From assembly GCA_016873255.1 (NCBI GenBank), contig VGXR01000011.1, positions 1 to 61,092 of the forward strand: a DNA stretch of 61,092 nucleotides, read 5' to 3'. This document shows, piece after piece, positions 1 to 61,092 of the stretch. Within the stretch, counting starts at the first letter, position 1; each line of letters starts with the position of its first letter. The notes under the pieces were generated by a model. It worked only from the letters and a program-made list of their open reading frames with translations. It was not told the DNA's origin and did no database searches. Origin of the DNA: Planctomycetota bacterium (GTDB lineage: Bacteria > Planctomycetota > Phycisphaerae > Phycisphaerales > SM1A02). The position numbers were made by a program, and so were the translations under genes.

Positions 1-1
1 G

Positions 2-1180
2 TGGGCCACGGCGGACGGATGGGACGTGGCCGCGATCGGCGCGCTCGGGTTCTGGACGATCCCGTACGCGCTGAAGTTCCTGTGGGCACCGGCGGTCGAT
101 GCGCTGCACGTGCCGGTTCTCGGGCGGCTGGGGCTGCGGCGCGGATGGCTGCTCATCACGCAGATGGCGGTGCTTGGGGGGTTGGTGGCGATGTGCTTCG
201 TGGGGCCGGAGCGCCCGGTGGCGTTCACCGCGCTGCTTGCCGTCGTGGCGTTCGTCTCGGCCACGCAGGACACGGTGGCCGATGCCTTCCGCACGGAGTC
301 GCTGCGCGAGGAGGAGCTCGGCGCGGGCGCGAGCTCGTTCGTCACGGGGTACCGCATCGCGTTCGTCGTCCTCGGGGCGGGGGTGCTGGCCACCGCCGAC
401 ACCGTCGGCTGGCGCGTGGCCGCGATCGCAGGTTCCGCGGCGATGGTGCTCGGCATCGCGGCCACGCTTGCCTCGCCGGAACCGGCCGTGGCGCGCGTGC
501 GGCCGGGGCTGCGCGAGTCGGTGGTTGCGCCGGTGGCGGAGTTCGTGCGTGGGTGGGGCTGGGCCTTCCCGGCGCTGCTTGCGTTCGTGCTGGTGTTCAA
601 GCTGCCGGACCAGCTGGCCAACGCCATCACCACGCCGCTCCTCATGAAGGGGCTCGGCTACTCGCCGGCATCGATCGGCTGGATCCGGCAGGCCTTCGGC
701 ATCGGGATGACGATCGCCGGGGCCGGCGTCGGCGGCTGGATGGTGGCGCGCCTGGGGGTGGTGCGCTGCCTCTGGGTGTTCGGCGTGGCGCACTGCGTGA
801 GCATCGGCGGGTTCCTGGCGCTGGCGCTTGCCTACGGCGCCACCGTCAAGGGCACGCCCGCGGTGCCGCCGCCGGTGTGGGCGCTGGTGCCGGCCATCGG
901 CCTGGAGAACTTCGTCATCGGTCTGGTGACGAGCGGCTTCGTCGCATTCCTCATGGGGGTATGCGACCGCCGCTTCACAGCAACGCAGTACGCGCTGCTG
1001 ACGGCGCTGATGGCGCTCGGCAACGCGATCGCGCGCGGGGCGGGCGGGGCGCTTGCGGCGGCGCTCGATTATCCGCTCTTCCTGGTAGCGGCGATGGCGG
1101 CCGGCATCCCCGGAATCCTCCTGATTCCATGGGTGACACGCCCGGTACGATCTTCCGTCCCATGGGTGAAGCAACCATGA
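2..1180 (+). CDS. MFS transporter, AmpG-like (5' partial)
   Basis: Inner-membrane transporter of the major facilitator superfamily, closest in pattern to AmpG-type muropeptide permeases. The visible 393 codons run from the window edge, and the frame is already open at base 2, so the N-terminus is missing. The stretch ALKFLWAPAVD near the start and SATQDTVADAFRTE around residue 95 match the conserved loops of the AmpG/PAT subgroup (typically KFLWAPLVD and ATQDIAxDA). About ten hydrophobic segments are visible. Its stop codon overlaps the purM start (ATGA at 1177-1180), so the two are probably translationally coupled. The substrate is not shown by the sequence: muropeptide is the family expectation, but siderophore or acyl-CoA transporters also exist in this subgroup. 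Confidence 0.85.
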   Translation, partial: WATADGWDVAAIGALGFWTIPYALKFLWAPAVDALHVPVLGRLGLRRGWLLITQMAVLGGLVAMCFVGPERPVAFTALLAVVAFVSATQDTVADAFRTESLREEELGAGASSFVTGYRIAFVVLGAGVLATADTVGWRVAAIAGSAAMVLGIAATLASPEPAVARVRPGLRESVVAPVAEFVRGWGWAFPALLAFVLVFKLPDQLANAITTPLLMKGLGYSPASIGWIRQAFGIGMTIAGAGVGGWMVARLGVVRCLWVFGVAHCVSIGGFLALALAYGATVKGTPAVPPPVWALVPAIGLENFVIGLVTSGFVAFLMGVCDRRFTATQYALLTALMALGNAIARGAGGALAAALDYPLFLVAAMAAGIPGILLIPWVTRPVRSSVPWVKQP

Positions 1181-2265
1181 CCGAGCCGAAGTCGCGCCGT
1201 CCGCTCACCTACAAGGACTCCGGGGTCGACATCGACGCCGGCGACGAGGTGGTCGACCGCATCAAGGGCCTCCTGAAGCGCACGCACGGCCCACGCGTGA
1301 TGGGCCAGCACGGCGCCTTCGCCGGCATGTTCCGGCTCGACTACAACCAGAAGCTCTTCAAGCGCAACTACAAGGACCCGGTGCTGGTCGGCTGCACCGA
1401 CGGCGTGGGCACCAAGGTCATGATCGCCGCCGAGCGCAAGGTGTACGACACGGTCGGCATCGACTGCGTGGCGATGAACGTCAACGACCTCATCGTGCAG
1501 GGCGCCGAGCCGCTCTTCTTCCTGGACTACCTGGGGCTGTCGAAGCTCGACCCGGACGCCACCGGCAAGATGATCGAGGGCGTGGCCAAGGGCTGCGAGA
1601 TCGCCGGCTGCGCGCTCATCGGCGGCGAATGTGCCGAGATGCCCGACATCTACAAGCCCGGCGACTTCGACATCGCCGGCTTCTGCGTGGGCGTTGTGGA
1701 GCTTGAGCGCGTCGTGGACGCCGCCCGCGTCAAGAAGGGCGACGTGATCATCGGCCTGCGCGCCTCGGGCGTGCATTCCAACGGCTACTCCCTGGTGCGG
1801 CGCATCGTGCAGGACGCCGGGCTGGACATGGACCGCATCTACCCGGAACTGGGCCACGAGCCGCTCTGGAAGGTGCTGCTCGAGCCCACGCGCATCTATG
1901 CCAAGTCCATCGTGAAGATGCTGTCGGCCTACAAGAAGAAGAAGGTGGTGTCCGGCATGGCGCACATCACCGGCGGCGGCCTGCCCGGCAACGTCTGCCG
2001 GGCGCTCGGCCCCAAGGTCGATGCGGTGATCGACACCACGCGCTGGACGCCGAACCCGGTCTTCCCGTTCCTGCAGAAGCACGGCAACGTGGAGCGGGAG
2101 GAGATGTTCAAGGTGTTCAACATGGGCATCGGCTACACGGTCATCGTGCGGCCGACCTTCGCCGATGCCGTGTGCGCCCGCCTGGCCAAGCTCGGCGAGA
2201 GCCCGGCGGTGATCGGCGAGATCGTGAAGGGGTCGGGCGAGGTGCGGCTCTCGGACGGGGGCTGA
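1177..2265 (+). CDS. purM: Phosphoribosylformylglycinamidine cyclo-ligase (AIR synthetase)
   Basis: Cytoplasmic enzyme of de novo purine synthesis that closes formylglycinamidine ribonucleotide to aminoimidazole ribonucleotide using ATP. The 362-residue product has the PurM signature from its N-terminus (YKDSGVDIDAGDEVV), the central GCTDGVGTK loop, GGECAEMPDIY near residue 155 and GLRASGVHSNGYSLV near residue 195, followed by the C-terminal HITGGGLPGN segment. Length is normal for the family. The start is taken at 1177 because it overlaps the upstream stop as ATGA; an in-frame ATG at 1162 would add five residues. No other pur gene is nearby. The identification is secure. Confidence 0.97.
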   Translation: MTEPKSRRPLTYKDSGVDIDAGDEVVDRIKGLLKRTHGPRVMGQHGAFAGMFRLDYNQKLFKRNYKDPVLVGCTDGVGTKVMIAAERKVYDTVGIDCVAMNVNDLIVQGAEPLFFLDYLGLSKLDPDATGKMIEGVAKGCEIAGCALIGGECAEMPDIYKPGDFDIAGFCVGVVELERVVDAARVKKGDVIIGLRASGVHSNGYSLVRRIVQDAGLDMDRIYPELGHEPLWKVLLEPTRIYAKSIVKMLSAYKKKKVVSGMAHITGGGLPGNVCRALGPKVDAVIDTTRWTPNPVFPFLQKHGNVEREEMFKVFNMGIGYTVIVRPTFADAVCARLAKLGESPAVIGEIVKGSGEVRLSDGG

Positions 2266-2287
2266 ACGCGCGGCACGGCGCGGGCCG

Positions 2288-2327
2288 TCAGGGTCCAAAT
2301 TCAGCAGGGTCCGACTCAGCAGGGTCC
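2288..2327. repeat. Three iterated TCAG(CA)GGGTCC units
   Basis: Just after purM the motif occurs as TCAGGGTCC (2288-2296), TCAGCAGGGTCC (2301-2312) and TCAGCAGGGTCC (2316-2327), spaced 13 and 15 bases apart. It is seen nowhere else that I noticed in the window. It could be a decayed direct-repeat array or a protein-binding site. No function can be assigned. Confidence 0.5.
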
Positions 2328-2369
2328 AAGAACCGAAGGAACGCGAGGTCTCGCGGAGATTGCGTGCAA

Positions 2370-2389
2370 GCGCCCCCGGCAGGGCGCGT
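2370..2389. repeat. 20-bp hairpin repeat, copy 1
   Basis: GCGCCCCCGGCAGGGCGCGT forms a GCGCCC/GGGCGC hairpin with a six-base loop. An identical 20-mer lies at 9891-9910 in the same orientation, inside the broken end of a methyltransferase gene. This copy sits in the junction between purM and an oxidoreductase fragment, so both copies mark places where genes have been cut. Confidence 0.75.
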
Positions 2390-2407
2390 CACGCCGAGCC
2401 GTCATTC

Positions 2408-2527
2408 GAGGACGCGAGCCGCGAGGCGGACAACCAAGCGTTCGCGGATGCGGTGGGGCAGATGACCCGCGAGGACTGGGACGCAGACAACGACTGGCTA
2501 GCGAGCGCGGGGTGGGGCGAGATGTAA
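2408..2527 (+). pseudogene. Possible remnant of a small acidic protein
   Basis: A short open frame ending at a TAA (2525-2527) reads as plausible protein: acidic and tryptophan-containing, ending DADNDWLASAGWGEM, with GC-rich third codon positions like the real genes around it. No ATG or GTG start with a ribosome site is visible. The frame can be followed back through the hairpin repeat to a TTG at 2360. I do not recognise the family. It may be the 3' end of a small gene, such as an antitoxin-like protein, left at a recombination junction, or simply chance. Confidence 0.3.
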
Positions 2528-2550
2528 GCCCCCCGCCTACCCCCCAGCCC

Positions 2551-2574
2551 ACCGGCCCCCGCTAGGGGGCCGGT
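2551..2574 (+). terminator. Strong hairpin, 10-bp perfect stem
   Basis: ACCGGCCCCC, loop GCTA, GGGGGCCGGT, followed by GTATTT. It would stop transcription leaving purM and the small remnant frame. It lies about 20 bases before homology to the oxidoreductase fragment begins, consistent with an inserted or recombined segment ending here. Confidence 0.7.
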
Positions 2575-2594
2575 GTATTTCTGCGTCAATTACT

Positions 2595-2954
2595 GACGGC
2601 GAGCGCTCGGCGGCGCGGATCTTCAACTGCATCGGCCCGGGCATGAGCGTGCGCGACACGGTCGACCCGATGATCGGCTCGATGCTGCGCTCGGGCGCCG
2701 CGGTCGCGGACCCGGTGGGCCTCGGCCTTCGCACGGACGAGGCGGGTCGCCTCGTGCGGTCCGCGGGCGACGTCGACGAGCGCATGCACCTCGTCGGCGC
2801 CCTCCGCCGCGGCGACCTGTGGGAGAGCACGGCCGTCCCGGAGCTGCGCGTGCAGGCGGAGGCGGTCGCCCGCGCGCTGTCCGGCCTCGCCCGCACGCCG
2901 GCGAGGCCCGCCGAGGCCCCGCACTCCGAGGGTGTCCCGGAGGGCTGCGGCTGA
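2595..2954 (+). pseudogene. 3' fragment of a FAD/NAD(P)-binding oxidoreductase
   Basis: About 119 codons read as the C-terminal end of the FAD-NAD(P)-binding protein family, with FNCIGPGMSVRDTVDP followed by GLGLRTDEAGRLV, HLVGALRRGDLWESTAVPELR and a helical tail. In that family this segment closes a protein of roughly 450-600 residues. Here the dinucleotide-binding core and the rest of the N-terminus are absent, because recognisable sequence starts at about 2595, right after a hairpin. An internal ATG at 2643 exists, but the remaining piece has no complete domain. The stop overlaps the nfo start (TGATG at 2952-2956), so this was probably the first gene of an operon with nfo before truncation. 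Confidence 0.7.
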
Positions 2955-4828
2955 TGCTCGTCGGCAGCCACCTCAGCATCGCGGGGGGCATGCACCTGGC
3001 CATCGAGGCCGCGGTGCGGCTGGGGCTCGACTGCGTGCAGGTCTTCACCAAGAACCAGCGCCAGTGGAAGGTGAAGCCCCTGCGGCAGGACGAGGTCGAC
3101 GCCTTCCGCGCGGCCGTCCGGGCGGCCGGTTGGGACCGCCATCCCGAACGCCGGCTCGTGAGCCACAACAGCTACCTCGTGAACCTCGCGTCGCCCCTCC
3201 GCGCGATGCGCGCGCGCAGCCGTGCGCTGCAGGTCGAGGAGATCGAGCGCTGCGAGGCGCTCGGCATCCCGTCGTGCGTCATGCACCCGGGCGCGCACCT
3301 GGGCACCGCGGGCGACCCGCGCGACGAGGCCGCGGGCATCAAGCGACTCGCCGCGGAGCTCGACGCGATCCACCGCTCGACGCGCGGCTGTCGCACCGTC
3401 ACGTGCATCGAGAACACCGTCGGGAGCGGCACGAACCTCGGCGGCCCGCTCGAGCACCTCGGGCGTATCCGGGCGTCGGTCGCGGACCCCGATCGCGTCG
3501 CGTTCTGCATCGACACGTGCCACGCGACCGCCTTCGGCCACGATGCGTCGACCCCCGCGAAGGCGCGTGCGTTCTGGTCGCATGCGCGCAAGGCGCTCGG
3601 CGCGGGCACGGTGCGCGTGATCCACGCCAACGACTCGAAGGGCGCGCTCGGATCGCACCTCGACCGGCACGAGCACCTGGGGCGGGGCGCCTGTGGGCGC
3701 GCGTTCTTCGCGTCGATTGCGAACGCCGCCGCCTTGCGCCACGTGCCGATGGTCATGGAGACCCCGAAGGAGGGCCGGTTGCGCGGGCGCGACCCCGATC
3801 GGGCGAACGCCGCATGGCTGCGCGCGTTGGCGCTCCTCATGGCCGCGGCGCTTCCCATGCTCGCGATCGGCGGCTGCCGCCCGTGGGCCAAGCCCGAGAG
3901 CGAGGTGGCCGCGATGCGCGCGGGAACGGCCGTCGAGCCCACGCCCGAGGAGGCCGACCGCATGCGTCGGGCGCAGGCCGTGGCGCAGCGCGGCGACTAC
4001 CAGCAGGCGCTGGTCGAGTTCCGGTCGATCCTCGCCGAGAACCCGCGCTTGGTCGACGCGCAGCTCGCGGTGGGCCGCACCACCATGGCCCAGGGCGACC
4101 TGCGCGCCGCGCAGCGCTCATACGAGGCCGCCATCCGCGCTGACCCGCGCAATGTGGACGCCCAGGTGGGGCTCGCGGGCGTGCACGCCGCGGCGGGCCG
4201 CCCGGACGATGCGATGAAGTGCTACCGGCAGGCGCTGGTGATCGCGCCCGCCGACCTGCGCGCGGTGCGCGGCGTGGCCGACATGCTCGAGGTCACGAAC
4301 CAGTCGTCCGCGGCGCTTCCCTTCGTTGAGCGGCTGTGCGCCGACCCCGGCGCCGATGCCGACACGTGGACCCGGCTCGGCCAGGCGTACCTGCGCGCGG
4401 GCCGCAACGCCGACGCGACCGCGGCATTCGAGGAGGCCGTGGCGCTCGGCGAGGTGGGCCAGCCCACCATGGACGGCCTCGTGGCCGCCTACGCCGCCGA
4501 GCTCCGCTACGTCGAGGCCGCGAGCGCCGCGGGCGAGTACGCGCGCCGCTGGCCGACCGCCGCGGCCAGCGAGCGCGCCGCGTGGCTGGCGTTCCGCGCG
4601 GGCGACTACGGCCGGGCCATCGCGGCCTACCGCGCCGCCGCGCAGCAGGACCCCCGCAGCATCAAGGCGTGGAACGGCGTGGGCGTGTGCGCGCTGAACG
4701 CGTGGATACTTAGTGACCGGCTCGACGGCGCCGCGCGCGAGGAGGCGCGCGGGGCATTCGAGCGCAGCCTCGCGATCGAGCCCGCGCAGCCGCAGGTCAC
4801 GAAGCTGCTGCAATCGTGGGCACCGTGA
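2954..4828 (+). CDS. nfo: Endonuclease IV fused in frame to a TPR lipoprotein
   Basis: One 624-residue frame holds two proteins. Residues 1-290 are endonuclease IV, an AP endonuclease of base excision repair, complete with the expected metal ligands: H71, H111, E153, D187, H190, H224, D237, H239 and E269. The family normally ends near residue 285. Here the frame continues without a stop into a hydrophobic stretch with a lipobox-like LAIGGC (C308) and then tetratricopeptide repeats to the end (residues 325-620), resembling TadD-type TPR lipoproteins. An internal ATG at 3839 or TTG at 3779 could start the second half separately. As written, a cytoplasmic DNA-repair enzyme carries an export signal in its middle. 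It could be a genuine fusion, two genes sharing a frame through a lost stop, or an assembly error. The start is fixed by TGATG overlap with the upstream fragment. Confidence 0.85.
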   Translation: MLVGSHLSIAGGMHLAIEAAVRLGLDCVQVFTKNQRQWKVKPLRQDEVDAFRAAVRAAGWDRHPERRLVSHNSYLVNLASPLRAMRARSRALQVEEIERCEALGIPSCVMHPGAHLGTAGDPRDEAAGIKRLAAELDAIHRSTRGCRTVTCIENTVGSGTNLGGPLEHLGRIRASVADPDRVAFCIDTCHATAFGHDASTPAKARAFWSHARKALGAGTVRVIHANDSKGALGSHLDRHEHLGRGACGRAFFASIANAAALRHVPMVMETPKEGRLRGRDPDRANAAWLRALALLMAAALPMLAIGGCRPWAKPESEVAAMRAGTAVEPTPEEADRMRRAQAVAQRGDYQQALVEFRSILAENPRLVDAQLAVGRTTMAQGDLRAAQRSYEAAIRADPRNVDAQVGLAGVHAAAGRPDDAMKCYRQALVIAPADLRAVRGVADMLEVTNQSSAALPFVERLCADPGADADTWTRLGQAYLRAGRNADATAAFEEAVALGEVGQPTMDGLVAAYAAELRYVEAASAAGEYARRWPTAAASERAAWLAFRAGDYGRAIAAYRAAAQQDPRSIKAWNGVGVCALNAWILSDRLDGAAREEARGAFERSLAIEPAQPQVTKLLQSWAP

Positions 4829-4860
4829 GGCCGCGCTCCGCGCGCCGTGCGCCGCGTGCC

Positions 4861-4866
4861 TATCCT
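4861..4866 (+). promoter_or_regulatory. TATCCT -10 box for queF (leaderless pattern)
   Basis: TATCCT lies six bases before the queF ATG, with no Shine-Dalgarno between, so transcription should begin at or near the start codon. Confidence 0.5.
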
Positions 4867-4872
4867 GTCTTG

Positions 4873-5241
4873 ATGCCCGACGCCGCGCTGCTCGAATGCT
4901 TCCCGTCCCCGACGGACTCCGCCTTCGTCATCGAGCACGTGAACGAGGAGTTCACGAGCGTGTGCCCCAAGACCGGGCACCCGGACTTCGGCCGCGTGAT
5001 CGTCAGGTACCGCCCCGCGAAGCGCTGCGTCGAGCTCAAGAGCCTGAAGCTCTACCACCAGAGCTTCCGCAACGAGGGTATCTTCTACGAGGCCGTGACG
5101 AACCGCATGCGCGACGACCTCGCCGCAGCGATGGAGCCCGCGTGGATTCAGGTCATCACCGAGTGGAAGGGTCGCGGCGGCATCCACAGCCGCATCACGG
5201 CGACGTCGGGGCCGGTGCCGCCGGAGTGGGCGCGGGGATGA
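4873..5241 (+). CDS. queF: NADPH-dependent 7-cyano-7-deazaguanine reductase
   Basis: Reduces preQ0 to preQ1 in queuosine biosynthesis for tRNA modification. The 122-residue product is a short, single-module QueF. The catalytic cysteine is C31 in TSVCPKTGHPDF, with the conserved aspartate D38, and the QueF motif ELKSLKLYHQSF follows, then a C-terminal WKGRGGIHSRI segment. B. subtilis QueF is about 165 residues; this one has a short N-terminus and C-terminus but keeps all core motifs. The start at 4873 is preferred because TATCCT lies six bases upstream. Its 3' end overlaps the convergent 981-residue gene by 47 bases. No other queuosine gene is in the window. Confidence 0.93.
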   Translation: MPDAALLECFPSPTDSAFVIEHVNEEFTSVCPKTGHPDFGRVIVRYRPAKRCVELKSLKLYHQSFRNEGIFYEAVTNRMRDDLAAAMEPAWIQVITEWKGRGGIHSRITATSGPVPPEWARG

Positions 5242-8140
5242 CCATGGGGGCCGCGCCGGGGAAGCCCGGCGGCAACCCGGCGGGCATGCGCCGCGGTGCG
5301 CGCGGCTGAAGCTGCGGGATCTCCTTGGCCTGCTCCGGGGTGAGCACGGCGCGCAGCCGGCGCAGCGTGCGCGCATCGAGCTCGCGCCGTTCGAAGAACG
5401 CGTCCGACAGCATCCGCCACTCGCCGGTTATCGAGTCCATGCCCGTGCCCTCCTCCGAGTCCATCGCGGCATCCATGCGCGAGGCCTCCGCGATCATCAT
5501 CTCGGCGATGGCGTCGCATGACGCGCGATGGAGGGACGCGTGGTCGTTCCGGAGGGCGTCGAGCTGCGCGCGCTGCGCGCCGGACAGGTCGGCGAGCCCC
5601 CGCGCTCGGTCGACCGCGGGCAGCGCGTCGCTGCGGTCGCGGTAGGCCGACGGGACCGAGAGCGAGTACCACGCCGATCGGAACGCGCCGCGCATCAGTT
5701 CGGGCAGCGCGCCTTCCGCGGCGTCGCGGCCCGCGACCGACTGCTGCGATACGGCCTGACGTGCCTTGCCGAGGCGACCTTCCGTCTCGGCGCGCCGCTC
5801 CATGGGCTCCTCGTCGAACAGGAACGCCTTCTGTGCGCCGTCGTCCGACTGCATGGCACGCCGCATGTTGGCCACATCGGCGCGCTCGAACTCGATGAGC
5901 GCCACGGACTCCTTGCGCACCGCCGCGCGGTTCGCCTCGATCGCCGCGAGCGCCGCGGGCGACCACGCCTCGAGCGCGCGTCCGGCCGCCTCGATCGCCG
6001 CGGCGTCCGCGCCCGATGCCGCCAGCGCGTCCGCCGGCTCGACGAACAGCCGCAGGCCGCTCAGGTTGAAGCCGCCGCCGGTGCCCGGGTAGTGAAGCGC
6101 ACGGGCGCGCGCTCGCGCGCGTCGCTCTTGCTGGGCCTGCACCGCCTCGGGGCGCGGCGTGCCGAGGGCTGCCACCGCGTCGATGACCGCGTCATCGAGC
6201 GTGCCGAGCTGTTCGGTCCACTGGTCGATGAGGCCGACCGCCTCGCGGATGTCCGCGAGCGGCACCTCCGGGCGCTGCGGCGGAAGTCCCGGCGCCTGCG
6301 GAAGGTCGGGCATCGGCCACGCCACCGCGGCACCGTCGAGGAGCGACCGGATCCGCGCGCCGAGCTCGTCGTCGCTCGCCTTTGAGCGGTCGCGGTAGTC
6401 GCGCGCCACCTGGGCGAGCACGCCCTCGTCCGCAGCGACGCCCAGCGCCGAGGCGATGCGACGCACGTCGTCGTCGGTCATCGGGGGCGGGATGCCCGCA
6501 CCGGCGAGCGCGTGCCGTTCCCAGAAATCATGCACCGCCTCGGCCTCGGGGAGGGGGGGGAACATTTCGGCGACGTCGCCCATGTCGCCGCCGAAGTCGA
6601 TCGAGACGTCGTCGGCCGAGCCGGTGGCGCCGACGATCGTCACCTGGTTCGAGACCATGCCCTCGAGCGCATCGCCGGTCGCGATCGCCACCGCACCGCC
6701 GGCCTCGCCGGCGTCCGGCGCGTCGTCGGCGACGGCCATCTCCACGTTCGCGCCCCCGGCGTCGCCCGATTCCCCCGACTGGACCGTCACGGTGCTGCTG
6801 AATGCGATGCTGACGCCGGTCGCGAGCGACGGGCCGCCCGGGCCCGGTTCGCTGCCGGGAAGGCCCGGTTCGGCATTCGGGCCGAGGTCGAGCATCATCC
6901 CGCCGCCCTTGAGGGCCTGCGACGGCTCGGCGTTCGCGAGGTGGAAGTCCTTGTTCGCCGGGTCAAGCGCCGCGAGCGCCTGCCACGCCGTGCGGTCAGC
7001 CGCGGTGCGCGCCTCGACGAGCTCGGCCGGTGGGTGACCCATCGCATCAGCCTCATGGAGCACCGCCTCGAATGAATCGATGATCCGGAGCGTCGCTGGC
7101 CACCATGCCGCCCACCACGCATCACGCACGCCCTCGAGCGCCGTGCGCCGGTCCGCGTTGGTTTCCCTTCGAAGGAGCTGGCCGATGGCGCGGCGCGGCG
7201 ACTTCGAATCGGCGCTCATGGGCCAGATCGCCCGTGCCGCCGCCGCCTTCGCGTCCTGGAGCGCCGTGCCCGTGAGCACGCCCTCGAGCGCCGCCAGCGA
7301 CTCGCGCTGCACCCGCGAGGCCTGCATCAGCGCCTCGCGCTGCACCCGCGCGGCCTGCATCCGCGCCTCGCGTGCCTGCGTGCGGGTCGCGGTCACCCTC
7401 GGATCCGAGTCCGGTGCGCCAGCCGCCTCGGCCATCGCGAGCAATCGCTCCGAGCACGCATCCGCCAGCCGCACCAGCGCATCCGCCAGCCGGTCGAGCG
7501 ATCCCGCGAGCGCCTCATGCGCACGGGCCACGTCCGTGCCGTCGATCGCCGCCGCGTTCACCGCGGCCACGGCGTCGGAGACCACGATGCCCGTGTTGGA
7601 CCCGAGGAAGCCGGACTCTGGCGCCGTCGTGCGGATCACGCGCAGCCGCGCCACGCGGCGCTCGTGCAGCAGGGCCGGCTGCTGCTCGGGCCGTGCGATG
7701 GCGCCGAGCGACGCGAACAGGTCGTCCACCTGGGCAAGCAGCGACGTGCGCAGCGCGCGCATTGCCGCGCCCCGTGCCGCGACCGCCTCGCGCGATGGCT
7801 CGAAAAGCCCCACTTTCCGTGCCGCCGCGTCCGCGGTGCGCTTCGCCTCGAACATTCGCGCCTGCGCGTCGTCGAACATCACGTCCGCGGTGGTGCGCTG
7901 CGACGGGTCGAACCCGACCGCCTCGGCCACGCCGTCGAACTCGCGCCCGCTCATCACCACGCGGGAGCGGCGATCCTCCCTGCCCGGGAGCGCGATCTCC
8001 ACCTGCGCGGACGACGGTGCCGCGGGCATGGCCGCGGCCGCGGCGCCGAGCGCGAGGCACATGCGTGTGGCCCCGCCAAGGAGGGATCTTCGTGCGCGCC
8101 GTGCGGCGGCGTCGAAGGTGGTCGGGAATCCGTGGTCCAT
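5195..8140 (-). CDS. Large secreted helical protein, function unknown
   Basis: A 981-residue protein with an N-terminal export signal: basic ARRARRSLLGG, a hydrophobic stretch, then a likely cleavage after PSSAQ near residue 46. The rest is Ala/Arg/Glu-rich and mostly predicted helical. It includes an acidic, Gly/Asp-rich central part (roughly residues 430-530) and a Pro-rich tail. Two LTxEQ-like helical segments, one near residue 110 (ARPEQQPAL) and one near the C-terminus (LTPEQAKEI), vaguely recall LTXXQ periplasmic proteins, but I do not assign a family. It begins 27 bases after the truncated GntR gene and is probably co-transcribed with it. Codon use matches the neighbours. I am confident that it is coding, not of what it does. 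Confidence 0.75.
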   Translation of the reverse strand: MDHGFPTTFDAAARRARRSLLGGATRMCLALGAAAAAMPAAPSSAQVEIALPGREDRRSRVVMSGREFDGVAEAVGFDPSQRTTADVMFDDAQARMFEAKRTADAAARKVGLFEPSREAVAARGAAMRALRTSLLAQVDDLFASLGAIARPEQQPALLHERRVARLRVIRTTAPESGFLGSNTGIVVSDAVAAVNAAAIDGTDVARAHEALAGSLDRLADALVRLADACSERLLAMAEAAGAPDSDPRVTATRTQAREARMQAARVQREALMQASRVQRESLAALEGVLTGTALQDAKAAAARAIWPMSADSKSPRRAIGQLLRRETNADRRTALEGVRDAWWAAWWPATLRIIDSFEAVLHEADAMGHPPAELVEARTAADRTAWQALAALDPANKDFHLANAEPSQALKGGGMMLDLGPNAEPGLPGSEPGPGGPSLATGVSIAFSSTVTVQSGESGDAGGANVEMAVADDAPDAGEAGGAVAIATGDALEGMVSNQVTIVGATGSADDVSIDFGGDMGDVAEMFPPLPEAEAVHDFWERHALAGAGIPPPMTDDDVRRIASALGVAADEGVLAQVARDYRDRSKASDDELGARIRSLLDGAAVAWPMPDLPQAPGLPPQRPEVPLADIREAVGLIDQWTEQLGTLDDAVIDAVAALGTPRPEAVQAQQERRARARARALHYPGTGGGFNLSGLRLFVEPADALAASGADAAAIEAAGRALEAWSPAALAAIEANRAAVRKESVALIEFERADVANMRRAMQSDDGAQKAFLFDEEPMERRAETEGRLGKARQAVSQQSVAGRDAAEGALPELMRGAFRSAWYSLSVPSAYRDRSDALPAVDRARGLADLSGAQRAQLDALRNDHASLHRASCDAIAEMMIAEASRMDAAMDSEEGTGMDSITGEWRMLSDAFFERRELDARTLRRLRAVLTPEQAKEIPQLQPRAPRRMPAGLPPGFPGAAPMVIPAPTPAAPAPTSP

Positions 8141-8167
8141 GGTGCGTCTCCTCGTTCGTGCGTCCCG

Positions 8168-8356
8168 TCAGTCCAGCCCGTGCGCGCGCAGGTGCGCGCG
8201 CATCTCGGAATGCCATCGTGCGGCGATCGCCCGGACGCTCGGCAGCAGGCTCCCGGCGGGGAACGCACCCCGGCCGATCGCGGCGCGAAGCCCGTCGGCG
8301 ATCTGCTGGAAGATCGGGACGGGCGCGGAGGGATTGACGAGGAAGGGGAGCAGCAT
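8168..8356 (-). pseudogene. GntR (YtrA-type) regulator with internal deletion
   Basis: The 62-residue product begins like a YtrA-subfamily regulator (PVPIFQQIADGLRAAI, then AFPAGSLLPSVRAIA), which is the first half of the winged-helix DNA-binding domain. Normally the recognition helix and an effector tail follow, giving about 120-130 residues. Here the sequence jumps directly to SEMRAHLRAHGLD, which looks like the usual C-terminal end. The recognition helix is therefore missing and the protein should not bind DNA as a normal GntR factor. A strong promoter and a perfect palindrome lie just upstream. It could also be expressed as a small peptide of new function, but an internal deletion is the simplest reading. 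Confidence 0.65.
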
Positions 8357-8374
8357 GGCGTTAGGGTACTTTGG

Positions 8375-8394
8375 TGTACTAGTGTAATAGTACA
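8375..8394. promoter_or_regulatory. Perfect palindromic operator, TGTACTA-N6-TAGTACA
   Basis: A 7-bp perfect inverted repeat around a six-base spacer, 19 bases upstream of the GntR-fragment start codon and overlapping the -10 box of its promoter. The position and AT-rich TGTAC/GTACA arms fit autoregulatory sites of GntR factors. Confidence 0.75.
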
Positions 8395-8414
8395 GTATTC
8401 GTCGGGCATGTCAA
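8387..8414 (-). promoter_or_regulatory. Sigma-70-type promoter for the GntR fragment operon
   Basis: On the minus strand TTGACA (8414-8409) is followed after 16 bases by TACTAT (8392-8387). The -35 is a perfect consensus and the -10 is embedded in the palindromic operator. Confidence 0.65.
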
Positions 8415-8540
8415 CCCTGTTTCGCTAGATTTGCCAAAGTGCCGCCGAGAGCCCGAGAACCCGCCGCGAACCTTGAACGCATCGCCGCCCTCCTGCGCGA
8501 CCGCTGCGGCGCTGTGCGCTTCGGCGCGCCCGTGGCGTTC

Positions 8541-8935
8541 GAGTACACGCTGGAGTGCCTTGCGATCGAGGCGTACCGATACCTGCAGGGCGAGACCATC
8601 ATGGCGGTGCTAGACGAGCTGGCGCTGATCTGGAAAGAGCTGATGCACATGCGGGTCGACAACGGGCCGGAAATGCTCTCAAATGCGGTGAAGGCCTAGT
8701 GCGTAGCGCGCGGCACCGGCGCCCTCTCCACCGACCCGGGGTCACCGGTGGCAGAACGCCATCGCCGAGACCTTGAAAGGCAGGCTGCGCGACGACATCC
8801 TGCCGTTCGAGTTCTTTGACACGCCGGCGGAGGGGCGGTGTCTGATCAACTCGCGGGACCTCTTCTACAAACATCAGCGGATCCAGCGGGCGCTGGGCAA
8901 GTGGACTCCGGCGGGATTTGCGGCGGCGTGCCTGG
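8541..8935 (+). pseudogene. IS3-family transposase remnant (integrase domain)
   Basis: Decayed C-terminal half of an IS3-type transposase. In one frame EYTLECLAIEAY, MAVLDELALI and RVDNGPEMLSNAVKA match the DDE-domain region around the second catalytic aspartate. A TAG stop at 8697-8699 interrupts it. The same frame continues GTGALSTDPGSP, then an extra base near 8748 shifts the reading so that WQNAIAETLKGRLRDDIL, FFDTPAEGRCLINS and QRIQRALGKWTPAGF appear in the next frame. The protein is thus broken by at least one stop and one frameshift, and the N-terminal half and orfA are gone. No intact terminal inverted repeats were found. Confidence 0.8.
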
Positions 8936-9110
8936 CGCTACCTACGCGCCCGCTCGCTGCGCTCCCCCGCCGCTGCGGCACTGCCGGGCACGTAAGAGGC
9001 ATTTACCATGCACCAATCCTCACAAGGGGTGTACCGTTGAGAGCCACCCCGTCACCTGCCCCTGGCCCTTGCGTAAGGCCAGAAACAGACCGCTGCGAGC
9101 CATGCGGTGT

Positions 9111-9962
9111 ATGCGTTTCACCACAAAGGACGACGTGAAGTCACTAAAACGACCAAGTTTCGATCGCGTGGACTGTCCCGGTAGACAGACTCCCCGAGCC
9201 GTGGTTTCGCTCTTTTCCGGCGGTGGCGGGTTGGATCTCGGGCTAGAGGATGCTGGCTTCTGTACGGCTGTTTGCATCGAACACGACGCAGATTGCCGTG
9301 CGACGCTTCGGCACAATCGTCCGGGTTGGAATGCGATCGACCATCAGGGCGGAGACATTCGTGCCATTTCCACCGCAGTTATGCTTAAGAAGTCGGGCCT
9401 CCAAGCGGAGGAAGCAGCATTGGTCGTCGGTGGTGCCCCCTGCCAGCCCTTCTCGAATATCGGTTCGCGTGCCGGGACGGAGTCGGTTGACGGCACACTC
9501 TTCAAGGAGTTCATGCGAGTCGTTCGGGGATTCCGTCCACAAGGCTTCATCTTCGAGAACGTGGCTGCGATCACCCACAGCCGCCACCGGGAGGTTGTGG
9601 AATTCCTACAGTCGGAAGGTGCACGCCTCGGATACGGCGTCACGGTCGCCGTGCTGAACGCCGCCGACTTTGGAGTACCGCAGAAGCGGCTACGGATGTT
9701 CGCGCTCGGATGCCGCTCCGGTCGCGCGCCCGCGCTTCCGGTCCCGGAGTTCGGTGCTCCGGACGAAGGACGCCAGCTCGGCCTTAAGCCCTGGCGTACA
9801 GTCGGTTCTGCGATCATGCGGATCCCGAAGTCGCGGCTTGGCAGGTCTGACAACCTGTGCATGCAAGTGAGCGACCTCATGCTGCGCAGGGCGCCCCCGG
9901 CAGGGCGCGTTTTTCCGCTGCGGACAGAGCAAACTGCACCGCAAGTTTCGGGACGTCGGTGA
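9111..9962 (+). pseudogene. Truncated DNA cytosine-5 methyltransferase
   Basis: The frame holds the first half of a C5 cytosine methyltransferase. Motif I is VVSLFSGGGGLDLGLEDAGF, motif IV with the catalytic cysteine is GGAPCQPFS, motif VI is FENVAAI and motif VIII is QKRLRMFALG. Homology fades near base 9880. The frame then runs through a 20-bp hairpin repeat and stops at 9962, so the target-recognition domain and motifs IX and X are missing and the enzyme should be inactive. Start codons at 9102 and 9111 are equally possible. The stretch is visibly less GC-rich than its neighbours, which suggests horizontal transfer. No restriction endonuclease is beside it. Confidence 0.8.
9891..9914 (+). 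terminator. 20-bp hairpin repeat, copy 2, with T run
   Basis: Same 20-mer as at 2370-2389; here it is followed by a run of five T residues (9910-9914), so it looks like a rho-independent terminator. It is fused in frame into the truncated methyltransferase. Confidence 0.6.
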
Positions 9963-10197
9963 CGGAAGCTGCCAATAACTTCCGACCGATATTCGCCTAT
10001 TTCGCGTTAATCCTTTGTTGAGTTTCTCACGGATGACGCCATAGTTACCGAGGGTATTGCCACTTCCCGCGAGGGATCACGTGTCGATTTCCCGATGTTT
10101 GGATTGCAATCGTTTGTCGCGGAGCTCGGCCAGGCACCCGGCCGCGCACCGACCGCTCAGTGAAGGGTGCCAGGAACTCACGAAAGGACGCATCGAA
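9963..10197. other. Intergenic region upstream of a secreted-protein gene
   Basis: About 235 bases, AT-richer in the first third, with no gene that I can support. It should hold the promoter of the gene at 10198. A clear Shine-Dalgarno, AAAGGA at 10183-10188, lies ten bases before that ATG and decides the start. Confidence 0.6.
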
Positions 10198-12297
10198 ATG
10201 ACGTCTCGCACAATTCTGACGGTCGGCGCGCTGACCGGAGCCACGCTTGCGTGCTCCGCGATGGCGCAGACCACGATCTACACCTGCGACTTCGACAGCC
10301 CGCCGTACAACGTCGGCTCGATCGATGCCCAGCAGAGCTGGGTGACGGCGCAGGCCACCGCGCTCGCTCCCGGCCTCACCTCGATGGCCGTCGTCAGCTC
10401 GGGCGGTCCCGGCGCGCAGGCCGGCAATGGCTTCTTCTCGTCGACGAACGGGCCTGACGCGACCACGTCGGGTCGTTTCGCGTTCCAGGCCCGCGGCCTG
10501 ACCGCTACGACGGTTGCGCCCCTCGTCGAGGCGATCCGTGCCGCCGAGAACGGCGGCGCCACGGCGATCGAGTTCTCTGCCTACATCACCGCGCCGACCC
10601 CGGCACTCAGCGGCACGTCGAACGTCGGCGCTCGCCACGGCATGATTCTCTACGTGCAGGACCCCTCCGGCACCGTGACCAACGTCAAGGCTGCCTGCGG
10701 CTTCCAGGTCCGCGCCTTCGACCGCCAGGTGTTCGTGGTGCAGTGGCTCGATGTCGGCCAGCTCGGCGTCGGCACTGCCGGCAACTACCTGATCAACTTC
10801 ACAACTCCGCTCCTGGTCGAGGCGACCGGCTACACCCAGATTGGGTGCCGCTGGAACCGCGAGACCGGCATGCCTGCCGTCAAGGTGGGTGCGGGCCTTT
10901 GGACTGACGTGATCGCCACCTCGACCATCAACTACAAGGCCGTCGAGTTCGACATCGTGAACACCCGCGGCTCGACCTCGGGCGGTGCGATCAACACGGT
11001 GTCGACCGAGGCGTACATGGACACGCTCGTGGTCGCGGCCGCGGTTCCCGCGTATCCGCAGTGCAACGCGGCGGCAGGTCCCTGCGACCAGCCGCATGCC
11101 GGCGGCGGCTGCAACATCGTCTCGTGCTGCGAGCAGGTCTGCGCGATCCAGACGTCGTGCTGCGACACCGGCTGGGACTCCAGCTGCGTGGGCATCGCCA
11201 TCCCGCAGTGCAACCTGTTCGTCTACAGCTGCACCAACCCCGGCACGCCGTCCAACAACTGCGCGACTTCGCCGACCGTGCTGGCTTTCTTGCCCTCGAC
11301 GCAGCCGTACGACACGACGCTTGCCACCACCGACGGTCCGCCGGAGGCTGGCTGCAACTCGTCCAACAACGACCTGCCCATCCACAAGGATGTCTGGTAC
11401 CGCTTCCAGGCGGCGACCGCTGGCACGCTCATCGCGTCGAACTGCAACACGAGCACCTTCGGTGGCTCGGGCAACTTCGACTCGAAGATCGCGCTGTACA
11501 ACCTCGGCCCCAACCTCGCCACTTTCGACCCGCAGCTCCTCCCGGAGTACTTCGTGGCGTGCAACGAGGACTGCACCGACCCGGTCTTCACGTCCGAGCT
11601 GTCCCAGGCGGGCATCGTGGCCGGCAACCACTACCTCGTCCGCCTCGGCGGCTACGAGGGGCAGTCCGGCACGGGCAGCCTCTACATCAGCGTCCTGCCC
11701 CCGCCGAACCCGTGCGACCCGGCCAACATCATCAACGGTGTTGCTGGCATCAACACGGTCACGGCTGACTCGCTGTACCCCGGCCTGACCACCACCACGT
11801 GCGCCTTCCCGTTCGGAACGCAGGTGATCGCCAAGGCCAAGTACATCAAGTTCACCCCGGCGGCCTCGGGCCTGATCACCTTCCAGACCTGCTCTGACAC
11901 GAGCAGTGCTGCGACCGACGCGCGCCAGGCGGCGATGACCGTCTGCGGCGACGCCTCCACCATCATCGCGTGCGATGACGATGGCTGCGACACCGGCGGC
12001 GGCACCATCTTCACCAGCAAGCTGCAGTTCAACGTCACCGCGGGCACCACGTACTACGTGGCGGTCGGTGGCTTCGACGCGGCCTGGACCGGCTCGAACG
12101 TTGAGATCATCCCGCCCACGGCACCCGCGTGCCCGGCCGATCTCAACAACGACGGTCAGGTGAACGGCGCCGACCTGGGCCTCCTCCTGGGCGCCTGGGG
12201 CCCCTGCTCGGGCTGCGCTGCGGACCTGAACGCGGACGGCGTGGTCAACGGCGCGGACCTCGGTCTGCTGCTGGGCGCCTGGGGCCCGTGCCCCTAA
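10198..12297 (+). CDS. Secreted multidomain protein with dockerin-like tail
   Basis: A 699-residue exported protein. A signal peptide ends near AMAQ (residue 24) and is followed by a beta-rich, lectin-like region to about residue 285. A compact Cys-rich module comes next (residues 288-337, about ten cysteines, including CNIVSCCEQVC and SCCDTGWDSSC). Two PPC-like beta domains follow (345-500 and 501-640), and the last 55 residues are two dockerin-like repeats. Start at 10198 is chosen for the signal peptide and the AAAGGA ribosome site; the frame is open further upstream but without either. No catalytic motif is visible. It is likely a surface or extracellular structural protein, and a hairpin pair closes the gene. 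Confidence 0.85.
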   Translation: MTSRTILTVGALTGATLACSAMAQTTIYTCDFDSPPYNVGSIDAQQSWVTAQATALAPGLTSMAVVSSGGPGAQAGNGFFSSTNGPDATTSGRFAFQARGLTATTVAPLVEAIRAAENGGATAIEFSAYITAPTPALSGTSNVGARHGMILYVQDPSGTVTNVKAACGFQVRAFDRQVFVVQWLDVGQLGVGTAGNYLINFTTPLLVEATGYTQIGCRWNRETGMPAVKVGAGLWTDVIATSTINYKAVEFDIVNTRGSTSGGAINTVSTEAYMDTLVVAAAVPAYPQCNAAAGPCDQPHAGGGCNIVSCCEQVCAIQTSCCDTGWDSSCVGIAIPQCNLFVYSCTNPGTPSNNCATSPTVLAFLPSTQPYDTTLATTDGPPEAGCNSSNNDLPIHKDVWYRFQAATAGTLIASNCNTSTFGGSGNFDSKIALYNLGPNLATFDPQLLPEYFVACNEDCTDPVFTSELSQAGIVAGNHYLVRLGGYEGQSGTGSLYISVLPPPNPCDPANIINGVAGINTVTADSLYPGLTTTTCAFPFGTQVIAKAKYIKFTPAASGLITFQTCSDTSSAATDARQAAMTVCGDASTIIACDDDGCDTGGGTIFTSKLQFNVTAGTTYYVAVGGFDAAWTGSNVEIIPPTAPACPADLNNDGQVNGADLGLLLGAWGPCSGCAADLNADGVVNGADLGLLLGAWGPCP

Positions 12298-12305
12298 GGC
12301 CTGAC

Positions 12306-12377
12306 GGCTGCCCCGCCTGACGGGGCAGCCAAATTCGTGAGTTCCACGCGGCCCCCGGACTTCGGTCCGGGGGCCGC
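12306..12377 (+). terminator. Tandem hairpins after first dockerin gene
   Basis: Hairpin 1: GGCTGCCCCG / CGGGGCAGCC (12306-12330). Hairpin 2: a 13-bp perfect stem around a TTCG tetraloop (12348-12377). A near-copy of the whole module follows the next gene. Confidence 0.8.
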
Positions 12378-12493
12378 TGCGTTCTGGGACGGGCGCTTAC
12401 GGAATTTGATGGCCGGGAACCCGTTCTCGCGTTATGTTTTATCGGGAGGCCGGCCGATGCCGCCTCCCCGACGCGTTTCACCCAACCTCATGA

Positions 12494-12501
12494 AGAGAGG
12501 A
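12494..12501 (+). promoter_or_regulatory. Shine-Dalgarno AGAGAGGA
   Basis: Lies 12 bases before the ATG at 12514 and favours that start over the in-frame ATG at 12490, which would place the site inside the coding region. Confidence 0.6.
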
Positions 12502-12513
12502 TTCGAGAACCCC

Positions 12514-14058
12514 ATGCGAACCATGCTCACTGCCAGCGCTGCCGCTGCCGTGCTTGCCACGGCCGCCTCCGCGGACATCACCGTGACCCTCACGAACACT
12601 GCGTTCGCGGGCTTCACCTTCAACCAGATCGTCGGCTCGCTGAACGGTCGTTGCACGGGCACGCTGACCGCGGTCCAGGTGGACGTGACGCTCAATGCGT
12701 CCACTGCGTTCACCTATGCCGACGACATCTGCGTCTACGTGGATCCCGAGCCGCTGTCGACCGGCGGCCTGGTGCAGGCCGGCGGATTCTCGAACCTCGG
12801 CGCCGCGCAGCGCTACTTCTGGCCGAACGGCGCCTCCTCGACGCCGGGCACCCCCTGCATCGGCACCATCACGCTCACCACGCCCGTCACCTTCGGCGCC
12901 ACCGCGGCTGACCCCGCCATCTGGGTGGGCAACGGCTACGGCGCCGCCGGCACGTCCGGCACCTGGACGGGCACCGTGACGCTCGTGGGAGTAGATCCGG
13001 CTGTGGAGCCGCCGTACGACCCGTGCAGCCCCTGCTGCACGCTCGCCTATGGCGCCAACGGCAACCTTCCGTTTAACTACGAGACCGCGGCCAACCGGGA
13101 CATGGGTGCATGCGGCACTGCCTACAAGGCGAACTTCTATCCGTTCACCGCGCCCTTCACGGGCAACTACACCTTCAGCACCTGCGAGACGCAGACGGCC
13201 ACCAACCTCACCGGCACCAAGCTCGGCGTGCTGACGGGGTGCACGGCCGGCGCGACCGTGGTTGCCTGCAATGACGACGGCTGCGGGCTCGATGGCCGCG
13301 CGTCGACGCTGTCGGTGGCCTTGACGGGCGGCACCACCTACCAGGTGGTGGTGGGCCTTGATTCGGCCGCCGAGGCCGACCCGGGCCTCATCCGGATCGA
13401 CGTCGATGGCCCGTCGGCGTGCAGCCAGGGCGCGTCGCTCGCCTTCGGTGCCAACGCCTTCGCCAACACGTCGGCGCTGCCGAACTACGTGGTGACGACG
13501 GATGCCGCGGCAACCACGACCACCACGGTGGCGTTCGCGCAGTGGTACCGCTTCGTGCCCGCCGTCACCGGCGCGTACAGCTTCGACGTGTGCGGATCGG
13601 TGAACGACACCAAGATGGCGATCGGCACGGCCTGCCCGGCCACCGCCGGCTCGCCGTTCGTGTCACTCGCGTACAACGACGACGCGTGCGCCTGCAGCTC
13701 GGGCTGCGGCTCGACGGGGCAGTTGGCGTGGTCCAGTCGGCTGGATGCCGCCAACAGCGATCTTCCGCTGACCGGCAACCTGACTGCTGGCGCGACGTAC
13801 TACATCGTGCTTGGTTCGTTCGGAGCGGGTTCGGGCGCGGCGAGCGGCACGCTCACCATCAATGGACCGACCCCGCCGCCCGCGTGCCCGGCGGACCTCA
13901 ACAACGACGGTTTGGTGAACGGCGCGGACCTCGGTCTGCTTCTGGGCAACTGGGGCCCGTGCGCAGGCACCCCCTGCCTCGGTGACCTCAACCTGGACGG
14001 CGTGGTCAACGGCGCGGACCTTGGTCTGCTGCTGGGCGCCTGGGGCGCGTGCCCCTAA
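12514..14058 (+). CDS. Secreted beta-domain protein with dockerin-like tail
   Basis: A 514-residue exported protein: short signal peptide (residues 1-20, ending AASA), a beta-rich domain to about 165, and two PPC-like domains (170-300 and 300-455). Each of these has paired cysteines, and the first carries ACNDDGCG, a motif shared with the upstream gene's second PPC-like domain (ACDDDGCD). Two dockerin-like repeats end the protein (460-514). No enzymatic signature is seen. The gene follows a similar one after a double hairpin and has its own ribosome site. The resemblance of domains, tails and 3' hairpins suggests the two genes arose by duplication and divergence, though their N-terminal halves differ. 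Confidence 0.85.
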   Translation: MRTMLTASAAAAVLATAASADITVTLTNTAFAGFTFNQIVGSLNGRCTGTLTAVQVDVTLNASTAFTYADDICVYVDPEPLSTGGLVQAGGFSNLGAAQRYFWPNGASSTPGTPCIGTITLTTPVTFGATAADPAIWVGNGYGAAGTSGTWTGTVTLVGVDPAVEPPYDPCSPCCTLAYGANGNLPFNYETAANRDMGACGTAYKANFYPFTAPFTGNYTFSTCETQTATNLTGTKLGVLTGCTAGATVVACNDDGCGLDGRASTLSVALTGGTTYQVVVGLDSAAEADPGLIRIDVDGPSACSQGASLAFGANAFANTSALPNYVVTTDAAATTTTTVAFAQWYRFVPAVTGAYSFDVCGSVNDTKMAIGTACPATAGSPFVSLAYNDDACACSSGCGSTGQLAWSSRLDAANSDLPLTGNLTAGATYYIVLGSFGAGSGAASGTLTINGPTPPPACPADLNNDGLVNGADLGLLLGNWGPCAGTPCLGDLNLDGVVNGADLGLLLGAWGACP

Positions 14059-14066
14059 GGCCTGAC

Positions 14067-14138
14067 GGTTGCCCCGCCTGAGGGGCAGCCACTCTCGTGA
14101 GTTCCGCATGGCCCCCGGACTTCGGTCCGGGGGCCATG
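14067..14138 (+). terminator. Tandem hairpins after second dockerin gene
   Basis: Hairpin 1: GGTTGCCCC / GGGGCAGCC (14067-14090, one wobble pair). Hairpin 2: a 14-bp perfect stem with TTCG loop (14107-14138). Nearly identical to 12306-12377, including the sequence between the hairpins. Confidence 0.8.
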
Positions 14139-14202
14139 TGCTTTCGGGGGACAACGGCGTTGGGCACGCGCGGGACAATGTGGCCGCGTCAGCGTGGACG
14201 CA

Positions 14203-14679
14203 TCAGCGCTCGTCGTCCCAGCGCCGCGACTGCTTGCGCTCGGCCTGCTTCTTCTTGCCCTCGAGCCGCCGCTGCACGCTGCCCCAGGTGGGCTTGGTCT
14301 TCTTGCGGACCTTCGGCCGCACGGCGGCCTGCGACACCATCGTGCGGAGGCGGCCTTCGCAGCCCTCGCGGTTCATCAGCTGGCTGCGGTGGAGGTCGCA
14401 GCGGTAGAGCAGTTCCCCGTCACCGACAAGGACGGACGACGCGATGGTGCGGAGGCGTTCCTGCGCGGCGTCGTCGAGCCCGCCGATGTCGGCGATGCGC
14501 ACGCGCAGCACGGCGGCGGTGCTCGCCTTGTTCACGTGCTGCCCGCCGGGGCCGCGTGCGGTGGTGAACGACCACTCCATGTCCTGCGGGCGGATCCACG
14601 TGCCGCGGCCGAGGTCCACCGCGCCGGGCGGTCGCTTCGGCTTCGGCGGGGGCGGCGGCGGTGGGTACGCTTCGGGCAT
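14203..14679 (-). CDS. arfB: Peptidyl-tRNA hydrolase ArfB (ribosome rescue)
   Basis: A release-factor-like hydrolase that frees ribosomes stalled without a stop codon. The 158-residue product has the catalytic GGQ loop in TTARGPGGQHVNKAST and the matching beta strands, then a C-terminal basic tail (KVRKKTKPTWGSVQRR, ending in KKKQAERKQSRR) that in ArfB enters the empty mRNA channel. A short Pro-rich N-terminal extension precedes the domain. It lacks the stop-codon-reading domains of RF1 and RF2. The start used (14679) shares a CATG with the divergent gene's ATG at 14678; an ATG at 14691 is also possible. The 3' end faces the terminator of the preceding dockerin gene. Confidence 0.9.
   Translation of the reverse strand: MPEAYPPPPPPPKPKRPPGAVDLGRGTWIRPQDMEWSFTTARGPGGQHVNKASTAAVLRVRIADIGGLDDAAQERLRTIASSVLVGDGELLYRCDLHRSQLMNREGCEGRLRTMVSQAAVRPKVRKKTKPTWGSVQRRLEGKKKQAERKQSRRWDDER
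14666..14671 (+). promoter_or_regulatory. TACGCT -10 box (leaderless pattern)
   Basis: TACGCT is six bases before the ATG of the outer-membrane-type protein at 14678, with no ribosome site between. Confidence 0.45.
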
Positions 14680-15568
14680 GGTGACGCTCATTGTCGCATG
14701 CGTGCTCTCGGCGGACCCGGGGGCCTTTGCGGAGACGGGCGCCGCCGCGCGGACGCTGGGGGTGGGCGAGCGGGTGGGGGTCACCGGCGAGGTGGGGGTC
14801 TGGGTGCCCAGGCTCACGGGCACCGCGCAGGTGGGCACGGGCGGCACGCAGTTCCAGCTCAACGAGGACCTCGGCGTGGGCGAGGGCAACGCGGGCATCG
14901 CCGGGGAGTTCGGGGTGTGGGTGGACCGCTGGCGCTTCGGGGGCATGGGCTTCGCGGTGAATGGCGGCGAGACGCAGTCGGCGGATGTCGCCGGCACGTT
15001 CGGCGGGACGGCCATCGCCGTGGGGGACACCATCACCGGGAGCTTCAGCGCATGGATGGCCGGCGCGGAGGTGGGATACGTGCTGTGGCGGCCCATGGCG
15101 GACGAGCCGTGGCCGTGGGACGCATCGGGCGGAAACCGCGATGCGGCGACCAAGGCGATGGGCTCCGACGGATACCCGCGGTTCGACGTGCGGGTGCTGC
15201 TCCTCGGCGGCGGCCTTGCGTTCCACTACGACCAGCAGCTGACCAACCAGGCGACGGGCTCCTCGTCCACGTTCGACCGCACCGTGGCTTGCATCTACGG
15301 CGGCGCCGGCCTCGACGTGCAGATCGGGTTCGAGGGGCGCGTGCCGCTCCTGCGCGGCGTGCGCATCTACGCGAACGCGGGCGCGGGACCGAGCATCCCC
15401 GACCTCGAGACGGTGTGGATGGTGCGGGTTGGGTTCGCGTTCCTGATCGATGACAGCATCGGCGCGGAGTTCGGGTACCGGCTGTTCGACTTCGACCTCG
15501 TGGACGGTCCATCCGAGGTGGACGGCGGCCTGCGAGGGCTGTTCGGCGGGGTGACCATCCGTTTCTAG
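14678..15568 (+). CDS. Outer-membrane beta-barrel-type protein, unknown role
   Basis: A 296-residue protein with a short hydrophobic N-terminus (VTLIVACVLSA) and then alternating hydrophobic and polar strands rich in Gly and aromatic residues. Examples are EVGVWVPRLTG, GEFGVWVDRWRFG and EVGYVLWRPM, and it ends in a strand with a C-terminal phenylalanine (GGVTIRF), typical of outer-membrane barrels. No enzymatic motif. ATG at 14678 is preferred because of the TACGCT box; GTG at 14681 is an alternative. It is divergent from arfB, and the metallophosphoesterase follows eight bases after its stop, so these two are probably an operon. The barrel assignment is inference from strand pattern, not a recognised family. 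Confidence 0.7.
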   Translation: MVTLIVACVLSADPGAFAETGAAARTLGVGERVGVTGEVGVWVPRLTGTAQVGTGGTQFQLNEDLGVGEGNAGIAGEFGVWVDRWRFGGMGFAVNGGETQSADVAGTFGGTAIAVGDTITGSFSAWMAGAEVGYVLWRPMADEPWPWDASGGNRDAATKAMGSDGYPRFDVRVLLLGGGLAFHYDQQLTNQATGSSSTFDRTVACIYGGAGLDVQIGFEGRVPLLRGVRIYANAGAGPSIPDLETVWMVRVGFAFLIDDSIGAEFGYRLFDFDLVDGPSEVDGGLRGLFGGVTIRF

Positions 15569-15576
15569 GGCTTGCG

Positions 15577-16407
15577 ATGGCCAACGGAAGGCTCGATCTT
15601 CGCGCGCGGGTGAGGCATGCGGTGGTGACGCGGGCCGCGGACGCGCTGACGCTCGGGGTGCTCTCGCGCCGGCACCGCGCGCAGCGGATCGAGGTGCGCG
15701 AGCTGGAGCTGCGCATTCCGCGGTGGCCGGCCGCCCACGACGGGCTGCGCGTGGCGCACGTGTCGGACTTCCACCTCGGGCACCTGATGCCCGTGGAGCG
15801 CGCGGCCGATGCGGTGCGGCGCGTGGGGGCGCTGGGCGTGGACCTCCTGGCCTGCACCGGCGACGTGGTGGACCTGCATGCCGACGGCGCGGAGCCGCTG
15901 TTTGCGGAGATGGCCGCGGTGCGGGCGCCGCTCGGGCACTACCTGGTGCTCGGGAACCACGACCACCTGCACGACGCCAAGCTGATCGCCTCCATGGCGC
16001 GCCGCAACGGAGTGCGGCTCCTCGATGGCGACGTGGTGGAGGCCGGCACGGGCGCGTCGCGGCTGCTCGTGGGCGGCGTGGACTGGGGGCGGTCGATCCG
16101 CGTGCTCGACCGAGCGGTGGTGCGGCTCCCCGAGGTCCCCGACCTCCTGCTTGCGCACAACCCGAAGGCCTTCCACGCGGCGGCGGCGCGCGGCGTGCCG
16201 CTGACCCTCAGCGGGCACACCCATGGCGGGCAGGTGGCATGGAAGGGAAGGCCGCGCACCAACCTGAGCTTCGCGCACCGCCTGAGCGCGGGCGCCTACG
16301 CGCGCGACGGCTGCGGGCTGTTCGTGAACGTGGGTGCGGGTGCGTGGTTCCCGCTGCGGCTCCACTGTGCGCCCGAGGTGGTGCTGCTCACCGTGCGCCG
16401 CGGATGA
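15577..16407 (+). CDS. Metallophosphoesterase, YaeI/YkuE-like
   Basis: A 276-residue calcineurin-type phosphoesterase with all binuclear-metal motifs in order: SDFHLGH near residue 64, GDVVD near 95, GNHDHLHD near 127, and GHTHGG near 210. The segment before the domain is basic and could associate with the inner face of the membrane. Relatives in this subgroup act on phospholipids or on UDP-diacylglucosamine, but the substrate cannot be told from sequence. It starts eight bases after the barrel-type gene and its last 20 bases overlap the convergent decarboxylase gene. Confidence 0.88.
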   Translation: MANGRLDLRARVRHAVVTRAADALTLGVLSRRHRAQRIEVRELELRIPRWPAAHDGLRVAHVSDFHLGHLMPVERAADAVRRVGALGVDLLACTGDVVDLHADGAEPLFAEMAAVRAPLGHYLVLGNHDHLHDAKLIASMARRNGVRLLDGDVVEAGTGASRLLVGGVDWGRSIRVLDRAVVRLPEVPDLLLAHNPKAFHAAAARGVPLTLSGHTHGGQVAWKGRPRTNLSFAHRLSAGAYARDGCGLFVNVGAGAWFPLRLHCAPEVVLLTVRRG

Positions 16408-17851
16408 GGTCCCAGAGCGCATCCACGTGGCGTTCGGCCACGGTGGGCGCGCCCACGGACACCCGGGCGACGAGGCGGCCGTCGACACGCGTGTGGCTCA
16501 GGAAGGCGCGGCCCGACTGGTTCACGCGGCAGAGGATTGCGTCGGTGGCATCGTCGCCGGCACGGGCACGGAAGCACACGAGCGACCACGGCGTGGGGCA
16601 GGTGAGTTCGAGCGCGGGATCCGCGGCGATGCGGTGGCGCAGGCGCGCCGCGAGCGACACGTGGTGGCGCACGAGCGCACGCAGCCCCTCGGTGCCATGG
16701 TGGCGGATGGTGAACCAGAGCTTCAGCGCACGGAAGCGGCGGCCGAGCGGCACCTGCCAGTCTCGGTAGTCGATGACCGCGCCGCTCTCGGTGGCGTGGT
16801 TGCGCAGGTATTCGGGCAGGACGCTCAGTGCGCGCACCAGCGTGGCGCGGTCTCGTACCCAGAACGCGTCGCAGTCGAAGTTCACAAGCATCCACTTGTG
16901 CGGGTTGGTGCAGTAGCTGTCGGCGCGGTCGATGCCCGCGTGAATGCCGCGGAACTCCGGGCAGAGCGCCGCGATGCCGAGGTGCGCCGCATCCACGTGC
17001 AGCCACGCACCGTGCGCCGCGCAGGCATCGGCGATGGCGGGCACCGGATCGACGGCGTGCGTGCCGGTGGTGCCGACGGCGGCGACCACGAAGAACGGCA
17101 CGCGGCCTGCCGCGGAGTCCTCGTCCATCATGGCCCGGAGCGCGGCCGGGTCCAGCGAGCGATCGGCAAGCACGGGTACCAGTCGCAGGTTGCCCGCGCC
17201 CAGGCCCGCGATGCGCACGTCCTTCTCGATGCTGCTGTGCGCCTCGGTGCTGGCGTAGGCCACCAGCGTTGGCCCCGGGCCCTGCAGCCCGGCGGCCGTC
17301 CCGGCGAAACCCGTGGCACGCTCGCGCGCGGCGACCAGCGCGCAGAGGGTGGCGCTGCTCGCCGTGTCCTGGATGACCCCTCCGCCCGCGGACGAGGAGA
17401 GGAAGGCGTGCGGAAGCCCGAGCATCTCCGCGAGCCAGTCAAGGACGTGCGTCTCGAGTTCCGTGCACGCGGGCGACGTGCTCCACAGCATTCCCTGAAC
17501 GCCGAGCCCCGCGCTGAGCAGCTCGCCCAGGACGCTGGGTCCGCCCGCGTTGGCGGGGAAGTACGCCAAGAAGCCGGGATGCTGCCAGTGCACGATTCCG
17601 GGCACGATGATGCGGTCGACATCCGCCACGATGGCGGCCCAGGGCTCGCCGTGCTCGGGCGGTGAGGGCGGAAGCTGCGCGCGGACCCAGCCGGGGGCAA
17701 CGTCTGGCTTCACGGGCAAGCGCTCGAGGTTCTCCAGGTAGTCCGCGATCCAGTCGACCATGGCATGGCCGTGCTTCCGGAAATCGAATGGCTGCGACAC
17801 GGGGAACGCGGTTTCAGGGGACGGGGCCGCGGTCGCGGAATGTTCCTTCAT
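16388..17851 (-). CDS. PLP-dependent aromatic amino-acid decarboxylase family
   Basis: A 487-residue group II decarboxylase. Family features in order: the N-terminal FRKHGHAMVDWIADYLENL; VHWQHPGFLAYFPA; the EMLGLP and SSSAGGGVIQDTASSA region; a STEAHSSIEKD segment holding the His that stacks on the cofactor; AAVGTTGTHAVDP; HVDAAHLG with the cofactor-binding Asp; and the PLP lysine K319 in NPHKWMLVNFDC. Relatives decarboxylate tyrosine, tryptophan or dopa; the substrate here is not shown. The start at 17851 follows the family N-terminus; an ATG at 17860 would add three residues. It is divergent from the small Cys-rich gene, with 54 bases between. Confidence 0.9.
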   Translation of the reverse strand: MKEHSATAAPSPETAFPVSQPFDFRKHGHAMVDWIADYLENLERLPVKPDVAPGWVRAQLPPSPPEHGEPWAAIVADVDRIIVPGIVHWQHPGFLAYFPANAGGPSVLGELLSAGLGVQGMLWSTSPACTELETHVLDWLAEMLGLPHAFLSSSAGGGVIQDTASSATLCALVAARERATGFAGTAAGLQGPGPTLVAYASTEAHSSIEKDVRIAGLGAGNLRLVPVLADRSLDPAALRAMMDEDSAAGRVPFFVVAAVGTTGTHAVDPVPAIADACAAHGAWLHVDAAHLGIAALCPEFRGIHAGIDRADSYCTNPHKWMLVNFDCDAFWVRDRATLVRALSVLPEYLRNHATESGAVIDYRDWQVPLGRRFRALKLWFTIRHHGTEGLRALVRHHVSLAARLRHRIAADPALELTCPTPWSLVCFRARAGDDATDAILCRVNQSGRAFLSHTRVDGRLVARVSVGAPTVAERHVDALWDLIRGAR

Positions 17852-17905
17852 GGGTCGCATTGTCCCCGCGGGCGCGGATGTGGCAAACTGTATGCGGAGA
17901 ACACC

Positions 17906-18349
17906 ATGGCAGACACCAGCACCGCATCGAACCCGTCCGCCCCGTGCTGCAGTGCTTCGTGCTGCCCGTCGCCGTGCGAGTGCCCGTGCGCGCCGCGCCT
18001 GGCGAAGCTCGAGAAGACGGTCTGCCGCATCCGGCTGTGGCTCTTCATTGCGCTGGGCTTCCTCATCCTGCTGATCGGCATCGCCATCGGCTCGGGCGGC
18101 GTGCGCAAGGACATGGAGGAGCGTGCGAGAGAGATGCGCGGCGGCCGCGGCCCGGCACCGATGGCGGCGCCGATGCCGATGCAGCCGCAGGGTCCGCCAA
18201 TGGGCGGCCCGCGCATGGATGGCGATCGCGGTCCGGGCCCCGGAATGGGCCAGGGCGGCGGCCCCGGCCCGAACGCCGGCCCGAACGCGGGTCCCGGGCC
18301 CGAACGCCGGCCCGGTGGCGAGCGGCGCCAGCGCGGTCGCGACGACTGA
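17906..18349 (+). CDS. Small Cys-rich single-pass membrane protein, unknown
   Basis: A 147-residue protein of three parts. Seven cysteines lie within residues 14-28 (CCSASCC and CECPC), with an eighth at 40. One transmembrane helix spans residues 43-62 (WLFIALGFLILLIGIAIG). A long Gly/Pro/Met/Arg-rich low-complexity tail follows, with repeated GPNAGP-like units. A Shine-Dalgarno GGAG (17896-17899) sits six bases before the ATG. The Cys cluster could bind metal or form disulfides, depending on topology. I do not recognise a family. Confidence 0.65.
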   Translation: MADTSTASNPSAPCCSASCCPSPCECPCAPRLAKLEKTVCRIRLWLFIALGFLILLIGIAIGSGGVRKDMEERAREMRGGRGPAPMAAPMPMQPQGPPMGGPRMDGDRGPGPGMGQGGGPGPNAGPNAGPGPERRPGGERRQRGRDD

Positions 18350-18406
18350 CGGATTGCACGGTGCGTCCCCGTGACGCGGCCGCAACTTCGGCATGCCGTT
18401 CGCGCG

Positions 18407-18412
18407 TATGTT
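18407..18412 (+). promoter_or_regulatory. TATGTT -10 box for ispE (leaderless pattern)
   Basis: TATGTT lies six bases before the GTG at 18419 and decides that start over the GTG at 18371. Confidence 0.5.
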
Positions 18413-18418
18413 CCGCGC

Positions 18419-19312
18419 GTGACCGAGCCTCGTGAGATCGTCGTTCGTGCCCCGGCCAAGCTGAACCTTGCGCTGAGCGTCGGCCCTCCTGGCGCCGACC
18501 GCATGCATCCGATCGCAAGCTGGATGGTGACGCTGGATTTCGGCGACGATCTGCACCTGCGAATGCTCGACCCGGGGCGCGACTCGCTGTACGCGGTCCT
18601 CTGGGCGAAGGACGCGCCGCGCGCCACCACGGTGGACTGGCCCATCCAGAAGGACCTGGCGGTGCGCGCGCACCTGGCGCTGCAGCAGCACGTCGGGCGC
18701 CCGCTTCCCGTGCGCATGAAGCTCGAGAAGCGCGTGCCGGTGGGCGGAGGGCTCGGGGGCGGATCGAGCAATGCCGCCGCGATGCTCCGCGGGCTGCGCG
18801 AGCTGTTCGGGCTGGCCGTGAGCGACGACGAGCTGTGCGAGATCGCGCGGGGGCTGGGAAGCGACGTGCCGTTCCTCGTGCGCGGCGGCAGCGCCGTCGT
18901 GGAGGGGCTCGGCGAGCGGATCGAGCGCCTCGGCGCGGTGCCCGACGTGCATGCGGTGCTCGCGTTCCCCGCCGCGGCGTGCCCGACCGGGCCCGTGTAC
19001 GGCAAGTTCGACCTGATGCGGCCCGATGCGTCGCTGCAGCTGGCGCGCGTGCGCTCGATGGCCAGCGGCGCCGCGGTGGCGCATGATGCACCGTTCAACG
19101 ACCTCGCGGAGCCCGCGATCGCGGTGGTGCCGGTGCTCGCGGACGAGCTCGCGCAGCTCAAGGCCATCACCGGGCGCACGGCCCACGTGAGCGGCAGCGG
19201 CAGCACGATCTTCGCGCTCTGCGACGGTCGCCTGGAGGCGGACCTGCTCGCCGAGCAGGTCCGCGCCCGGGCCGGGCTGCCGGCGGTGGCCGCGAGCGCG
19301 AGCGGCGGGTGA
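18419..19312 (+). CDS. ispE: 4-diphosphocytidyl-2-C-methyl-D-erythritol kinase
   Basis: GHMP-family kinase that phosphorylates CDP-methylerythritol in the MEP isoprenoid pathway. The 297-residue product shows the N-terminal substrate motif VVRAPAKLNLALSV, the phosphate-binding loop PVGGGLGGGSSNAAAML, GLGSDVPFLVRGG, and the C-terminal HVSGSGSTIFAL. Length is normal for the family. The GTG start at 18419 gives the usual distance to the PAKLNL motif. Another pathway gene, ispF, lies at 55206-55709 on the other strand, so the pathway is dispersed. pepF follows after about 96 bases that carry its own promoter-like box and ribosome site. Confidence 0.95.
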   Translation: MTEPREIVVRAPAKLNLALSVGPPGADRMHPIASWMVTLDFGDDLHLRMLDPGRDSLYAVLWAKDAPRATTVDWPIQKDLAVRAHLALQQHVGRPLPVRMKLEKRVPVGGGLGGGSSNAAAMLRGLRELFGLAVSDDELCEIARGLGSDVPFLVRGGSAVVEGLGERIERLGAVPDVHAVLAFPAAACPTGPVYGKFDLMRPDASLQLARVRSMASGAAVAHDAPFNDLAEPAIAVVPVLADELAQLKAITGRTAHVSGSGSTIFALCDGRLEADLLAEQVRARAGLPAVAASASGG

Positions 19313-19408
19313 GCCGGGCCGCCGGTTTCCGGCCACTCGACGGCCCGCGGGCGCGGCGGGGCGCTCGGCCCGGCGGGCTACCATGGGCGATTCCCCCCGG
19401 AGCCACCC

Positions 19409-21133
19409 ATGAGCACCCCGACCGCCGCGCCCGCGCATGCGCCCGCATCGACCTTCGTGCCCGCCTCCATCGATGGGTCCAAGTGGTCGGCGCTGGAGCC
19501 GTACTACTTGCAGCTGATCGGCCGCACCCTCCATGACGCGGCCGCGCTCGAGCGCCTGCTCCTCGACCGGAGCGAGCTCGATGCCTCCGCGGAGGAGGCC
19601 GCCGCCGACCTCTACATCAACATGACCCGGCACACGGACGACGAGCTCGTGCGCAGGCGCTACCTCGACTTCGTGGAGCAGGTGGAGCCCGAGCTGAAGA
19701 AGGCCGCGTTCGCGCTCGACCGCAAGGTCGTCGAGTGCCCGTTCGCGCAGCAGCTCGACCAGGCGCGCTACGGGGTGCTGCTGCGCGGGCTGCGGCGGTC
19801 GGTGGAGATCTTCCGCGAGCAGAACATCCCGCTCGAGACCGAGATCACCAAGCTCGACCAGAAGTACAGCGAGATCAACGGCGCCATGACCGTCACCTTC
19901 GACGGCGAGGAGCGCACGCTCCCGCAGATGGCGAAGTACCTCGAGGAGACCGACCGCGCGCGGCGGCAGGGCAGCTGGGAGGCCGTGGCATCGCGCCGGC
20001 TGCAGGACGCCGACCGGATCAACGACCTGTTCGAGGAGATGCTGAGGCTGCGCCACCAGGTGGCGCTGAATGCGGGGTTCCCCAACTACCGCGACTTCCA
20101 GCACGCGCGCATGCAGCGCTTCGACTACACGCCCGCCGACTGCGAGCGCTTCCACGAAGGCGCCGAGAAGGTGTGCGTGCCGCTGCTGCGGAAGCTGAAC
20201 CGCGAGCGCGCGCAGGCCCTCGGCCTTGCGCGGCTGCGCCCGTGGGACCTGAAGGTGGACCTGAGGGGGCGCGGGCCCCTGCAGCCGTTCGAGGGCGGGC
20301 AGCAGCTGGTGGACCGCTCGAGCGCCATCTTCCACCGCATGGACGCCGAGCTCGGCGGCATGTTCGACAGCATGCGCACGGGCGACTGCCTCGACCTCGA
20401 GAGCCGCAAGGGCAAGGCGCCCGGCGGCTACCAGTACCAGCGGCAGCGCAGCCGCCGGCCGTTCATCTTCATGAATGCCGCCGGCCTGCACCGCGACGTG
20501 ATCACCATGGTGCACGAGGCCGGCCATGCGTTCCACAGCCTGCTGTGCGCGCACGACCCGCTGGTGGCGTACCGCGGCAGCCCGATGGAGTTCGCGGAGG
20601 TGGCGTCCATGAGCATGGAGCTGCTGACGTTCCCGCACCTCGGCGAGTTCTATTCCGCGGAGGACGCCGACCGCGCGCGCCGCGACCACCTGGAGTCGCT
20701 CAGCACCATGCTGCCGTGGATCGCCACGATCGACGCGTTCCAGCACTGGATCTACCTGAATCCCACGCACACGCGGAAGGACCGCGAGCAGTACTGGGTG
20801 CACCTGAACGACCGCTTCGGCGCCGACGTCGACTGGAGCGGCCACGAGGACGCGCTGCGCTCCATGTGGCACCGCCAGCTGCACGTGTTCGGGCTCCCCT
20901 TCTACTACATCGAGTACGGCATCGCGCAGCTCGGTGCGCTGCAGGTGTGGGTGCAGGCAAAGAAGGACCCGGCCGCGGCGCTCGGCAACTACAAGAAGGG
21001 CCTCTCGCTCGGCGCCAGCCAGCCGCTGCCGAAGCTCTTCGAGGCGAGCGGGCTGCGGTTCGCGTTCGGTCCCGAGACCATGGGTGAGTTGATGGACGAC
21101 GTCGGCCGCACGCTCGAGCGGCTGCCGGCGTGA
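19409..21133 (+). CDS. pepF: Oligoendopeptidase F-type M3 metallopeptidase
   Basis: A 574-residue zinc oligopeptidase that trims short peptides in the cytoplasm. The zinc motif HEAGH is at residues 369-373, and the third ligand is a glutamate in EFAEVASMSME (394-397). Upstream are the family's mostly helical N-terminal domain (YLQLIGR, then a helical bundle) and NYRDFQHARMQRFDY. Downstream are FYYIEYGIAQLGALQVW and the YKKGLSLG segment that contacts substrate. No signal peptide. The ribosome site GGAG sits six bases before the ATG, with a TACCAT box at about 19380-19385 that would give a leader of about 20 bases. Confidence 0.92.
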   Translation: MSTPTAAPAHAPASTFVPASIDGSKWSALEPYYLQLIGRTLHDAAALERLLLDRSELDASAEEAAADLYINMTRHTDDELVRRRYLDFVEQVEPELKKAAFALDRKVVECPFAQQLDQARYGVLLRGLRRSVEIFREQNIPLETEITKLDQKYSEINGAMTVTFDGEERTLPQMAKYLEETDRARRQGSWEAVASRRLQDADRINDLFEEMLRLRHQVALNAGFPNYRDFQHARMQRFDYTPADCERFHEGAEKVCVPLLRKLNRERAQALGLARLRPWDLKVDLRGRGPLQPFEGGQQLVDRSSAIFHRMDAELGGMFDSMRTGDCLDLESRKGKAPGGYQYQRQRSRRPFIFMNAAGLHRDVITMVHEAGHAFHSLLCAHDPLVAYRGSPMEFAEVASMSMELLTFPHLGEFYSAEDADRARRDHLESLSTMLPWIATIDAFQHWIYLNPTHTRKDREQYWVHLNDRFGADVDWSGHEDALRSMWHRQLHVFGLPFYYIEYGIAQLGALQVWVQAKKDPAAALGNYKKGLSLGASQPLPKLFEASGLRFAFGPETMGELMDDVGRTLERLPA

Positions 21134-21154
21134 AAATGAGCGATTTCCAGCAGC

Positions 21155-21158
21155 GGAG
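21155..21158 (+). promoter_or_regulatory. Shine-Dalgarno GGAG deciding between two starts
   Basis: GGAG is three bases before the ATG at 21162 and nine before the ATG at 21168. The second spacing is normal, so translation probably begins at 21168 (MKNVLVLGAG). Confidence 0.55.
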
Positions 21159-21167
21159 CGAATGAAC

Positions 21168-22244
21168 ATGAAGAACGTCCTCGTCCTCGGTGCCGGCAAG
21201 ATCGGCCGAATGGTCGCAAGCCTCCTGCAGGGGTGCGGCGACTACCAGGTGCTGGTGATGGACTCGCACGACGGCTCGCTGCGCGAGACGCTGGCCCTCG
21301 CGCCCGGCGCCAAGGGCACCGGCGGCCGCTTCGACGACCAGGCCGCCGTGGACCGCGCGCTCGACGGCCAGTGGGCCGTGGTGAGCTGCGCGCCGTTCTT
21401 CTGCAACCCGATGGTCGCGGAGCGCGCCAAGGCGAAGGGCGTGCACTACCTCGACCTCACCGAGGACGTGGCGGTCACCAAGAAGGTCATGGAGCTGGCG
21501 AAGGGCGCGAGGACGGCGTTCATCCCGCAGTGCGGGCTGGCGCCCGGGTTCATCACCATCGCTGCAAACCACGTGATCCGAGGCATGGGCGACATGCACG
21601 AGGTGAAGATGCGCGTGGGCGCGCTCCCCGAGTTCCCTTCGAACGCGCTGAAGTACAACCTGACGTGGTCGACCGACGGCCTGATCAACGAGTACATCCA
21701 GCCCTGCGAGGCGGTGATCGACGGCAAGCTCGTCGTGGTGCCCGCGCTCGAGGGGCTCGAGCACATGATGATCGACGGCATCGAGTTCGAGGCGTTCAAC
21801 ACCTCGGGCGGCCTGGGGACCTTTGCGCTGACGCTCGAGGGCAAGGTGAAGCACCTCTCGTACAAGACGATGCGCTACCCGGGGCACAACGCGATCCTCA
21901 AGCTCCTGCTCTGGGACCTCGGCTTCCGCGAGCACCGCGAGGAGCTGAAGGCCGCCTTCGAGCGCGCGCTGCCGACCACGAAGCAGGACATCGTCGCGAT
22001 CTTCGTGAGCGCCGCGGGGCAGGTGGACGGCCGCTACATGGAGCGCACGTATGCCAAGATCGTGCGCCACAAGGAGATCGGCGGCCATCACTGGACGGCC
22101 ATTCAGATCACCACGGCCTGCGGCGTGACCGCCGTGCTCGACCTCCTGCGCGAGGGCAAGCTCGCGCAGTCGGGCTTCGTGCGCAACGAGGACGTGGACT
22201 TCGGCGCGTTCCTCGCGAACCGCTTCGGCCGCCACTACGCCTGA
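21168..22244 (+). CDS. Saccharopine/lysine dehydrogenase-family oxidoreductase
   Basis: A 358-residue NAD(P)-dependent enzyme. The N-terminal Rossmann fold opens directly with VLVLGAGKIGRMVASLL. Then come CAPFFCNPMVAERAKAKGVHYLDLTED, QCGLAPGFITIAAN and a C-terminal catalytic domain, the arrangement of saccharopine dehydrogenase-like proteins and of bacterial L-lysine 6-dehydrogenase. Which of lysine, saccharopine or a carboxynorspermidine-type substrate is used cannot be told. The ribosome site favours the start at 21168; a start at 21162 would add two residues. A MITE-like element begins three bases after its stop. Confidence 0.85.
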   Translation: MKNVLVLGAGKIGRMVASLLQGCGDYQVLVMDSHDGSLRETLALAPGAKGTGGRFDDQAAVDRALDGQWAVVSCAPFFCNPMVAERAKAKGVHYLDLTEDVAVTKKVMELAKGARTAFIPQCGLAPGFITIAANHVIRGMGDMHEVKMRVGALPEFPSNALKYNLTWSTDGLINEYIQPCEAVIDGKLVVVPALEGLEHMMIDGIEFEAFNTSGGLGTFALTLEGKVKHLSYKTMRYPGHNAILKLLLWDLGFREHREELKAAFERALPTTKQDIVAIFVSAAGQVDGRYMERTYAKIVRHKEIGGHHWTAIQITTACGVTAVLDLLREGKLAQSGFVRNEDVDFGAFLANRFGRHYA

Positions 22245-22246
22245 TT

Positions 22247-22523
22247 CCGCTCGTGGTTCGTTTGGCACCAGTTGTTCCCTCCAGAGAAGTCGCCGTTGGG
22301 GGCTTTGAAGTCGGGCGGTTGACCGGTCGCGGTGGTTGCGGCGGTGGCCGCGCCCCCCGGCCGCGCGCTCCTCGCCGCTTGCCCCGCCCGGAGCGTGCAA
22401 CTTGTCCGAGCGACCGAGGCCACCGCCGGTCGCCGAGGCGTCCAAGCCCGTCAACCCGCGCGACCGACGCGACAACCTGATTTCTCCGGAGAAGACAATT
22501 GGTGCCAAACTGACCAGGAACGG
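22247..22523. mobile_element. MITE-like element with 45-bp terminal inverted repeats
   Basis: The 45-base left arm (22247-22291) and the reverse complement of the right arm (22479-22523) align without gaps at about 35 of 45 positions; the best core is GTTTGGCACCA. The roughly 185 bases between are GC-rich, contain no supported gene and show weaker symmetry further in. Frames reading outward from both arms encode a similar peptide (DFSGGNNWCQTNHER on the left, DFSGEDNWCQTDQER on the right). The element fills the whole gap between the dehydrogenase and nadA and ends eight bases before the nadA -10 box. No clear target duplication is visible. Confidence 0.6.
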
Positions 22524-22530
22524 ATTTGCC

Positions 22531-22536
22531 TAGGAT
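22531..22536 (+). promoter_or_regulatory. TAGGAT -10 box for nadA (leaderless pattern)
   Basis: TAGGAT is six bases before the nadA ATG; no ribosome site lies between. Its -35 region would fall inside the right arm of the MITE-like element. Confidence 0.5.
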
Positions 22537-22542
22537 TGCGAG

Positions 22543-23778
22543 ATGCTCTGGCAACCGGCGCTGCCTGAACGCTACGTGCGGATGACCGACGCGGAACTCG
22601 CGGAAGGCATCCGTGCGCGCAAGGCCGAGCTGGGGAAGCGCCTGCTGGTGCTGGGCCATCATTACCAGCAGGACGACGTGGTGCAGCATGCCGACCTCAC
22701 CGGTGACAGCCTCAAGCTGAGCCAGATGGCCGCCGAGGAGGCCGAGCGGCGCGGCAGCGAGTGGATCGTGTTCTGCGGCGTCCACTTCATGGCCGAGACC
22801 GCGGACATCCTCACCTCGGATCGCGTGAAGGTGGTGCTGCCGGATCTCTCCGCGGGCTGCTCGATGGCCGACATGGCGCAGTACGACGAGGCCGTGGAGG
22901 CCTGGGACGCGATCGCGCGCGCGACCGCCGGCACGCGCACGCGCGTGGTGCCGATCACCTACGTCAACTCGAGCGCCGCCATCAAGGCGTTCGTGGGCTC
23001 GAAGGGCGGCGCCTGCTGCACCAGTTCCAACGCGGCGCAGGTCTTCGACTGGGCGCTCAAGGGCGGCGATGCGCCGCCTGCGTCGGGCGAGGAGGTCAAG
23101 ATCCTCTTCCTCCCCGACCAGCACCTCGGCCGCAACACCGCCAAGCGCAAGGGGTTCGTGACGGAGTTCGACGCCTCCCCGCGCCGCCCCGCGCAGACGG
23201 TGCTCTGGAACCCTCGCCGCGAGCAGGGCGGCCTGGGCGATGCCGAGATCCGCGCCGCGCGCGTCCTGCTGTGGGCCGGCCACTGCAGCGTCCACAAGAT
23301 GTTCCGGCCCGAGCACATCGACGCCGTGCGCGCGCAGCACGCGGCCGACGGCGGGATCACCGTCATCGTGCACCCGGAGTGCTCGCAGGACGTGGTCGAC
23401 GCCGCGGACCTGAGCGGCTCCACGGAGCACATCATCCGCACCATCGAGGGCGCCGTGCCGGGCACGCGCTGGGCGATCGGCACGGAGATCCACCTCGTGA
23501 ACCGCCTCGCGAAGGCGGCTGCCGCACGCGGCGTGTTCGTGCGCATCCTCTCCGACTGCCAGTGCCTGTGCACCACGATGTACCGCATCGATCCGCAGCA
23601 CCTCCTGTGGGCGCTCGACGGCATCGCCGAGGGCCGCGAGCCGAACGTGGTGCGCGTCCACCCGGATGCCAAGGCGCAGGCGCGCCTTGCGCTCGAACGC
23701 ATGCTGCGCAACACCGCACCCGCAGGGCAGGGTGCGGTGCCCTCCGCAGCCACCGCGGCGCCTGCAATCGTAGACTGA
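22543..23778 (+). CDS. nadA: Quinolinate synthase
   Basis: Iron-sulfur enzyme of NAD biosynthesis that condenses iminoaspartate with dihydroxyacetone phosphate. The 411-residue product has LVLGHHYQQDDV near residue 40, GDSLKLSQ, the SAGCSMAD cysteine near residue 107, TYVNSSAAIKAF, LPDQHLGRNTA, WAGHCSVHKMF with a second cysteine, VHPECSQDV, and DCQCLCTTMYRI near the C-terminus, giving the three [4Fe-4S] ligands and more. It is longer than the E. coli form (about 347) and belongs to the long NadA type. nadB and nadC are not in the window. The AsmA-like gene follows after four bases but has its own -10-like box. Confidence 0.96.
   Translation: MLWQPALPERYVRMTDAELAEGIRARKAELGKRLLVLGHHYQQDDVVQHADLTGDSLKLSQMAAEEAERRGSEWIVFCGVHFMAETADILTSDRVKVVLPDLSAGCSMADMAQYDEAVEAWDAIARATAGTRTRVVPITYVNSSAAIKAFVGSKGGACCTSSNAAQVFDWALKGGDAPPASGEEVKILFLPDQHLGRNTAKRKGFVTEFDASPRRPAQTVLWNPRREQGGLGDAEIRAARVLLWAGHCSVHKMFRPEHIDAVRAQHAADGGITVIVHPECSQDVVDAADLSGSTEHIIRTIEGAVPGTRWAIGTEIHLVNRLAKAAAARGVFVRILSDCQCLCTTMYRIDPQHLLWALDGIAEGREPNVVRVHPDAKAQARLALERMLRNTAPAGQGAVPSAATAAPAIVD
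23771..23776 (+). promoter_or_regulatory. TAGACT -10 box (leaderless pattern)
   Basis: TAGACT is six bases before the GTG at 23783 and overlaps the nadA stop region. Confidence 0.4.
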
Positions 23779-23782
23779 CGGC

Positions 23783-26700
23783 GTGAACGAGCACGACACG
23801 CGACGCGACTCACCCGAACCCGACGCATCGGCTCACCGGCCGCGACGCCTCGGCAGGCGCATCGGCGTGGCGCTCGCGACCGTGCTCGTGCTCACGGCGA
23901 CCATCGCGGTGCTTGCGCCCATGCTCGTCAGCTGGGGCCTGTTCCGCGGCACGATCATCTCCGCAGTCGGCGATCGCGTGAACGGCACGGTGTCGATTGC
24001 ATCGCTGCGCGTCGGGTGGAGCGGCCCGCTCGTCGTCGATGGCCTGGTGATCGACGACCAGGCCGGCGGCACGAAGTTGAGCGTCAGCGCGACCCTCGAG
24101 CAGGGACTCTGGACGCTGCTCACCTCCGGCATCGAGCGCATCGACGCCCGCGTCTCCGGCTCCGTGCGCACGCGCCGCGAGCCCGATGGCACCCTCACCG
24201 TCACCCGACTCGCGAAGCAGGTTCCGTCGCCCGCTCCCACCGCGCCGGCTTCGCCCGCGGCGCCCTCCAACACGGGCCTCCCCGCCGGCATGCGATCGCT
24301 GGCGCTTGCGATCGGCCCGTTCGACTTCGAGGCGGTCAATGCGGATGGCAGCACGGAGACCGCGGTGCGCGGCCTCGCAGGATCGGTCGCCGTGGCCGCG
24401 GGCGGCGAGACCGCGGTGAAGCTCTCCGGCAAGAGCGAGTACCAGGGAACGGGCGGCTCCTTCGACCTGTCGGCGTCCTTCCCGGGCCTGCTTGCCGCCG
24501 ATGGTTCCCTTTCGCTTGCCAACTCGGGCGCCGATGTCTCCCTGCGCGCGAAGGACCTTGCCTTCGATGCGCAGGGAATCACGCTGCGCGTCCCTGATGC
24601 GACCGTCTCGATGCGCGCCAAGGCGCTGACCGGGCGCGTCGACCTCGCCGCAGACGCCGCCGTCGCGTGTGACGGCGAGGCGCCGGCCTCGGTGAAGGCG
24701 AACGTGGCCGTCGACCGCCTGCTTGCCGCCGACGGTGCATTCGTGCTCGACCTCTCCGCGATCCATGGTTCGGTGGCGGTGAAGGACCTGCCGACCCGGC
24801 CCTTCGAGCGCTTCGCCGCCGGTGCACTGCGCAATGTCGACGGCTCGCCTGCCCTCGTGCTGGCGCGCGATGTCGGCCGCACGGTGGCGTTCGAGGCCCG
24901 TTTCGCCGATGCATCGGGCGGCGACCTCTCGATCGCGCTCCGGTCCGATTCCGTCGCGCTCTCGGCCGCCGGATCGGTCGACCCCGCGACGCGTGCGGCG
25001 AGCTTCCGCACGGTCGAGGCAAACGCTTCCATCGCCCCGCAGCTCCTTGCGGCCGTCGGGCTCGAGGTGTCGGCGCCCTCGCGCCTCGAACTTCGCGCGA
25101 GCGACGTGTCGATCCCGGCTGCGTCGGCGGACGGGTCATTCCCGGTCGATGCCCTGCGCGCGTCCGCCGAGCTGTCGGTCTCGCTCGCGGGCCTGCGCGT
25201 CCCGGGCCCCGAAGGCCCGGTGGCGCTCGACCTGCGCGGCATCCGCGGCGCGCTTCGTGCAGCGCCGGTCGGCGCCGGCATCGAGGGCACGGTCGACGTG
25301 ACCGGCAGCGACCCCAAGGCCGCGCCGTCGCGGATCGCGCTTCGCGTTCGCCGCGGCGGCCCCTACGGCGCCAACGGCTCGCTCACGGCAACCGCCATCC
25401 CCACCTCGCTCATCCGGCCCTTCCTGCCGAGGTCGCTGCCCGTCGACCCGGCGCGCGACATCGGAGCGTCGATCGACCGCTTCGAGGCATCGCTTGGCGA
25501 TGCATCGCCGGCCGCCTTCACCGTGAAGCTCGAGGCGCCGTTCGCGAAGGCCGACCTCCGCGGCACGGTCTCCGCGGACGGAGCGCTGACGCTCGCCGGG
25601 CCAGGCTCCATGCAACTCTCGCCGGTGAACCGCGGGCTGCTTGCGGCCCTCGGCGTGGACGCCGACGCGGGCGTGTCCGCAGGGGTCACCGTTCGCCGGC
25701 TGGAACTTCCGCCCGCCGGGGCGTTCGATCCCTCGCGCATCGCCGCGGACGCGGACGTCGCGCTTCGGCCGTTCGCGCAGCCGCCCGTCGGCCTGACATT
25801 CGGTGCCGGTGACGGTGCACGCGTGATCCGCCTCCGCGAGGCGCGCGCCACGGTCACGACCGCGGGGCTCGGTTCGCAGCTCGACGCGTCCATCGCCCTT
25901 CGCACGGACCTCGCCGACCTCGACGCGACGCTCTCCGCGCAGTCGCTCGGCGACCTGTCGAAGGACGCGATCGACCGCGCGGCGCTCGCGCTCGAGGCGA
26001 AGGCCTCGCGCATCGCCGCCGCACGGATCGAAGCCGAGGTCCCTGCACTCAAGGGGCTTGCATCGGAGCTCGGCGGGGATACCTGGGACGCGAGCGTCCA
26101 GTACCGCGGATCGCTGCTCGAGGGCGATGCGGCGGTCGCCATCGAGTCGGGCCCGGCGCGCATGCAGGCGAAGGCCGCGCTCTCCAAGGCTGCGCTCGTT
26201 GCCGAGGCGACGGTCGCCACGGAACTGAAGGCAGGCAAGCCGCTCGAGGCGATGCTCGGCGATTCGGGGCTGGTGCTCGCAGCGCCCTCGCGCATCGACG
26301 TGAGCGTGCCATCGGTGCGCCTCGCACGCACGCTGCCATGGCAATTCGCCGCGCCAGAGTCCGCCAAGCTCTCGATCCGCTCGCCGAAGGTCGCGGTGCG
26401 GGAGGTGCCGGGCCTTGCGGGCGGCGTGGTGGCGGAGTCCCTTGCGCTCGATGCAGAGGTCACGCTGCCGCGGGGCGGCGCGCCGTCGGCGCGCGGAACG
26501 CTCGGTGCGACCGTCCTTGCCGCACGGACGGGCTCGCCGGCGCAGCCCCTCGGTGCGCTGCGATCGGCCTTCGAGTGGTCGGGTGCGGGCCCGAAGGAGC
26601 CCATGTCGTGGAAGGCCGATGCCGCGCTCGACGGGATCATGGCCGCCGGCGTCGCCGCGCTCGTTGACCTCGATGAGGCAGCACGGGCCGAGATCGGCGA

Positions 26701-28234
26701 TGGCGCGCGTCTTTCCGTGCGTGCGTCAAGCCTCTCGCCGGAAGGGGCGTCGTTCGAGCTCGACTCCACGCTCAAGCGCATGGCCGCGCGCCTGAAGGGC
26801 GAGTGGTCGGGCGGCGAGCTTCGCCTTGCCGACAGTTCCGTGGACCTGTCCCTGCCCGCGAAGCAGTCGTCGTCCATCCTCAATGCCGTGTTCCCGCAGG
26901 TGGATGGCCCTGGCGGCAAGAAGGTGCCGGCGTGGAAGTCCGTCGACCCGGTGGCGGTCCGCGCGACGATCGCATCGCTTCGCCTGAAGCCCGGCTCGGC
27001 TCCCGGGGCCGCGGTGCTGCGCGCCGAGGTCCGCCCGTTCGCGATGACGTCGGCGGCCGGCGAGCGAGTGTCCGTCGACGTGATCTCCGCGAACGTCGAC
27101 GCCCCGTCCGCGCAGCGTCCCGCGGCCGTGTCGGCGCAGCTCGCCTTGTCCGGAGCGGCAAGCGCGAAGGTCTCGGTCTCGCTCGATGCCAAGGTCTCGT
27201 CGTGGACTGCCGCCGATGGCACCTTCAGCGCCGACGCCATCCGCGTGGACGGGGGGCTCTCGTGCCAGCAGGCCTCGACGCGCGTGCTTGGCGCGGTGCT
27301 CGGCCTCGGCAGCGAGCTCGAGGATGCGCTCGGCCCGGACCTCACGGTCTCGCTGAAGGCGGTGTCGAAGGGCCCCGGGCTCGGCAGCGGATCGCTCTCG
27401 GTCGCCAGTCGCTTCGTGAACATGGAGGCTCCGCAGGTGACGCTCCGGCAGGGCATGGTCTCGCTCGGGAAGGACGCTCCGGCCGTCCTCGACTTCGTCC
27501 CGTCGCCGCCGCTCCGCGAGCGCTACCTGACCAGGGTGAACCCCATCCTCGGCTCCATCACCCTTGCCCCCGGCAAGAAGCCGTTCCGCCTCACGGTGGA
27601 CGCGCTCGGCTACCCGCTTGACGGGAACCTCGCGAGGCTGTCGGCCGACTTCCGCCTCGACGTCGGCGAAGTGCTGGTGGAGCGCGGCGGGCAGAACCAG
27701 CTGCTCGACCAGCTTGCCGTCTTCGTGGACCAGGCGAAGGTGCCGAAGTCCGTGGAGGCGATGGTCGGGCCGCTGGCGGTGACCGTCCGCAAGGGCCAGC
27801 TTCGCTACCAGGACTTCTTCGTGCGCTTCGAGCGCGTCGGCGCCGGCTGGAAGACGTCGCTCAAGTCGACCGGCGACGTCGACCTCGCGCAGAAGCCGCC
27901 CTTCGCGCGTGCCATCACCGTGGCCTACCCGATCGGCAGCATCGCACGGGAGGGTGCGGCCGCCATCCCCGTGAAGAAGGTGGGAGGCGCGGTGACGAAC
28001 GTGCTGTCCATCATGTCGCTTGGCCTGGGCCAGGGAACGCTGCTGCGCCTCACCGTCAGCGGCCCGCTCGGCGACGTCAACGGCAAGCCCACGAAGCTCA
28101 AGGAGGAGTGGGACGTGGAGTTCGACGGGAAGGAGTCGGAGAAGGCCTTCGACCGCGCCATGGATGCCGTCGGAAAGGGCATCCAGAAGGGGCTCGAGGA
28201 CCTCTTCGGCGGGAACAAGGCGCCGAAGAAGTGA
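23783..28234 (+). CDS. Giant AsmA/TamB-like envelope protein
   Basis: A 1483-residue protein with one N-terminal membrane anchor (about residues 28-50, VALATVLVLTATIAVLAPML). A long periplasmic part of repeating short beta strands follows, rich in Ala, Ser and Asp. It begins, as AsmA-family proteins do, with a segment of the GTVSIASLRVGWSGPLVVDGL kind. The C-terminal part (from about residue 1290) contains FRLTVDALGYPLDGNLARL, then YQDFFVRFERVGAGW and an IMSLGLGQGTLLRLTVSGPLG stretch like the AsmA C-terminal domain. Such proteins bridge the periplasm and move lipids between membranes. That role here is inference from architecture. GTG start; no signal for cleavage. Confidence 0.78.
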   Translation: MNEHDTRRDSPEPDASAHRPRRLGRRIGVALATVLVLTATIAVLAPMLVSWGLFRGTIISAVGDRVNGTVSIASLRVGWSGPLVVDGLVIDDQAGGTKLSVSATLEQGLWTLLTSGIERIDARVSGSVRTRREPDGTLTVTRLAKQVPSPAPTAPASPAAPSNTGLPAGMRSLALAIGPFDFEAVNADGSTETAVRGLAGSVAVAAGGETAVKLSGKSEYQGTGGSFDLSASFPGLLAADGSLSLANSGADVSLRAKDLAFDAQGITLRVPDATVSMRAKALTGRVDLAADAAVACDGEAPASVKANVAVDRLLAADGAFVLDLSAIHGSVAVKDLPTRPFERFAAGALRNVDGSPALVLARDVGRTVAFEARFADASGGDLSIALRSDSVALSAAGSVDPATRAASFRTVEANASIAPQLLAAVGLEVSAPSRLELRASDVSIPAASADGSFPVDALRASAELSVSLAGLRVPGPEGPVALDLRGIRGALRAAPVGAGIEGTVDVTGSDPKAAPSRIALRVRRGGPYGANGSLTATAIPTSLIRPFLPRSLPVDPARDIGASIDRFEASLGDASPAAFTVKLEAPFAKADLRGTVSADGALTLAGPGSMQLSPVNRGLLAALGVDADAGVSAGVTVRRLELPPAGAFDPSRIAADADVALRPFAQPPVGLTFGAGDGARVIRLREARATVTTAGLGSQLDASIALRTDLADLDATLSAQSLGDLSKDAIDRAALALEAKASRIAAARIEAEVPALKGLASELGGDTWDASVQYRGSLLEGDAAVAIESGPARMQAKAALSKAALVAEATVATELKAGKPLEAMLGDSGLVLAAPSRIDVSVPSVRLARTLPWQFAAPESAKLSIRSPKVAVREVPGLAGGVVAESLALDAEVTLPRGGAPSARGTLGATVLAARTGSPAQPLGALRSAFEWSGAGPKEPMSWKADAALDGIMAAGVAALVDLDEAARAEIGDGARLSVRASSLSPEGASFELDSTLKRMAARLKGEWSGGELRLADSSVDLSLPAKQSSSILNAVFPQVDGPGGKKVPAWKSVDPVAVRATIASLRLKPGSAPGAAVLRAEVRPFAMTSAAGERVSVDVISANVDAPSAQRPAAVSAQLALSGAASAKVSVSLDAKVSSWTAADGTFSADAIRVDGGLSCQQASTRVLGAVLGLGSELEDALGPDLTVSLKAVSKGPGLGSGSLSVASRFVNMEAPQVTLRQGMVSLGKDAPAVLDFVPSPPLRERYLTRVNPILGSITLAPGKKPFRLTVDALGYPLDGNLARLSADFRLDVGEVLVERGGQNQLLDQLAVFVDQAKVPKSVEAMVGPLAVTVRKGQLRYQDFFVRFERVGAGWKTSLKSTGDVDLAQKPPFARAITVAYPIGSIAREGAAAIPVKKVGGAVTNVLSIMSLGLGQGTLLRLTVSGPLGDVNGKPTKLKEEWDVEFDGKESEKAFDRAMDAVGKGIQKGLEDLFGGNKAPKK

Positions 28235-28276
28235 TGTCCGCGGCCGGCGGTGGTGCGAATGGCGGGTGCTCCGCCG

Positions 28277-29434
28277 TCAGGGGCGCGGGCCATTGAGCAT
28301 GCGCCCGATCCACGTGGGCCGCACCGCGAACGCGTAGGCCACGAGCAGCACGCCCGTGGTCGCCGCCACGATGAAGGCGAACTTGGCGAGCGCGCCGACG
28401 GGTGATGCGGACACCGCCCATTGCAGGAGGAGCACCAGCGGCAGGTGCGCCACGTACAACCAGTAGGACGAGTCTGCCATCCAGCGCATCCACGGGCGCT
28501 CCGCGTGAAGGAACCGCGCCGCGGCCCCGACCAGCCCCAGGCACATGCACCATGCGTAGGTCGCCCCGAGCACGAGACCGGCGATCCGGCGCACGCCCGG
28601 ATCCGGAAAGAGCTGCTCCGCCTCCGGCGCAAGCCCCGCGACGGCTGCGGCCGGCAGGAAGACGACCACGGCCACCGCGAGCCACGCCCACCATCCGCGG
28701 CCGATGCCGCGCATGGCCCCCGGCATCGACGCGACCATCGCGCCGAACACGAAGAACGCGCCGTAGTACGCAAGCACGTGCGGCATCGGCAGCACGCCCG
28801 CGGACAGGTCGGCGGCGATGCTCGGCACCGTTCCCCATCGGCCCATCGGCGCCGTGAGGATGGCCGTCAGCGGCACCAGCCACAGCATGCAGAGCGGCGT
28901 GCGCACGAGCACTCCGGGAACGCGCAACCAAGGCACTCGCCGCGCCAACCACCACGCAGCGACGAACGCCGGGGCCAGCCAGCACAGGAACCACAGGAAC
29001 CACAGGTGGCTGAGCACCGGGAACACGAAGAGCCAGGCGATCCACGGCACGGGCGCAAGGGCCTCGCCAAGCTCGCGCGTCGCCCGCCCGTCGGACACGA
29101 ACCAGATGGCGCCCCACGTGGCCGGCAGCACCGTCAGGCACGCCAGCGCGAGCGGCAGCGCGATGCGTCGCGCACGGTTGGCCATGAAGCCGCTCGCTCC
29201 CCGGTGGCGCAGCAGCCCCGCGGAGAAGTAGCCGCTCAGCAGGAAGAAGAGCTGCATCCGGAACCCGTGCGCCGCGGCCACGAGCAGCCCCGGCGCCTTG
29301 CTCGCGTGCACGTCCTTCGCCGGCCAGTCCCCGTCGGTGAACGAGAGCGCCGCGTGCAGCGCGACGCCGAGGAGCATCGCGAATGCCCGGAGCGCATCGA
29401 CATGATGCAGGCGCTCGTGCGGAGCGTGCGTCAT
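28277..29434 (-). CDS. Acyltransferase family 3 membrane protein
   Basis: A 385-residue integral membrane acyltransferase with about ten helices. It opens with RLHHVDALRAFAMLLGVALHA, the family's catalytic histidine region, followed by GFRMQLFFLLSGYFSAGLLRHRG and the basic FMANRARRIALPL, all typical of the OafA/MdoC group that acylates sugars on the cell surface. HLWFLWFLCWL in the middle and SSYWLYVAHLPLVLLLQW near the C-terminus also fit. It starts 16 bases after the nuoI stop and is probably cotranscribed, an association with no obvious functional link. The acceptor is unknown. Confidence 0.85.
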   Translation of the reverse strand: MTHAPHERLHHVDALRAFAMLLGVALHAALSFTDGDWPAKDVHASKAPGLLVAAAHGFRMQLFFLLSGYFSAGLLRHRGASGFMANRARRIALPLALACLTVLPATWGAIWFVSDGRATRELGEALAPVPWIAWLFVFPVLSHLWFLWFLCWLAPAFVAAWWLARRVPWLRVPGVLVRTPLCMLWLVPLTAILTAPMGRWGTVPSIAADLSAGVLPMPHVLAYYGAFFVFGAMVASMPGAMRGIGRGWWAWLAVAVVVFLPAAAVAGLAPEAEQLFPDPGVRRIAGLVLGATYAWCMCLGLVGAAARFLHAERPWMRWMADSSYWLYVAHLPLVLLLQWAVSASPVGALAKFAFIVAATTGVLLVAYAFAVRPTWIGRMLNGPRP

Positions 29435-29450
29435 GTCGGGCCGGCCCGGC

Positions 29451-30008
29451 TCACATCGGCTTGTCGGCGATGGTCCTGTCGTACATCTCGAGGAGCTTCA
29501 CCTTGTCGAAGATCATCTCCTGCCGGCTGAGGCCCGTGACGTCGTAGGTCGTCGTCAGCTCGATGGCGTCGACGGGGCACGCCTCCTCGCACATCCCGCA
29601 GTAGATGCAGCGGAGCTCGTCGATGTCGAACTGCTTCGGGTACTTCTCGCGGTCGGGCCACGGGCTCTCGTCGGCGACGATGTGGATGCAGTGCGCGGGG
29701 CACGCCGTCTGGCACATGAAGCACGCGACGCAGCGGACGCGGCCGTCCTCGTCCTTGTTCAGGCGGTGCACGCCGCGGAAGTACGGCTTGTACATGCCGC
29801 CCTCCTCCACGTCGCGCTGCTCGCGGCGCTGCTCGGGGTACTGGACCACCCAGAGGGTGTCCTTGTTGGACCCGTTGCGGCCGATGTTCTGGAAGCAGTG
29901 GCGGAGCGTGGTCCCGAGGCCCTTGAAGGCGTTGACCACGTAGAGGCTCTCGGTGCGGTTGAGCTTCTTCGGGGTGACGTCGAGGACCTCGTTGTCGCGG
30001 ATCGCCAT
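29451..30008 (-). CDS. nuoI: NADH-quinone oxidoreductase subunit I
   Basis: A 185-residue peripheral subunit of respiratory complex I that relays electrons through two [4Fe-4S] clusters. Both CxxCxxCxxxC motifs are intact: C93, C96, C99, C103 in CVACFMCQTAC and C134, C137, C140, C144 in CIYCGMCEEAC. The N-terminal region contains GLGTTLRHCFQNIG, the amphipathic segment that sits on the membrane arm. No other nuo gene is in the window, so this subunit is encoded apart from the rest, unless the main cluster carries a second copy. It is divergent from the ATP synthase cluster, with 46 bases between, each direction having a TANNNT box. Confidence 0.93.
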   Translation of the reverse strand: MAIRDNEVLDVTPKKLNRTESLYVVNAFKGLGTTLRHCFQNIGRNGSNKDTLWVVQYPEQRREQRDVEEGGMYKPYFRGVHRLNKDEDGRVRCVACFMCQTACPAHCIHIVADESPWPDREKYPKQFDIDELRCIYCGMCEEACPVDAIELTTTYDVTGLSRQEMIFDKVKLLEMYDRTIADKPM

Positions 30009-30017
30009 GAGTCCGCA

Positions 30018-30047
30018 AGTCTAGCCCGGCCGCGCCACGGGTAGATT
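30018..30047. promoter_or_regulatory. Divergent -10 boxes between nuoI and the atp cluster
   Basis: TAGACT on the minus strand (30023-30018) is nine bases before the nuoI ATG. TAGATT on the plus strand (30042-30047) is seven bases before the atpZ-like ATG. Two energy-metabolism units may share this 46-base control region. Confidence 0.45.
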
Positions 30048-30054
30048 GCCGGGG

Positions 30055-30330
30055 ATGCCCGACCCGCTCCGCCGCCTCGACCGCGCCCGCGAGAACCGCG
30101 AGCGCAGCATCGGCTGGCGCATGGCCGGGATCGGCATCCAGACCAGCTCCGAGGTGGCCGCGGGCGCGCTGCTGGGCATGGCGGTCGACTGGTGGCGGGG
30201 GCAGGGCACGACCGGCCTCCTCGTCGGAGGGATCGTGGGGATCATTGTGGGGATGACTTCGCTGCTGCGCGGGGCAGTCAAGCTGAACCGGGAGTTCGAC
30301 GCCGCCCGGCGCGGGGGCAAGGATGGCTGA
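30055..30330 (+). CDS. AtpZ/AtpI-type F0F1 assembly protein
   Basis: A 91-residue protein with two hydrophobic segments (WRMAGIGIQTSSEVAAGALLGM and the GLLVGGIVGIIVGMTSLL helix), separated by DWW, matching the AtpZ-type family found ahead of bacterial ATP synthase genes. These proteins help assemble the c-ring or carry magnesium. Start at 30055 is the only ATG near the TAGATT box; a TTG at 30046 is less likely. The stop overlaps the next gene's start by eight bases, and the gene heads the atp cluster. Confidence 0.75.
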   Translation: MPDPLRRLDRARENRERSIGWRMAGIGIQTSSEVAAGALLGMAVDWWRGQGTTGLLVGGIVGIIVGMTSLLRGAVKLNREFDAARRGGKDG

Positions 30331-30787
30331 CGACGGTCCCGGCGCCCCGGCCCCGGCCGGTCGCCCCAAGGAGCAGGAGATCGCGGTGCCGGCCCGCCCG
30401 GCGGCGACGGCCGTGGCCCTCGCGGCGGCGGCGTCCGCAGCGGCCGCGTTCGGGGCGCTCGTCCTCCTGACCGAGAATCCACCCGGCCGGGCGATGGCGA
30501 CCGCGGTCGGCGTCGCCGGATGTGCCGCAATCACCCTCGGCACGGGGTTCATTTTCTACGGGTCGCGGCCAAGGCCCGCCGGGGACGTCCAGACCCGGTG
30601 GATGGGCGCCACGGTGGCCCGGTTCATGGCGGTTCCTGCCTTGGGCCTTTCGATATACTTCTACCTCCCTTCGGGCGGCCAATTCGCCGTTTTGGCCACC
30701 GTCGGGACCTATCTGGCATGCCTCGCGGCCGAGACCGCGACCGTGGCCTGGATGGTGAACCGAAGCCTCGAACGACCCCGAACATGA
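30323..30787 (+). CDS. AtpI-like small membrane protein in atp operon
   Basis: A 154-residue protein with a Pro/Ala-rich N-terminal tail (residues 1-25) and four hydrophobic helices. It lies exactly where subunit I-related proteins are found, between AtpZ and AtpB. Sequence resemblance to AtpI is weak and I rely mainly on position, length and helix count. It overlaps the gene before by eight bases and the atpB start by ATGA (30784-30787), so the three are translationally coupled. Confidence 0.6.
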   Translation: MADDGPGAPAPAGRPKEQEIAVPARPAATAVALAAAASAAAAFGALVLLTENPPGRAMATAVGVAGCAAITLGTGFIFYGSRPRPAGDVQTRWMGATVARFMAVPALGLSIYFYLPSGGQFAVLATVGTYLACLAAETATVAWMVNRSLERPRT

Positions 30788-31785
30788 CCCTCCTCCTCGC
30801 CTCCGGCGCCGACCCCCTCGGGCACGTCCTCGACAAGAGCAGCGCTTTCAGCGGCGTGTTCGGCACGGACATCCCGCTCAGCGTCGTGTCGCTCGTGATC
30901 GGCGGCGTGATCGCCCTGGCGGGGCTCTTCTTTGCCGCCGGCCGCATCAGGACCGGCCCCGAGTCGCAGGGCCATCGGCGCTATGTCACCGAGGGGCGCC
31001 TCGCGCAGTTGGTCGAGGTGCTGGTGGACGGGCTCTACACGCAGATGCTCGAGCCGGTCATGGGCGCGCGCCTGGCGAAGACCTGGCTGCCCTTTCTGCT
31101 GTCGACCTTCTTCTTCGTGCTCACGCTCAACCTGATGGGGATGGTTCCGCTCATGGACATGCAGGAGATCCTGCACGCGTTCGGCGGCCACGCGCCCGAG
31201 GGCGAGCAGGCCGGCGCCGACGCCAAGCACGCGCTCATCTGGATCGGCGGCACCGCGACCGCGAGCCTCTCGGTCAACATCGGCCTCGCCGCGTGGGCGT
31301 TCCTCGCCATCCAGTGGCAGTCGATCCGCGAGCTCGGGGTCGGCGGCTGGCTCGAGCACCTGGCCGGCGGCAAGGAGCTCGTGCAGAACAAGGGCCTGTG
31401 GTTCGTGGTCCCGATCATCTTCCTGGTCGAGGTGCTGGGCCTGGTGATCAAGCCCGCGGCGCTCGCCATCCGTCTCTTCGCCAACATGGTGGGCGGCCAC
31501 ACGCTGATGGCCACGCTCATGCTGTTCGGCGCGATGGCCGCGACCCTGGGCGTCGCGGCGGTCAGCGGCATCTCGCTGGTCGCCGGCGTCGCCGCGGTCG
31601 CCATCAGCTTCATGGAACTCTTCGTCGCCTTCCTGCAGGCGTTCGTCTTCATGTTCCTCACGGCGGTGTTCATCTCGCAGATGGCCCACCATGACGAGCA
31701 CCACGACGAGGAACACGGGCACGGGGAGCACCATGGTTCGGAGAGCGCGGCGGCCCATTCGCCGGGTGCCGTGCACGGACACTGA
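30784..31785 (+). CDS. atpB: F0F1 ATP synthase subunit a
   Basis: A 333-residue membrane subunit that forms the proton half-channels. The essential arginine is R230 in KPAALAIRLFANMVGGH, and the later helix ISFMELFVAFLQAFVFMFLTAVFI is also characteristic. Five to six helices are visible, with LPFLLSTFFFVLTLNLMGMVP as the second. The C-terminal tail is extended and His/Glu-rich (HHDEHHDEEHGHGEHHG), unusual for the family and a possible metal-binding appendix. The ATG overlaps the previous stop. Confidence 0.95.
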   Translation: MTLLLASGADPLGHVLDKSSAFSGVFGTDIPLSVVSLVIGGVIALAGLFFAAGRIRTGPESQGHRRYVTEGRLAQLVEVLVDGLYTQMLEPVMGARLAKTWLPFLLSTFFFVLTLNLMGMVPLMDMQEILHAFGGHAPEGEQAGADAKHALIWIGGTATASLSVNIGLAAWAFLAIQWQSIRELGVGGWLEHLAGGKELVQNKGLWFVVPIIFLVEVLGLVIKPAALAIRLFANMVGGHTLMATLMLFGAMAATLGVAAVSGISLVAGVAAVAISFMELFVAFLQAFVFMFLTAVFISQMAHHDEHHDEEHGHGEHHGSESAAAHSPGAVHGH

Positions 31786-31884
31786 ACCAGGGCCGGAGAC
31801 CCCACCCTCCCCCGCGCGCGCGTGGATGCGCGGGACATGCATGAACCGGCGCGCCACGGCGCCAGGACACCAACGGAGACACAC

Positions 31885-32193
31885 ATGAACAAGATCACGA
31901 CCCTCGCCGTCATCGCCGCCGCCTCGCTGGCCAGCACCACGCTCGCAGCCGACGGCGCAGTGGGCGACTACAAGGGCATGGGCGTCGGCATCGGCGCCGG
32001 CATCGTCGGCGGCCTCGCCGTCCTCGGCGCCGGCCTCGGCATCGGCAAGATCGGCGCCTCGGCCAACGAGAGCACCGCCCGCCAGCCCGAGATGGGCGGC
32101 CGCATCTTCACGAACATGATCCTGACCGCGGCGCTCGTCGAGGGCGTCGCGCTGTTCGCGGTCGTCGTGTCGCTGCTCGGCATCAACAAGTGA
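31885..32193 (+). CDS. atpE: F0F1 ATP synthase subunit c with signal-like N-terminus
   Basis: A 102-residue subunit of the rotary ring. Residues 1-22 (MNKITTLAVIAAASLASTTL, then AA) look like a cleavable export signal, followed by the normal two-helix hairpin. The Gly-rich helix 1 contains GIGAGIVGGLAVLGAGLGIG, the loop is ARQPEMGG, and helix 2 carries the ion-binding glutamate E86 in LTAALVEGVALFAVV. Residues after the glutamate (GVA) lack the Ser/Thr seen in sodium-binding rings, so proton use is likelier. Bacterial c subunits are usually about 70-90 residues; the excess is the N-terminal leader. Confidence 0.94.
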   Translation: MNKITTLAVIAAASLASTTLAADGAVGDYKGMGVGIGAGIVGGLAVLGAGLGIGKIGASANESTARQPEMGGRIFTNMILTAALVEGVALFAVVVSLLGINK

Positions 32194-32229
32194 GTTGATC
32201 CCGGGCGGACCGACCGGTCCGATCCACCA

Positions 32230-32259
32230 GGGTTCCCGTCCCGGAAGGGGCGGGAACCC
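32230..32259 (+). terminator. Stable hairpin between atpE and atpF
   Basis: GGGTTCCCGTCCC, loop GGAA, GGGGCGGGAACCC: 13 pairs including one wobble, with no T run behind it. It may attenuate or protect the upstream mRNA, so that the c subunit is made in excess over the subunits encoded downstream. Confidence 0.65.
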
Positions 32260-32301
32260 ATTCACGAGCCCGCCGCAGCGGGCAGCAACCAGGAGTCCCG
32301 A

Positions 32302-32832
32302 ATGAACCTCCCGATCCTCGCCGCCGACGGCGCCGCCAACCCGGTCTCCTTCCAGGCCCTCCCCGCCATCACGGCCTTCGTGGTGTTCGGCGTGGTCCTC
32401 TTCGTGCTGGCCAAGTTCGTGTGGCCCACGATCGCCAAGGGCCTCGACGACCGCAACCACAAGATCGTCTCCGAGATCAAGGCCGCCGAGGACGCCCGCG
32501 CCGCCGCGAAGGCCGCGCAGGCGGAGTTCGAGAAGAGCCTGGCGAGCGCCCGCGAGGAGGCCGCCAACATGATCAAGCAGGCCCGCGCCGACGCGCAGCG
32601 CGTCGCCGACGAGCTGAAGGCCCGCAACGACCAGGAGCTCGCCGAGAAGGTCGCGCGCGCCAACGCCGACATCGAGGCCGCGCGCAAGTCCGCGGTCGCC
32701 GAGCTGCAGGCGCAGTCCGCCGCGCTGGCCACGGAGATCGCCGGGAAGATCCTGCGCCGGCAGGTGAACGACCAGGACAACCAGCGCCTCGTCCAGGAGT
32801 CGCTCAAGGAGCTGGCCACGAGCCGGCGCTGA
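32302..32832 (+). CDS. atpF: F0F1 ATP synthase subunit b
   Basis: A 176-residue stator subunit: one membrane helix (about residues 21-43, PAITAFVVFGVVLFVLAKFV), then a long charged coiled coil (residues 50-160, with repeated AAEDARAAAKAAQAEFE-type heptads) and a short C-terminal part that meets the delta subunit. Length is normal. It follows atpE after 108 bases that hold a hairpin and precedes atpH by seven bases. Confidence 0.95.
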   Translation: MNLPILAADGAANPVSFQALPAITAFVVFGVVLFVLAKFVWPTIAKGLDDRNHKIVSEIKAAEDARAAAKAAQAEFEKSLASAREEAANMIKQARADAQRVADELKARNDQELAEKVARANADIEAARKSAVAELQAQSAALATEIAGKILRRQVNDQDNQRLVQESLKELATSRR

Positions 32833-32839
32833 GGACCCG

Positions 32840-33433
32840 ATGCCCACCCAGATCGACCAAGTCGCCTCGGTCTACGCCCGTTCGCTCTTCGAGCTCGCCC
32901 GCGAGCTCGGCGGGGACGCCGGCGTGGCGTCCATGGGCGCGGAGCTCCGCGAGGTGTGCGGCATCGTGCGCGCCGACGGGCGCGCGCTCGAGCTCTTCCG
33001 CTCGCCGATCGTCGACCCTGGCCAGCGCGCCGCCAGCCTGAAGCGCACCTTCGGCGGCCGCGTGACCGACACGCTGCTCAACTTCATGCTGGTGCTCAAC
33101 CGCAAGGGCCGGCTCGCGGAGCTCCTCTCCATCGAGGACGCCTACGAGGCCCTCGAGCAGCAGGCCTTCGGCCGCATCGAGGTGGACGTGTTCACCGCGG
33201 GCGGCACCGTCGACGAGGCCACCAAGGCCACGCTCGCGGCCGACCTGAAGAAGTCGCTCGGCAAGGAGCCCGTGCTCCACTTCTACACGGACCCGGCCAT
33301 GATCGGCGGGCTGAAGCTCCGCATCGGCGACCAGCTGATCGACGGCTCCGTGGCTGCGCAGCTGCGCCGCATGCGCTCCGCGCTCCTCGACCGCGGCCTC
33401 GGCGGCCGCGACGCGGGCACCTTCCTCTCCTGA
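32840..33433 (+). CDS. atpH: F0F1 ATP synthase subunit delta
   Basis: A 197-residue stator cap that joins subunit b to the alpha/beta head. It starts with [18 protein letters not shown], the family's N-terminal helical domain, contains [17 protein letters not shown], and ends with the usual [21 protein letters not shown]. Slightly longer than the E. coli subunit (177). It is seven bases after atpF and 67 before atpA. Confidence 0.95.
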
Positions 33434-33500
33434 CACGAACACGCACGAACCATCGCGCCCGCGGGCGCATCCGACCGCCCAACACCCCGAAAGGCACGCC

Positions 33501-35048
<1,548 letters not shown>

Positions 35049-35077
35049 GCCTGGCCGCCGGCTGACCCGAACCATCC

Positions 35078-35106
35078 GCGCCCGTCCCGGTCTCCGGGGC
35101 GGGCGC
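35078..35106 (+). terminator. GC-rich hairpin closing the atp cluster
   Basis: GCGCCCGTCCCG pairs with CGGGGCGGGCGC around a short loop, 30 bases after the atpA stop, marking a real end to the operon before the epimerase gene. Confidence 0.65.
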
Positions 35107-35130
35107 GTGCTTTGGGGCAGGGCCGCTCGT

Positions 35131-35136
35131 TACGCT
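35131..35136 (+). promoter_or_regulatory. TACGCT -10 box for the epimerase gene
   Basis: TACGCT lies nine bases before the ATG at 35146, with no ribosome site between. Confidence 0.4.
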
Positions 35137-35145
35137 GAACCCGCC

Positions 35146-36105
35146 ATGCACCCCGCCTTCGAACCCTGCCGAGCCTCCATCGCCGGCCGCACCGTCTGCG
35201 TGACGGGCGGCGCGGGCTTCATCGGCAGCCATCTCGCCGACGCGCTCGTCGGCCTGGGTGCCCGTGTCGCGCTGCTCGACGACCTCTCGAACGGCCTGCG
35301 CTCCAACCTCTCGGGAGCCGCCTCGCGCGCGGCGTTCGTGCAGGGATCGATCCTCGATGCCGCGGCGCTCGACCGTGCGATCGCGGGCGCGGACACGGTC
35401 TTCCACCTCGCGGCCCTCGGCAGCGTCCCGCGCAGCATCGAGGAGCCCGCGCTCTTCCAGCGCGTGAACGTCGAGGGGACGCTTGCCGTGCTCGAGGCGT
35501 GCCGCCGGCACGGAGTGCGGCGCGTGGTCTACGCCGCCTCGAGCAGTGCCTACGGCAACACCGCCGCGCTCCCGAAGCACGAGTCCATCCGGCCGGATCC
35601 GCGCTCGCCCTACGCCTTCACGAAGCTCGCGGGCGAGCACCTGATGCGGTCGTTCGCGCTGTCCTACGGCCTGGAGACCGTGAGCCTGCGCTACTTCAAC
35701 ATCTTCGGCCCGCGCCAGCGGCACGACTCGCCCTATGCGGCGGTCATCCCGATGTTCGCCGAGGCGCTGCGTGCCGGAGCGCGGCCCGTGGTCTACGGCG
35801 ACGGCCGGCAGACGCGCGACTTCACGTTCGTGGCCAACGCGGTCCACGCCAACCTCCTGGCGTCTGCGTCTCCTGCGCGCCTCGCGGGCGAGGTGGCGAA
35901 CGTCGCATGCGGCACGCGCTACAGCCTGCTCGAGCTCCTCGACGCCATGGGGTCCGCCCTCGGCAGGCGCGCGGAGCCGGAGTTCCGCCCCGCCCGCGCG
36001 GGCGACGTGCAGGACAGCGAGGCGGACATCCGCCACGCCGAGGAACTCCTCGGCTACCGCGTGATCGTCCCCTTCGTCGAGGGCCTGCGCCTGACGCTTG
36101 CGTAG
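35146..36105 (+). CDS. NAD-dependent sugar epimerase/dehydratase
   Basis: A 319-residue extended short-chain dehydrogenase that modifies nucleotide sugars. The Rossmann motif is VTGGAGFIGSHLADAL, followed by DDLSNG, FHLAALGSVPRSIEEP, the catalytic SSSAYG and YAFTK (YxxxK), and RYFNIFGPRQ. The pattern is closest to UDP-glucose/UDP-N-acetylglucosamine 4-epimerases of the WbpP type, but the exact sugar is not decided by sequence. The start at 35146 puts the Rossmann loop at the usual place. It follows the atp terminator and converges on the PIG-L gene. Confidence 0.9.
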   Translation: MHPAFEPCRASIAGRTVCVTGGAGFIGSHLADALVGLGARVALLDDLSNGLRSNLSGAASRAAFVQGSILDAAALDRAIAGADTVFHLAALGSVPRSIEEPALFQRVNVEGTLAVLEACRRHGVRRVVYAASSSAYGNTAALPKHESIRPDPRSPYAFTKLAGEHLMRSFALSYGLETVSLRYFNIFGPRQRHDSPYAAVIPMFAEALRAGARPVVYGDGRQTRDFTFVANAVHANLLASASPARLAGEVANVACGTRYSLLELLDAMGSALGRRAEPEFRPARAGDVQDSEADIRHAEELLGYRVIVPFVEGLRLTLA

Positions 36106-36149
36106 CCTCGGCCGCGGCGCCCCGAGCGTGGCCTTCGCATCCCGTGACC

Positions 36150-36830
36150 TCAGTGCGCCAGCGCTTCGAGGCCGTCGAGCCCGATGGGCTCGCGCGCGAA
36201 GAACGGCTCCGCGGTCTCGGTCCCGATCCGGCTCCCGAAGTAGGTGCCGGAGGCGTCGAGCCACTCCACCACCCGGCGGTTGCGCTCGTTCACCACGAAC
36301 TGGCTCCGGTACGCGAGCACGGCATCGCGCTTGCGCGACGCGAAGCCGGTGGTGTCCACCAGGAACGACGGCTGCGGCACGATCCGCAGGTGCGTGGCGT
36401 AGTAGTGGAACAGCCAGCGCGGGTACCACGGTTCGCCGGGCAGGTCGGTCTTGGTGAGCTTGGCGTCGAACCGGGCGTCCTCCACGATGCGCGTGCCCGC
36501 CACGTGGTCGGGGTGCGCGTCCTCGGGGTAGGGCACGAACATCACGTCCGGGCGGAACGCGCGGATCACCGCGGCCACCTTCCGGCGTGCGTCGACGGAG
36601 TGCGTGACGGTTCGGTTCGGGAGGTCCAGCGTGCGTCGCTCCGCGCCGAGGATGCGGGCCGCTGCCGCCGCCTCCGCGGCGCGGGTCTGCGGGTCCCCGT
36701 GCGGGGTGGGCTCGCCGTCCGTGAGGTCGAGGAGGAGGACACGGTGGCCCGCCGCCGCGAGCTTCGCGATCGTGCCCCCCATGCCGAGTTCCTGGTCGTC
36801 CGGGTGCGGTCCTGCCACGAGCACGTTCAT
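36150..36830 (-). CDS. PIG-L/BshB-family deacetylase
   Basis: A 226-residue zinc-dependent deacetylase of the LmbE group. The zinc-binding AGPHPDDQELGMGG is at the very start, and the third ligand is in PYPEDAHPDHVAG near residue 105. Relatives remove acetyl groups from N-acetylglucosaminyl conjugates such as bacillithiol or mycothiol precursors, or from surface glycans. No bacillithiol partner gene is nearby. It begins ten bases after the stop of the secreted protein upstream and is probably the last gene of the truA operon. Confidence 0.88.
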   Translation of the reverse strand: MNVLVAGPHPDDQELGMGGTIAKLAAAGHRVLLLDLTDGEPTPHGDPQTRAAEAAAAARILGAERRTLDLPNRTVTHSVDARRKVAAVIRAFRPDVMFVPYPEDAHPDHVAGTRIVEDARFDAKLTKTDLPGEPWYPRWLFHYYATHLRIVPQPSFLVDTTGFASRKRDAVLAYRSQFVVNERNRRVVEWLDASGTYFGSRIGTETAEPFFAREPIGLDGLEALAH

Positions 36831-36840
36831 GGCGGGGAGG

Positions 36841-38601
36841 CTAGCGCGGCGTGCGCGTCGCCGCGGCGCGGGCATCGGCCTGACGCTCCGCGTCGCGCAG
36901 GTCGCGCACGCGTGCCATGCCGGCTCCCGCCCGCTCGAGCACCCGCCATGCCACCTCCTGCGATGCCCCGCGCAGCTGTGCCTCGAGGCGGGCGTCGCGG
37001 CGCGCCGCCGCGCGTCCTTCCTCGATGGCAAGGCGCGAGAGCAGCATCAGGTCGGTGCGCTGCGGGCCGAGCCATGCATCGGCGTCGGGGCCGTCGGCAA
37101 CCGCCGCGAGGCGCGGCCCGAGACCCGGGCGCGTCGGCAGCCAGTCGGCAAGCGTGCGCGTGAGCTGCCCGGCCAGCATCGCAAGCGGCAGGTCACGGTC
37201 GAGGCCCGCAAGGGCCGCATCAAGGCCCGCGTCGTCGCGCGCCCCCAGCGCCTCGGCCGCAAGCGCGGCATGCCCTCGGAGCGCCTTCGGGTGGATGCGC
37301 CATCCGTCGGCGGATGCCGCGAAGCCACCCCACGCCGAGAGCGACCGTTCCGCTGCCGCCGATCCCGCGGCCCTGTCGGCGGCGTCGAGCGCCTCGAGCG
37401 TCCGCGCCGACCGGATGGCGGCGACCGATGCGGCAGGCTTGCCGCGCCCGTCGCCCCACGCCTGTGCCCATGCGGTGCGCCGGGCATCGACCTCGCGAAG
37501 CACCTCGTCGGCTCGCCCTGCGCACGCATCGCGCGCCCGCTGGTCGCCCCGGCGCAGCCGCAGCTCGAGCGATCCCGGTTGGAGCGCACGAAGGTCCGCC
37601 TCGAACGCTGCCATCGACGTGCGCGCGGCGGGCGCGCGCGCCGGATCGCGCAGTGCCGCCAGCCACTGGCGCGCCGCGGCAGCGAACGGCGCACGCGACG
37701 CCGCACGTGCGGCGCCCACGGCATCGATCCACGCCGGCAGCGACATCATGCGGCGGGCATCCGCGTTCCGGGCTGCAAGCACCTCGGCCGCGCCGGAGGC
37801 ATCATTCGTTGCGGCCGCTCCGGTAGAGAGCGTCTCCGTCGCCTGCCGTGCTTCCGCAGTCCAGCGGTTGCGCAGGTCCGAGGCAAGCGATCGCATCTCC
37901 GCCGGCAGCACCCCCGGGTCGATTGCCTCGATCTCCGCCAGCGCCGCGGCAGGCGCGGGTGAAACGCCGGCCTCGGTGCCTGGCCCGGCGCCTCTCGCTG
38001 CGGCCGCACCCGCGGCGCCGAGTTCCGCGATCCCCGGCCACGCGGTCGTCCAGGCCGCCCCGCCCCGGGACGCCGCGTGGCTCGCCGCTTCCGTGAGCGG
38101 CGCCATCAGCGGTGAAAGCGCCGCCTCGGGCCGCGTGCAGTCGGGGGCGCGTGCCATGCCGTGTGCCGCGCCCTTCGCGAACCGCACGATCGCCTCGGTG
38201 GCGCGCGCATCCTCCGGGCGCCTCCCGGCGGACGAGGCCTCGACCAGCGCGTCCACGTCGCCACGCAGCCCATGGAGCCGCAGCCCCGCCACCGCCGCCG
38301 CCTGCGCATCTGCCGGCGCACCTGCGCCGTGGAACAGCAGGTCGAACGCCACGCGACGCACCGACACCTTGGCATCGCGCACCTGGCTCGCCGGCGTCCG
38401 GCCCAGCTCGTCCATCTCGGCGCGCAGCGTCCGCATCGCATCCGTCACGGCGCTGCCCTCGGAAAGCGCCGGCGGCAGCGCGGCATCCGTGGGCACCTGC
38501 GGTGACTGCGGTGCGTGCGCGCGCGCGGCGTCGCAGGCCACGCCGACCCACAGTGCCAGCGTCGCCACGCCTCGCATGCCGACCCGGCGTGGCCTGCTCA
38601 C
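36841..38601 (-). CDS. Secreted Ala/Arg-rich protein, function unknown
   Basis: A 586-residue protein with an N-terminal export signal (GVATLALWVGVACDAARAHA, about residues 11-30) and no recognisable domain. The rest is Ala-, Arg- and Glu-rich and predicted mostly helical, with short repeats of AADRAAG and AARR type. It resembles the 981-residue secreted protein at 5195-8140 in composition and style, but I could not align them convincingly. The GTG at 38601 is chosen because it overlaps the truA stop as GTGA; an ATG at 38628 would add nine residues inside truA. Confidence 0.7.
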   Translation of the reverse strand: MSRPRRVGMRGVATLALWVGVACDAARAHAPQSPQVPTDAALPPALSEGSAVTDAMRTLRAEMDELGRTPASQVRDAKVSVRRVAFDLLFHGAGAPADAQAAAVAGLRLHGLRGDVDALVEASSAGRRPEDARATEAIVRFAKGAAHGMARAPDCTRPEAALSPLMAPLTEAASHAASRGGAAWTTAWPGIAELGAAGAAAARGAGPGTEAGVSPAPAAALAEIEAIDPGVLPAEMRSLASDLRNRWTAEARQATETLSTGAAATNDASGAAEVLAARNADARRMMSLPAWIDAVGAARAASRAPFAAAARQWLAALRDPARAPAARTSMAAFEADLRALQPGSLELRLRRGDQRARDACAGRADEVLREVDARRTAWAQAWGDGRGKPAASVAAIRSARTLEALDAADRAAGSAAAERSLSAWGGFAASADGWRIHPKALRGHAALAAEALGARDDAGLDAALAGLDRDLPLAMLAGQLTRTLADWLPTRPGLGPRLAAVADGPDADAWLGPQRTDLMLLSRLAIEEGRAAARRDARLEAQLRGASQEVAWRVLERAGAGMARVRDLRDAERQADARAAATRTPR

Positions 38602-39377
38602 GGCGTTCCCGCCCCGTAGCGCACCCATTCGAGGCGGAGTCCGTGCGGCGGCAGCGTCGGCCCGGTGACGGTCCGGTCTCCCTCAAGCAGCGCGCGGCGG
38701 ACGTCCGCGGCCGTCACCTTGCCGCGCCCCGCCTCTGCGAGCGTGCCCGCGATGATCCGCACCATGTTGTAGAGAAAGCCGCTGCCGCACACCTCCACGC
38801 AGAGGCGCCCGTCCGCCGGCTCCGTGATCGTGCATCCGAACACCGTGCGGACGGTGCTCTCGCGGCCATGGTTCACCTGCGCGAACGCCGCGAAGTCGTG
38901 CGTGCCGACGAGCGCGGCGGCAGCCTCGCGCATCTTCACCGCGTCCAGCGCATGCCAGGTGGTCCACGTGGTCCGGCGGTCGAAGAGGACCCTTCCGTCC
39001 GTCCCGCGGTCGCCGTGCGCCATCGAATAGCGATAGCACTTGCTCATGCAGTCGGAGATGGGGTCGAACCCATCGTGCGCAGGGTGGGCTTCCCGCACGC
39101 GAACGTCGTCCGGGAGCCGCGCATTGATCGCAAGCGCCAGCCGCTCAACGGGCACTCGGGTCTCCGCGGCGAACGACGCCACCTGCCCGAACGCGTGGAC
39201 CCCGGCATCGGTCCTGCTGGCGCCCGTCACTGGCACCCGGGCGCCGACGGCTTCTGCCACGGCGTCCTCGAGCACCCCTTGGACCGTCCGCAGCGGCGCC
39301 TTCCCGGGCGGGTCCTGGCGCTGCCACCCGTGGAACTCGGTGCCGTCGTAGGCGATCACCAGGCGAAAGCGGGGCAC
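38598..39377 (-). CDS. truA: tRNA pseudouridine(38-40) synthase
   Basis: Converts uridines 38-40 of tRNA anticodon stems to pseudouridine. The 259-residue product shows LVIAYDGTEFHGWQRQ near the N-terminus, the catalytic aspartate D57 in GASRTDAGVHAFGQVA, and FLYNMVRIIAGTL near residue 210. A GTG at 39377 is preferred over the ATG at 39404, because it sits just before the family N-terminus and TACACT lies six bases upstream. It heads a minus-strand operon with the secreted protein and the PIG-L deacetylase. Confidence 0.94.
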   Translation of the reverse strand: MPRFRLVIAYDGTEFHGWQRQDPPGKAPLRTVQGVLEDAVAEAVGARVPVTGASRTDAGVHAFGQVASFAAETRVPVERLALAINARLPDDVRVREAHPAHDGFDPISDCMSKCYRYSMAHGDRGTDGRVLFDRRTTWTTWHALDAVKMREAAAALVGTHDFAAFAQVNHGRESTVRTVFGCTITEPADGRLCVEVCGSGFLYNMVRIIAGTLAEAGRGKVTAADVRRALLEGDRTVTGPTLPPHGLRLEWVRYGAGTP

Positions 39378-39383
39378 GGCGCG

Positions 39384-39389
39384 AGTGTA
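39384..39389 (-). promoter_or_regulatory. TACACT -10 box for truA (leaderless pattern)
   Basis: On the minus strand TACACT (39389-39384) is six bases before the GTG at 39377. Confidence 0.5.
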
Positions 39390-39621
39390 GGGGGGCTCCC
39401 CCATTGCGACAGGTTATTAGACGCAGTTGCCTTTCCCCGGAGCAAACCGCGGTGATTGCGCCGGGTTCTGGCAACAGAACGCAAACCAATGGTGGACAGC
39501 CGCCGTCTTGGCCCTATGGTTGGGCCGGATGGTCCGAACCTGTCCGGCGGCGGTCGGTCCGCCGTGGCCTGCATCCAGCACCAGGAACACCTGCAATCGA
39601 CCTTCTAGGAGCACTCCAGAC

Positions 39622-40707
39622 ATGAAGCACTGCGTCATCGCCTCCACGGCCCTCCTCACCGTCTCGCCCGCCCTCGCGCAGCAAGTCGTCGTCGATGGCA
39701 CCGCCGAGGCCGCCTACGGCAATGCGATCTTCGAGCAGGCCATCGGCACGGGCTTCGGCAACGCGACCGACGGCTTCCGCGGCGGCCCGTGCAACGGCAG
39801 CGAGCTCGACGGTGCCTTCGGCATCATCGACACCGCCGGCGGCTACCTCTACGTCGTGCTCGCGGGCAACCTCGAGACCAACTTCAACAAGCTCGACGTG
39901 TTCGTTGACTGCGCCCCGGGCGGCCAGAACGCGGTCCGCTCGGACAACCCCGATGTCGACTTCAACGGCCTGAACCGCATGGGCGCCGACACGGTGAACA
40001 ACTTGCCCGGCCTGAAGTTCGATGCCGGGTTCGAGGCCGACGGCTACCTGACTTGCACCATCGGCGGCACGCCCAGCACGCTGTACGCGAGCGTCGCGCA
40101 GATGCTGTCGGCGGGCGGCGGCACCGGTGGATACCTCGGGAGCAGCGTGGCCGACCCCACGACGGGCGCCACGCTCATCGATAACCCGGCCCTCGGCGTG
40201 CAGGTGTCCATGGACAACTCGAACGTCGGCGGCGTGGACGGCTCAAACGGCGGCGCCTCGTCCGGTGCCGGCGTCCGCACCGGCATCGAGATGCGCATTC
40301 CGCTGGCTCTCCTGGGCTACACCGGCGGCCCGATCAAGGTCTGCGCCTTCATCAACGGCAACGGACACGACTACGCGTCCAACCAGTTCCTGGGCGGCCT
40401 GCCCCTGGGTTCGCAGAACCTCGGCGGCGACGGTGCCGGCGGCTATTTCGGCGGCTTCCCCGCGGCACTGCGCTTCGACCTCGGGCAGATCCCCGGAGAC
40501 CAGTTCTTCACGATCGGCGGCCAGGCCCCGAATCCGTGCCCGACCGACCTCGATGGCGACCAGCAGACGGGCGGCGCCGACCTCGGCATCCTGCTCGGCG
40601 CTTGGGGCGCGTGCGGCGCGACCTGCGCCACCGACCTTGATGGCGACGGTTTCACGGGCGGCTCGGACCTGGGCACCCTGCTCGGCGCCTGGGGCCTGTG
40701 CCCCTGA
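39622..40707 (+). CDS. Secreted protein with dockerin-like tail
   Basis: A 361-residue exported protein. The signal peptide ends at PALAQ (residue 20) and is followed by a single beta-rich domain to about residue 305, containing DGTAEAAYGN, ETNFNKLDVFVDC and IEMRIPLALLGY. These look like the carbohydrate-binding beta-sandwich fold of CBM9-like modules; this is a resemblance, not a firm match. Two degenerate dockerin-like repeats end the protein (DLDGDQQTGGADLGILLG and DLDGDGFTGGSDLGTLLG). A ribosome site AGGAG (39607-39611) is ten bases before the ATG. A terminator hairpin follows. Confidence 0.82.
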   Translation: MKHCVIASTALLTVSPALAQQVVVDGTAEAAYGNAIFEQAIGTGFGNATDGFRGGPCNGSELDGAFGIIDTAGGYLYVVLAGNLETNFNKLDVFVDCAPGGQNAVRSDNPDVDFNGLNRMGADTVNNLPGLKFDAGFEADGYLTCTIGGTPSTLYASVAQMLSAGGGTGGYLGSSVADPTTGATLIDNPALGVQVSMDNSNVGGVDGSNGGASSGAGVRTGIEMRIPLALLGYTGGPIKVCAFINGNGHDYASNQFLGGLPLGSQNLGGDGAGGYFGGFPAALRFDLGQIPGDQFFTIGGQAPNPCPTDLDGDQQTGGADLGILLGAWGACGATCATDLDGDGFTGGSDLGTLLGAWGLCP

Positions 40708-40737
40708 CCATCAGGGCCTGATTGGATGAAACACCGC

Positions 40738-40771
40738 GGGCCCGGCCCTCGTGCCGGGCCCGTTTCGTTTT
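40738..40771 (+). terminator. Rho-independent terminator
   Basis: Stem GGGCCCGGC / GCCGGGCCC (40738-40761) followed by GTTTCGTTTT; it ends the secreted-protein gene and separates it from the convergent ABC transporter operon. Confidence 0.8.
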
Positions 40772-40816
40772 CGGCATGTACGCAGTCGCCGCGGCGCGCG
40801 CCGCATGCGCGCAGGG

Positions 40817-41971
<1,155 letters not shown>

Positions 41972-42003
41972 CGTGGTTCCTTGCCGGCGCGGCCGGCCGC
42001 GCG

Positions 42004-42885
42004 TCAGCCCTTCACCGCCCCCTTGCCGAGCCCCTCGATGAACTGCTTCTGGGCCGCCAGGAAGAGGAGTATGCAGGGCACCATCGTGACGATGCTGGCG
42101 GCCATGAGTAGGTGCACCTTGGTGACCCCGCCGTACTGGTTGCGGAAGCTGTTGAGCGCCACGGCCAGCGTCGCCTGCTCGTCGCTCTGCAGGTAGATGA
42201 GCGGCGCGAGGAAGTCATTCCAGCAGCCGATGAAGGTGAACACCGCGGTGATCGCCGTCACCGGGCGCGTGAGCGGCAGGATGATCCGCCACCAGATGCC
42301 GAGCCACCCGAGGCCGTCGAGCCTCGCCGCCTCGAGCAGCGCCTCCGGCACCTGCGCGATGAACTGCCGGTACATGAACACGAAGTACGCGTTGCCGAAG
42401 AAGGCCGGCACCACGAGCGGCAGGATCGTGTCCACCCATCCGAGGTTTCGGAACAGGATGAAGAGCGGGATCATCGTGACCTGCCCGGGCAGCATCATCG
42501 TGCCGAGCATCACCAGGAAGAGCGGCCGGCTTCCCCGGAACCGCATGCGAGCGAAGGCCAGCGCCACCAGGCTGGAGCTCAGCACCGTGCCCAGCGTGAC
42601 CAGCACCGCAACCACCACGCTGTTGGCCAGCGCGTCCTTGAAGCCGCGCAGCGGCTCGGCCGCGTTGTCGGAGCCGATCTGCGCGAGGGCCTCGCGGAAG
42701 TTCCCCAGCTGCGGGTCGGACGGCCACACGAACCCGCCCTCGACCGTCGCCGCCTGCGCGTCGGCCGGCGTGCTCAGGCTCACGCCGAGCATCCAGAGCA
42801 GCGGGTAGACGAACACCGCCGTGCCCGCAAGCAGCAGGGTCCACGCACATGCGGTGCCGAGGATGGGGTGCCGCCGGCCGCTCAC
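42004..42885 (-). CDS. Sugar ABC transporter permease (MalG type)
   Basis: A 293-residue inner-membrane permease with six helices and the EAA coupling loop [22 protein letters not shown] near residue 200. It begins at a GTG (42885) that overlaps the upstream stop as GTGA, giving [20 protein letters not shown] as the first helix. It pairs with the permease half of the fusion protein upstream to make the channel. Family expectation is import of maltodextrin-type or other oligosaccharides; the gene context favours alpha-glucans. Confidence 0.93.
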
Positions 42886-45290
42886 TTTCGCAGTGCCTCG
42901 TAGTAGATGTGCCGGGCACTCGAGCGCAGGATGACGGCCGTCACGGCGAGCACGGCAAGGAGCAGCAGCCACGCCATCGCCGAGGCGTAGCCCATCTCGT
43001 AGAACTCGAAGCCCTGGTTGAAGAGGTACAGGACGTAGAAGCGCGTCGAGTCGCCCGGCTCGCCGCCCGTCATCACGAACGCCTGCGTGAACACCTGGAA
43101 GCTGCCGATCACCGCCATCAGCACGTTGAAGAGGATCACGGGCCCGAGCATCGGCAGCGTGATCGACGCGAAGCGCCGCACGCGCCCGATGCCGTCAACC
43201 TGCGCAGCCTCGTTCAGCTCGTCGGGGATGCCCTGCAGCCCGGCGAGGTAGATCATCATCGATCCGCCCACGAACCACGCGTTCATGATGGCGAAGGCGG
43301 GCACGCCCCAGATGCCCGCGTCCTTGCCGAACCAGTGCGGCGGCTCCAGCCCGAAGGGCGCGAGCACGGGGCCGAGCAGCTGGTTCATCAGCCCGGCATC
43401 GGAATCGAACACCCAGCGCCACAGGACCGCCACGCCCACGCCCGCCAGCACGCTCGGCAGGTACCACGCCGCGCGGAAGAAGGGAATGCCGAACACCTTC
43501 TGGTTCATCAGCACCGCGGCCGCAAGCGCAAGTCCCTGGCCGAGCGGCACGGCCACCAGCACGTAGTACAGCGTTACCCGGACGCTCGTCCAGAAGCGCG
43601 CGTCCTCCCCGAGGAGCTGCGCATAGTTGCCCCAGCCCACCCACCTTGCCTCGCCGAGCGGCGAGAGCCCGCGCCAGCCGCTGAAGCTCAGGATGAGGGA
43701 CAGCACCACCGGGAACGCCATGAACACCGCGAAGCCCACGATCCACGGCGACGCGAACAGGTAGCCCGCCCGCTCCTCGCGCGCATCCTGAAGCGCAAGC
43801 GCGGTGCCGCGCCGCGCGCGCACCATCCACGCCGCGCCGATCGCAAGCAGCACCGCGATCCCTGCCGTGATCGCGCCCCACGGAACCGGCGGGAACCCGC
43901 CGCGCCCGAGCGGGCTCGCGAGCTCCGCCTTCCAGAGCCGCTCGAAGTCGCCCGCGGCCTCGGCCACGGGCTTGGTGCCGGTCTTCAGCCCTTCGTCGAG
44001 GTTCGACCCGAGCAGCTGCTCGAACTTCGGGTTCGCGGGCCAGTCGATCACGCGCGCCACGGCCACCGCATCGAGGTAGCCGCGGTCGTTCGCGGGCCTC
44101 GCCGCGTCGATGAACGCGTCGCTCTCTGCGGCGCGGCGGTTCGACGGGATGGCAAGCCCGAGCCTCGCCTGCGCCTGCTGCCCCTCCTCGTTGGTCAGCC
44201 AGCGCACAAGCTTCCACGCATCTTCCTTGTGCACGCTCTGCGCGGAGATGCTCCATGACACGGTGAGGATGATGTTGGCGCGCTCGCTCCCGCGCGGGAG
44301 CGGCGCGAAGTCCCAGTCGAAGTCCTTGATGCGCCGGTACTCGGGCACCACCCATCGCCCGAACGGCCCGGCCATGCCCACCTTGCCGGTGGCGAACACC
44401 GCGCTGCCCGTGGCGATCTTGCTGCGGCCGCTCGTGAGCGTCCCCTCCTCGTCATGCCGCCACGCACGCAGCCGGTCGAGTGCCGCGAGCGACCTCGCGT
44501 CGGAAAGCCGCAGCTCGTCCCACGACGCCCCCACCGCATCGCATCCCTCGGTGAACAGGTAGGCGCGCACCATCGCCGGCCAGGTCACGAACTCCGCGCC
44601 GATGTACGGCGCGCCGTCGGGGCCCTTCGCCTTGTGGATGGCGCGTGCCGCCGCGACGAAGTCGTCCCACGTCCAGTCGGCGGCGGGGAAGGGCACGCCC
44701 GCCTGCCGGAAGATGTCCTTGTTGTAGTAGAAGCCGACGATGGTGAAGTCCTTCGGGATCCCCCACAGCGTGCCTTGGCCCGCGTTCGACCCGTCGTACC
44801 GGAACGCATCCACCACCTGCGGGTACAGCTCCTCGAGCCGCAGCGCACCGGGTTCGCCCGACGCGGCGTCCGCCGCCACGAAGCGGTCGAGCGGCTCGAG
44901 CAGCCCCAGGCTCGCGAAGCTCGGGATGCGCTCGTTGCCCACGTAGAAGACGTCAGGCGGCTCGCCCGCGGCCATCATCGTCTGCAGCTTGGTGTAGAAG
45001 CTGCCGGCATCGCCCGGGTTGATGCGCTTGACGCGCAGCCCCGGGTTGGCGGCCTCGAAGTCGCGGAGCGACCGCTCCACGATCTCGTCCTCCTCGGGGC
45101 CGCCCTCGCCGGACCAATGGAGCACCGTGAGCGTGGTGCGCCCGTCCGCGGCCCGCAGGCGGCCCAGCTCGCGCAGTCCCACCCGGGCGAACGCCCAGCA
45201 GACGAGCACCGCCGCGGCCACCACGAGCGCCCTGCGCGCGAGCGTCGCGCATATCCTTGCGAATGCCGCGGCAACGCCATCAGACGTCAT
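42882..45290 (-). CDS. Sugar-binding protein fused to MalF-type permease
   Basis: A single 802-residue chain joins two usually separate proteins. An N-terminal membrane anchor (residues about 20-40) is followed by a periplasmic solute-binding domain (about 50-490; TTLTVLHWSGEGG, PPDVFYVGNERIPSF, WGIPKDFTIVGFYYNKD and FATGKVGMAGPFGRW are typical). A tether helix (ITAGIAVLLAIGAAWMV) comes next, then a complete six-helix permease (about 545-800) with an EAA loop NEAAQVDGIGRVRRF. The binding domain is thus tethered to its own channel. Start at 45290 shares a CATG with the divergent amylase; TATTCT lies seven bases upstream. Confidence 0.9.
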   Translation of the reverse strand: MTSDGVAAAFARICATLARRALVVAAAVLVCWAFARVGLRELGRLRAADGRTTLTVLHWSGEGGPEEDEIVERSLRDFEAANPGLRVKRINPGDAGSFYTKLQTMMAAGEPPDVFYVGNERIPSFASLGLLEPLDRFVAADAASGEPGALRLEELYPQVVDAFRYDGSNAGQGTLWGIPKDFTIVGFYYNKDIFRQAGVPFPAADWTWDDFVAAARAIHKAKGPDGAPYIGAEFVTWPAMVRAYLFTEGCDAVGASWDELRLSDARSLAALDRLRAWRHDEEGTLTSGRSKIATGSAVFATGKVGMAGPFGRWVVPEYRRIKDFDWDFAPLPRGSERANIILTVSWSISAQSVHKEDAWKLVRWLTNEEGQQAQARLGLAIPSNRRAAESDAFIDAARPANDRGYLDAVAVARVIDWPANPKFEQLLGSNLDEGLKTGTKPVAEAAGDFERLWKAELASPLGRGGFPPVPWGAITAGIAVLLAIGAAWMVRARRGTALALQDAREERAGYLFASPWIVGFAVFMAFPVVLSLILSFSGWRGLSPLGEARWVGWGNYAQLLGEDARFWTSVRVTLYYVLVAVPLGQGLALAAAVLMNQKVFGIPFFRAAWYLPSVLAGVGVAVLWRWVFDSDAGLMNQLLGPVLAPFGLEPPHWFGKDAGIWGVPAFAIMNAWFVGGSMMIYLAGLQGIPDELNEAAQVDGIGRVRRFASITLPMLGPVILFNVLMAVIGSFQVFTQAFVMTGGEPGDSTRFYVLYLFNQGFEFYEMGYASAMAWLLLLAVLAVTAVILRSSARHIYYEALRK

Positions 45291-47736
45291 GGATCGAAGA
45301 ATATCAGCGTCATTGGCGGCGGTCCTCCTCGGCATCCAGCCGGGCGCGGCCGCGGCATCGGGTGCCGCCTCGCACTCCGACGCCATACCCGGCGCAGGCG
45401 TACCGCTGCTCAAGGTGCCCGCCGACGAACGGTCGAGCGCCCCGTGCCCGAGCATCCGAGTGCGCTCGCGGCGCGACGGTGGATGGGACGTTCGCTTCAC
45501 GCTGCGCGCGGCCGACGCCCCTGGCGCGAAGTCCGCGCAGGTCGCCGGGTCGTTCACGGGCTGGCAGGGACAGGCCATCTCCATGACGCGCGGAGCCGAC
45601 GGCGGCTACTCGGCGGATGCGGTGGTGCCCGATGGCCGCCACGCGTACAAGTTCATCCTCGATGGCTCGCGGTGGATCGCCGACCCCGCCAATCCCGCGC
45701 GCGCCGACGACCAGAACGGCGGGTTCAACAGCGTGCTCTCCCTCGGTGCAGGTGCCGGGCTCGACCCGTCCTCGGCCCGCCTGGGTGACGGCCGCATCGA
45801 TGGGTCGGCATTCGCGCACCGGCCGGAACGTGCAGCCGACCGCGCCCGGTGCACCGGCGGATGGTCGCTCCGGGCCCGCACGCTTGCCGGGGACGTCCAG
45901 TCCGTGGCGCTTGCCCACGGCGGCCCGGCAGGTTCCCCGCGGCCCATGGCCCGCGCCGGGCGCGACGGCCCCTTCGACGTGTGGGAGGTGTTCCTCCCCG
46001 TCATGGAAGGCGCCCCTTTCCCGTACACCTTTGTCCTCGAGGATGGCTCCGTGACCGTTCGTGACCCCAAGACCTACTCGCTCGATCCTTCCGCCCAGGG
46101 ATTCCGCACGCCCGACTGGGCCAAGGACGCGGTCTGGTACGAGGTGATGGTCGACCGCTTCCGCAACGGCGACCCATCCAACGATCCCGCGGGCACCATC
46201 CCGTGGAAGCACGACTGGTACAAGCCCTTCGGCAAGGAAGGCCATGACGGCCAGACCTTCTACGAGCACTTCGTCTTCTCCCGCTTCGGCGGCGGCGACC
46301 TCCAGGGCCTGCGCCGGAAGCTCCCCTACCTGCGCGAGCTTGGCGTGAACGCGCTGTACCTGATGCCGATGTTCCAGGCGAGCACGCCGCACAAGTACAA
46401 CACCACCAGCTACATCCACGTCGACGAGCATTTCGGGAGCAAGGGCGACTACGCGAAGGCCGCCCTGAACGAGGACATCCTCGATCCGTCCACGTGGACC
46501 TTCACGCCCACGGACCGCCTGTTCCTGGAGTTCATCCGCGAAGCCAAGTCAATGGGCTTCCGCGTGGTGATCGACGGCGTGTTCAACCACGTGGGAACGG
46601 GCCACCCGGCCTTCCAGGACTGCAAGCAGCGGGGCCTTTCGAGCCGCTTCGCCGACTGGTTCGACATCACCTCGTGGGAGCCCTTCAAGTACGAGGCCTG
46701 GTGGGGCTTCAGCGAGCTGCCGGTGTTCCGCAAGGACCCGGAGAAGGGCCTCTCCAGCGCCTCGGCGCGCAAGCACTTGATGGACATCACGCGTCGCTGG
46801 ATGGACCCCGACGGCGACGGCGACCCGCGCGACGGCGTGGACGGATGGCGGCTCGACGTGCCGAACGAGGTGCCGCTGCCCTTCTGGCACGAGTGGTGCC
46901 GCGAGGTGCGCCGCATCAACCCGGACGCGTACATCGTGGGCGAGATCTGGGAGCGCGCGGACCAGTGGCTCGACGGGCGCGCCTTCGACGCCGTGATGAA
47001 CTACGAGTTCGCCAAGCCCGCGGTGCAGTGGGTCATCGACCGCAACCTGCGCATCAAGCCGAGCGAGCTCGACCGCCGCCTCGCGGAGCTGCGCGTCGCG
47101 TACCCGGCCGAGAGCACCTACGCCATGATGAACCTCGTGGACAGCCACGACACCGACCGCGTGGCCAGCATGGCGCTCAACCCCGACCGCCCCTACAACC
47201 AGCAGAACCGCGAGCAGCAGGGCGCCAAGTACGACCCCGCCAAGCCCGGCGAGCCCGAGCGCCGCAAGCAGCGCCTGCTGGCACTGCTGCAGATGACCTA
47301 TGTCGGCGCACCCATGGTGTATTACGGCGACGAGGTGGGGATGTGGGGGTCCAACGACCCCAACAACCGCCGCCCGATGCTGTGGCCCGACCTCGGCCCG
47401 TGGGAAGACCCGCGCGAGTCCATCGACCAGGCGATGCACGCCCATTACCGCGAGGTCATCGCGCTGCGCAACGCGCACCCGGCGCTTCGCACGGGGTCGT
47501 TCCGCACCGTGCTTGCCGACGACGCCCAGGACACGTGGGTGTTCCTGCGCGAGAAGGGCAACGAGCAGGTGCTGGTGGCGCTCAATGCCTCCGATGTCCC
47601 TGCCGCCGTGGCCATCGACTCGCTCGGCGACGGCTGGCACGACGCCTTCGGCACGCCCGGCTTCGCCGACGACGGATTGCGCAAGGCGACGGTGCCCGCC
47701 ATCGGCGGACGCGTCTGGGTCCGCCGCAGCAAGTGA
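45289..47736 (+). CDS. Secreted GH13 alpha-amylase with N-terminal CBM48-like domains
   Basis: An 815-residue exported amylase. The signal peptide (SASLAAVLLGIQPGAAAA) is followed by a CBM48/AMPK-type glycan-binding domain (residues about 65-160; SAQVAGSFTGW, then DGRHAYKFILDG), a second E-set-like domain (about 190-275) and the GH13 barrel (about 285-720). The catalytic triad is D523 in DGWRLDVPNEV, E552 in VGEIWE and D621 in VDSHDTDR. The arrangement fits cyclomaltodextrinase/neopullulanase-type enzymes. It is divergent from the ABC importer and followed 23 bases later by malQ, so its products probably feed both. Confidence 0.92.
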   Translation: MDRRISASLAAVLLGIQPGAAAASGAASHSDAIPGAGVPLLKVPADERSSAPCPSIRVRSRRDGGWDVRFTLRAADAPGAKSAQVAGSFTGWQGQAISMTRGADGGYSADAVVPDGRHAYKFILDGSRWIADPANPARADDQNGGFNSVLSLGAGAGLDPSSARLGDGRIDGSAFAHRPERAADRARCTGGWSLRARTLAGDVQSVALAHGGPAGSPRPMARAGRDGPFDVWEVFLPVMEGAPFPYTFVLEDGSVTVRDPKTYSLDPSAQGFRTPDWAKDAVWYEVMVDRFRNGDPSNDPAGTIPWKHDWYKPFGKEGHDGQTFYEHFVFSRFGGGDLQGLRRKLPYLRELGVNALYLMPMFQASTPHKYNTTSYIHVDEHFGSKGDYAKAALNEDILDPSTWTFTPTDRLFLEFIREAKSMGFRVVIDGVFNHVGTGHPAFQDCKQRGLSSRFADWFDITSWEPFKYEAWWGFSELPVFRKDPEKGLSSASARKHLMDITRRWMDPDGDGDPRDGVDGWRLDVPNEVPLPFWHEWCREVRRINPDAYIVGEIWERADQWLDGRAFDAVMNYEFAKPAVQWVIDRNLRIKPSELDRRLAELRVAYPAESTYAMMNLVDSHDTDRVASMALNPDRPYNQQNREQQGAKYDPAKPGEPERRKQRLLALLQMTYVGAPMVYYGDEVGMWGSNDPNNRRPMLWPDLGPWEDPRESIDQAMHAHYREVIALRNAHPALRTGSFRTVLADDAQDTWVFLREKGNEQVLVALNASDVPAAVAIDSLGDGWHDAFGTPGFADDGLRKATVPAIGGRVWVRRSK
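45298..45303 (-). promoter_or_regulatory. TATTCT -10 box for the importer operon
   Basis: On the minus strand TGATATTCT (45306-45298, an extended -10) sits seven bases before the ATG at 45290, inside the divergent amylase coding region. Confidence 0.5.
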
Positions 47737-47759
47737 CCGCACGCCTGCAAGCATCGCAC

Positions 47760-49220
47760 ATGCCCCGCCGCACTCCCCCCGTCCCCGCCATCTTCGCCCG
47801 TCGACGCGCGGGCGTGCTGCTCCACGTGTCCTCGCTCCCGTCGATGCACGGCATCGGCGACCTGGGCCCTGCCGCGCATGCGTTTGCGGACTGGTGCGCC
47901 GCCGCGGGCCAGTCCATCTGGCAGATGCTGCCCGTTGGTCCGGTCGGCCCGGGCGACTCGCCCTACGCGAGCACGTCGAGCTTCGCGGGCGAACCGCTCT
48001 TCATCAGCCTCGAGGTGCTGGCGGGCGAGGGCCTGCTGCCGCGCGCGGACCTGCGCGCGGGACGCGGCGAGCCCCGTGTCGGCGCGGACGGTCCTGTCGA
48101 CTGGGCCGCCGCGCGACGGTTCAAGGAGCCGCGCCTCCTGCGCGCCTACCAGGCCGCCCGCCGCGGCCGGGGCGGGCTGCCGGCCGCGTTCCGTGCCTTC
48201 ACGCGCCGGCACTCGGCGTGGCTCCCGGGCTGGTGCCGATTCGCGGCGATGCGCCCGGGTGCGTCGCCCGACCCCGACTTCCACGCCTGGCTCCAGTGGC
48301 AGTTCGACCGCCAGTGGACCGCGCTGCGCGAGCACTGCGCGCGGCAGGGCGTCCTGCTCCTCGGCGACGTGCCCATCTTCGTGCCGCTCGACTCCGCGGA
48401 CGTCCAGGACAACCCCCGGCTCTTCCGCCTCGACCGCAACGGCCGTCCCGACGTGGTGACCGGCGTCCCGCCCGACTGCTTCAGCGCCACCGGCCAGCTC
48501 TGGGGGCATCCGCACTACCGCTGGAGCGAGCACCGCCGCACGGGCTTCGCGTGGTGGATCGCACGCATCCGCGAGAACCTCGCACGCTTCGATGCCGTCC
48601 GCATCGACCACTTCGTCGGCTTCGTGCACGCCTACGAGATCCCGGGCCGTGCCACCACCGCGATGCGCGGCACGTGGCGCCCGACGCCGGGGCGCGAACT
48701 CCTCCTGGCGCTCGAGCGCGCGTGCGGGCGGCTGCCGCTCGTTGCCGAGGACCTCGGCGCGGTCACGCCGGAGGTGGTCGCGCTCCGCGAGCGCTTCGGC
48801 CTGCCCGGCATGAAGCTGGTGCACAACGCCTTCTACGGCCCGGGCAGCGGCGACCTCCCGTGCCTCCATCCGGTGGACTGCGTTGCCTACCCGGGCACCC
48901 ACGACAACGACACCACGCTCGGCTGGTGGAAGACCCTGCCGCCCGACGCCCGCGCCCGCTATGCGTCCTACGTGGGCGCCGCGTCGGTCCGCGAGGCCCG
49001 GGCCGGGCTCCCGGGGTCGATGGTCACGGCGACGCTCCAGAGCCCGTCACGGACGGCCATCGTCGCCATGCAGGACCTCCTCGGCCTCGACGGATCGGCG
49101 CGCATGAACACGCCGGGGCTCGGCAGCCGGCAGTGGCGCTGGCGCATGGCGCCGGATGCGCTTCTCGGACTTGATGCGGCTACCATGCGGAATTCCGCGA
49201 TCGCCACCGCCCGCGCGTGA
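47760..49220 (+). CDS. malQ: 4-alpha-glucanotransferase (amylomaltase)
   Basis: A 486-residue GH77 enzyme that transfers and releases glucose units from maltodextrins in the cytoplasm. Characteristic pieces: RRAGVLLHVSSLPS near the start, WQMLPVGPVGPGDSPYAS, GDVPIFVPLDSADV, GVPPDCFSATGQLWGHPHYRW, the nucleophile region AVRIDHFVGFVHAYEIP, VAEDLGAVTPEV with the acid/base glutamate, and PGTHDNDTTLGWW with the third aspartate. No signal peptide. It lies between the amylase and the phosphorylase, both close by, and completes the cytoplasmic breakdown route. Confidence 0.95.
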   Translation: MPRRTPPVPAIFARRRAGVLLHVSSLPSMHGIGDLGPAAHAFADWCAAAGQSIWQMLPVGPVGPGDSPYASTSSFAGEPLFISLEVLAGEGLLPRADLRAGRGEPRVGADGPVDWAAARRFKEPRLLRAYQAARRGRGGLPAAFRAFTRRHSAWLPGWCRFAAMRPGASPDPDFHAWLQWQFDRQWTALREHCARQGVLLLGDVPIFVPLDSADVQDNPRLFRLDRNGRPDVVTGVPPDCFSATGQLWGHPHYRWSEHRRTGFAWWIARIRENLARFDAVRIDHFVGFVHAYEIPGRATTAMRGTWRPTPGRELLLALERACGRLPLVAEDLGAVTPEVVALRERFGLPGMKLVHNAFYGPGSGDLPCLHPVDCVAYPGTHDNDTTLGWWKTLPPDARARYASYVGAASVREARAGLPGSMVTATLQSPSRTAIVAMQDLLGLDGSARMNTPGLGSRQWRWRMAPDALLGLDAATMRNSAIATARA

Positions 49221-49256
49221 ACCGGCGGGGCGTTCGCCCGCACCGTGGTGTCACCC

Positions 49257-51383
<2,127 letters not shown>

Positions 51384-51423
51384 CCGCCTTGGGTCGCGAC
51401 CCCGCCGTCTTCAACGAAGAATC

Positions 51424-51451
51424 GCGGCCGGCACCTGAGGGTGCCGGCCGC
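51424..51451. terminator. Bidirectional terminator hairpin
   Basis: A 12-bp perfect stem GCGGCCGGCACC / GGTGCCGGCCGC around TGAG, between glgP and the convergent PEP-CTERM fragment. Confidence 0.8.
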
Positions 51452-51486
51452 GTTCATTGTCACGGGCAACGCCCGGAGGTGAGGGC

Positions 51487-51815
51487 TTACTTGCGACGAC
51501 GGCCGCCGACGAGGCCGGCGACGCCGAGCAAGGCCACCGCACCCGGCGCGGGCGTCACGGTGTAGGCCAGGAACGGCCCGGCCGTGGAGGCCTCGCCCCA
51601 GCCGTTCGTGGCGGGGGTGCTGCGGCTCAGGTGGTCGACGCCCGGGTCCTTGCCGCCGCCGGAGGTCGCGATGTCGAAGCAGAAGCCGCTGCCCGCCGAG
51701 GGCCCCATGGCCGCCAGCGAGATCTGCCAGGTGACGGTGTTGCCGCTCACCGAGTTGGTGAGGTAGCTCTCCGAGCCCCAGTTCTGCGCCGAGCCCGTCA
51801 ATGACGGGATGTCGA
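51487..51815 (-). pseudogene. 3' remnant of a PEP-CTERM-tailed secreted protein
   Basis: About 109 codons in one frame read as a genuine protein end. First comes a beta-rich piece (FDIPSLTG, then TVTWQISLAAMGPSAGSG and CFDIATSGG), then an exposed linker. The end is TPAPGAVALLGVAGLVGGRRRK, a Pro-Gly-hydrophobic-basic PEP-CTERM-like sorting tail. No start codon or ribosome site fits, and it begins within a few bases of the stop of the upstream amylase. The likeliest reading is the old 3' end of a gene whose front is lost. A translational coupling from the amylase stop cannot be excluded. Confidence 0.65.
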
Positions 51816-51821
51816 ACTTTG

Positions 51822-53852
51822 TTATGGAACAACGCCCCAGTTGGCAAGCAGCGAACCGAGGTCCGCGCCGTTCACCTGCCCGTTGCCGTCGAAGTCGGCC
51901 GCGCCGGCGGTGCCCCACTGCGACAGCAGCATGCCGAGGTCCGCGCCGTTGACGTTGTAGTCGCCGTTCAGGTCGTACCGGCTCGGCGGGCTCTGGCTGT
52001 AGACCACCACCGAGTACGGGCCCACGCGGAAGTTGCAGCTGTGCGACATGCCGTCGTACCCCCACGGGTCCGAGTTCACGTCGAACGCGCCGAAGTTGCC
52101 GTAGTCGGCCGAGTAGCCCACCCAGTCGCTGTTGAAGCGCACCTTCCACGTGCCGCTGCGGGGCACGCCGATCCGGTAGTTGGGGAAGCTGGTGTTGCTG
52201 AAGTTGGCCAGCACCACCACGTCGTCGCCGGCGCCGCCGTTGGACCAGCGGTGGTAGCCGATCACCTTGGAGCCGTTGTTCACGTGGTGCACGTTGGTGA
52301 AGTACCCGCTGAGGCCCTTGGTGACGCCGCCCATGTTGCGGCGCATGCGGATCAGGTCCCGGTACAGCGACTTGATGCCGGCGTACGTGACGTCCTTGCT
52401 CCAGTCGAGGCGGTCCTCGGCGGCGAACCACCCGTCCTCCAGGAACTCCTGCCCCTGGAAGAGCATGGGGATGCCCGGCGACGTGAGCACCAGCGCCGCG
52501 CCGAGGGTCGAGCGCTTGCGGCTGAACCAGCTGCCCGCGTTCCCGGGCCAGATCGTCTCCGGCACGCGCTGCCGCCCATTGGCCACCTCGTCGTGGTTCT
52601 CGGTGTAGATCATCCGCTGCTGCATCGAGGCGTTGAACGACTTCAGGATCGCGTCCCGCACGGAGAACATGTCGCGCGACGAGTCGCTCGAAGCCTCGAT
52701 GGCCGCGCGCACGGGGTATGCGAACGAGCCATCCCACTGCGTATCGAAGCCGGCCCCCCCGGCGCCCGTCGTCTTCGTGAGCCACGCGTTGTCGCCGAGG
52801 TCCTCGGCGATCATCAGCTTGTTCGCTGCGTGCGCGTCGGCGGAGTCGTTGCACCACTGCATCAGGCTCCATCCCTCGGGGATGTCCGGGCCCTGCAGGT
52901 CCACCATGCGGATGAACTTCGTGCCGTCGAACCGCATGCCGTCCATGCGGAACTCCTGCAGCCACATCATCGCGTTGTCGTGGATGTAGCTGCGGACCTC
53001 GCCGCGGCCGTAGTCGGGGCGGGGCCCCCACCAGGTGTCCGACCGCGAGTCCTGGAAGAAGAAGATGCCGCCCTTGTTGTTCAGGCTCCAGCCGTCGTAC
53101 TGCCAGAGGTCCATGTCGGTCGGCCCGAAGTGGTTGTAGACCACGTCGCCCATCACCGCGATGCCGCGGGCGTGAGCCGCGTCGACGAAGGCCTTCAGCG
53201 CGTCCGGGCCCCCGTAGGCGCTCTCCACCGAGAACGGGTGCGCGGGGTTGTAGCCCCAGCTGATGTCGCCGGCGAACTCGTTGACGGGCATCAGCGCGAT
53301 GGCGTTCACGCCGAGGTCACGGAGGTGGTCGAGCTTCTGCGTGGCCGTCGCGAAGGTCCCGGGCATGGCCTGCCCGGTGGGCACGTGGAACGTGCCGACG
53401 TGCAACTCGTACGCGACGATCTCCGTCCAGAAGGGCATCTGGAACGAGTTGGCCTGCCACTGGTACGCGTTCGGGTTGTAGACCACCGAGTTGCCGACCG
53501 AGTTGGTCAGCTGCCGGGCGCGGGCGTCATTCCTGAAGTGCCAGGTCGTGCCGTTGCGGATCGCGAACTTGTACTGCGCGCCCGCAAGCACCAGCGGCAC
53601 GTCGCGCGACCACCAGCCGTTGCCCTCGCTCGTGAGCGGATGGTTGGCCGTGCTCCAGTTGTTGAACGTGCCGACCACGGACACCGCGTTCGCGTTGGGC
53701 GCCCACGTGCGGAAGGTGACGCCGAAGTTGCCAGGCCCGACCGAATACGGCACAGCTCCCACCCCGGACCTTTGCGAAATCTGGCCCTGGGCCATGGGTG
53801 CAAGGAGGACGGCAACCACGGCAGGTCCGACAACGGGGAGCGGGCGAGTCAT
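51822..53852 (-). CDS. Secreted GH13 branching-enzyme-type amylase, dockerin-like tail
   Basis: A 676-residue exported enzyme. A signal peptide (residues 1-24) is followed by a CBM48 domain (about 28-125; [20 protein letters not shown]), a GH13 barrel resembling glycogen branching enzymes and trehalohydrolases (about 135-500), a C-terminal beta domain and two dockerin-like repeats ([18 protein letters not shown] and [18 protein letters not shown]). The triad is D309 in MRFDGT, E350 in AEDLG and D421 in ENHDEV. Branching enzymes are normally cytoplasmic, so export is notable. AAGGA lies ten bases before the ATG at 53852. Confidence 0.9.
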
Positions 53853-54010
53853 CGAAGTCTGGTCCTTGTCGTTCGGGGGTACGGTTCGTAAGAGTAGCCC
53901 ACCCCCGGCAATCCGGAAAGGAAATCTGCGATGCGCGTGCCGATCGCCCGGTTTCTGGCGGGCCCGGCCTTTCCCAGGGGGAGACCGCGGGGTTTCGGGA
54001 CCCGGTTCGG

Positions 54011-55144
54011 TCAGTGCCCGAACAGGTTGGTCCGCGCGAACATCCCCTTCTCCTCGAAGTACGCCAGCGCCTCGTCCACGGATCGGAATATCCGGGTTGC
54101 CGTCTCGGTGATGAAGGGACTCGGGTTCTTCCGGGGCTTCCACACCACGTACACCTCCTTGGTGTGCTCGAAGGCGTGGTGCAGCTCGCGCTCCACTCCG
54201 CTCGAGAGCCCGGGGACGCCGCCCGGCAGCTCGGGGACCAGGCTGACGATCATGTCGCTCTGGTCGATGAGCTTGAAGTCGCGCATGTAGATCTGGCCGT
54301 CGACGTCGCCCGCGATGTCGAGCACTTCGCGGACGGGCACCTTCATCGGCGGCCCGCCGGCTCGCCCGCCGAAGCTGTGCGCCTCGACCTCGATGAAGTC
54401 CTTGCCCTCGCGCGCCGCGGCGATGGCCCGGTCGAGGAGAAGCTTCTCGTCCACGTCCCCCGGGTCAAACGTGATGAAGTGCTTGGCGAGCTCCGCGCGG
54501 AAGTGGTCGATCTCCGCCAGCACGTCTGGCATGTCCACCACGTGGCTCATCGGGAAGCTCGGGTAGACCTTGCGCATCTCGGGCCGCGTCACCAGGCGCA
54601 GGGCCGTCTCCACCGTGTCCTTCTGGCGGCCGCGGCTCAGGATGAAGAAGTTCTGCCCGCAGCCGAGGGCCTGCGCCATCAGCTCCGTGGCCAGGATCTC
54701 CTCCTCGCGCCAGACCATGCAGTCCTTGAGCGTGGCGTCGATCTCGTGCTCCTTGTGGAGCCGGTGGTGCACCACCTCGATGTTGTCCACGAGGCAGATG
54801 AACATCTCCGGCTTCAGCATCTGCAGCTGGTCGAAGTCGAAGGCGCTGAAGAGCCCGTGACGCCAGCGGAACGTGGCGTGCGTGTTGACGATGACGTTCG
54901 GGTGCTCCGACACGGGGCTGGTCGCGCTGATCACGTCCTTCAGCACCGCCCGGCGCAGGCTGGCCAGGCGCGACCACGGCAGGTCGAGGATGCGGCCCGG
55001 GCGCACGTCGGGCGCCTCGCGGTACATCAGGTTGCCGACGTTGAAGAGCTCCACCCGCTCGTGCTGGCGCTCCGCCCCGTCCACCACGGCCTGCAGGTAG
55101 GGCTTCTTGTCGACGCCGATCTGTCCTGTGACGATTGCTCGCAT
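54011..55144 (-). CDS. Two-domain protein: P-loop-like N-half, deoxyribosyltransferase-like C-half
   Basis: A 377-residue cytoplasmic protein. The N-terminus [16 protein letters not shown] resembles an imperfect Walker A loop of adenylate-kinase-like P-loop proteins (GxxGxxK, but Lys-Pro rather than Lys-Ser/Thr). The middle is helical. The C-terminal half contains [16 protein letters not shown], the [22 protein letters not shown] segment and EALAYF, a pattern like nucleoside 2-deoxyribosyltransferases (D...SD, G.ERE). Both assignments are tentative and I know no named family. A TACGAT box (55159-55154) is nine bases before the ATG at 55144; 61 bases separate it from ispF. Confidence 0.6.
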
Positions 55145-55205
55145 GGGACGGCCATCGTATGGCCTGCCGCGCGCCAACGCGCCTCCCGCGGCGGTTCCGC
55201 GCCGA

Positions 55206-55709
55206 TCAGCGCCGCACCAGGAGCACCGACACGTGCGCCTCGATCGCGCGTCCCTCGCCCACCGCGTCGACCCGCTCGTGGGTCTTCCCCTTCAGGTTGA
55301 GGTCGCGCGCCGGCACCCCCAAGATGTGGGCGAGGTTCTCGACCACCTCGCGCTTGCGCGGCCCCATCTTGGGGCGCTCGCAGACCACGGTCATGTCCAT
55401 GTTGCCCACGTCCCAGCCCGCGGCCCGCATGCGCCGCGCGGCCTCCTCGAGGAACACGCGGCTGTCGAGGCCGTTGTTCTCCGGCGCGCTGTCCGGGAAG
55501 AGCTGCCCGATGTCCGGCTCGCCGATGGCACCGAGGATGGCATCGGTCACCGCGTGCATCAGGACATCGCCGTCGGAATGCGCCACCGGCCCGCGGTCGT
55601 GGTCGAAGCGGATGCCTCCGAGCACGAAGGGACGCCCCGCGCCCTGCGGCGCGATCGGCTCAAGCCTGTGGAGGTCGTAGCCGTGCCCGATGCGGACGTC
55701 CGCGGGCAT
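55206..55709 (-). CDS. ispF: 2-C-methyl-D-erythritol 2,4-cyclodiphosphate synthase
   Basis: A 167-residue MEP-pathway enzyme that cyclises CDP-methylerythritol 2-phosphate. The metal site GHGYDLHRL at the N-terminus, HSDGDVLMHAVTDAILGA, DIGQLFPDS, and MTVVCERPKMGP with a C-terminal KGKTHERVDAVGEG all match. Homotrimer by family knowledge. It starts three bases after the stop of the lipoprotein gene, at the end of a murD-containing operon. ispE is far away at 18419. Confidence 0.96.
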   Translation of the reverse strand: MPADVRIGHGYDLHRLEPIAPQGAGRPFVLGGIRFDHDRGPVAHSDGDVLMHAVTDAILGAIGEPDIGQLFPDSAPENNGLDSRVFLEEAARRMRAAGWDVGNMDMTVVCERPKMGPRKREVVENLAHILGVPARDLNLKGKTHERVDAVGEGRAIEAHVSVLLVRR

Positions 55710-55712
55710 GGA

Positions 55713-56249
55713 TCAGGTGTCCGGGTTGTGGCGCTCGCCGCGGGGCGCGCGCGGCTGGGCCACGGGGCCCGGCGCATCGGAGCCCACCTGCAGGCGGTAG
55801 CTCTCGTCCGGCTTCGCCTGCTCCGGGGCGGGGCGGTAGCTGACGACGATGTTGCGGCAGCCGCGCCCGGGGCAGCTGAGCACGTTGTCGAGCGAGCCCG
55901 TCTGCGTGCCCTTCTTCCAGAGCGAGTACATCATGCGCGCGGGCCGGGCCACCGGGTCGTCGCCGCCGTCCTCGTCGAAGTTGAAGGTCAGCTGCTTGCC
56001 CGGCGGGATCTCCATGATGAAGAACGGGGTGCCGTCGGGGTGGGCCGCGGAGCGCTCGCAAACGTTGAGCACCGTCACCGTGGTGGGGAGCATCGACGTG
56101 CTCTCGTATGTGAACCCGCCGTCGGTGTGCGGCATGAAGCCGCCCGAGGTGCTGTAGCAGCCGGCCACGGTGGCCGCGGCGGCCAGGGCGAGGGCGGCGG
56201 CGATGCGGGAACGGGTCCGGGCGGCGTCAAGGCTCATGGGCATCTGCAT
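55713..56249 (-). CDS. Lipoprotein, unknown function
   Basis: A 178-residue lipoprotein: a signal with basic RTRSR, a hydrophobic stretch and the lipobox VAGC (C31), then a soluble beta-rich domain containing TVTVLNVCERS and LTFNFDEDGG, and a Pro/Arg-rich tail. The domain faintly recalls YcfL-type lipoproteins but I do not assign it. The ATG at 56249 lies five bases after a TAGGAT that includes the murD stop; ATGs at 56243 and 56237 are alternatives. It sits between murD and ispF in one operon. Confidence 0.7.
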   Translation of the reverse strand: MQMPMSLDAARTRSRIAAALALAAAATVAGCYSTSGGFMPHTDGGFTYESTSMLPTTVTVLNVCERSAAHPDGTPFFIMEIPPGKQLTFNFDEDGGDDPVARPARMMYSLWKKGTQTGSLDNVLSCPGRGCRNIVVSYRPAPEQAKPDESYRLQVGSDAPGPVAQPRAPRGERHNPDT

Positions 56250-56257
56250 CGGCAATC

Positions 56258-57625
56258 CTACAGGTTCTTCACCAGTGCCGAGAATTCCTCGCCTCGCCGC
56301 TCGTAGTTGGCGTACTGGTCCCAGCTTGCGCAGGCCGGCGACAGCAGGAGGACGTCGCCCGGGCGCGCGCGGTCGGCCGCCGCTCGGACCGCGTGCTTGA
56401 GCGTGCCGCAGTCGCGGGCGTTGGCGTGCGCCACCAGCTGCCGTGCGGTGGCGCCGATCGCGTAGAGGCCCGCGAGGCGCGGAGCGAGGTCGCGGATGGA
56501 GCCGAGCTCCACCTTCTTGTCGTAGCCGCCCGCGATGAGGTGGATCCGGGCCGCATCCGGGAAGGCGCCCACGGCGAGCAGCGCGGCGTCCGGCGTGGTG
56601 CTCTTGGAGTCGTTGAAGCAGCGGAGCCCGCCGAACGTGCCCACGTACTCCAGCCGGTGCGGCAGCGAGCGGAAGTCGCCGAGGCGCGCCAGGAGCCGCG
56701 TGCGGTCGGGACGCTCGCCCGCGGACCGGATTGCCGCCTCCGCCGCGAGCACCGCAAGCCGCGCGTTGCGCCGCTGGTGCTCGCCCGGCACGTTCGGCAT
56801 GTCGATGGCCCGGAGCAGCTCGTCGAGCTCGCCGCGAGCGGGCAGCGCCGCACCGCCCCACCACGCGCCGCCGAGCGCATGCGCGGCCTCCGCGGCCGCG
56901 GCGGGCTGTTCCTCGCCGAACAGCGTGATGAAGGCATCGCCCGCACGCTGGTGCCTGCGGATCTCCGCCTTGCTGCGCATGTAGTGCGTGAGCGATCCGT
57001 GCCAGTCCACGTGGTTGGGCGCGAGGTTGGTGAGCACTGCCACCCGCGCCGACCACGGCTCCAGCCCGGCCCACGCCGCGCCCTCGCCGAGCCACCAGAG
57101 CATCGCGCTGGAGAGCTCGAGCACGGTGAATTCGTCCGGCCGCGGTGCCGCGCCGAGGAGCGAGCCGCCGATGTTGCCGCCGAGGCGCGCCGTGCGGGGG
57201 GCATCGTCGAGGAGCAGGGCGATCATGCTGGAAGTGCTGCTCTTTCCCGCACTCCCGGTGACGGCCACGGTGCGATCGCGGTCGAGCTCATCCACGGCCA
57301 GCCGGATCTCGGTCGTCACCGGAGTGCCGGCCTCGCGCGCCGCGCGCAGGTACGCGTTGTCCCAGGGCACGGGCACAGCGGGGTTGGCCACCACCAGGTC
57401 GGCATCGGCGAAGTCGCGCTCGTCGTGGCCGCCGAGCCGCAGCGTGACGGCGCCCGAGTCGCACGCCTCCGCCAGCTCCGCGAGCGGCCTCTCCAGGCGC
57501 TCGCTCGGGTCGCGATCCGTGAGCAGCACGCGTGCGCCGCGCGCAAGCAGCCACCGCGTGACGCCCAGCCCGCCGCCGAACTGCCCCAGCCCCATCACCG
57601 TGACGCGCGCGTCCTTGAGCTGCAT
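56258..57625 (-). CDS. murD: UDP-N-acetylmuramoyl-L-alanine--D-glutamate ligase
   Basis: A 455-residue Mur ligase that adds D-glutamate to the peptidoglycan precursor, consistent with a planctomycete that builds a wall. The N-terminal Rossmann domain has TVMGLGQFGGGLG; the ATP loop is VAVTGSAGKSSTSSM, where most MurD proteins have GTNGKS (Thr-Asn replaced by Ser-Ala); then LELSSAMLWW, TNLAPNHVDWHGSL and, near the C-terminus, FNDSKSTTPDA and ACASWDQYANYERRG. All other landmarks are normal. It begins five bases after the MlaF-like gene. Confidence 0.93.
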   Translation of the reverse strand: MQLKDARVTVMGLGQFGGGLGVTRWLLARGARVLLTDRDPSERLERPLAELAEACDSGAVTLRLGGHDERDFADADLVVANPAVPVPWDNAYLRAAREAGTPVTTEIRLAVDELDRDRTVAVTGSAGKSSTSSMIALLLDDAPRTARLGGNIGGSLLGAAPRPDEFTVLELSSAMLWWLGEGAAWAGLEPWSARVAVLTNLAPNHVDWHGSLTHYMRSKAEIRRHQRAGDAFITLFGEEQPAAAAEAAHALGGAWWGGAALPARGELDELLRAIDMPNVPGEHQRRNARLAVLAAEAAIRSAGERPDRTRLLARLGDFRSLPHRLEYVGTFGGLRCFNDSKSTTPDAALLAVGAFPDAARIHLIAGGYDKKVELGSIRDLAPRLAGLYAIGATARQLVAHANARDCGTLKHAVRAAADRARPGDVLLLSPACASWDQYANYERRGEEFSALVKNL

Positions 57626-57630
57626 GGGCG

Positions 57631-58557
57631 TCACCGGGTTGGCGTGATGGACGGCGACGCAGGCAGCGGCGCCAGCAGGCCCATCAGGTCGTCGGCGTAG
57701 CTCGTCATGGTGCGCCGGTCGGTGATCGGCCCGGCGGCATCGCCGCGGATGAACTGTCGCACGATCCGGTCGTCCTCCGGGAGCATCGACGCCTGGTCGT
57801 TGCCCAGCGAGCGGATGCGCTCGTACTCGGCGCGCGGCGCGATCTTCAGGCATCGCCCCTTGTCGAGCATCACCATGCGGTCGGCGATGGTGAACGCGCT
57901 GTCCATCTCGTGGGTCACCACCACGCTGGTCACGCCCAGCTTCTTCGTGAGGGTGAGGATCAGCTGGTCGATCTCGGCGCTCGTCACGGGGTCGAGGCCG
58001 GCGCTCGGCTCGTCGTAGAAGATGATCTCCGGGTCGAGCGCGAGCGCGCGCGCAAGGCCCGCGCGCTTCTTCATGCCGCCCGAGATCTGCGCCGGGAACT
58101 TGTCCGCGTGCTCGCGCAGGCCCACGGCCTCGAGCTTCATCTTCACCTGCAGGTCGATGAGGTCCGGGGGCAGGTCGGTCAGCTCGCGCATCGGCAGCGC
58201 CACGTTGTCGGCGATCGACATCGACTGGTACAGCGCGCCGCTCTGGAACAGGATGCCGAAGCGACGGCGCAGCGCATCGAGGCGCGTCTCGTCGACCTGC
58301 GCGATGTCCTCGCCGAACAGGCGGACGCGCCCCTCGGTGGGGGCCTTGCCGCCGATCATCAGCCCCAGCAGCGTGCTCTTGCCGCAGCCCGAGCCGCCCA
58401 TCACCACCAGCGTCTCGCCCCGGCGCACCTTGAGGTCCAGCCCGGAGAGCACGGTCTGCTTCCCGAACCGCATGACGAGGCGTTCCACCTCGATCACGAC
58501 GTCCTCATCGGGCGGGTTCTTCGCGGCGCTCTGCGTTGGGTCGTTCTCGGGGGCCAT
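57631..58557 (-). CDS. mlaF: MlaF-type ABC transporter ATP-binding protein
   Basis: A 308-residue ATPase of the lipid-trafficking MCE/Mla class. Walker A is GGSGCGKST, the signature QISGGMKKRAGLARAL is diagnostic of this class, Walker B is IIFYDEPSAGLDPVTS, and the H-loop is VVTHEMDSAF. A C-terminal extension of about 40 residues follows. No permease (mlaE) or MCE protein is adjacent, so those partners are elsewhere. It overlaps the DUF4190-type gene upstream by 53 bases and precedes murD by five. Confidence 0.85.
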   Translation of the reverse strand: MAPENDPTQSAAKNPPDEDVVIEVERLVMRFGKQTVLSGLDLKVRRGETLVVMGGSGCGKSTLLGLMIGGKAPTEGRVRLFGEDIAQVDETRLDALRRRFGILFQSGALYQSMSIADNVALPMRELTDLPPDLIDLQVKMKLEAVGLREHADKFPAQISGGMKKRAGLARALALDPEIIFYDEPSAGLDPVTSAEIDQLILTLTKKLGVTSVVVTHEMDSAFTIADRMVMLDKGRCLKIAPRAEYERIRSLGNDQASMLPEDDRIVRQFIRGDAAGPITDRRTMTSYADDLMGLLAPLPASPSITPTR

Positions 58558-59212
58558 CCTCGGGCCACACGATACGCGTTCCGTCGGGCATCTCGAACTC
58601 GTAGCGACGCACCCGCACCGAGGTGGGTGCCTCTCCGGCGAGCGGACGCTCGTACACGACCGTGGCAGGCACCGACGTGGTACCCGCCGCTCCCCTGAAG
58701 CGCGCCTTGAAGAGCCCTGACATCTCCCGCTCCGGCACGGGCACGGTGGGCTCGGGCACCGCGCGCCCGAAGTCCGGTTCCAAGGCCTCGAACTCGCCGA
58801 GCGACGCCCGCAGCGGGGCCACCCAGGCAGCCACCCTGTCCGAGGTTGCCTCGTGCCCCGGCCCGGCCATGCGCTCGCGGAAGCCCTCGGCGTCCCCGGT
58901 CCAGGCGGCGCGGAGCGCCTCTGCGGGCCGTTCAACCGTGGCCCGGCGCACCTCGGCCATCAGCCACCCGAGCCCAGCCTGCGCGGCGGAGGTGGTGAGC
59001 CCGATCACGATCGCCGCCCATGCCAGCGCGCGCCCGCGCTCGTGGGGCCGCGACCGAAGCCGCAGAAGCGCCACCAGCCCCAGCACCGGTGCGGCGACGC
59101 TCACGACCGGCAGCACCGACACCAGGAGCGCCGCCATGGCGATGGGGTTCCAGCGGCTCGGGCCCACCCGCTCGCTGGTCTGGGTATCCGGCGTCAGCGT
59201 CTCCGTGGTCAT
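58505..59212 (-). CDS. DUF4190-type membrane protein (second of pair)
   Basis: A 235-residue protein. A DUF4190-like double helix lies at residues 20-78 (IAMAALLVSVLPVVSVAAPVLG, then LRLRSRPHERGRALAWAAIVIG), followed by an exposed domain of about 150 residues with alternating helices and strands and an Arg-rich end. It starts by ATGA overlap with the upstream paralogue and its 3' end overlaps the mlaF gene by 53 bases. Function unknown. Confidence 0.72.
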   Translation of the reverse strand: MTTETLTPDTQTSERVGPSRWNPIAMAALLVSVLPVVSVAAPVLGLVALLRLRSRPHERGRALAWAAIVIGLTTSAAQAGLGWLMAEVRRATVERPAEALRAAWTGDAEGFRERMAGPGHEATSDRVAAWVAPLRASLGEFEALEPDFGRAVPEPTVPVPEREMSGLFKARFRGAAGTTSVPATVVYERPLAGEAPTSVRVRRYEFEMPDGTRIVWPEDGPRERPNAERREEPAR

Positions 59213-59835
59213 GGTTGGGTTCCTTCGGCAGCGGGCAGGCGCAGCCTGCGGTCGCCCACCTCGAGTTCGATGCTCCTGAGCACCAGCCTCGGCTGCAGCG
59301 ATGCCGAATCGGTGGCGAACGTCGCGCTGCCGAAGCCGACGGCCTTTGCGCCCGTGGCGGTGAAGGCCACGGTCACGGTGCGGTCGGCAAGTCCCTGCAT
59401 GGCGCGGTTGGTGATGGCCACGGCCCGCACCTCTCCGAGCGCGTCCCGGGCTTGCGCGGTGAACGCCGTCGCGGCGTCGGCCGCGGGTTCCAGCGACCGT
59501 TCCCAGCGCATCGCCGCCGCGCCCGGCCGCCCGAGGCCGGCATCGATCGCCTCGGTTGCCTGCGCGTCCATGGCGTCCAGTGCGTCGGCGCCGAGCCGCT
59601 CGAGAAGCACTCCCCACCCGATCAGGATGGCCGCAGCCAGCGCGATGGCGCCCACCGCAAGGCCCTTGCCGGTGCGCGCACCGCCGCCTTCGCGGATCCG
59701 CACCAGGGCCGTGATGCCCAGGGCGATGGCTGCCAGCGCCGTCAGCGGGCACCACCCCAGCACCAACGCCACCAGGAACGCCGCCAGCGCGGTGGGTTCG
59801 AGGGTTGATGCGGCGGGTCGTTGCGGGCTTGCCAC
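59209..59835 (-). CDS. DUF4190-type membrane protein (first of pair)
   Basis: A 208-residue protein with a DUF4190-like region (residues 15-70; LAAFLVALVLGWCPL, then ALGITALVRIREGGGARTGKGLAVG) and an exposed C-terminal domain ending VGDRRLRLPAAEG. It is a likely paralogue of the next gene, with the same arrangement. A GTG start at 59835 is preceded by TACCCT nine bases upstream (59850-59845). It heads the operon DUF4190-DUF4190-mlaF-murD-lipoprotein-ispF. Confidence 0.7.
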   Translation of the reverse strand: MASPQRPAASTLEPTALAAFLVALVLGWCPLTALAAIALGITALVRIREGGGARTGKGLAVGAIALAAAILIGWGVLLERLGADALDAMDAQATEAIDAGLGRPGAAAMRWERSLEPAADAATAFTAQARDALGEVRAVAITNRAMQGLADRTVTVAFTATGAKAVGFGSATFATDSASLQPRLVLRSIELEVGDRRLRLPAAEGTQP

Positions 59836-59918
59836 GGGCGCAGAAGGGTAGCAATGGAAGCAGCGCCGCCGGGCGGCGGGCCGGGCAGCGGCTGGACTGA
59901 CGACGCCGGACGCGGGGC

Positions 59919-61092
59919 TCAGCCCCAGCTTAAAAGCAGGAACCCGAGGTCCGCGCCGTTGACCACGCCGTTGGCGTCAAGGTCCGGTGCGCACGGGCTG
60001 GAGGCGCAGGGCCCCCACGAGGCGAGGAGGATCGCCAGGTCCGCGCCGTTGACGCTGCCGTTGCAGTCGAGGTCGGCCGCGTTGCATGTGCTTGACGGAA
60101 CCCGCGTCACCACCGGCAGCGACCCGCCCGTCTTGAAGAGGCCGATGGTGGTGGTGCCCTGCACGGGCCGCGAGTTGGCATCGAACCAGAAGTTGTAGAC
60201 CGTGGACCAGCGCAGCGCGTTGGCGTTGGGGTTCTGCGCGAAGGTCTGCGTGCACTGCCAGCGCACCTGCCCGCCGGTGGTGGTCACGGTCCAGTCGGTG
60301 CCGTCGAACGGCTCGCCCGAGTGGTAGCGAACGTCCTTGAAGCCGACGTTGGTCACCGCCACGCTTGCGGGCACCTGCACCGCGAAGCTCGATGCGGCCG
60401 CATCGGAGTTCATGTTGAGCACCGCGTACTCGTAGCGCCACGTGCCCGGAGTGATCTCGTAGGCGTTGCAGCCCAGCACGTAGCGGCCGTCGGTGGCATC
60501 CGCGATGGCGATCGTGGCGTTGGGGTTGACCGCCGGCCAGTGGAAGATCGCGGGCCGCGACTGCTGCGTGGGACCGGTCAGCGCGATGTTGTAGGCGCCG
60601 CCCGAGAGCGTGCCCACGGTGAACGTGCGGTAGCTCGAGTTGTTGTTGTCGTTGTTGTTGGCCGCGTCCTGCGGGTGGATGTACTGGCACTCGGCCAGGT
60701 ACACGGCTCCGGCATTGAGCGCGGGGTTGAGGTCGTTGCCGTCGATCTGCACGCGGCGGCCGATGGTGCCCTGGCCCGACGGGATGCCGGGCCACGCGGT
60801 GCTGCCCGTTGCCGGGAACGCGCCGGTGGAGGGGTTGACCTCGAAGCGCGGGCCGAGGTCTCCCTGGTTGCCGTTGAGCCCTGCGGTGTACGGGTCGCTG
60901 CACCCGACGCCGAGCAGGCTGGGGCAGCCGCTCCCCGCGGGCGTGCAGCTGCCGCACAGCGATTCCTGCAGCGCGCAGAAGCCGTGCTTTATCCAGCTGA
61001 GGCCGATCTGCTCGAAGCGCCCGCCCTTGATGCGGTAGGCGTTCTGCGGGATGACCGGGTGGTTGCTGGTGCCCGCGTACCAGTCAAGCTGC
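59919..61092 (-). CDS. Secreted protein with dockerin-like tail (5' partial)
   Basis: The visible 390 codons are the C-terminal part of a larger protein whose start lies beyond the window edge. From the edge: WYAGTSNHPVIPQNAYR, then RFEQIGLSWIKHGFCAL and a Cys-rich CGSCTPAGSGC segment; then a beta-rich domain with a run of Asn and Asp (NNNDNNNSS) and WQCTQTFAQNPNANALRW. Two dockerin-like repeats with flanking cysteines end the protein (DLDCNGSVNGADLAILLA and DLDANGVVNGADLGFLLL). I take it as an extracellular protein of a planctomycete-specific family of unknown function. Confidence 0.8.
   Translation of the reverse strand, partial: QLDWYAGTSNHPVIPQNAYRIKGGRFEQIGLSWIKHGFCALQESLCGSCTPAGSGCPSLLGVGCSDPYTAGLNGNQGDLGPRFEVNPSTGAFPATGSTAWPGIPSGQGTIGRRVQIDGNDLNPALNAGAVYLAECQYIHPQDAANNNDNNNSSYRTFTVGTLSGGAYNIALTGPTQQSRPAIFHWPAVNPNATIAIADATDGRYVLGCNAYEITPGTWRYEYAVLNMNSDAAASSFAVQVPASVAVTNVGFKDVRYHSGEPFDGTDWTVTTTGGQVRWQCTQTFAQNPNANALRWSTVYNFWFDANSRPVQGTTTIGLFKTGGSLPVVTRVPSSTCNAADLDCNGSVNGADLAILLASWGPCASSPCAPDLDANGVVNGADLGFLLLSWG

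Follow-up and report, generated by a model that had tools for sequence, protein, structure and literature searches.

The window analysed here, a stretch of 61,092 nucleotides from a Planctomycetota MAG, contains on its forward strand a single open frame (2954..4828; 624 amino acids plus TGA) in which endonuclease IV (Nfo), a lipoprotein signal and a TPR domain follow one another without an internal stop codon. The start of the frame overlaps the stop codon of the upstream gene in the sequence TGATG (2952..2956). The stop-free passage from a nuclease through a hydrophobic segment with C308 into TPRs had been pointed out in a preliminary description of this DNA, and it was borne out in our analysis, with the TPRs starting at about residue 331. 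No other frame of this kind, with a lipoprotein signal buried inside it, turned up when the window was scanned.

The N-terminal domain (residues 1-292; 2954..3829) was assigned by profile searches, alignment and structure comparison. In the window protein, Pfam AP_endonuc_2 (PF01261) spans residues 17-291, and the nfo model TIGR00587 spans residues 2-273 with 225.5 bits against a curated cut-off of 129.65. Foldseek matches this part to the E. coli Nfo structure 1qtw with an E-value of 1e-20 and a TM-score of 0.92-0.94 over the known structure. All nine metal ligands claimed earlier were recovered in the alignment to 1qtw (H71, H111, E153, D187, H190, H224, D237, H239 and E269), and all are invariant in an alignment of 34 fused homologues. 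By its sequence, the N-terminal half of the frame is an endonuclease IV, and AP endonuclease activity is predicted for it. The fold and the nine ligands are thus shared with the known enzyme family (TIGR00587, 1qtw), whereas in the solved structures bacterial Nfo stands alone, in chains of about 250-310 residues, and here a signal and a TPR lipoprotein continue without a stop.

Residues 291-307 (3824..3874) form an uncharged hydrophobic run of 17 residues, the putative h-region of a former signal peptide. It leads to the lipobox cysteine C308 (3875..3877; IGG before the cysteine), the predicted site of acylation by Lgt, with the predicted Lsp cut immediately before it. The following linker (residues 309-330; 3878..3943) is of low confidence and probably disordered (pLDDT below 50 at 306-323), and the remainder (residues 331-624; 3944..4825) is a predicted periplasmic TPR solenoid, recognized by TPR models from about residue 331, AlphaFold2 and Foldseek. 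In the AlphaFold2 model (34 sequences; mean pLDDT 88.9, pTM 0.50), the endonuclease IV barrel is followed by a continuous helix 281-304 (3794..3865), in which the last barrel helix runs into the hydrophobic segment (pLDDT 94 at 281-290 and 70 at 291-300), then by the low-confidence stretch 306-323 and the TPR solenoid; the relative placement of the two domains is unreliable. Both domains match PDB structures of their respective types, endonuclease IV and TPR, in Foldseek. The window sequence has the pattern of a lipoprotein signal, namely a positive n-region, a hydrophobic run and a lipobox cysteine with G, A or S at position -1, and this signal lies inside the open frame instead of at its N-terminus, with no conserved internal start. 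The n-region is weak in the whole genus, consisting of one arginine (R290) adjoining the run, and the residue at -3 in the window is isoleucine.

The fused frame occurs in 11 genomes of the window's genus, two copies being present in the window's own MAG (12 sequences of 66-97% identity, three of which end at contig edges and all of which cover the junction). All 12 have exactly the same number of residues between Nfo and TPR, with no indels at the junction, and the hydrophobic run is uncharged in every one of them despite strong divergence of its sequence. Among the 14 genomes of this genus that were checked, a second, stand-alone nfo was found in none; nfo was not seen in two, and a third yielded just a fragment of the gene, ending before the junction. 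The exonuclease III gene xth (TIGR00633) was not found in any of the 14, while the same model matches 9 of 14 control genomes, so that no type of AP endonuclease other than the fused Nfo was detected in these 14 genomes. With xth not found and nfo exclusively fused at every covered junction, the nuclease has to remain functional in the cytoplasm.

The segment around nfo-TPR is present twice in the MAG. The tail of an oxidoreductase gene, nfo-TPR and queF occupy positions 2613-5241 of the window and positions 4118-6785 of a second locus (L149, contig C4), with 77.7% DNA identity between the two. On C4 the oxidoreductase gene is of full length and is preceded by purL, purQ and a dehydrogenase gene, purL being single-copy in the MAG. 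The window copy retains no more than roughly the final 114 codons of the oxidoreductase, adjoining purM; this truncated C-terminal piece of an FAD/NAD(P)-binding protein (2613-2954) lacks a proper 5' part and ends in the TGATG overlap with nfo. The match to L055 and L056 begins at about 2600, near the start of this piece. The two copies of the segment reflect a duplication or transfer of the block, or else a mixed bin.

Across the family we collected 107 distinct nfo-TPR pairs, of which 48 are fused and 59 split. These calls were made from frames recomputed from the sequence; the frame length reported by the search was set aside, as it is long also in a split case (G031/L035). The fused pairs comprise 12 from the window's genus, 12 from group g39, 4 from g17 and 20 from a clade of g42, g6 and g43, inside which two pairs are split; all loci spanning the junction in g42, g39, g17 and g6 are fused. 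In the genome collection, the neighbours that bear names are MAGs of Planctomycetes, many of them labelled Phycisphaerae or Phycisphaerales and several from lakes, and the fusion-bearing group is one of lake and marine Planctomycetes. The comparison of nfo and the next gene in relatives, proposed in the preliminary description, spoke against an error and against a recent loss of the stop.

The spacer, that is, the stretch between the Nfo helix and the hydrophobic run, is absent in the window's genus and measures 5-45 codons in the other fused groups. In the 35 fused sequences outside the genus, none of 589 spacer codons is a stop in the frame of the fusion, compared with 17 and 13 of 554 when the codons are read in the two alternative frames; base shuffling gives an expectation of about 22 stops. 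These sequences are related, so that the counts overstate the sample, and they had been chosen for being fused. A stronger fact is the absence of any stop or frameshift at the junction in whole groups, for it was seen in every member of g42, g39, g17 and g6 covering this position. The linker is fast-changing, with a rate of differences at codon positions 1 and 2 about two- to fourfold that in the domains.

The cysteine is likewise maintained. All 48 fused proteins have G, A or S at position -1, although the cysteine in this set had been chosen by a script seeking a lipobox; the fairer evidence is therefore that C308 is invariant in unguided alignments of the genus set and of the 34 fused homologues. 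Position -3 is more variable, being leucine in 31 of 51 split and 14 of 48 fused proteins. In fused proteins of g39 and g42 (L082, L079 and L065, for example) this position is frequently taken by N, S, H or D (NTAC, NVGC, HVGC, SIGC, DVGC), leucine being usual in the split relatives. The recognition of the lipobox site may be relaxed in some fused lineages, and because of the degenerate -3 residues cleavage there is less certain. Genes for Lsp and Lgt are present in the genome; the main Lgt match is on contig C55, and a second, weaker match to the Lgt family (87 bits) lies on contig C46 at 1477-2130.

These observations are best explained, with a probability that we put at roughly 0.6, by a conserved gene fusion producing one precursor, whose buried signal would insert with the nuclease inside and be lipidated and cut before C308; the fusion, its conservation and the loss of internal starts are observed, and topology, acylation and cleavage are inferred. 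The open frame is conserved and the internal starts are not, and since the membrane signal of the lipoprotein was left in mid-chain, a single chain is probably synthesized and divided into its two halves at the membrane. The N-terminal endonuclease IV would fold in the cytoplasm, and the former signal of the TPR lipoprotein, directly after the last Nfo helix, would insert as an internal signal (N-in, C-out) and carry the TPR half across the inner membrane. Lgt would then lipidate C308 and signal peptidase II cut before it, yielding a normal TPR lipoprotein and a cytoplasmic Nfo with a hydrophobic tail, which would stay membrane-bound until trimmed. In the TIM-barrel topology the last helix ends on the far side of the barrel from the active site, and DNA could therefore still be bound despite a membrane contact at that end. 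The objection raised in the preliminary description, that a repair nuclease with an internal export and lipidation signal makes little sense as one protein, overlooks the ability of the buried signal to part the two halves at the membrane.

Other explanations were weighed against this one. The possibility of two ordinary genes in the true genome, with an error of assembly or a stop lost recently, is of practically negligible probability and is ruled out by conservation: the same frame is seen in many separately assembled genomes over wide divergence, including other genera, and the second copy in the MAG is fused too. The earlier suggestion of a lost or misread stop is therefore abandoned, and that of a real fusion gains support from all 12 sequences of the genus and from other genera that are fused as a whole. 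An uncut fusion, in which the hydrophobic helix would hold Nfo at the inner membrane and the TPRs would be permanently periplasmic, is improbable, the more so of the two alternatives that leave the frame intact. It would agree with the predicted continuous helix 281-304, with the degeneracy of position -3 in several fused lineages and with the greater length of the hydrophobic run in fused than in split proteins (median 17 versus 15; rank-test p about 6e-6, uncorrected for kinship). On the other hand, an invariant cysteine preceded by G, A or S throughout the fused set is expected mainly if lipoprotein processing is still in use, and both processing enzymes are encoded.

Somewhat less unlikely is the formation of two products from the one frame, namely full-length Nfo-TPR or a tailed Nfo, and a TPR lipoprotein initiated separately at TTG 3779, ATG 3755 or a similar codon. 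The best candidate start is TTG 3779 (residue 276), which lies five bases downstream of AAGGAGG at 3767-3773 (whole element 3767..3781). To this extent the internal initiation envisaged earlier has a good signal in the window and may occur there; however, neither of the starts named for it, TTG 3779 and ATG 3839, is conserved. The AAGGAGG falls in the codons of a conserved TPKEG motif, and among the 12 genus sequences the TTG is found only in the window (L001) and its 97% relative L006. The in-frame codon of M268 (3755..3757), from which the signal would be 40 residues long, is ATG in 11 of the 12 and CTG in L014. In the latter, none of the codons ATG, GTG and TTG occurs between -43 and -12 relative to the cysteine, and in L009 and L007 the only start codon near the signal is the ATG at -40 (besides a GTG at -44 in L009), so that no start near the signal is conserved through the genus; the fused relatives L027 and L042 have no ATG, GTG or TTG at all from -45 to -12. 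The split relatives, in contrast, have a TPR lipoprotein with an ATG of its own, which mostly lies 14-35 codons ahead of the cysteine: an ATG in this range is present in 50 of 57 split and 19 of 48 fused sequences and in none of the 12 from the window's genus, and an ATG with a Shine-Dalgarno match of at least four bases in 22 of 57 versus 2 of 48, although a tree-aware test of start-codon loss has only three to four independent fused/split pairs, too few for power. A separate start is favoured by g17, where an ATG is retained 19-25 codons ahead of the cysteine (about 40% of all fused members hold an ATG in a usable place), and by sister genus g18, where an overlap of the type ATGA points to a coupled restart. 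With separate initiation, however, stops and frameshifts should be tolerated in the long and fast-changing spacers of g42 and g39, yet none is seen. Two further starts were rejected: ATG 3839 (M296; 3839..3841), 12 residues before C308, gives no charged n-region and is CTG, TTC or GCG elsewhere, and an out-of-frame start near 3812 (ATGGCTGCG) opens a frame that, read by eye, gives no signal-like sequence.

Regarding the origin of the fused frame, the maximum-likelihood tree of the two domains (quick method, 107 pairs) requires at least four changes between the fused and split states, compared with a mean of about 35 for shuffled labels, and does not tell gains from losses of fusion. The differences in junction anatomy among the groups favour separate fusions, and fusion probably arose several times from overlapping or adjacent genes. 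The likely starting point is the arrangement in g18, in which the nfo stop overlaps the start of the TPR gene as ATGA in another frame; the TPR lipoprotein in this sister genus shares the CRxWxKP start after the cysteine, and that of split Phycisphaerales relatives, just after nfo, has the same TPR domain. A small indel could bring such overlapping, coupled genes into one frame, lipoprotein processing would render the fusion harmless, and the unused start would then decay, which would make the fusion hard to reverse.

In the literature collection searched, no report of an Nfo-TPR fusion or of an internal lipobox was found. The closest likeness is the FbcH precursor of Bradyrhizobium, in which one bacterial frame encodes two proteins, cytochrome b and cytochrome c1, split by signal peptidase at an internal signal. 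The frame described here would work likewise, with a predicted cut at its internal signal; in FbcH, however, the two parts both belong to a membrane complex as subunits, with a signal of the non-lipoprotein type, whereas here a cytosolic repair enzyme is combined with a lipoprotein signal for signal peptidase II.

If the proposed processing is correct, this family would provide a natural and repeatedly formed bacterial polyprotein, in which lipoprotein processing stands in for a stop and a start codon and a cytosolic DNA-repair enzyme is joined to an exported protein. The fusion would show how neighbouring genes can be joined harmlessly across the membrane boundary and be locked in this state afterwards. 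Annotation of the frame solely as endonuclease IV, or solely as a TPR protein, is misleading. More tentatively, the only detected type of AP endonuclease in these bacteria could be the head of a lipoprotein precursor, tethered at least transiently at the inner membrane, an arrangement that would have evolved several times in one family and been locked by decay of the internal start. This raises the question of whether base-excision repair is partly membrane-bound in these bacteria.

Follow-up and report, generated by a model that had tools for sequence, protein, structure and literature searches.

A MITE-like inverted-repeat element ahead of nadA in a planctomycete genome and the hairpin core nested within it

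The locus studied here raises the question of what fills the gap ahead of nadA (quinolinate synthase; 22543..23778, + strand) and how it came to lie there. The locus is part of a 61,092-nt stretch of planctomycete DNA (the window). A preliminary description had reported arms of roughly 78 percent identity filling this gap, and we found the inverted repeat as described, with two 46-nt arms (22246-22291 and 22479-22524) that are 78% complementary and separated by a 187-nt spacer. When its outer edges are placed by the start points of an arm profile, the element runs from 22243 to 22527 and occupies the space from the stop codon of a saccharopine dehydrogenase-like gene (SacDH; 21162..22244, + strand) to nadA: the first two bases of the left arm (22243..22291, + strand) are the GA of the SacDH stop TGA (22242-22244), and the right arm (22479..22527, − strand) lies 15 nt from the nadA ATG (22543). 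The single strand 22243-22527 is predicted to fold at −159.5 kcal/mol (z = −8.3), and none of 200 shuffled sequences folded as well. A search of the window with the Rfam 15 covariance models gave no match at gathering scores.

The same description had placed a nadA −10 box next to the element and suggested that the element supplies part of the nadA promoter. A scan of 22100-22650 for sigma-70 consensus sites, the only promoter type covered, returned none and leaves both proposals unsupported; the AGGA ending 7 nt 5' of the nadA ATG could equally be a ribosome-binding site. Transcription of nadA may now come either from SacDH or from inside the element. The similar DFSG..NWCQT peptides that had been noticed are indeed present in both outward arm frames, because the arms are inverted copies of one sequence. 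Since genes enter the arms in different frames, constraint on the arms at the protein level was not borne out, and descent of the arms from coding ends found no support.

A repeat family in the home genome

We searched the home genome (G000; 2.78 Mb in 152 contigs, 97.5% complete) with a 311-base query and obtained at least 107 matching pieces by BLAST (E ≤ 1e-3; best 40 of 159 candidates scored). The arm core GTTNGTTTGGCACCAATTG occurred at 67 sites with up to 3 mismatches, compared to none for the reversed pattern, and the additional arm copies that the preliminary description had proposed looking for are thus present in number. The 46-nt arm consensus is AAATCCGYTCCTGGTTMGTTTGGCACCAATTGNTTTCTCCRGAGAA. 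Three forms of copy were seen, namely back-to-back arm hairpins of about 98 nt, composites of 178-733 nt (733 nt being the longest copy measured) and solo arms; the window copy is a composite. An RNA model of the short form (R1) matched 19 places, each of them on both strands. Several arm copies lie at contig ends, as is expected because assemblies break at repeats.

Across 121 genomes of the taxonomic family, the arm core at up to 2 mismatches was found at 54 sites in G000 and at one or two sites in 9 of the 120 others. The reversed control also matched in 4 of the 121 genomes, and the sites outside G000 are therefore near chance level. By BLAST, G008 was the only one of the other 13 genomes of the genus to yield an arm match, at a single site (up to 40 best candidates scored per genome).

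The family thus shows several marks of a MITE: it is short, lacks a transposase gene, has terminal inverted repeats and is present in many copies. The window feature is likely, in our view, to be one copy of an inverted-repeat element that is MITE-like, non-autonomous and particular to the planctomycete lineage of G000. The preliminary description was right in substance to call it MITE-like, as the element is multicopy, has no gene of its own, ends in inverted repeats and has arm-free counterpart sites in relatives (see below); it is not the single-copy sequence conserved in relatives that had been named as the opposing case. Such a unit would have spread through an enzyme supplied in trans. 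A search for a parent transposase, also proposed earlier, gave no candidate: the Y1_Tnp profile, representing the sole mobilising enzyme type sought, had no match in G000.

Bacterial MITEs and small repeats of the ERIC, Correia and RUP type are about 100 to several hundred nt long, have inverted ends and are free of genes (cf. PMC2759123), and the family resembles them in all of these respects. It is also like them in being multicopy, intergenic and absent at the same site in relatives, and unlike them in having ends tied to stop codons and a second hairpin family inside. Set against these MITEs, no parent transposase accompanies it within the Y1_Tnp search and no target-site duplication stands out; none common to the copies is visible at arm starts or at sister-aligned junctions, where stop codons blur the edges.

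Gene ends, arm-free sites and a probable inversion

To judge the position of copies relative to genes we wrote a simple gene finder based on codon usage, whose starts and some of whose ends are approximate. The 35 copies classified, which leave out the contig-end stretches L023, L026, L028, L031, L039 and L042 and unfetched copies, lay between convergent genes in 23 cases, between tandem genes in 12 (7 of these being solo arms) and between divergent genes in none. As background, the 45 adjacent gene pairs of the window comprise 6 convergent, 34 tandem and 5 divergent pairs. The other copy-bearing loci, with copies included, gave 31 convergent, 91 tandem and 23 divergent pairs, an unfair background in that these loci were selected for holding copies. 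Two convergent junctions of the window (40707-40817 and 51383-51487) carry strong, ordinary-looking hairpins of −58 and −60 kcal/mol (RNA fold) and no arm.

Arm starts were compared with stop codons for 66 arms (67 profile matches, one being omitted for its late start). Twenty-nine arms, one of them weak at 10 bits, have their first base 2 nt within a stop codon (TAA 17, TGA 10, TAG 2), 6 begin 1 nt inside a stop codon and 6 begin 1-6 nt past one. Another 13 are entered in frame by a gene that ends at a stop belonging to the arm, 18 or 33 nt from where the arm starts, while 5 lie 18-67 nt from a stop and 7 have no gene in the same sense. Since TAA is rare among the stop codons of window genes (TGA 37, TAG 5, TAA 4), the arms themselves appear to have supplied many of the TAA stops found at them; a T from the gene followed by AA from the arm would make up such a stop. 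The stop codon of SacDH in the window is native, and the eight sister SacDH orthologues that reach the C-terminus stop at the same codon. At L038, L046 and other read-through loci the protein tail is element-encoded and of the KSVPG or KSAPGSFGTN type (by our own translation); at L046 the counterpart in G008 appears to have a longer native tail.

This distribution may reflect survival of only those insertions that cost little, which in a compact genome would be the ones at junctions where both genes end. Small hairpin elements would in this way settle at the ends of genes that face each other and partly rewrite these ends, at times exchanging the final residues of the encoded protein, and the unusual gap ahead of a core biosynthetic gene is accounted for and tied to a genome-wide process.

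The suggestion that relatives lack the insert was supported at ten convergent junctions, which have arm-free counterparts in sister species (a comparison between species, not strains), and at eight SacDH loci. For 12 further junctions we searched both gene ends in four sister genomes, and 10 of the 12 were comparable, with the gene ends neighbouring in the sister. Each of the 20 sister stretches could be aligned on either side of the element, and in 11 the alignment stopped no more than 5 nt short of both its edges. The unaligned gap in the sister measured 3-229 nt (the larger gaps include diverged gene ends). At E < 1 the arm profile found no arm in the 20 sister stretches, the 8 SacDH loci and 6 longer stretches, and the known G008 arm, serving as positive control, was recovered at 50.8 bits. 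SacDH itself was matched in 13 of the 14 genus genomes, G000 included, some of the matches being fragments or paralogues. One sister genome, G011, has an arm family of its own (GAAATTGGGTTCGGGATAACCC...), found near cores of the kind described below and at the same junction between SacDH and the gene facing it, here called X (L270 6446-7130, L083 1413-1938, L074, L079, L279). The G011 and G000 arms have no sequence likeness (p about 0.5), and the presence of an unrelated arm family at the SacDH/X junction means that gene-end hairpins recur at one place, a point against the MITE-like reading.

Gene order around nadA differs between G000 and its relatives. Four sister stretches (L266, L267, L268, L270) contain both nadA and ispE, and in all of them the two genes are divergent, with the M3 peptidase and SacDH genes beyond ispE; of the remaining two, L269 begins inside ispE, and L271 contains ispE but gave no match to nadA within the 4.4 kb past it. 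Gene X lies downstream of SacDH and faces it in 5 of the 6 sister stretches, with no match in L268. In G000 the block ispE - M3 peptidase - SacDH (18350..22542) is turned round relative to the sisters, so that SacDH and the element now stand ahead of nadA. We read this rearrangement as an inversion with the element at its right breakpoint, and the G000 order is presumably the derived one. The rearrangement replaced the upstream region of nadA seen in the four sisters by SacDH and the element. As SacDH and X face each other in most relatives seen, the window copy, now in a tandem setting, sits at a junction that is convergent in those relatives, and it may have been inserted there as a 3'-3' junction, where damage would be least. 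Recombination between inverted arms was considered as the route of the inversion and set aside, as no arm was seen by eye on the ispE side. We also observed that ispE in G000 now follows gene X by about 21 nt, if the GTG at 18371 is the ispE start.

Maintained hairpins or mobile repeats

Hairpins between gene ends could also be there for a function. The arm hairpins might be bidirectional terminators, or protectors of the 3' ends of convergent genes, that are kept by selection, with mobility being secondary. Their location between gene 3' ends, shared with intrinsic terminators, is in keeping with this, as is the strong folding of two short copies (z = −12.5 and −7.7), and REP elements, for which PMC3733652 gives a role in termination or mRNA stabilisation as a hypothesis, occupy the same kind of place. 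Furthermore, at one compared junction three sister stretches (L302, L303 and L304) hold palindromes of other sequence, which also fits a turnover of terminator-like hairpins. The pairing of the arms argues otherwise. Across 23 complete copies, arms paired with their own partner exactly as well as with arms of other copies (0.821 vs 0.821; permutation p 0.50), so that the outer arms look like decaying MITE ends and not like a maintained terminator. Short copies (n = 11) even paired worse with their own partner (0.756) than across copies (0.788), and double changes were kept in 3 of 29 pairs in 10 short copies. The partner-specific covariation of a maintained RNA hairpin was hence absent over the full set of pairs; in the 12 long copies own-partner pairing was slightly better (0.881 vs 0.868, p 0.027), and this counts against a mobile element. 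Two further points separate the family from intrinsic terminators, namely that a scan of 22100-22650 for the terminator consensus (GC-rich stem followed by a T run) gave no site at the window copy, and that solo arms make up the 7 of 12 tandem elements noted above. On balance we find it doubtful that selected terminators or end protectors explain the family, and a terminator role for young copies is possible.

A related question is whether the element belongs to the REPs or REPINs and was moved by a REP-associated tyrosine (Y1) transposase. Di Nocera et al. (2013; PMC3733652) describe REPs as palindromes of 20-40 bp that bear either a GTAG or a CGTC tag, the CGTC families having stems of 8-9 bp. 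In their account REPs adjoin convergent ORFs at the 3' ends, and REPs of the GTAG class frequently contribute a stop codon through their ends. The window family resembles the GTAG and CGTC REPs of that account in being palindromic and extragenic, in its convergent or unidirectional locations near 3' ends and in donating stop codons. Unlike REPs, it has arms of 46 nt in place of 20-40 nt, carries neither the GTAG nor the CGTC end tag and resides in a genome without a Y1_Tnp match. Within the genus, Y1_Tnp was found in 4 of 7 genomes with the inner core described below and in 5 of 7 without it, and a loose core pattern was not found in the fetched RAYT loci. The family works like a REP or a MITE, and the tag, size and RAYT that define REP membership are lacking; movement by a Y1 transposase is accordingly very unlikely in our judgement.

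The inner hairpin core

Beyond what had been described before, the interior of the element goes back to a second hairpin module, which is itself widely distributed. Composite copies enclose a 136-nt hairpin in which variable complementary stems surround a nearly invariant internal loop, and this core also occurs without the G000 arms, in sister species and in other phyla. The composite form may have arisen when a stretch bearing the core entered an arm hairpin, after which both forms would have spread. The window holds a deletion derivative of the core (22325..22444, + strand) that scores 44.9 bits with the core model R2, compared to 109-157 bits for full-length G000 copies, because most of the 5' half of the core is missing. 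The remnant retains the 3' strand TTGTCCGAGCGACCGAGGCCACC and the tail GCCGAGGCGTCCA, and an inner inverted repeat is still present (22339..22352 pairing with 22415..22428, both given on the + strand; 14 nt, 93% complementary).

Model R2 found the core in 7 of 14 genus genomes and, in the family sample, gave weak matches in 3 genomes of another genus, for a total of 6 of 121 genomes. The GTDB collection contained at least 119 stretches with the exact loop pattern AAGCGAGTT-N16-46-TGTCYGAGCGACTG, and the holders among the 80 matches listed included Eggerthellaceae, Pelistega suis, a Lachnospiraceae MAG, Woeseiaceae, another gammaproteobacterium, an Omnitrophica MAG and Planctomycetes. In a phylum sample of 392 Planctomycetota genomes the exact core was found in none, G000 included; G000 is missed because its apical loop exceeds the limit of the pattern, and the result therefore means both that the core is patchy and that the pattern overlooks long-loop forms. 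Viral contigs held no core. BLAST with one 51-nt core form returned one weak plasmid record, nothing in E. coli and two records of a single phage; we rejected the phage match, as that stretch does not fold as the core, and the Collinsella stretch from these searches proved to be a degenerate core within a long hairpin. Rfam searches of 14 core-bearing loci at E up to 5 gave no credible match to the core (the sole overlap with a core was MEG3_2 on L148, antisense, at 22.9 of 60 bits, and other matches fell elsewhere). Among the core strings sought in PMC full text only the 9-letter AAGCGAGUU appeared, in five papers of unrelated title. Judging from this text search, a literature search and Rfam, the core appears not to have been described previously.

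Across genomes both stems vary and yet remain mostly complementary, and the two strands of the internal loop hardly vary. We analysed the stems in the 96 of 123 matches that have a stricter loop and full flanks. Stem 1 takes 76 distinct sequences in these 96 matches, and its mean pairing is 10.76 out of 12 positions, compared to 6.71 when partners are shuffled (7.16 being the highest value in 200 shuffles). In 11 of the 76 no more than 8 positions pair when gaps are disallowed. The 63 well-paired distinct stems contain 92 G.T and 15 A.C mismatches, an excess that identifies the AAGCGAG strand as the folding strand; 38 of the G.T mismatches are at positions 5-6, many in related copies, and the remainder is 54 G.T vs 14 A.C.

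The near-invariant loop with 76 distinct, mostly complementary stems, together with a mismatch bias indicating that one strand folds, would suit a functional structured RNA gene or processing signal for which the arms are passengers. Several observations speak against this. The window copy has lost most of the 5' half of the core. Covariation in the genus is weak, with a double change in 1 of 27 pairs among 9 aligned copies and values as high in 198 of 500 shuffles. In single-stranded DNA, too, G.T is the most stable of the mismatches. In addition, among the 72 loci assigned to Eggerthellaceae (by title, or for L186-L223 by sequence likeness), the folding strand is antisense to the genes at 28 of 37 tandem junctions and in the same sense at 9, which means that the core does not merely form the 3' end of a transcript from the upstream gene. 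The cores of these 72 presumed Eggerthellaceae loci lie in 12 convergent and 37 tandem junctions and in no divergent one, with 5 at edges and 18 inside called ORFs, where the gene calls are doubtful (background pairs: 50 convergent, 332 tandem, 36 divergent). We regard a structured RNA gene or processing signal as unlikely.

What we tentatively propose, with slightly less than even confidence, is that the core is a cross-phylum element. It would act as a single RNA or DNA strand with a near-invariant two-sided loop (CANNAAGCGAGUU / UGUCYGAGCGACUG) and two freely varying, mostly complementary stems. It would multiply in scattered genomes of Actinomycetota, Pseudomonadota, Bacillota, Omnitrophota and Planctomycetota by means of machinery that reads the loop and is blind to the stems, would lodge in or build palindromes at gene ends, and at this locus would be nested in, and spread by, the species-specific inverted-repeat element. 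The core may be the larger prize of this locus, since near letter-for-letter conservation of the loop between phyla, alongside change in both stems, implies a specific recogniser or activity, which could be tested in cultured gut Eggerthellaceae.

The surroundings of the core were surveyed as well. ORFs around the 119 core loci include no obvious recurring mobile gene; the largest ORF cluster, present at 14 loci, is transporter-like by our own reading of unannotated sequence. In a search for outer arms around cores in other genomes, 27 of 29 loci had sufficient flank, and six (L074, L079, L080, L083, L088, L091) beat all 20 shuffles, clearly so only L083 and L091. Two core copies in the Lachnospiraceae MAG lie in long hairpins beside apparent gene ends, one of them with runs of A and T. 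Tandem repetition of the 3' basal part of the core was seen downstream of it in several genomes (L082, L094 and L071), with units of about 31 nt in L082 of G008. In one Eggerthellaceae MAG a raiA RNA (150.7 bits; L109 6348-6584) and a core are separated by about 3 kb, which is probably a coincidence. Finally, a long palindrome with a degenerate core was observed in Collinsella aerofaciens (NZ_OY725717.1; L323, about 1440-1600), between dut and a convergent glycosyltransferase gene.
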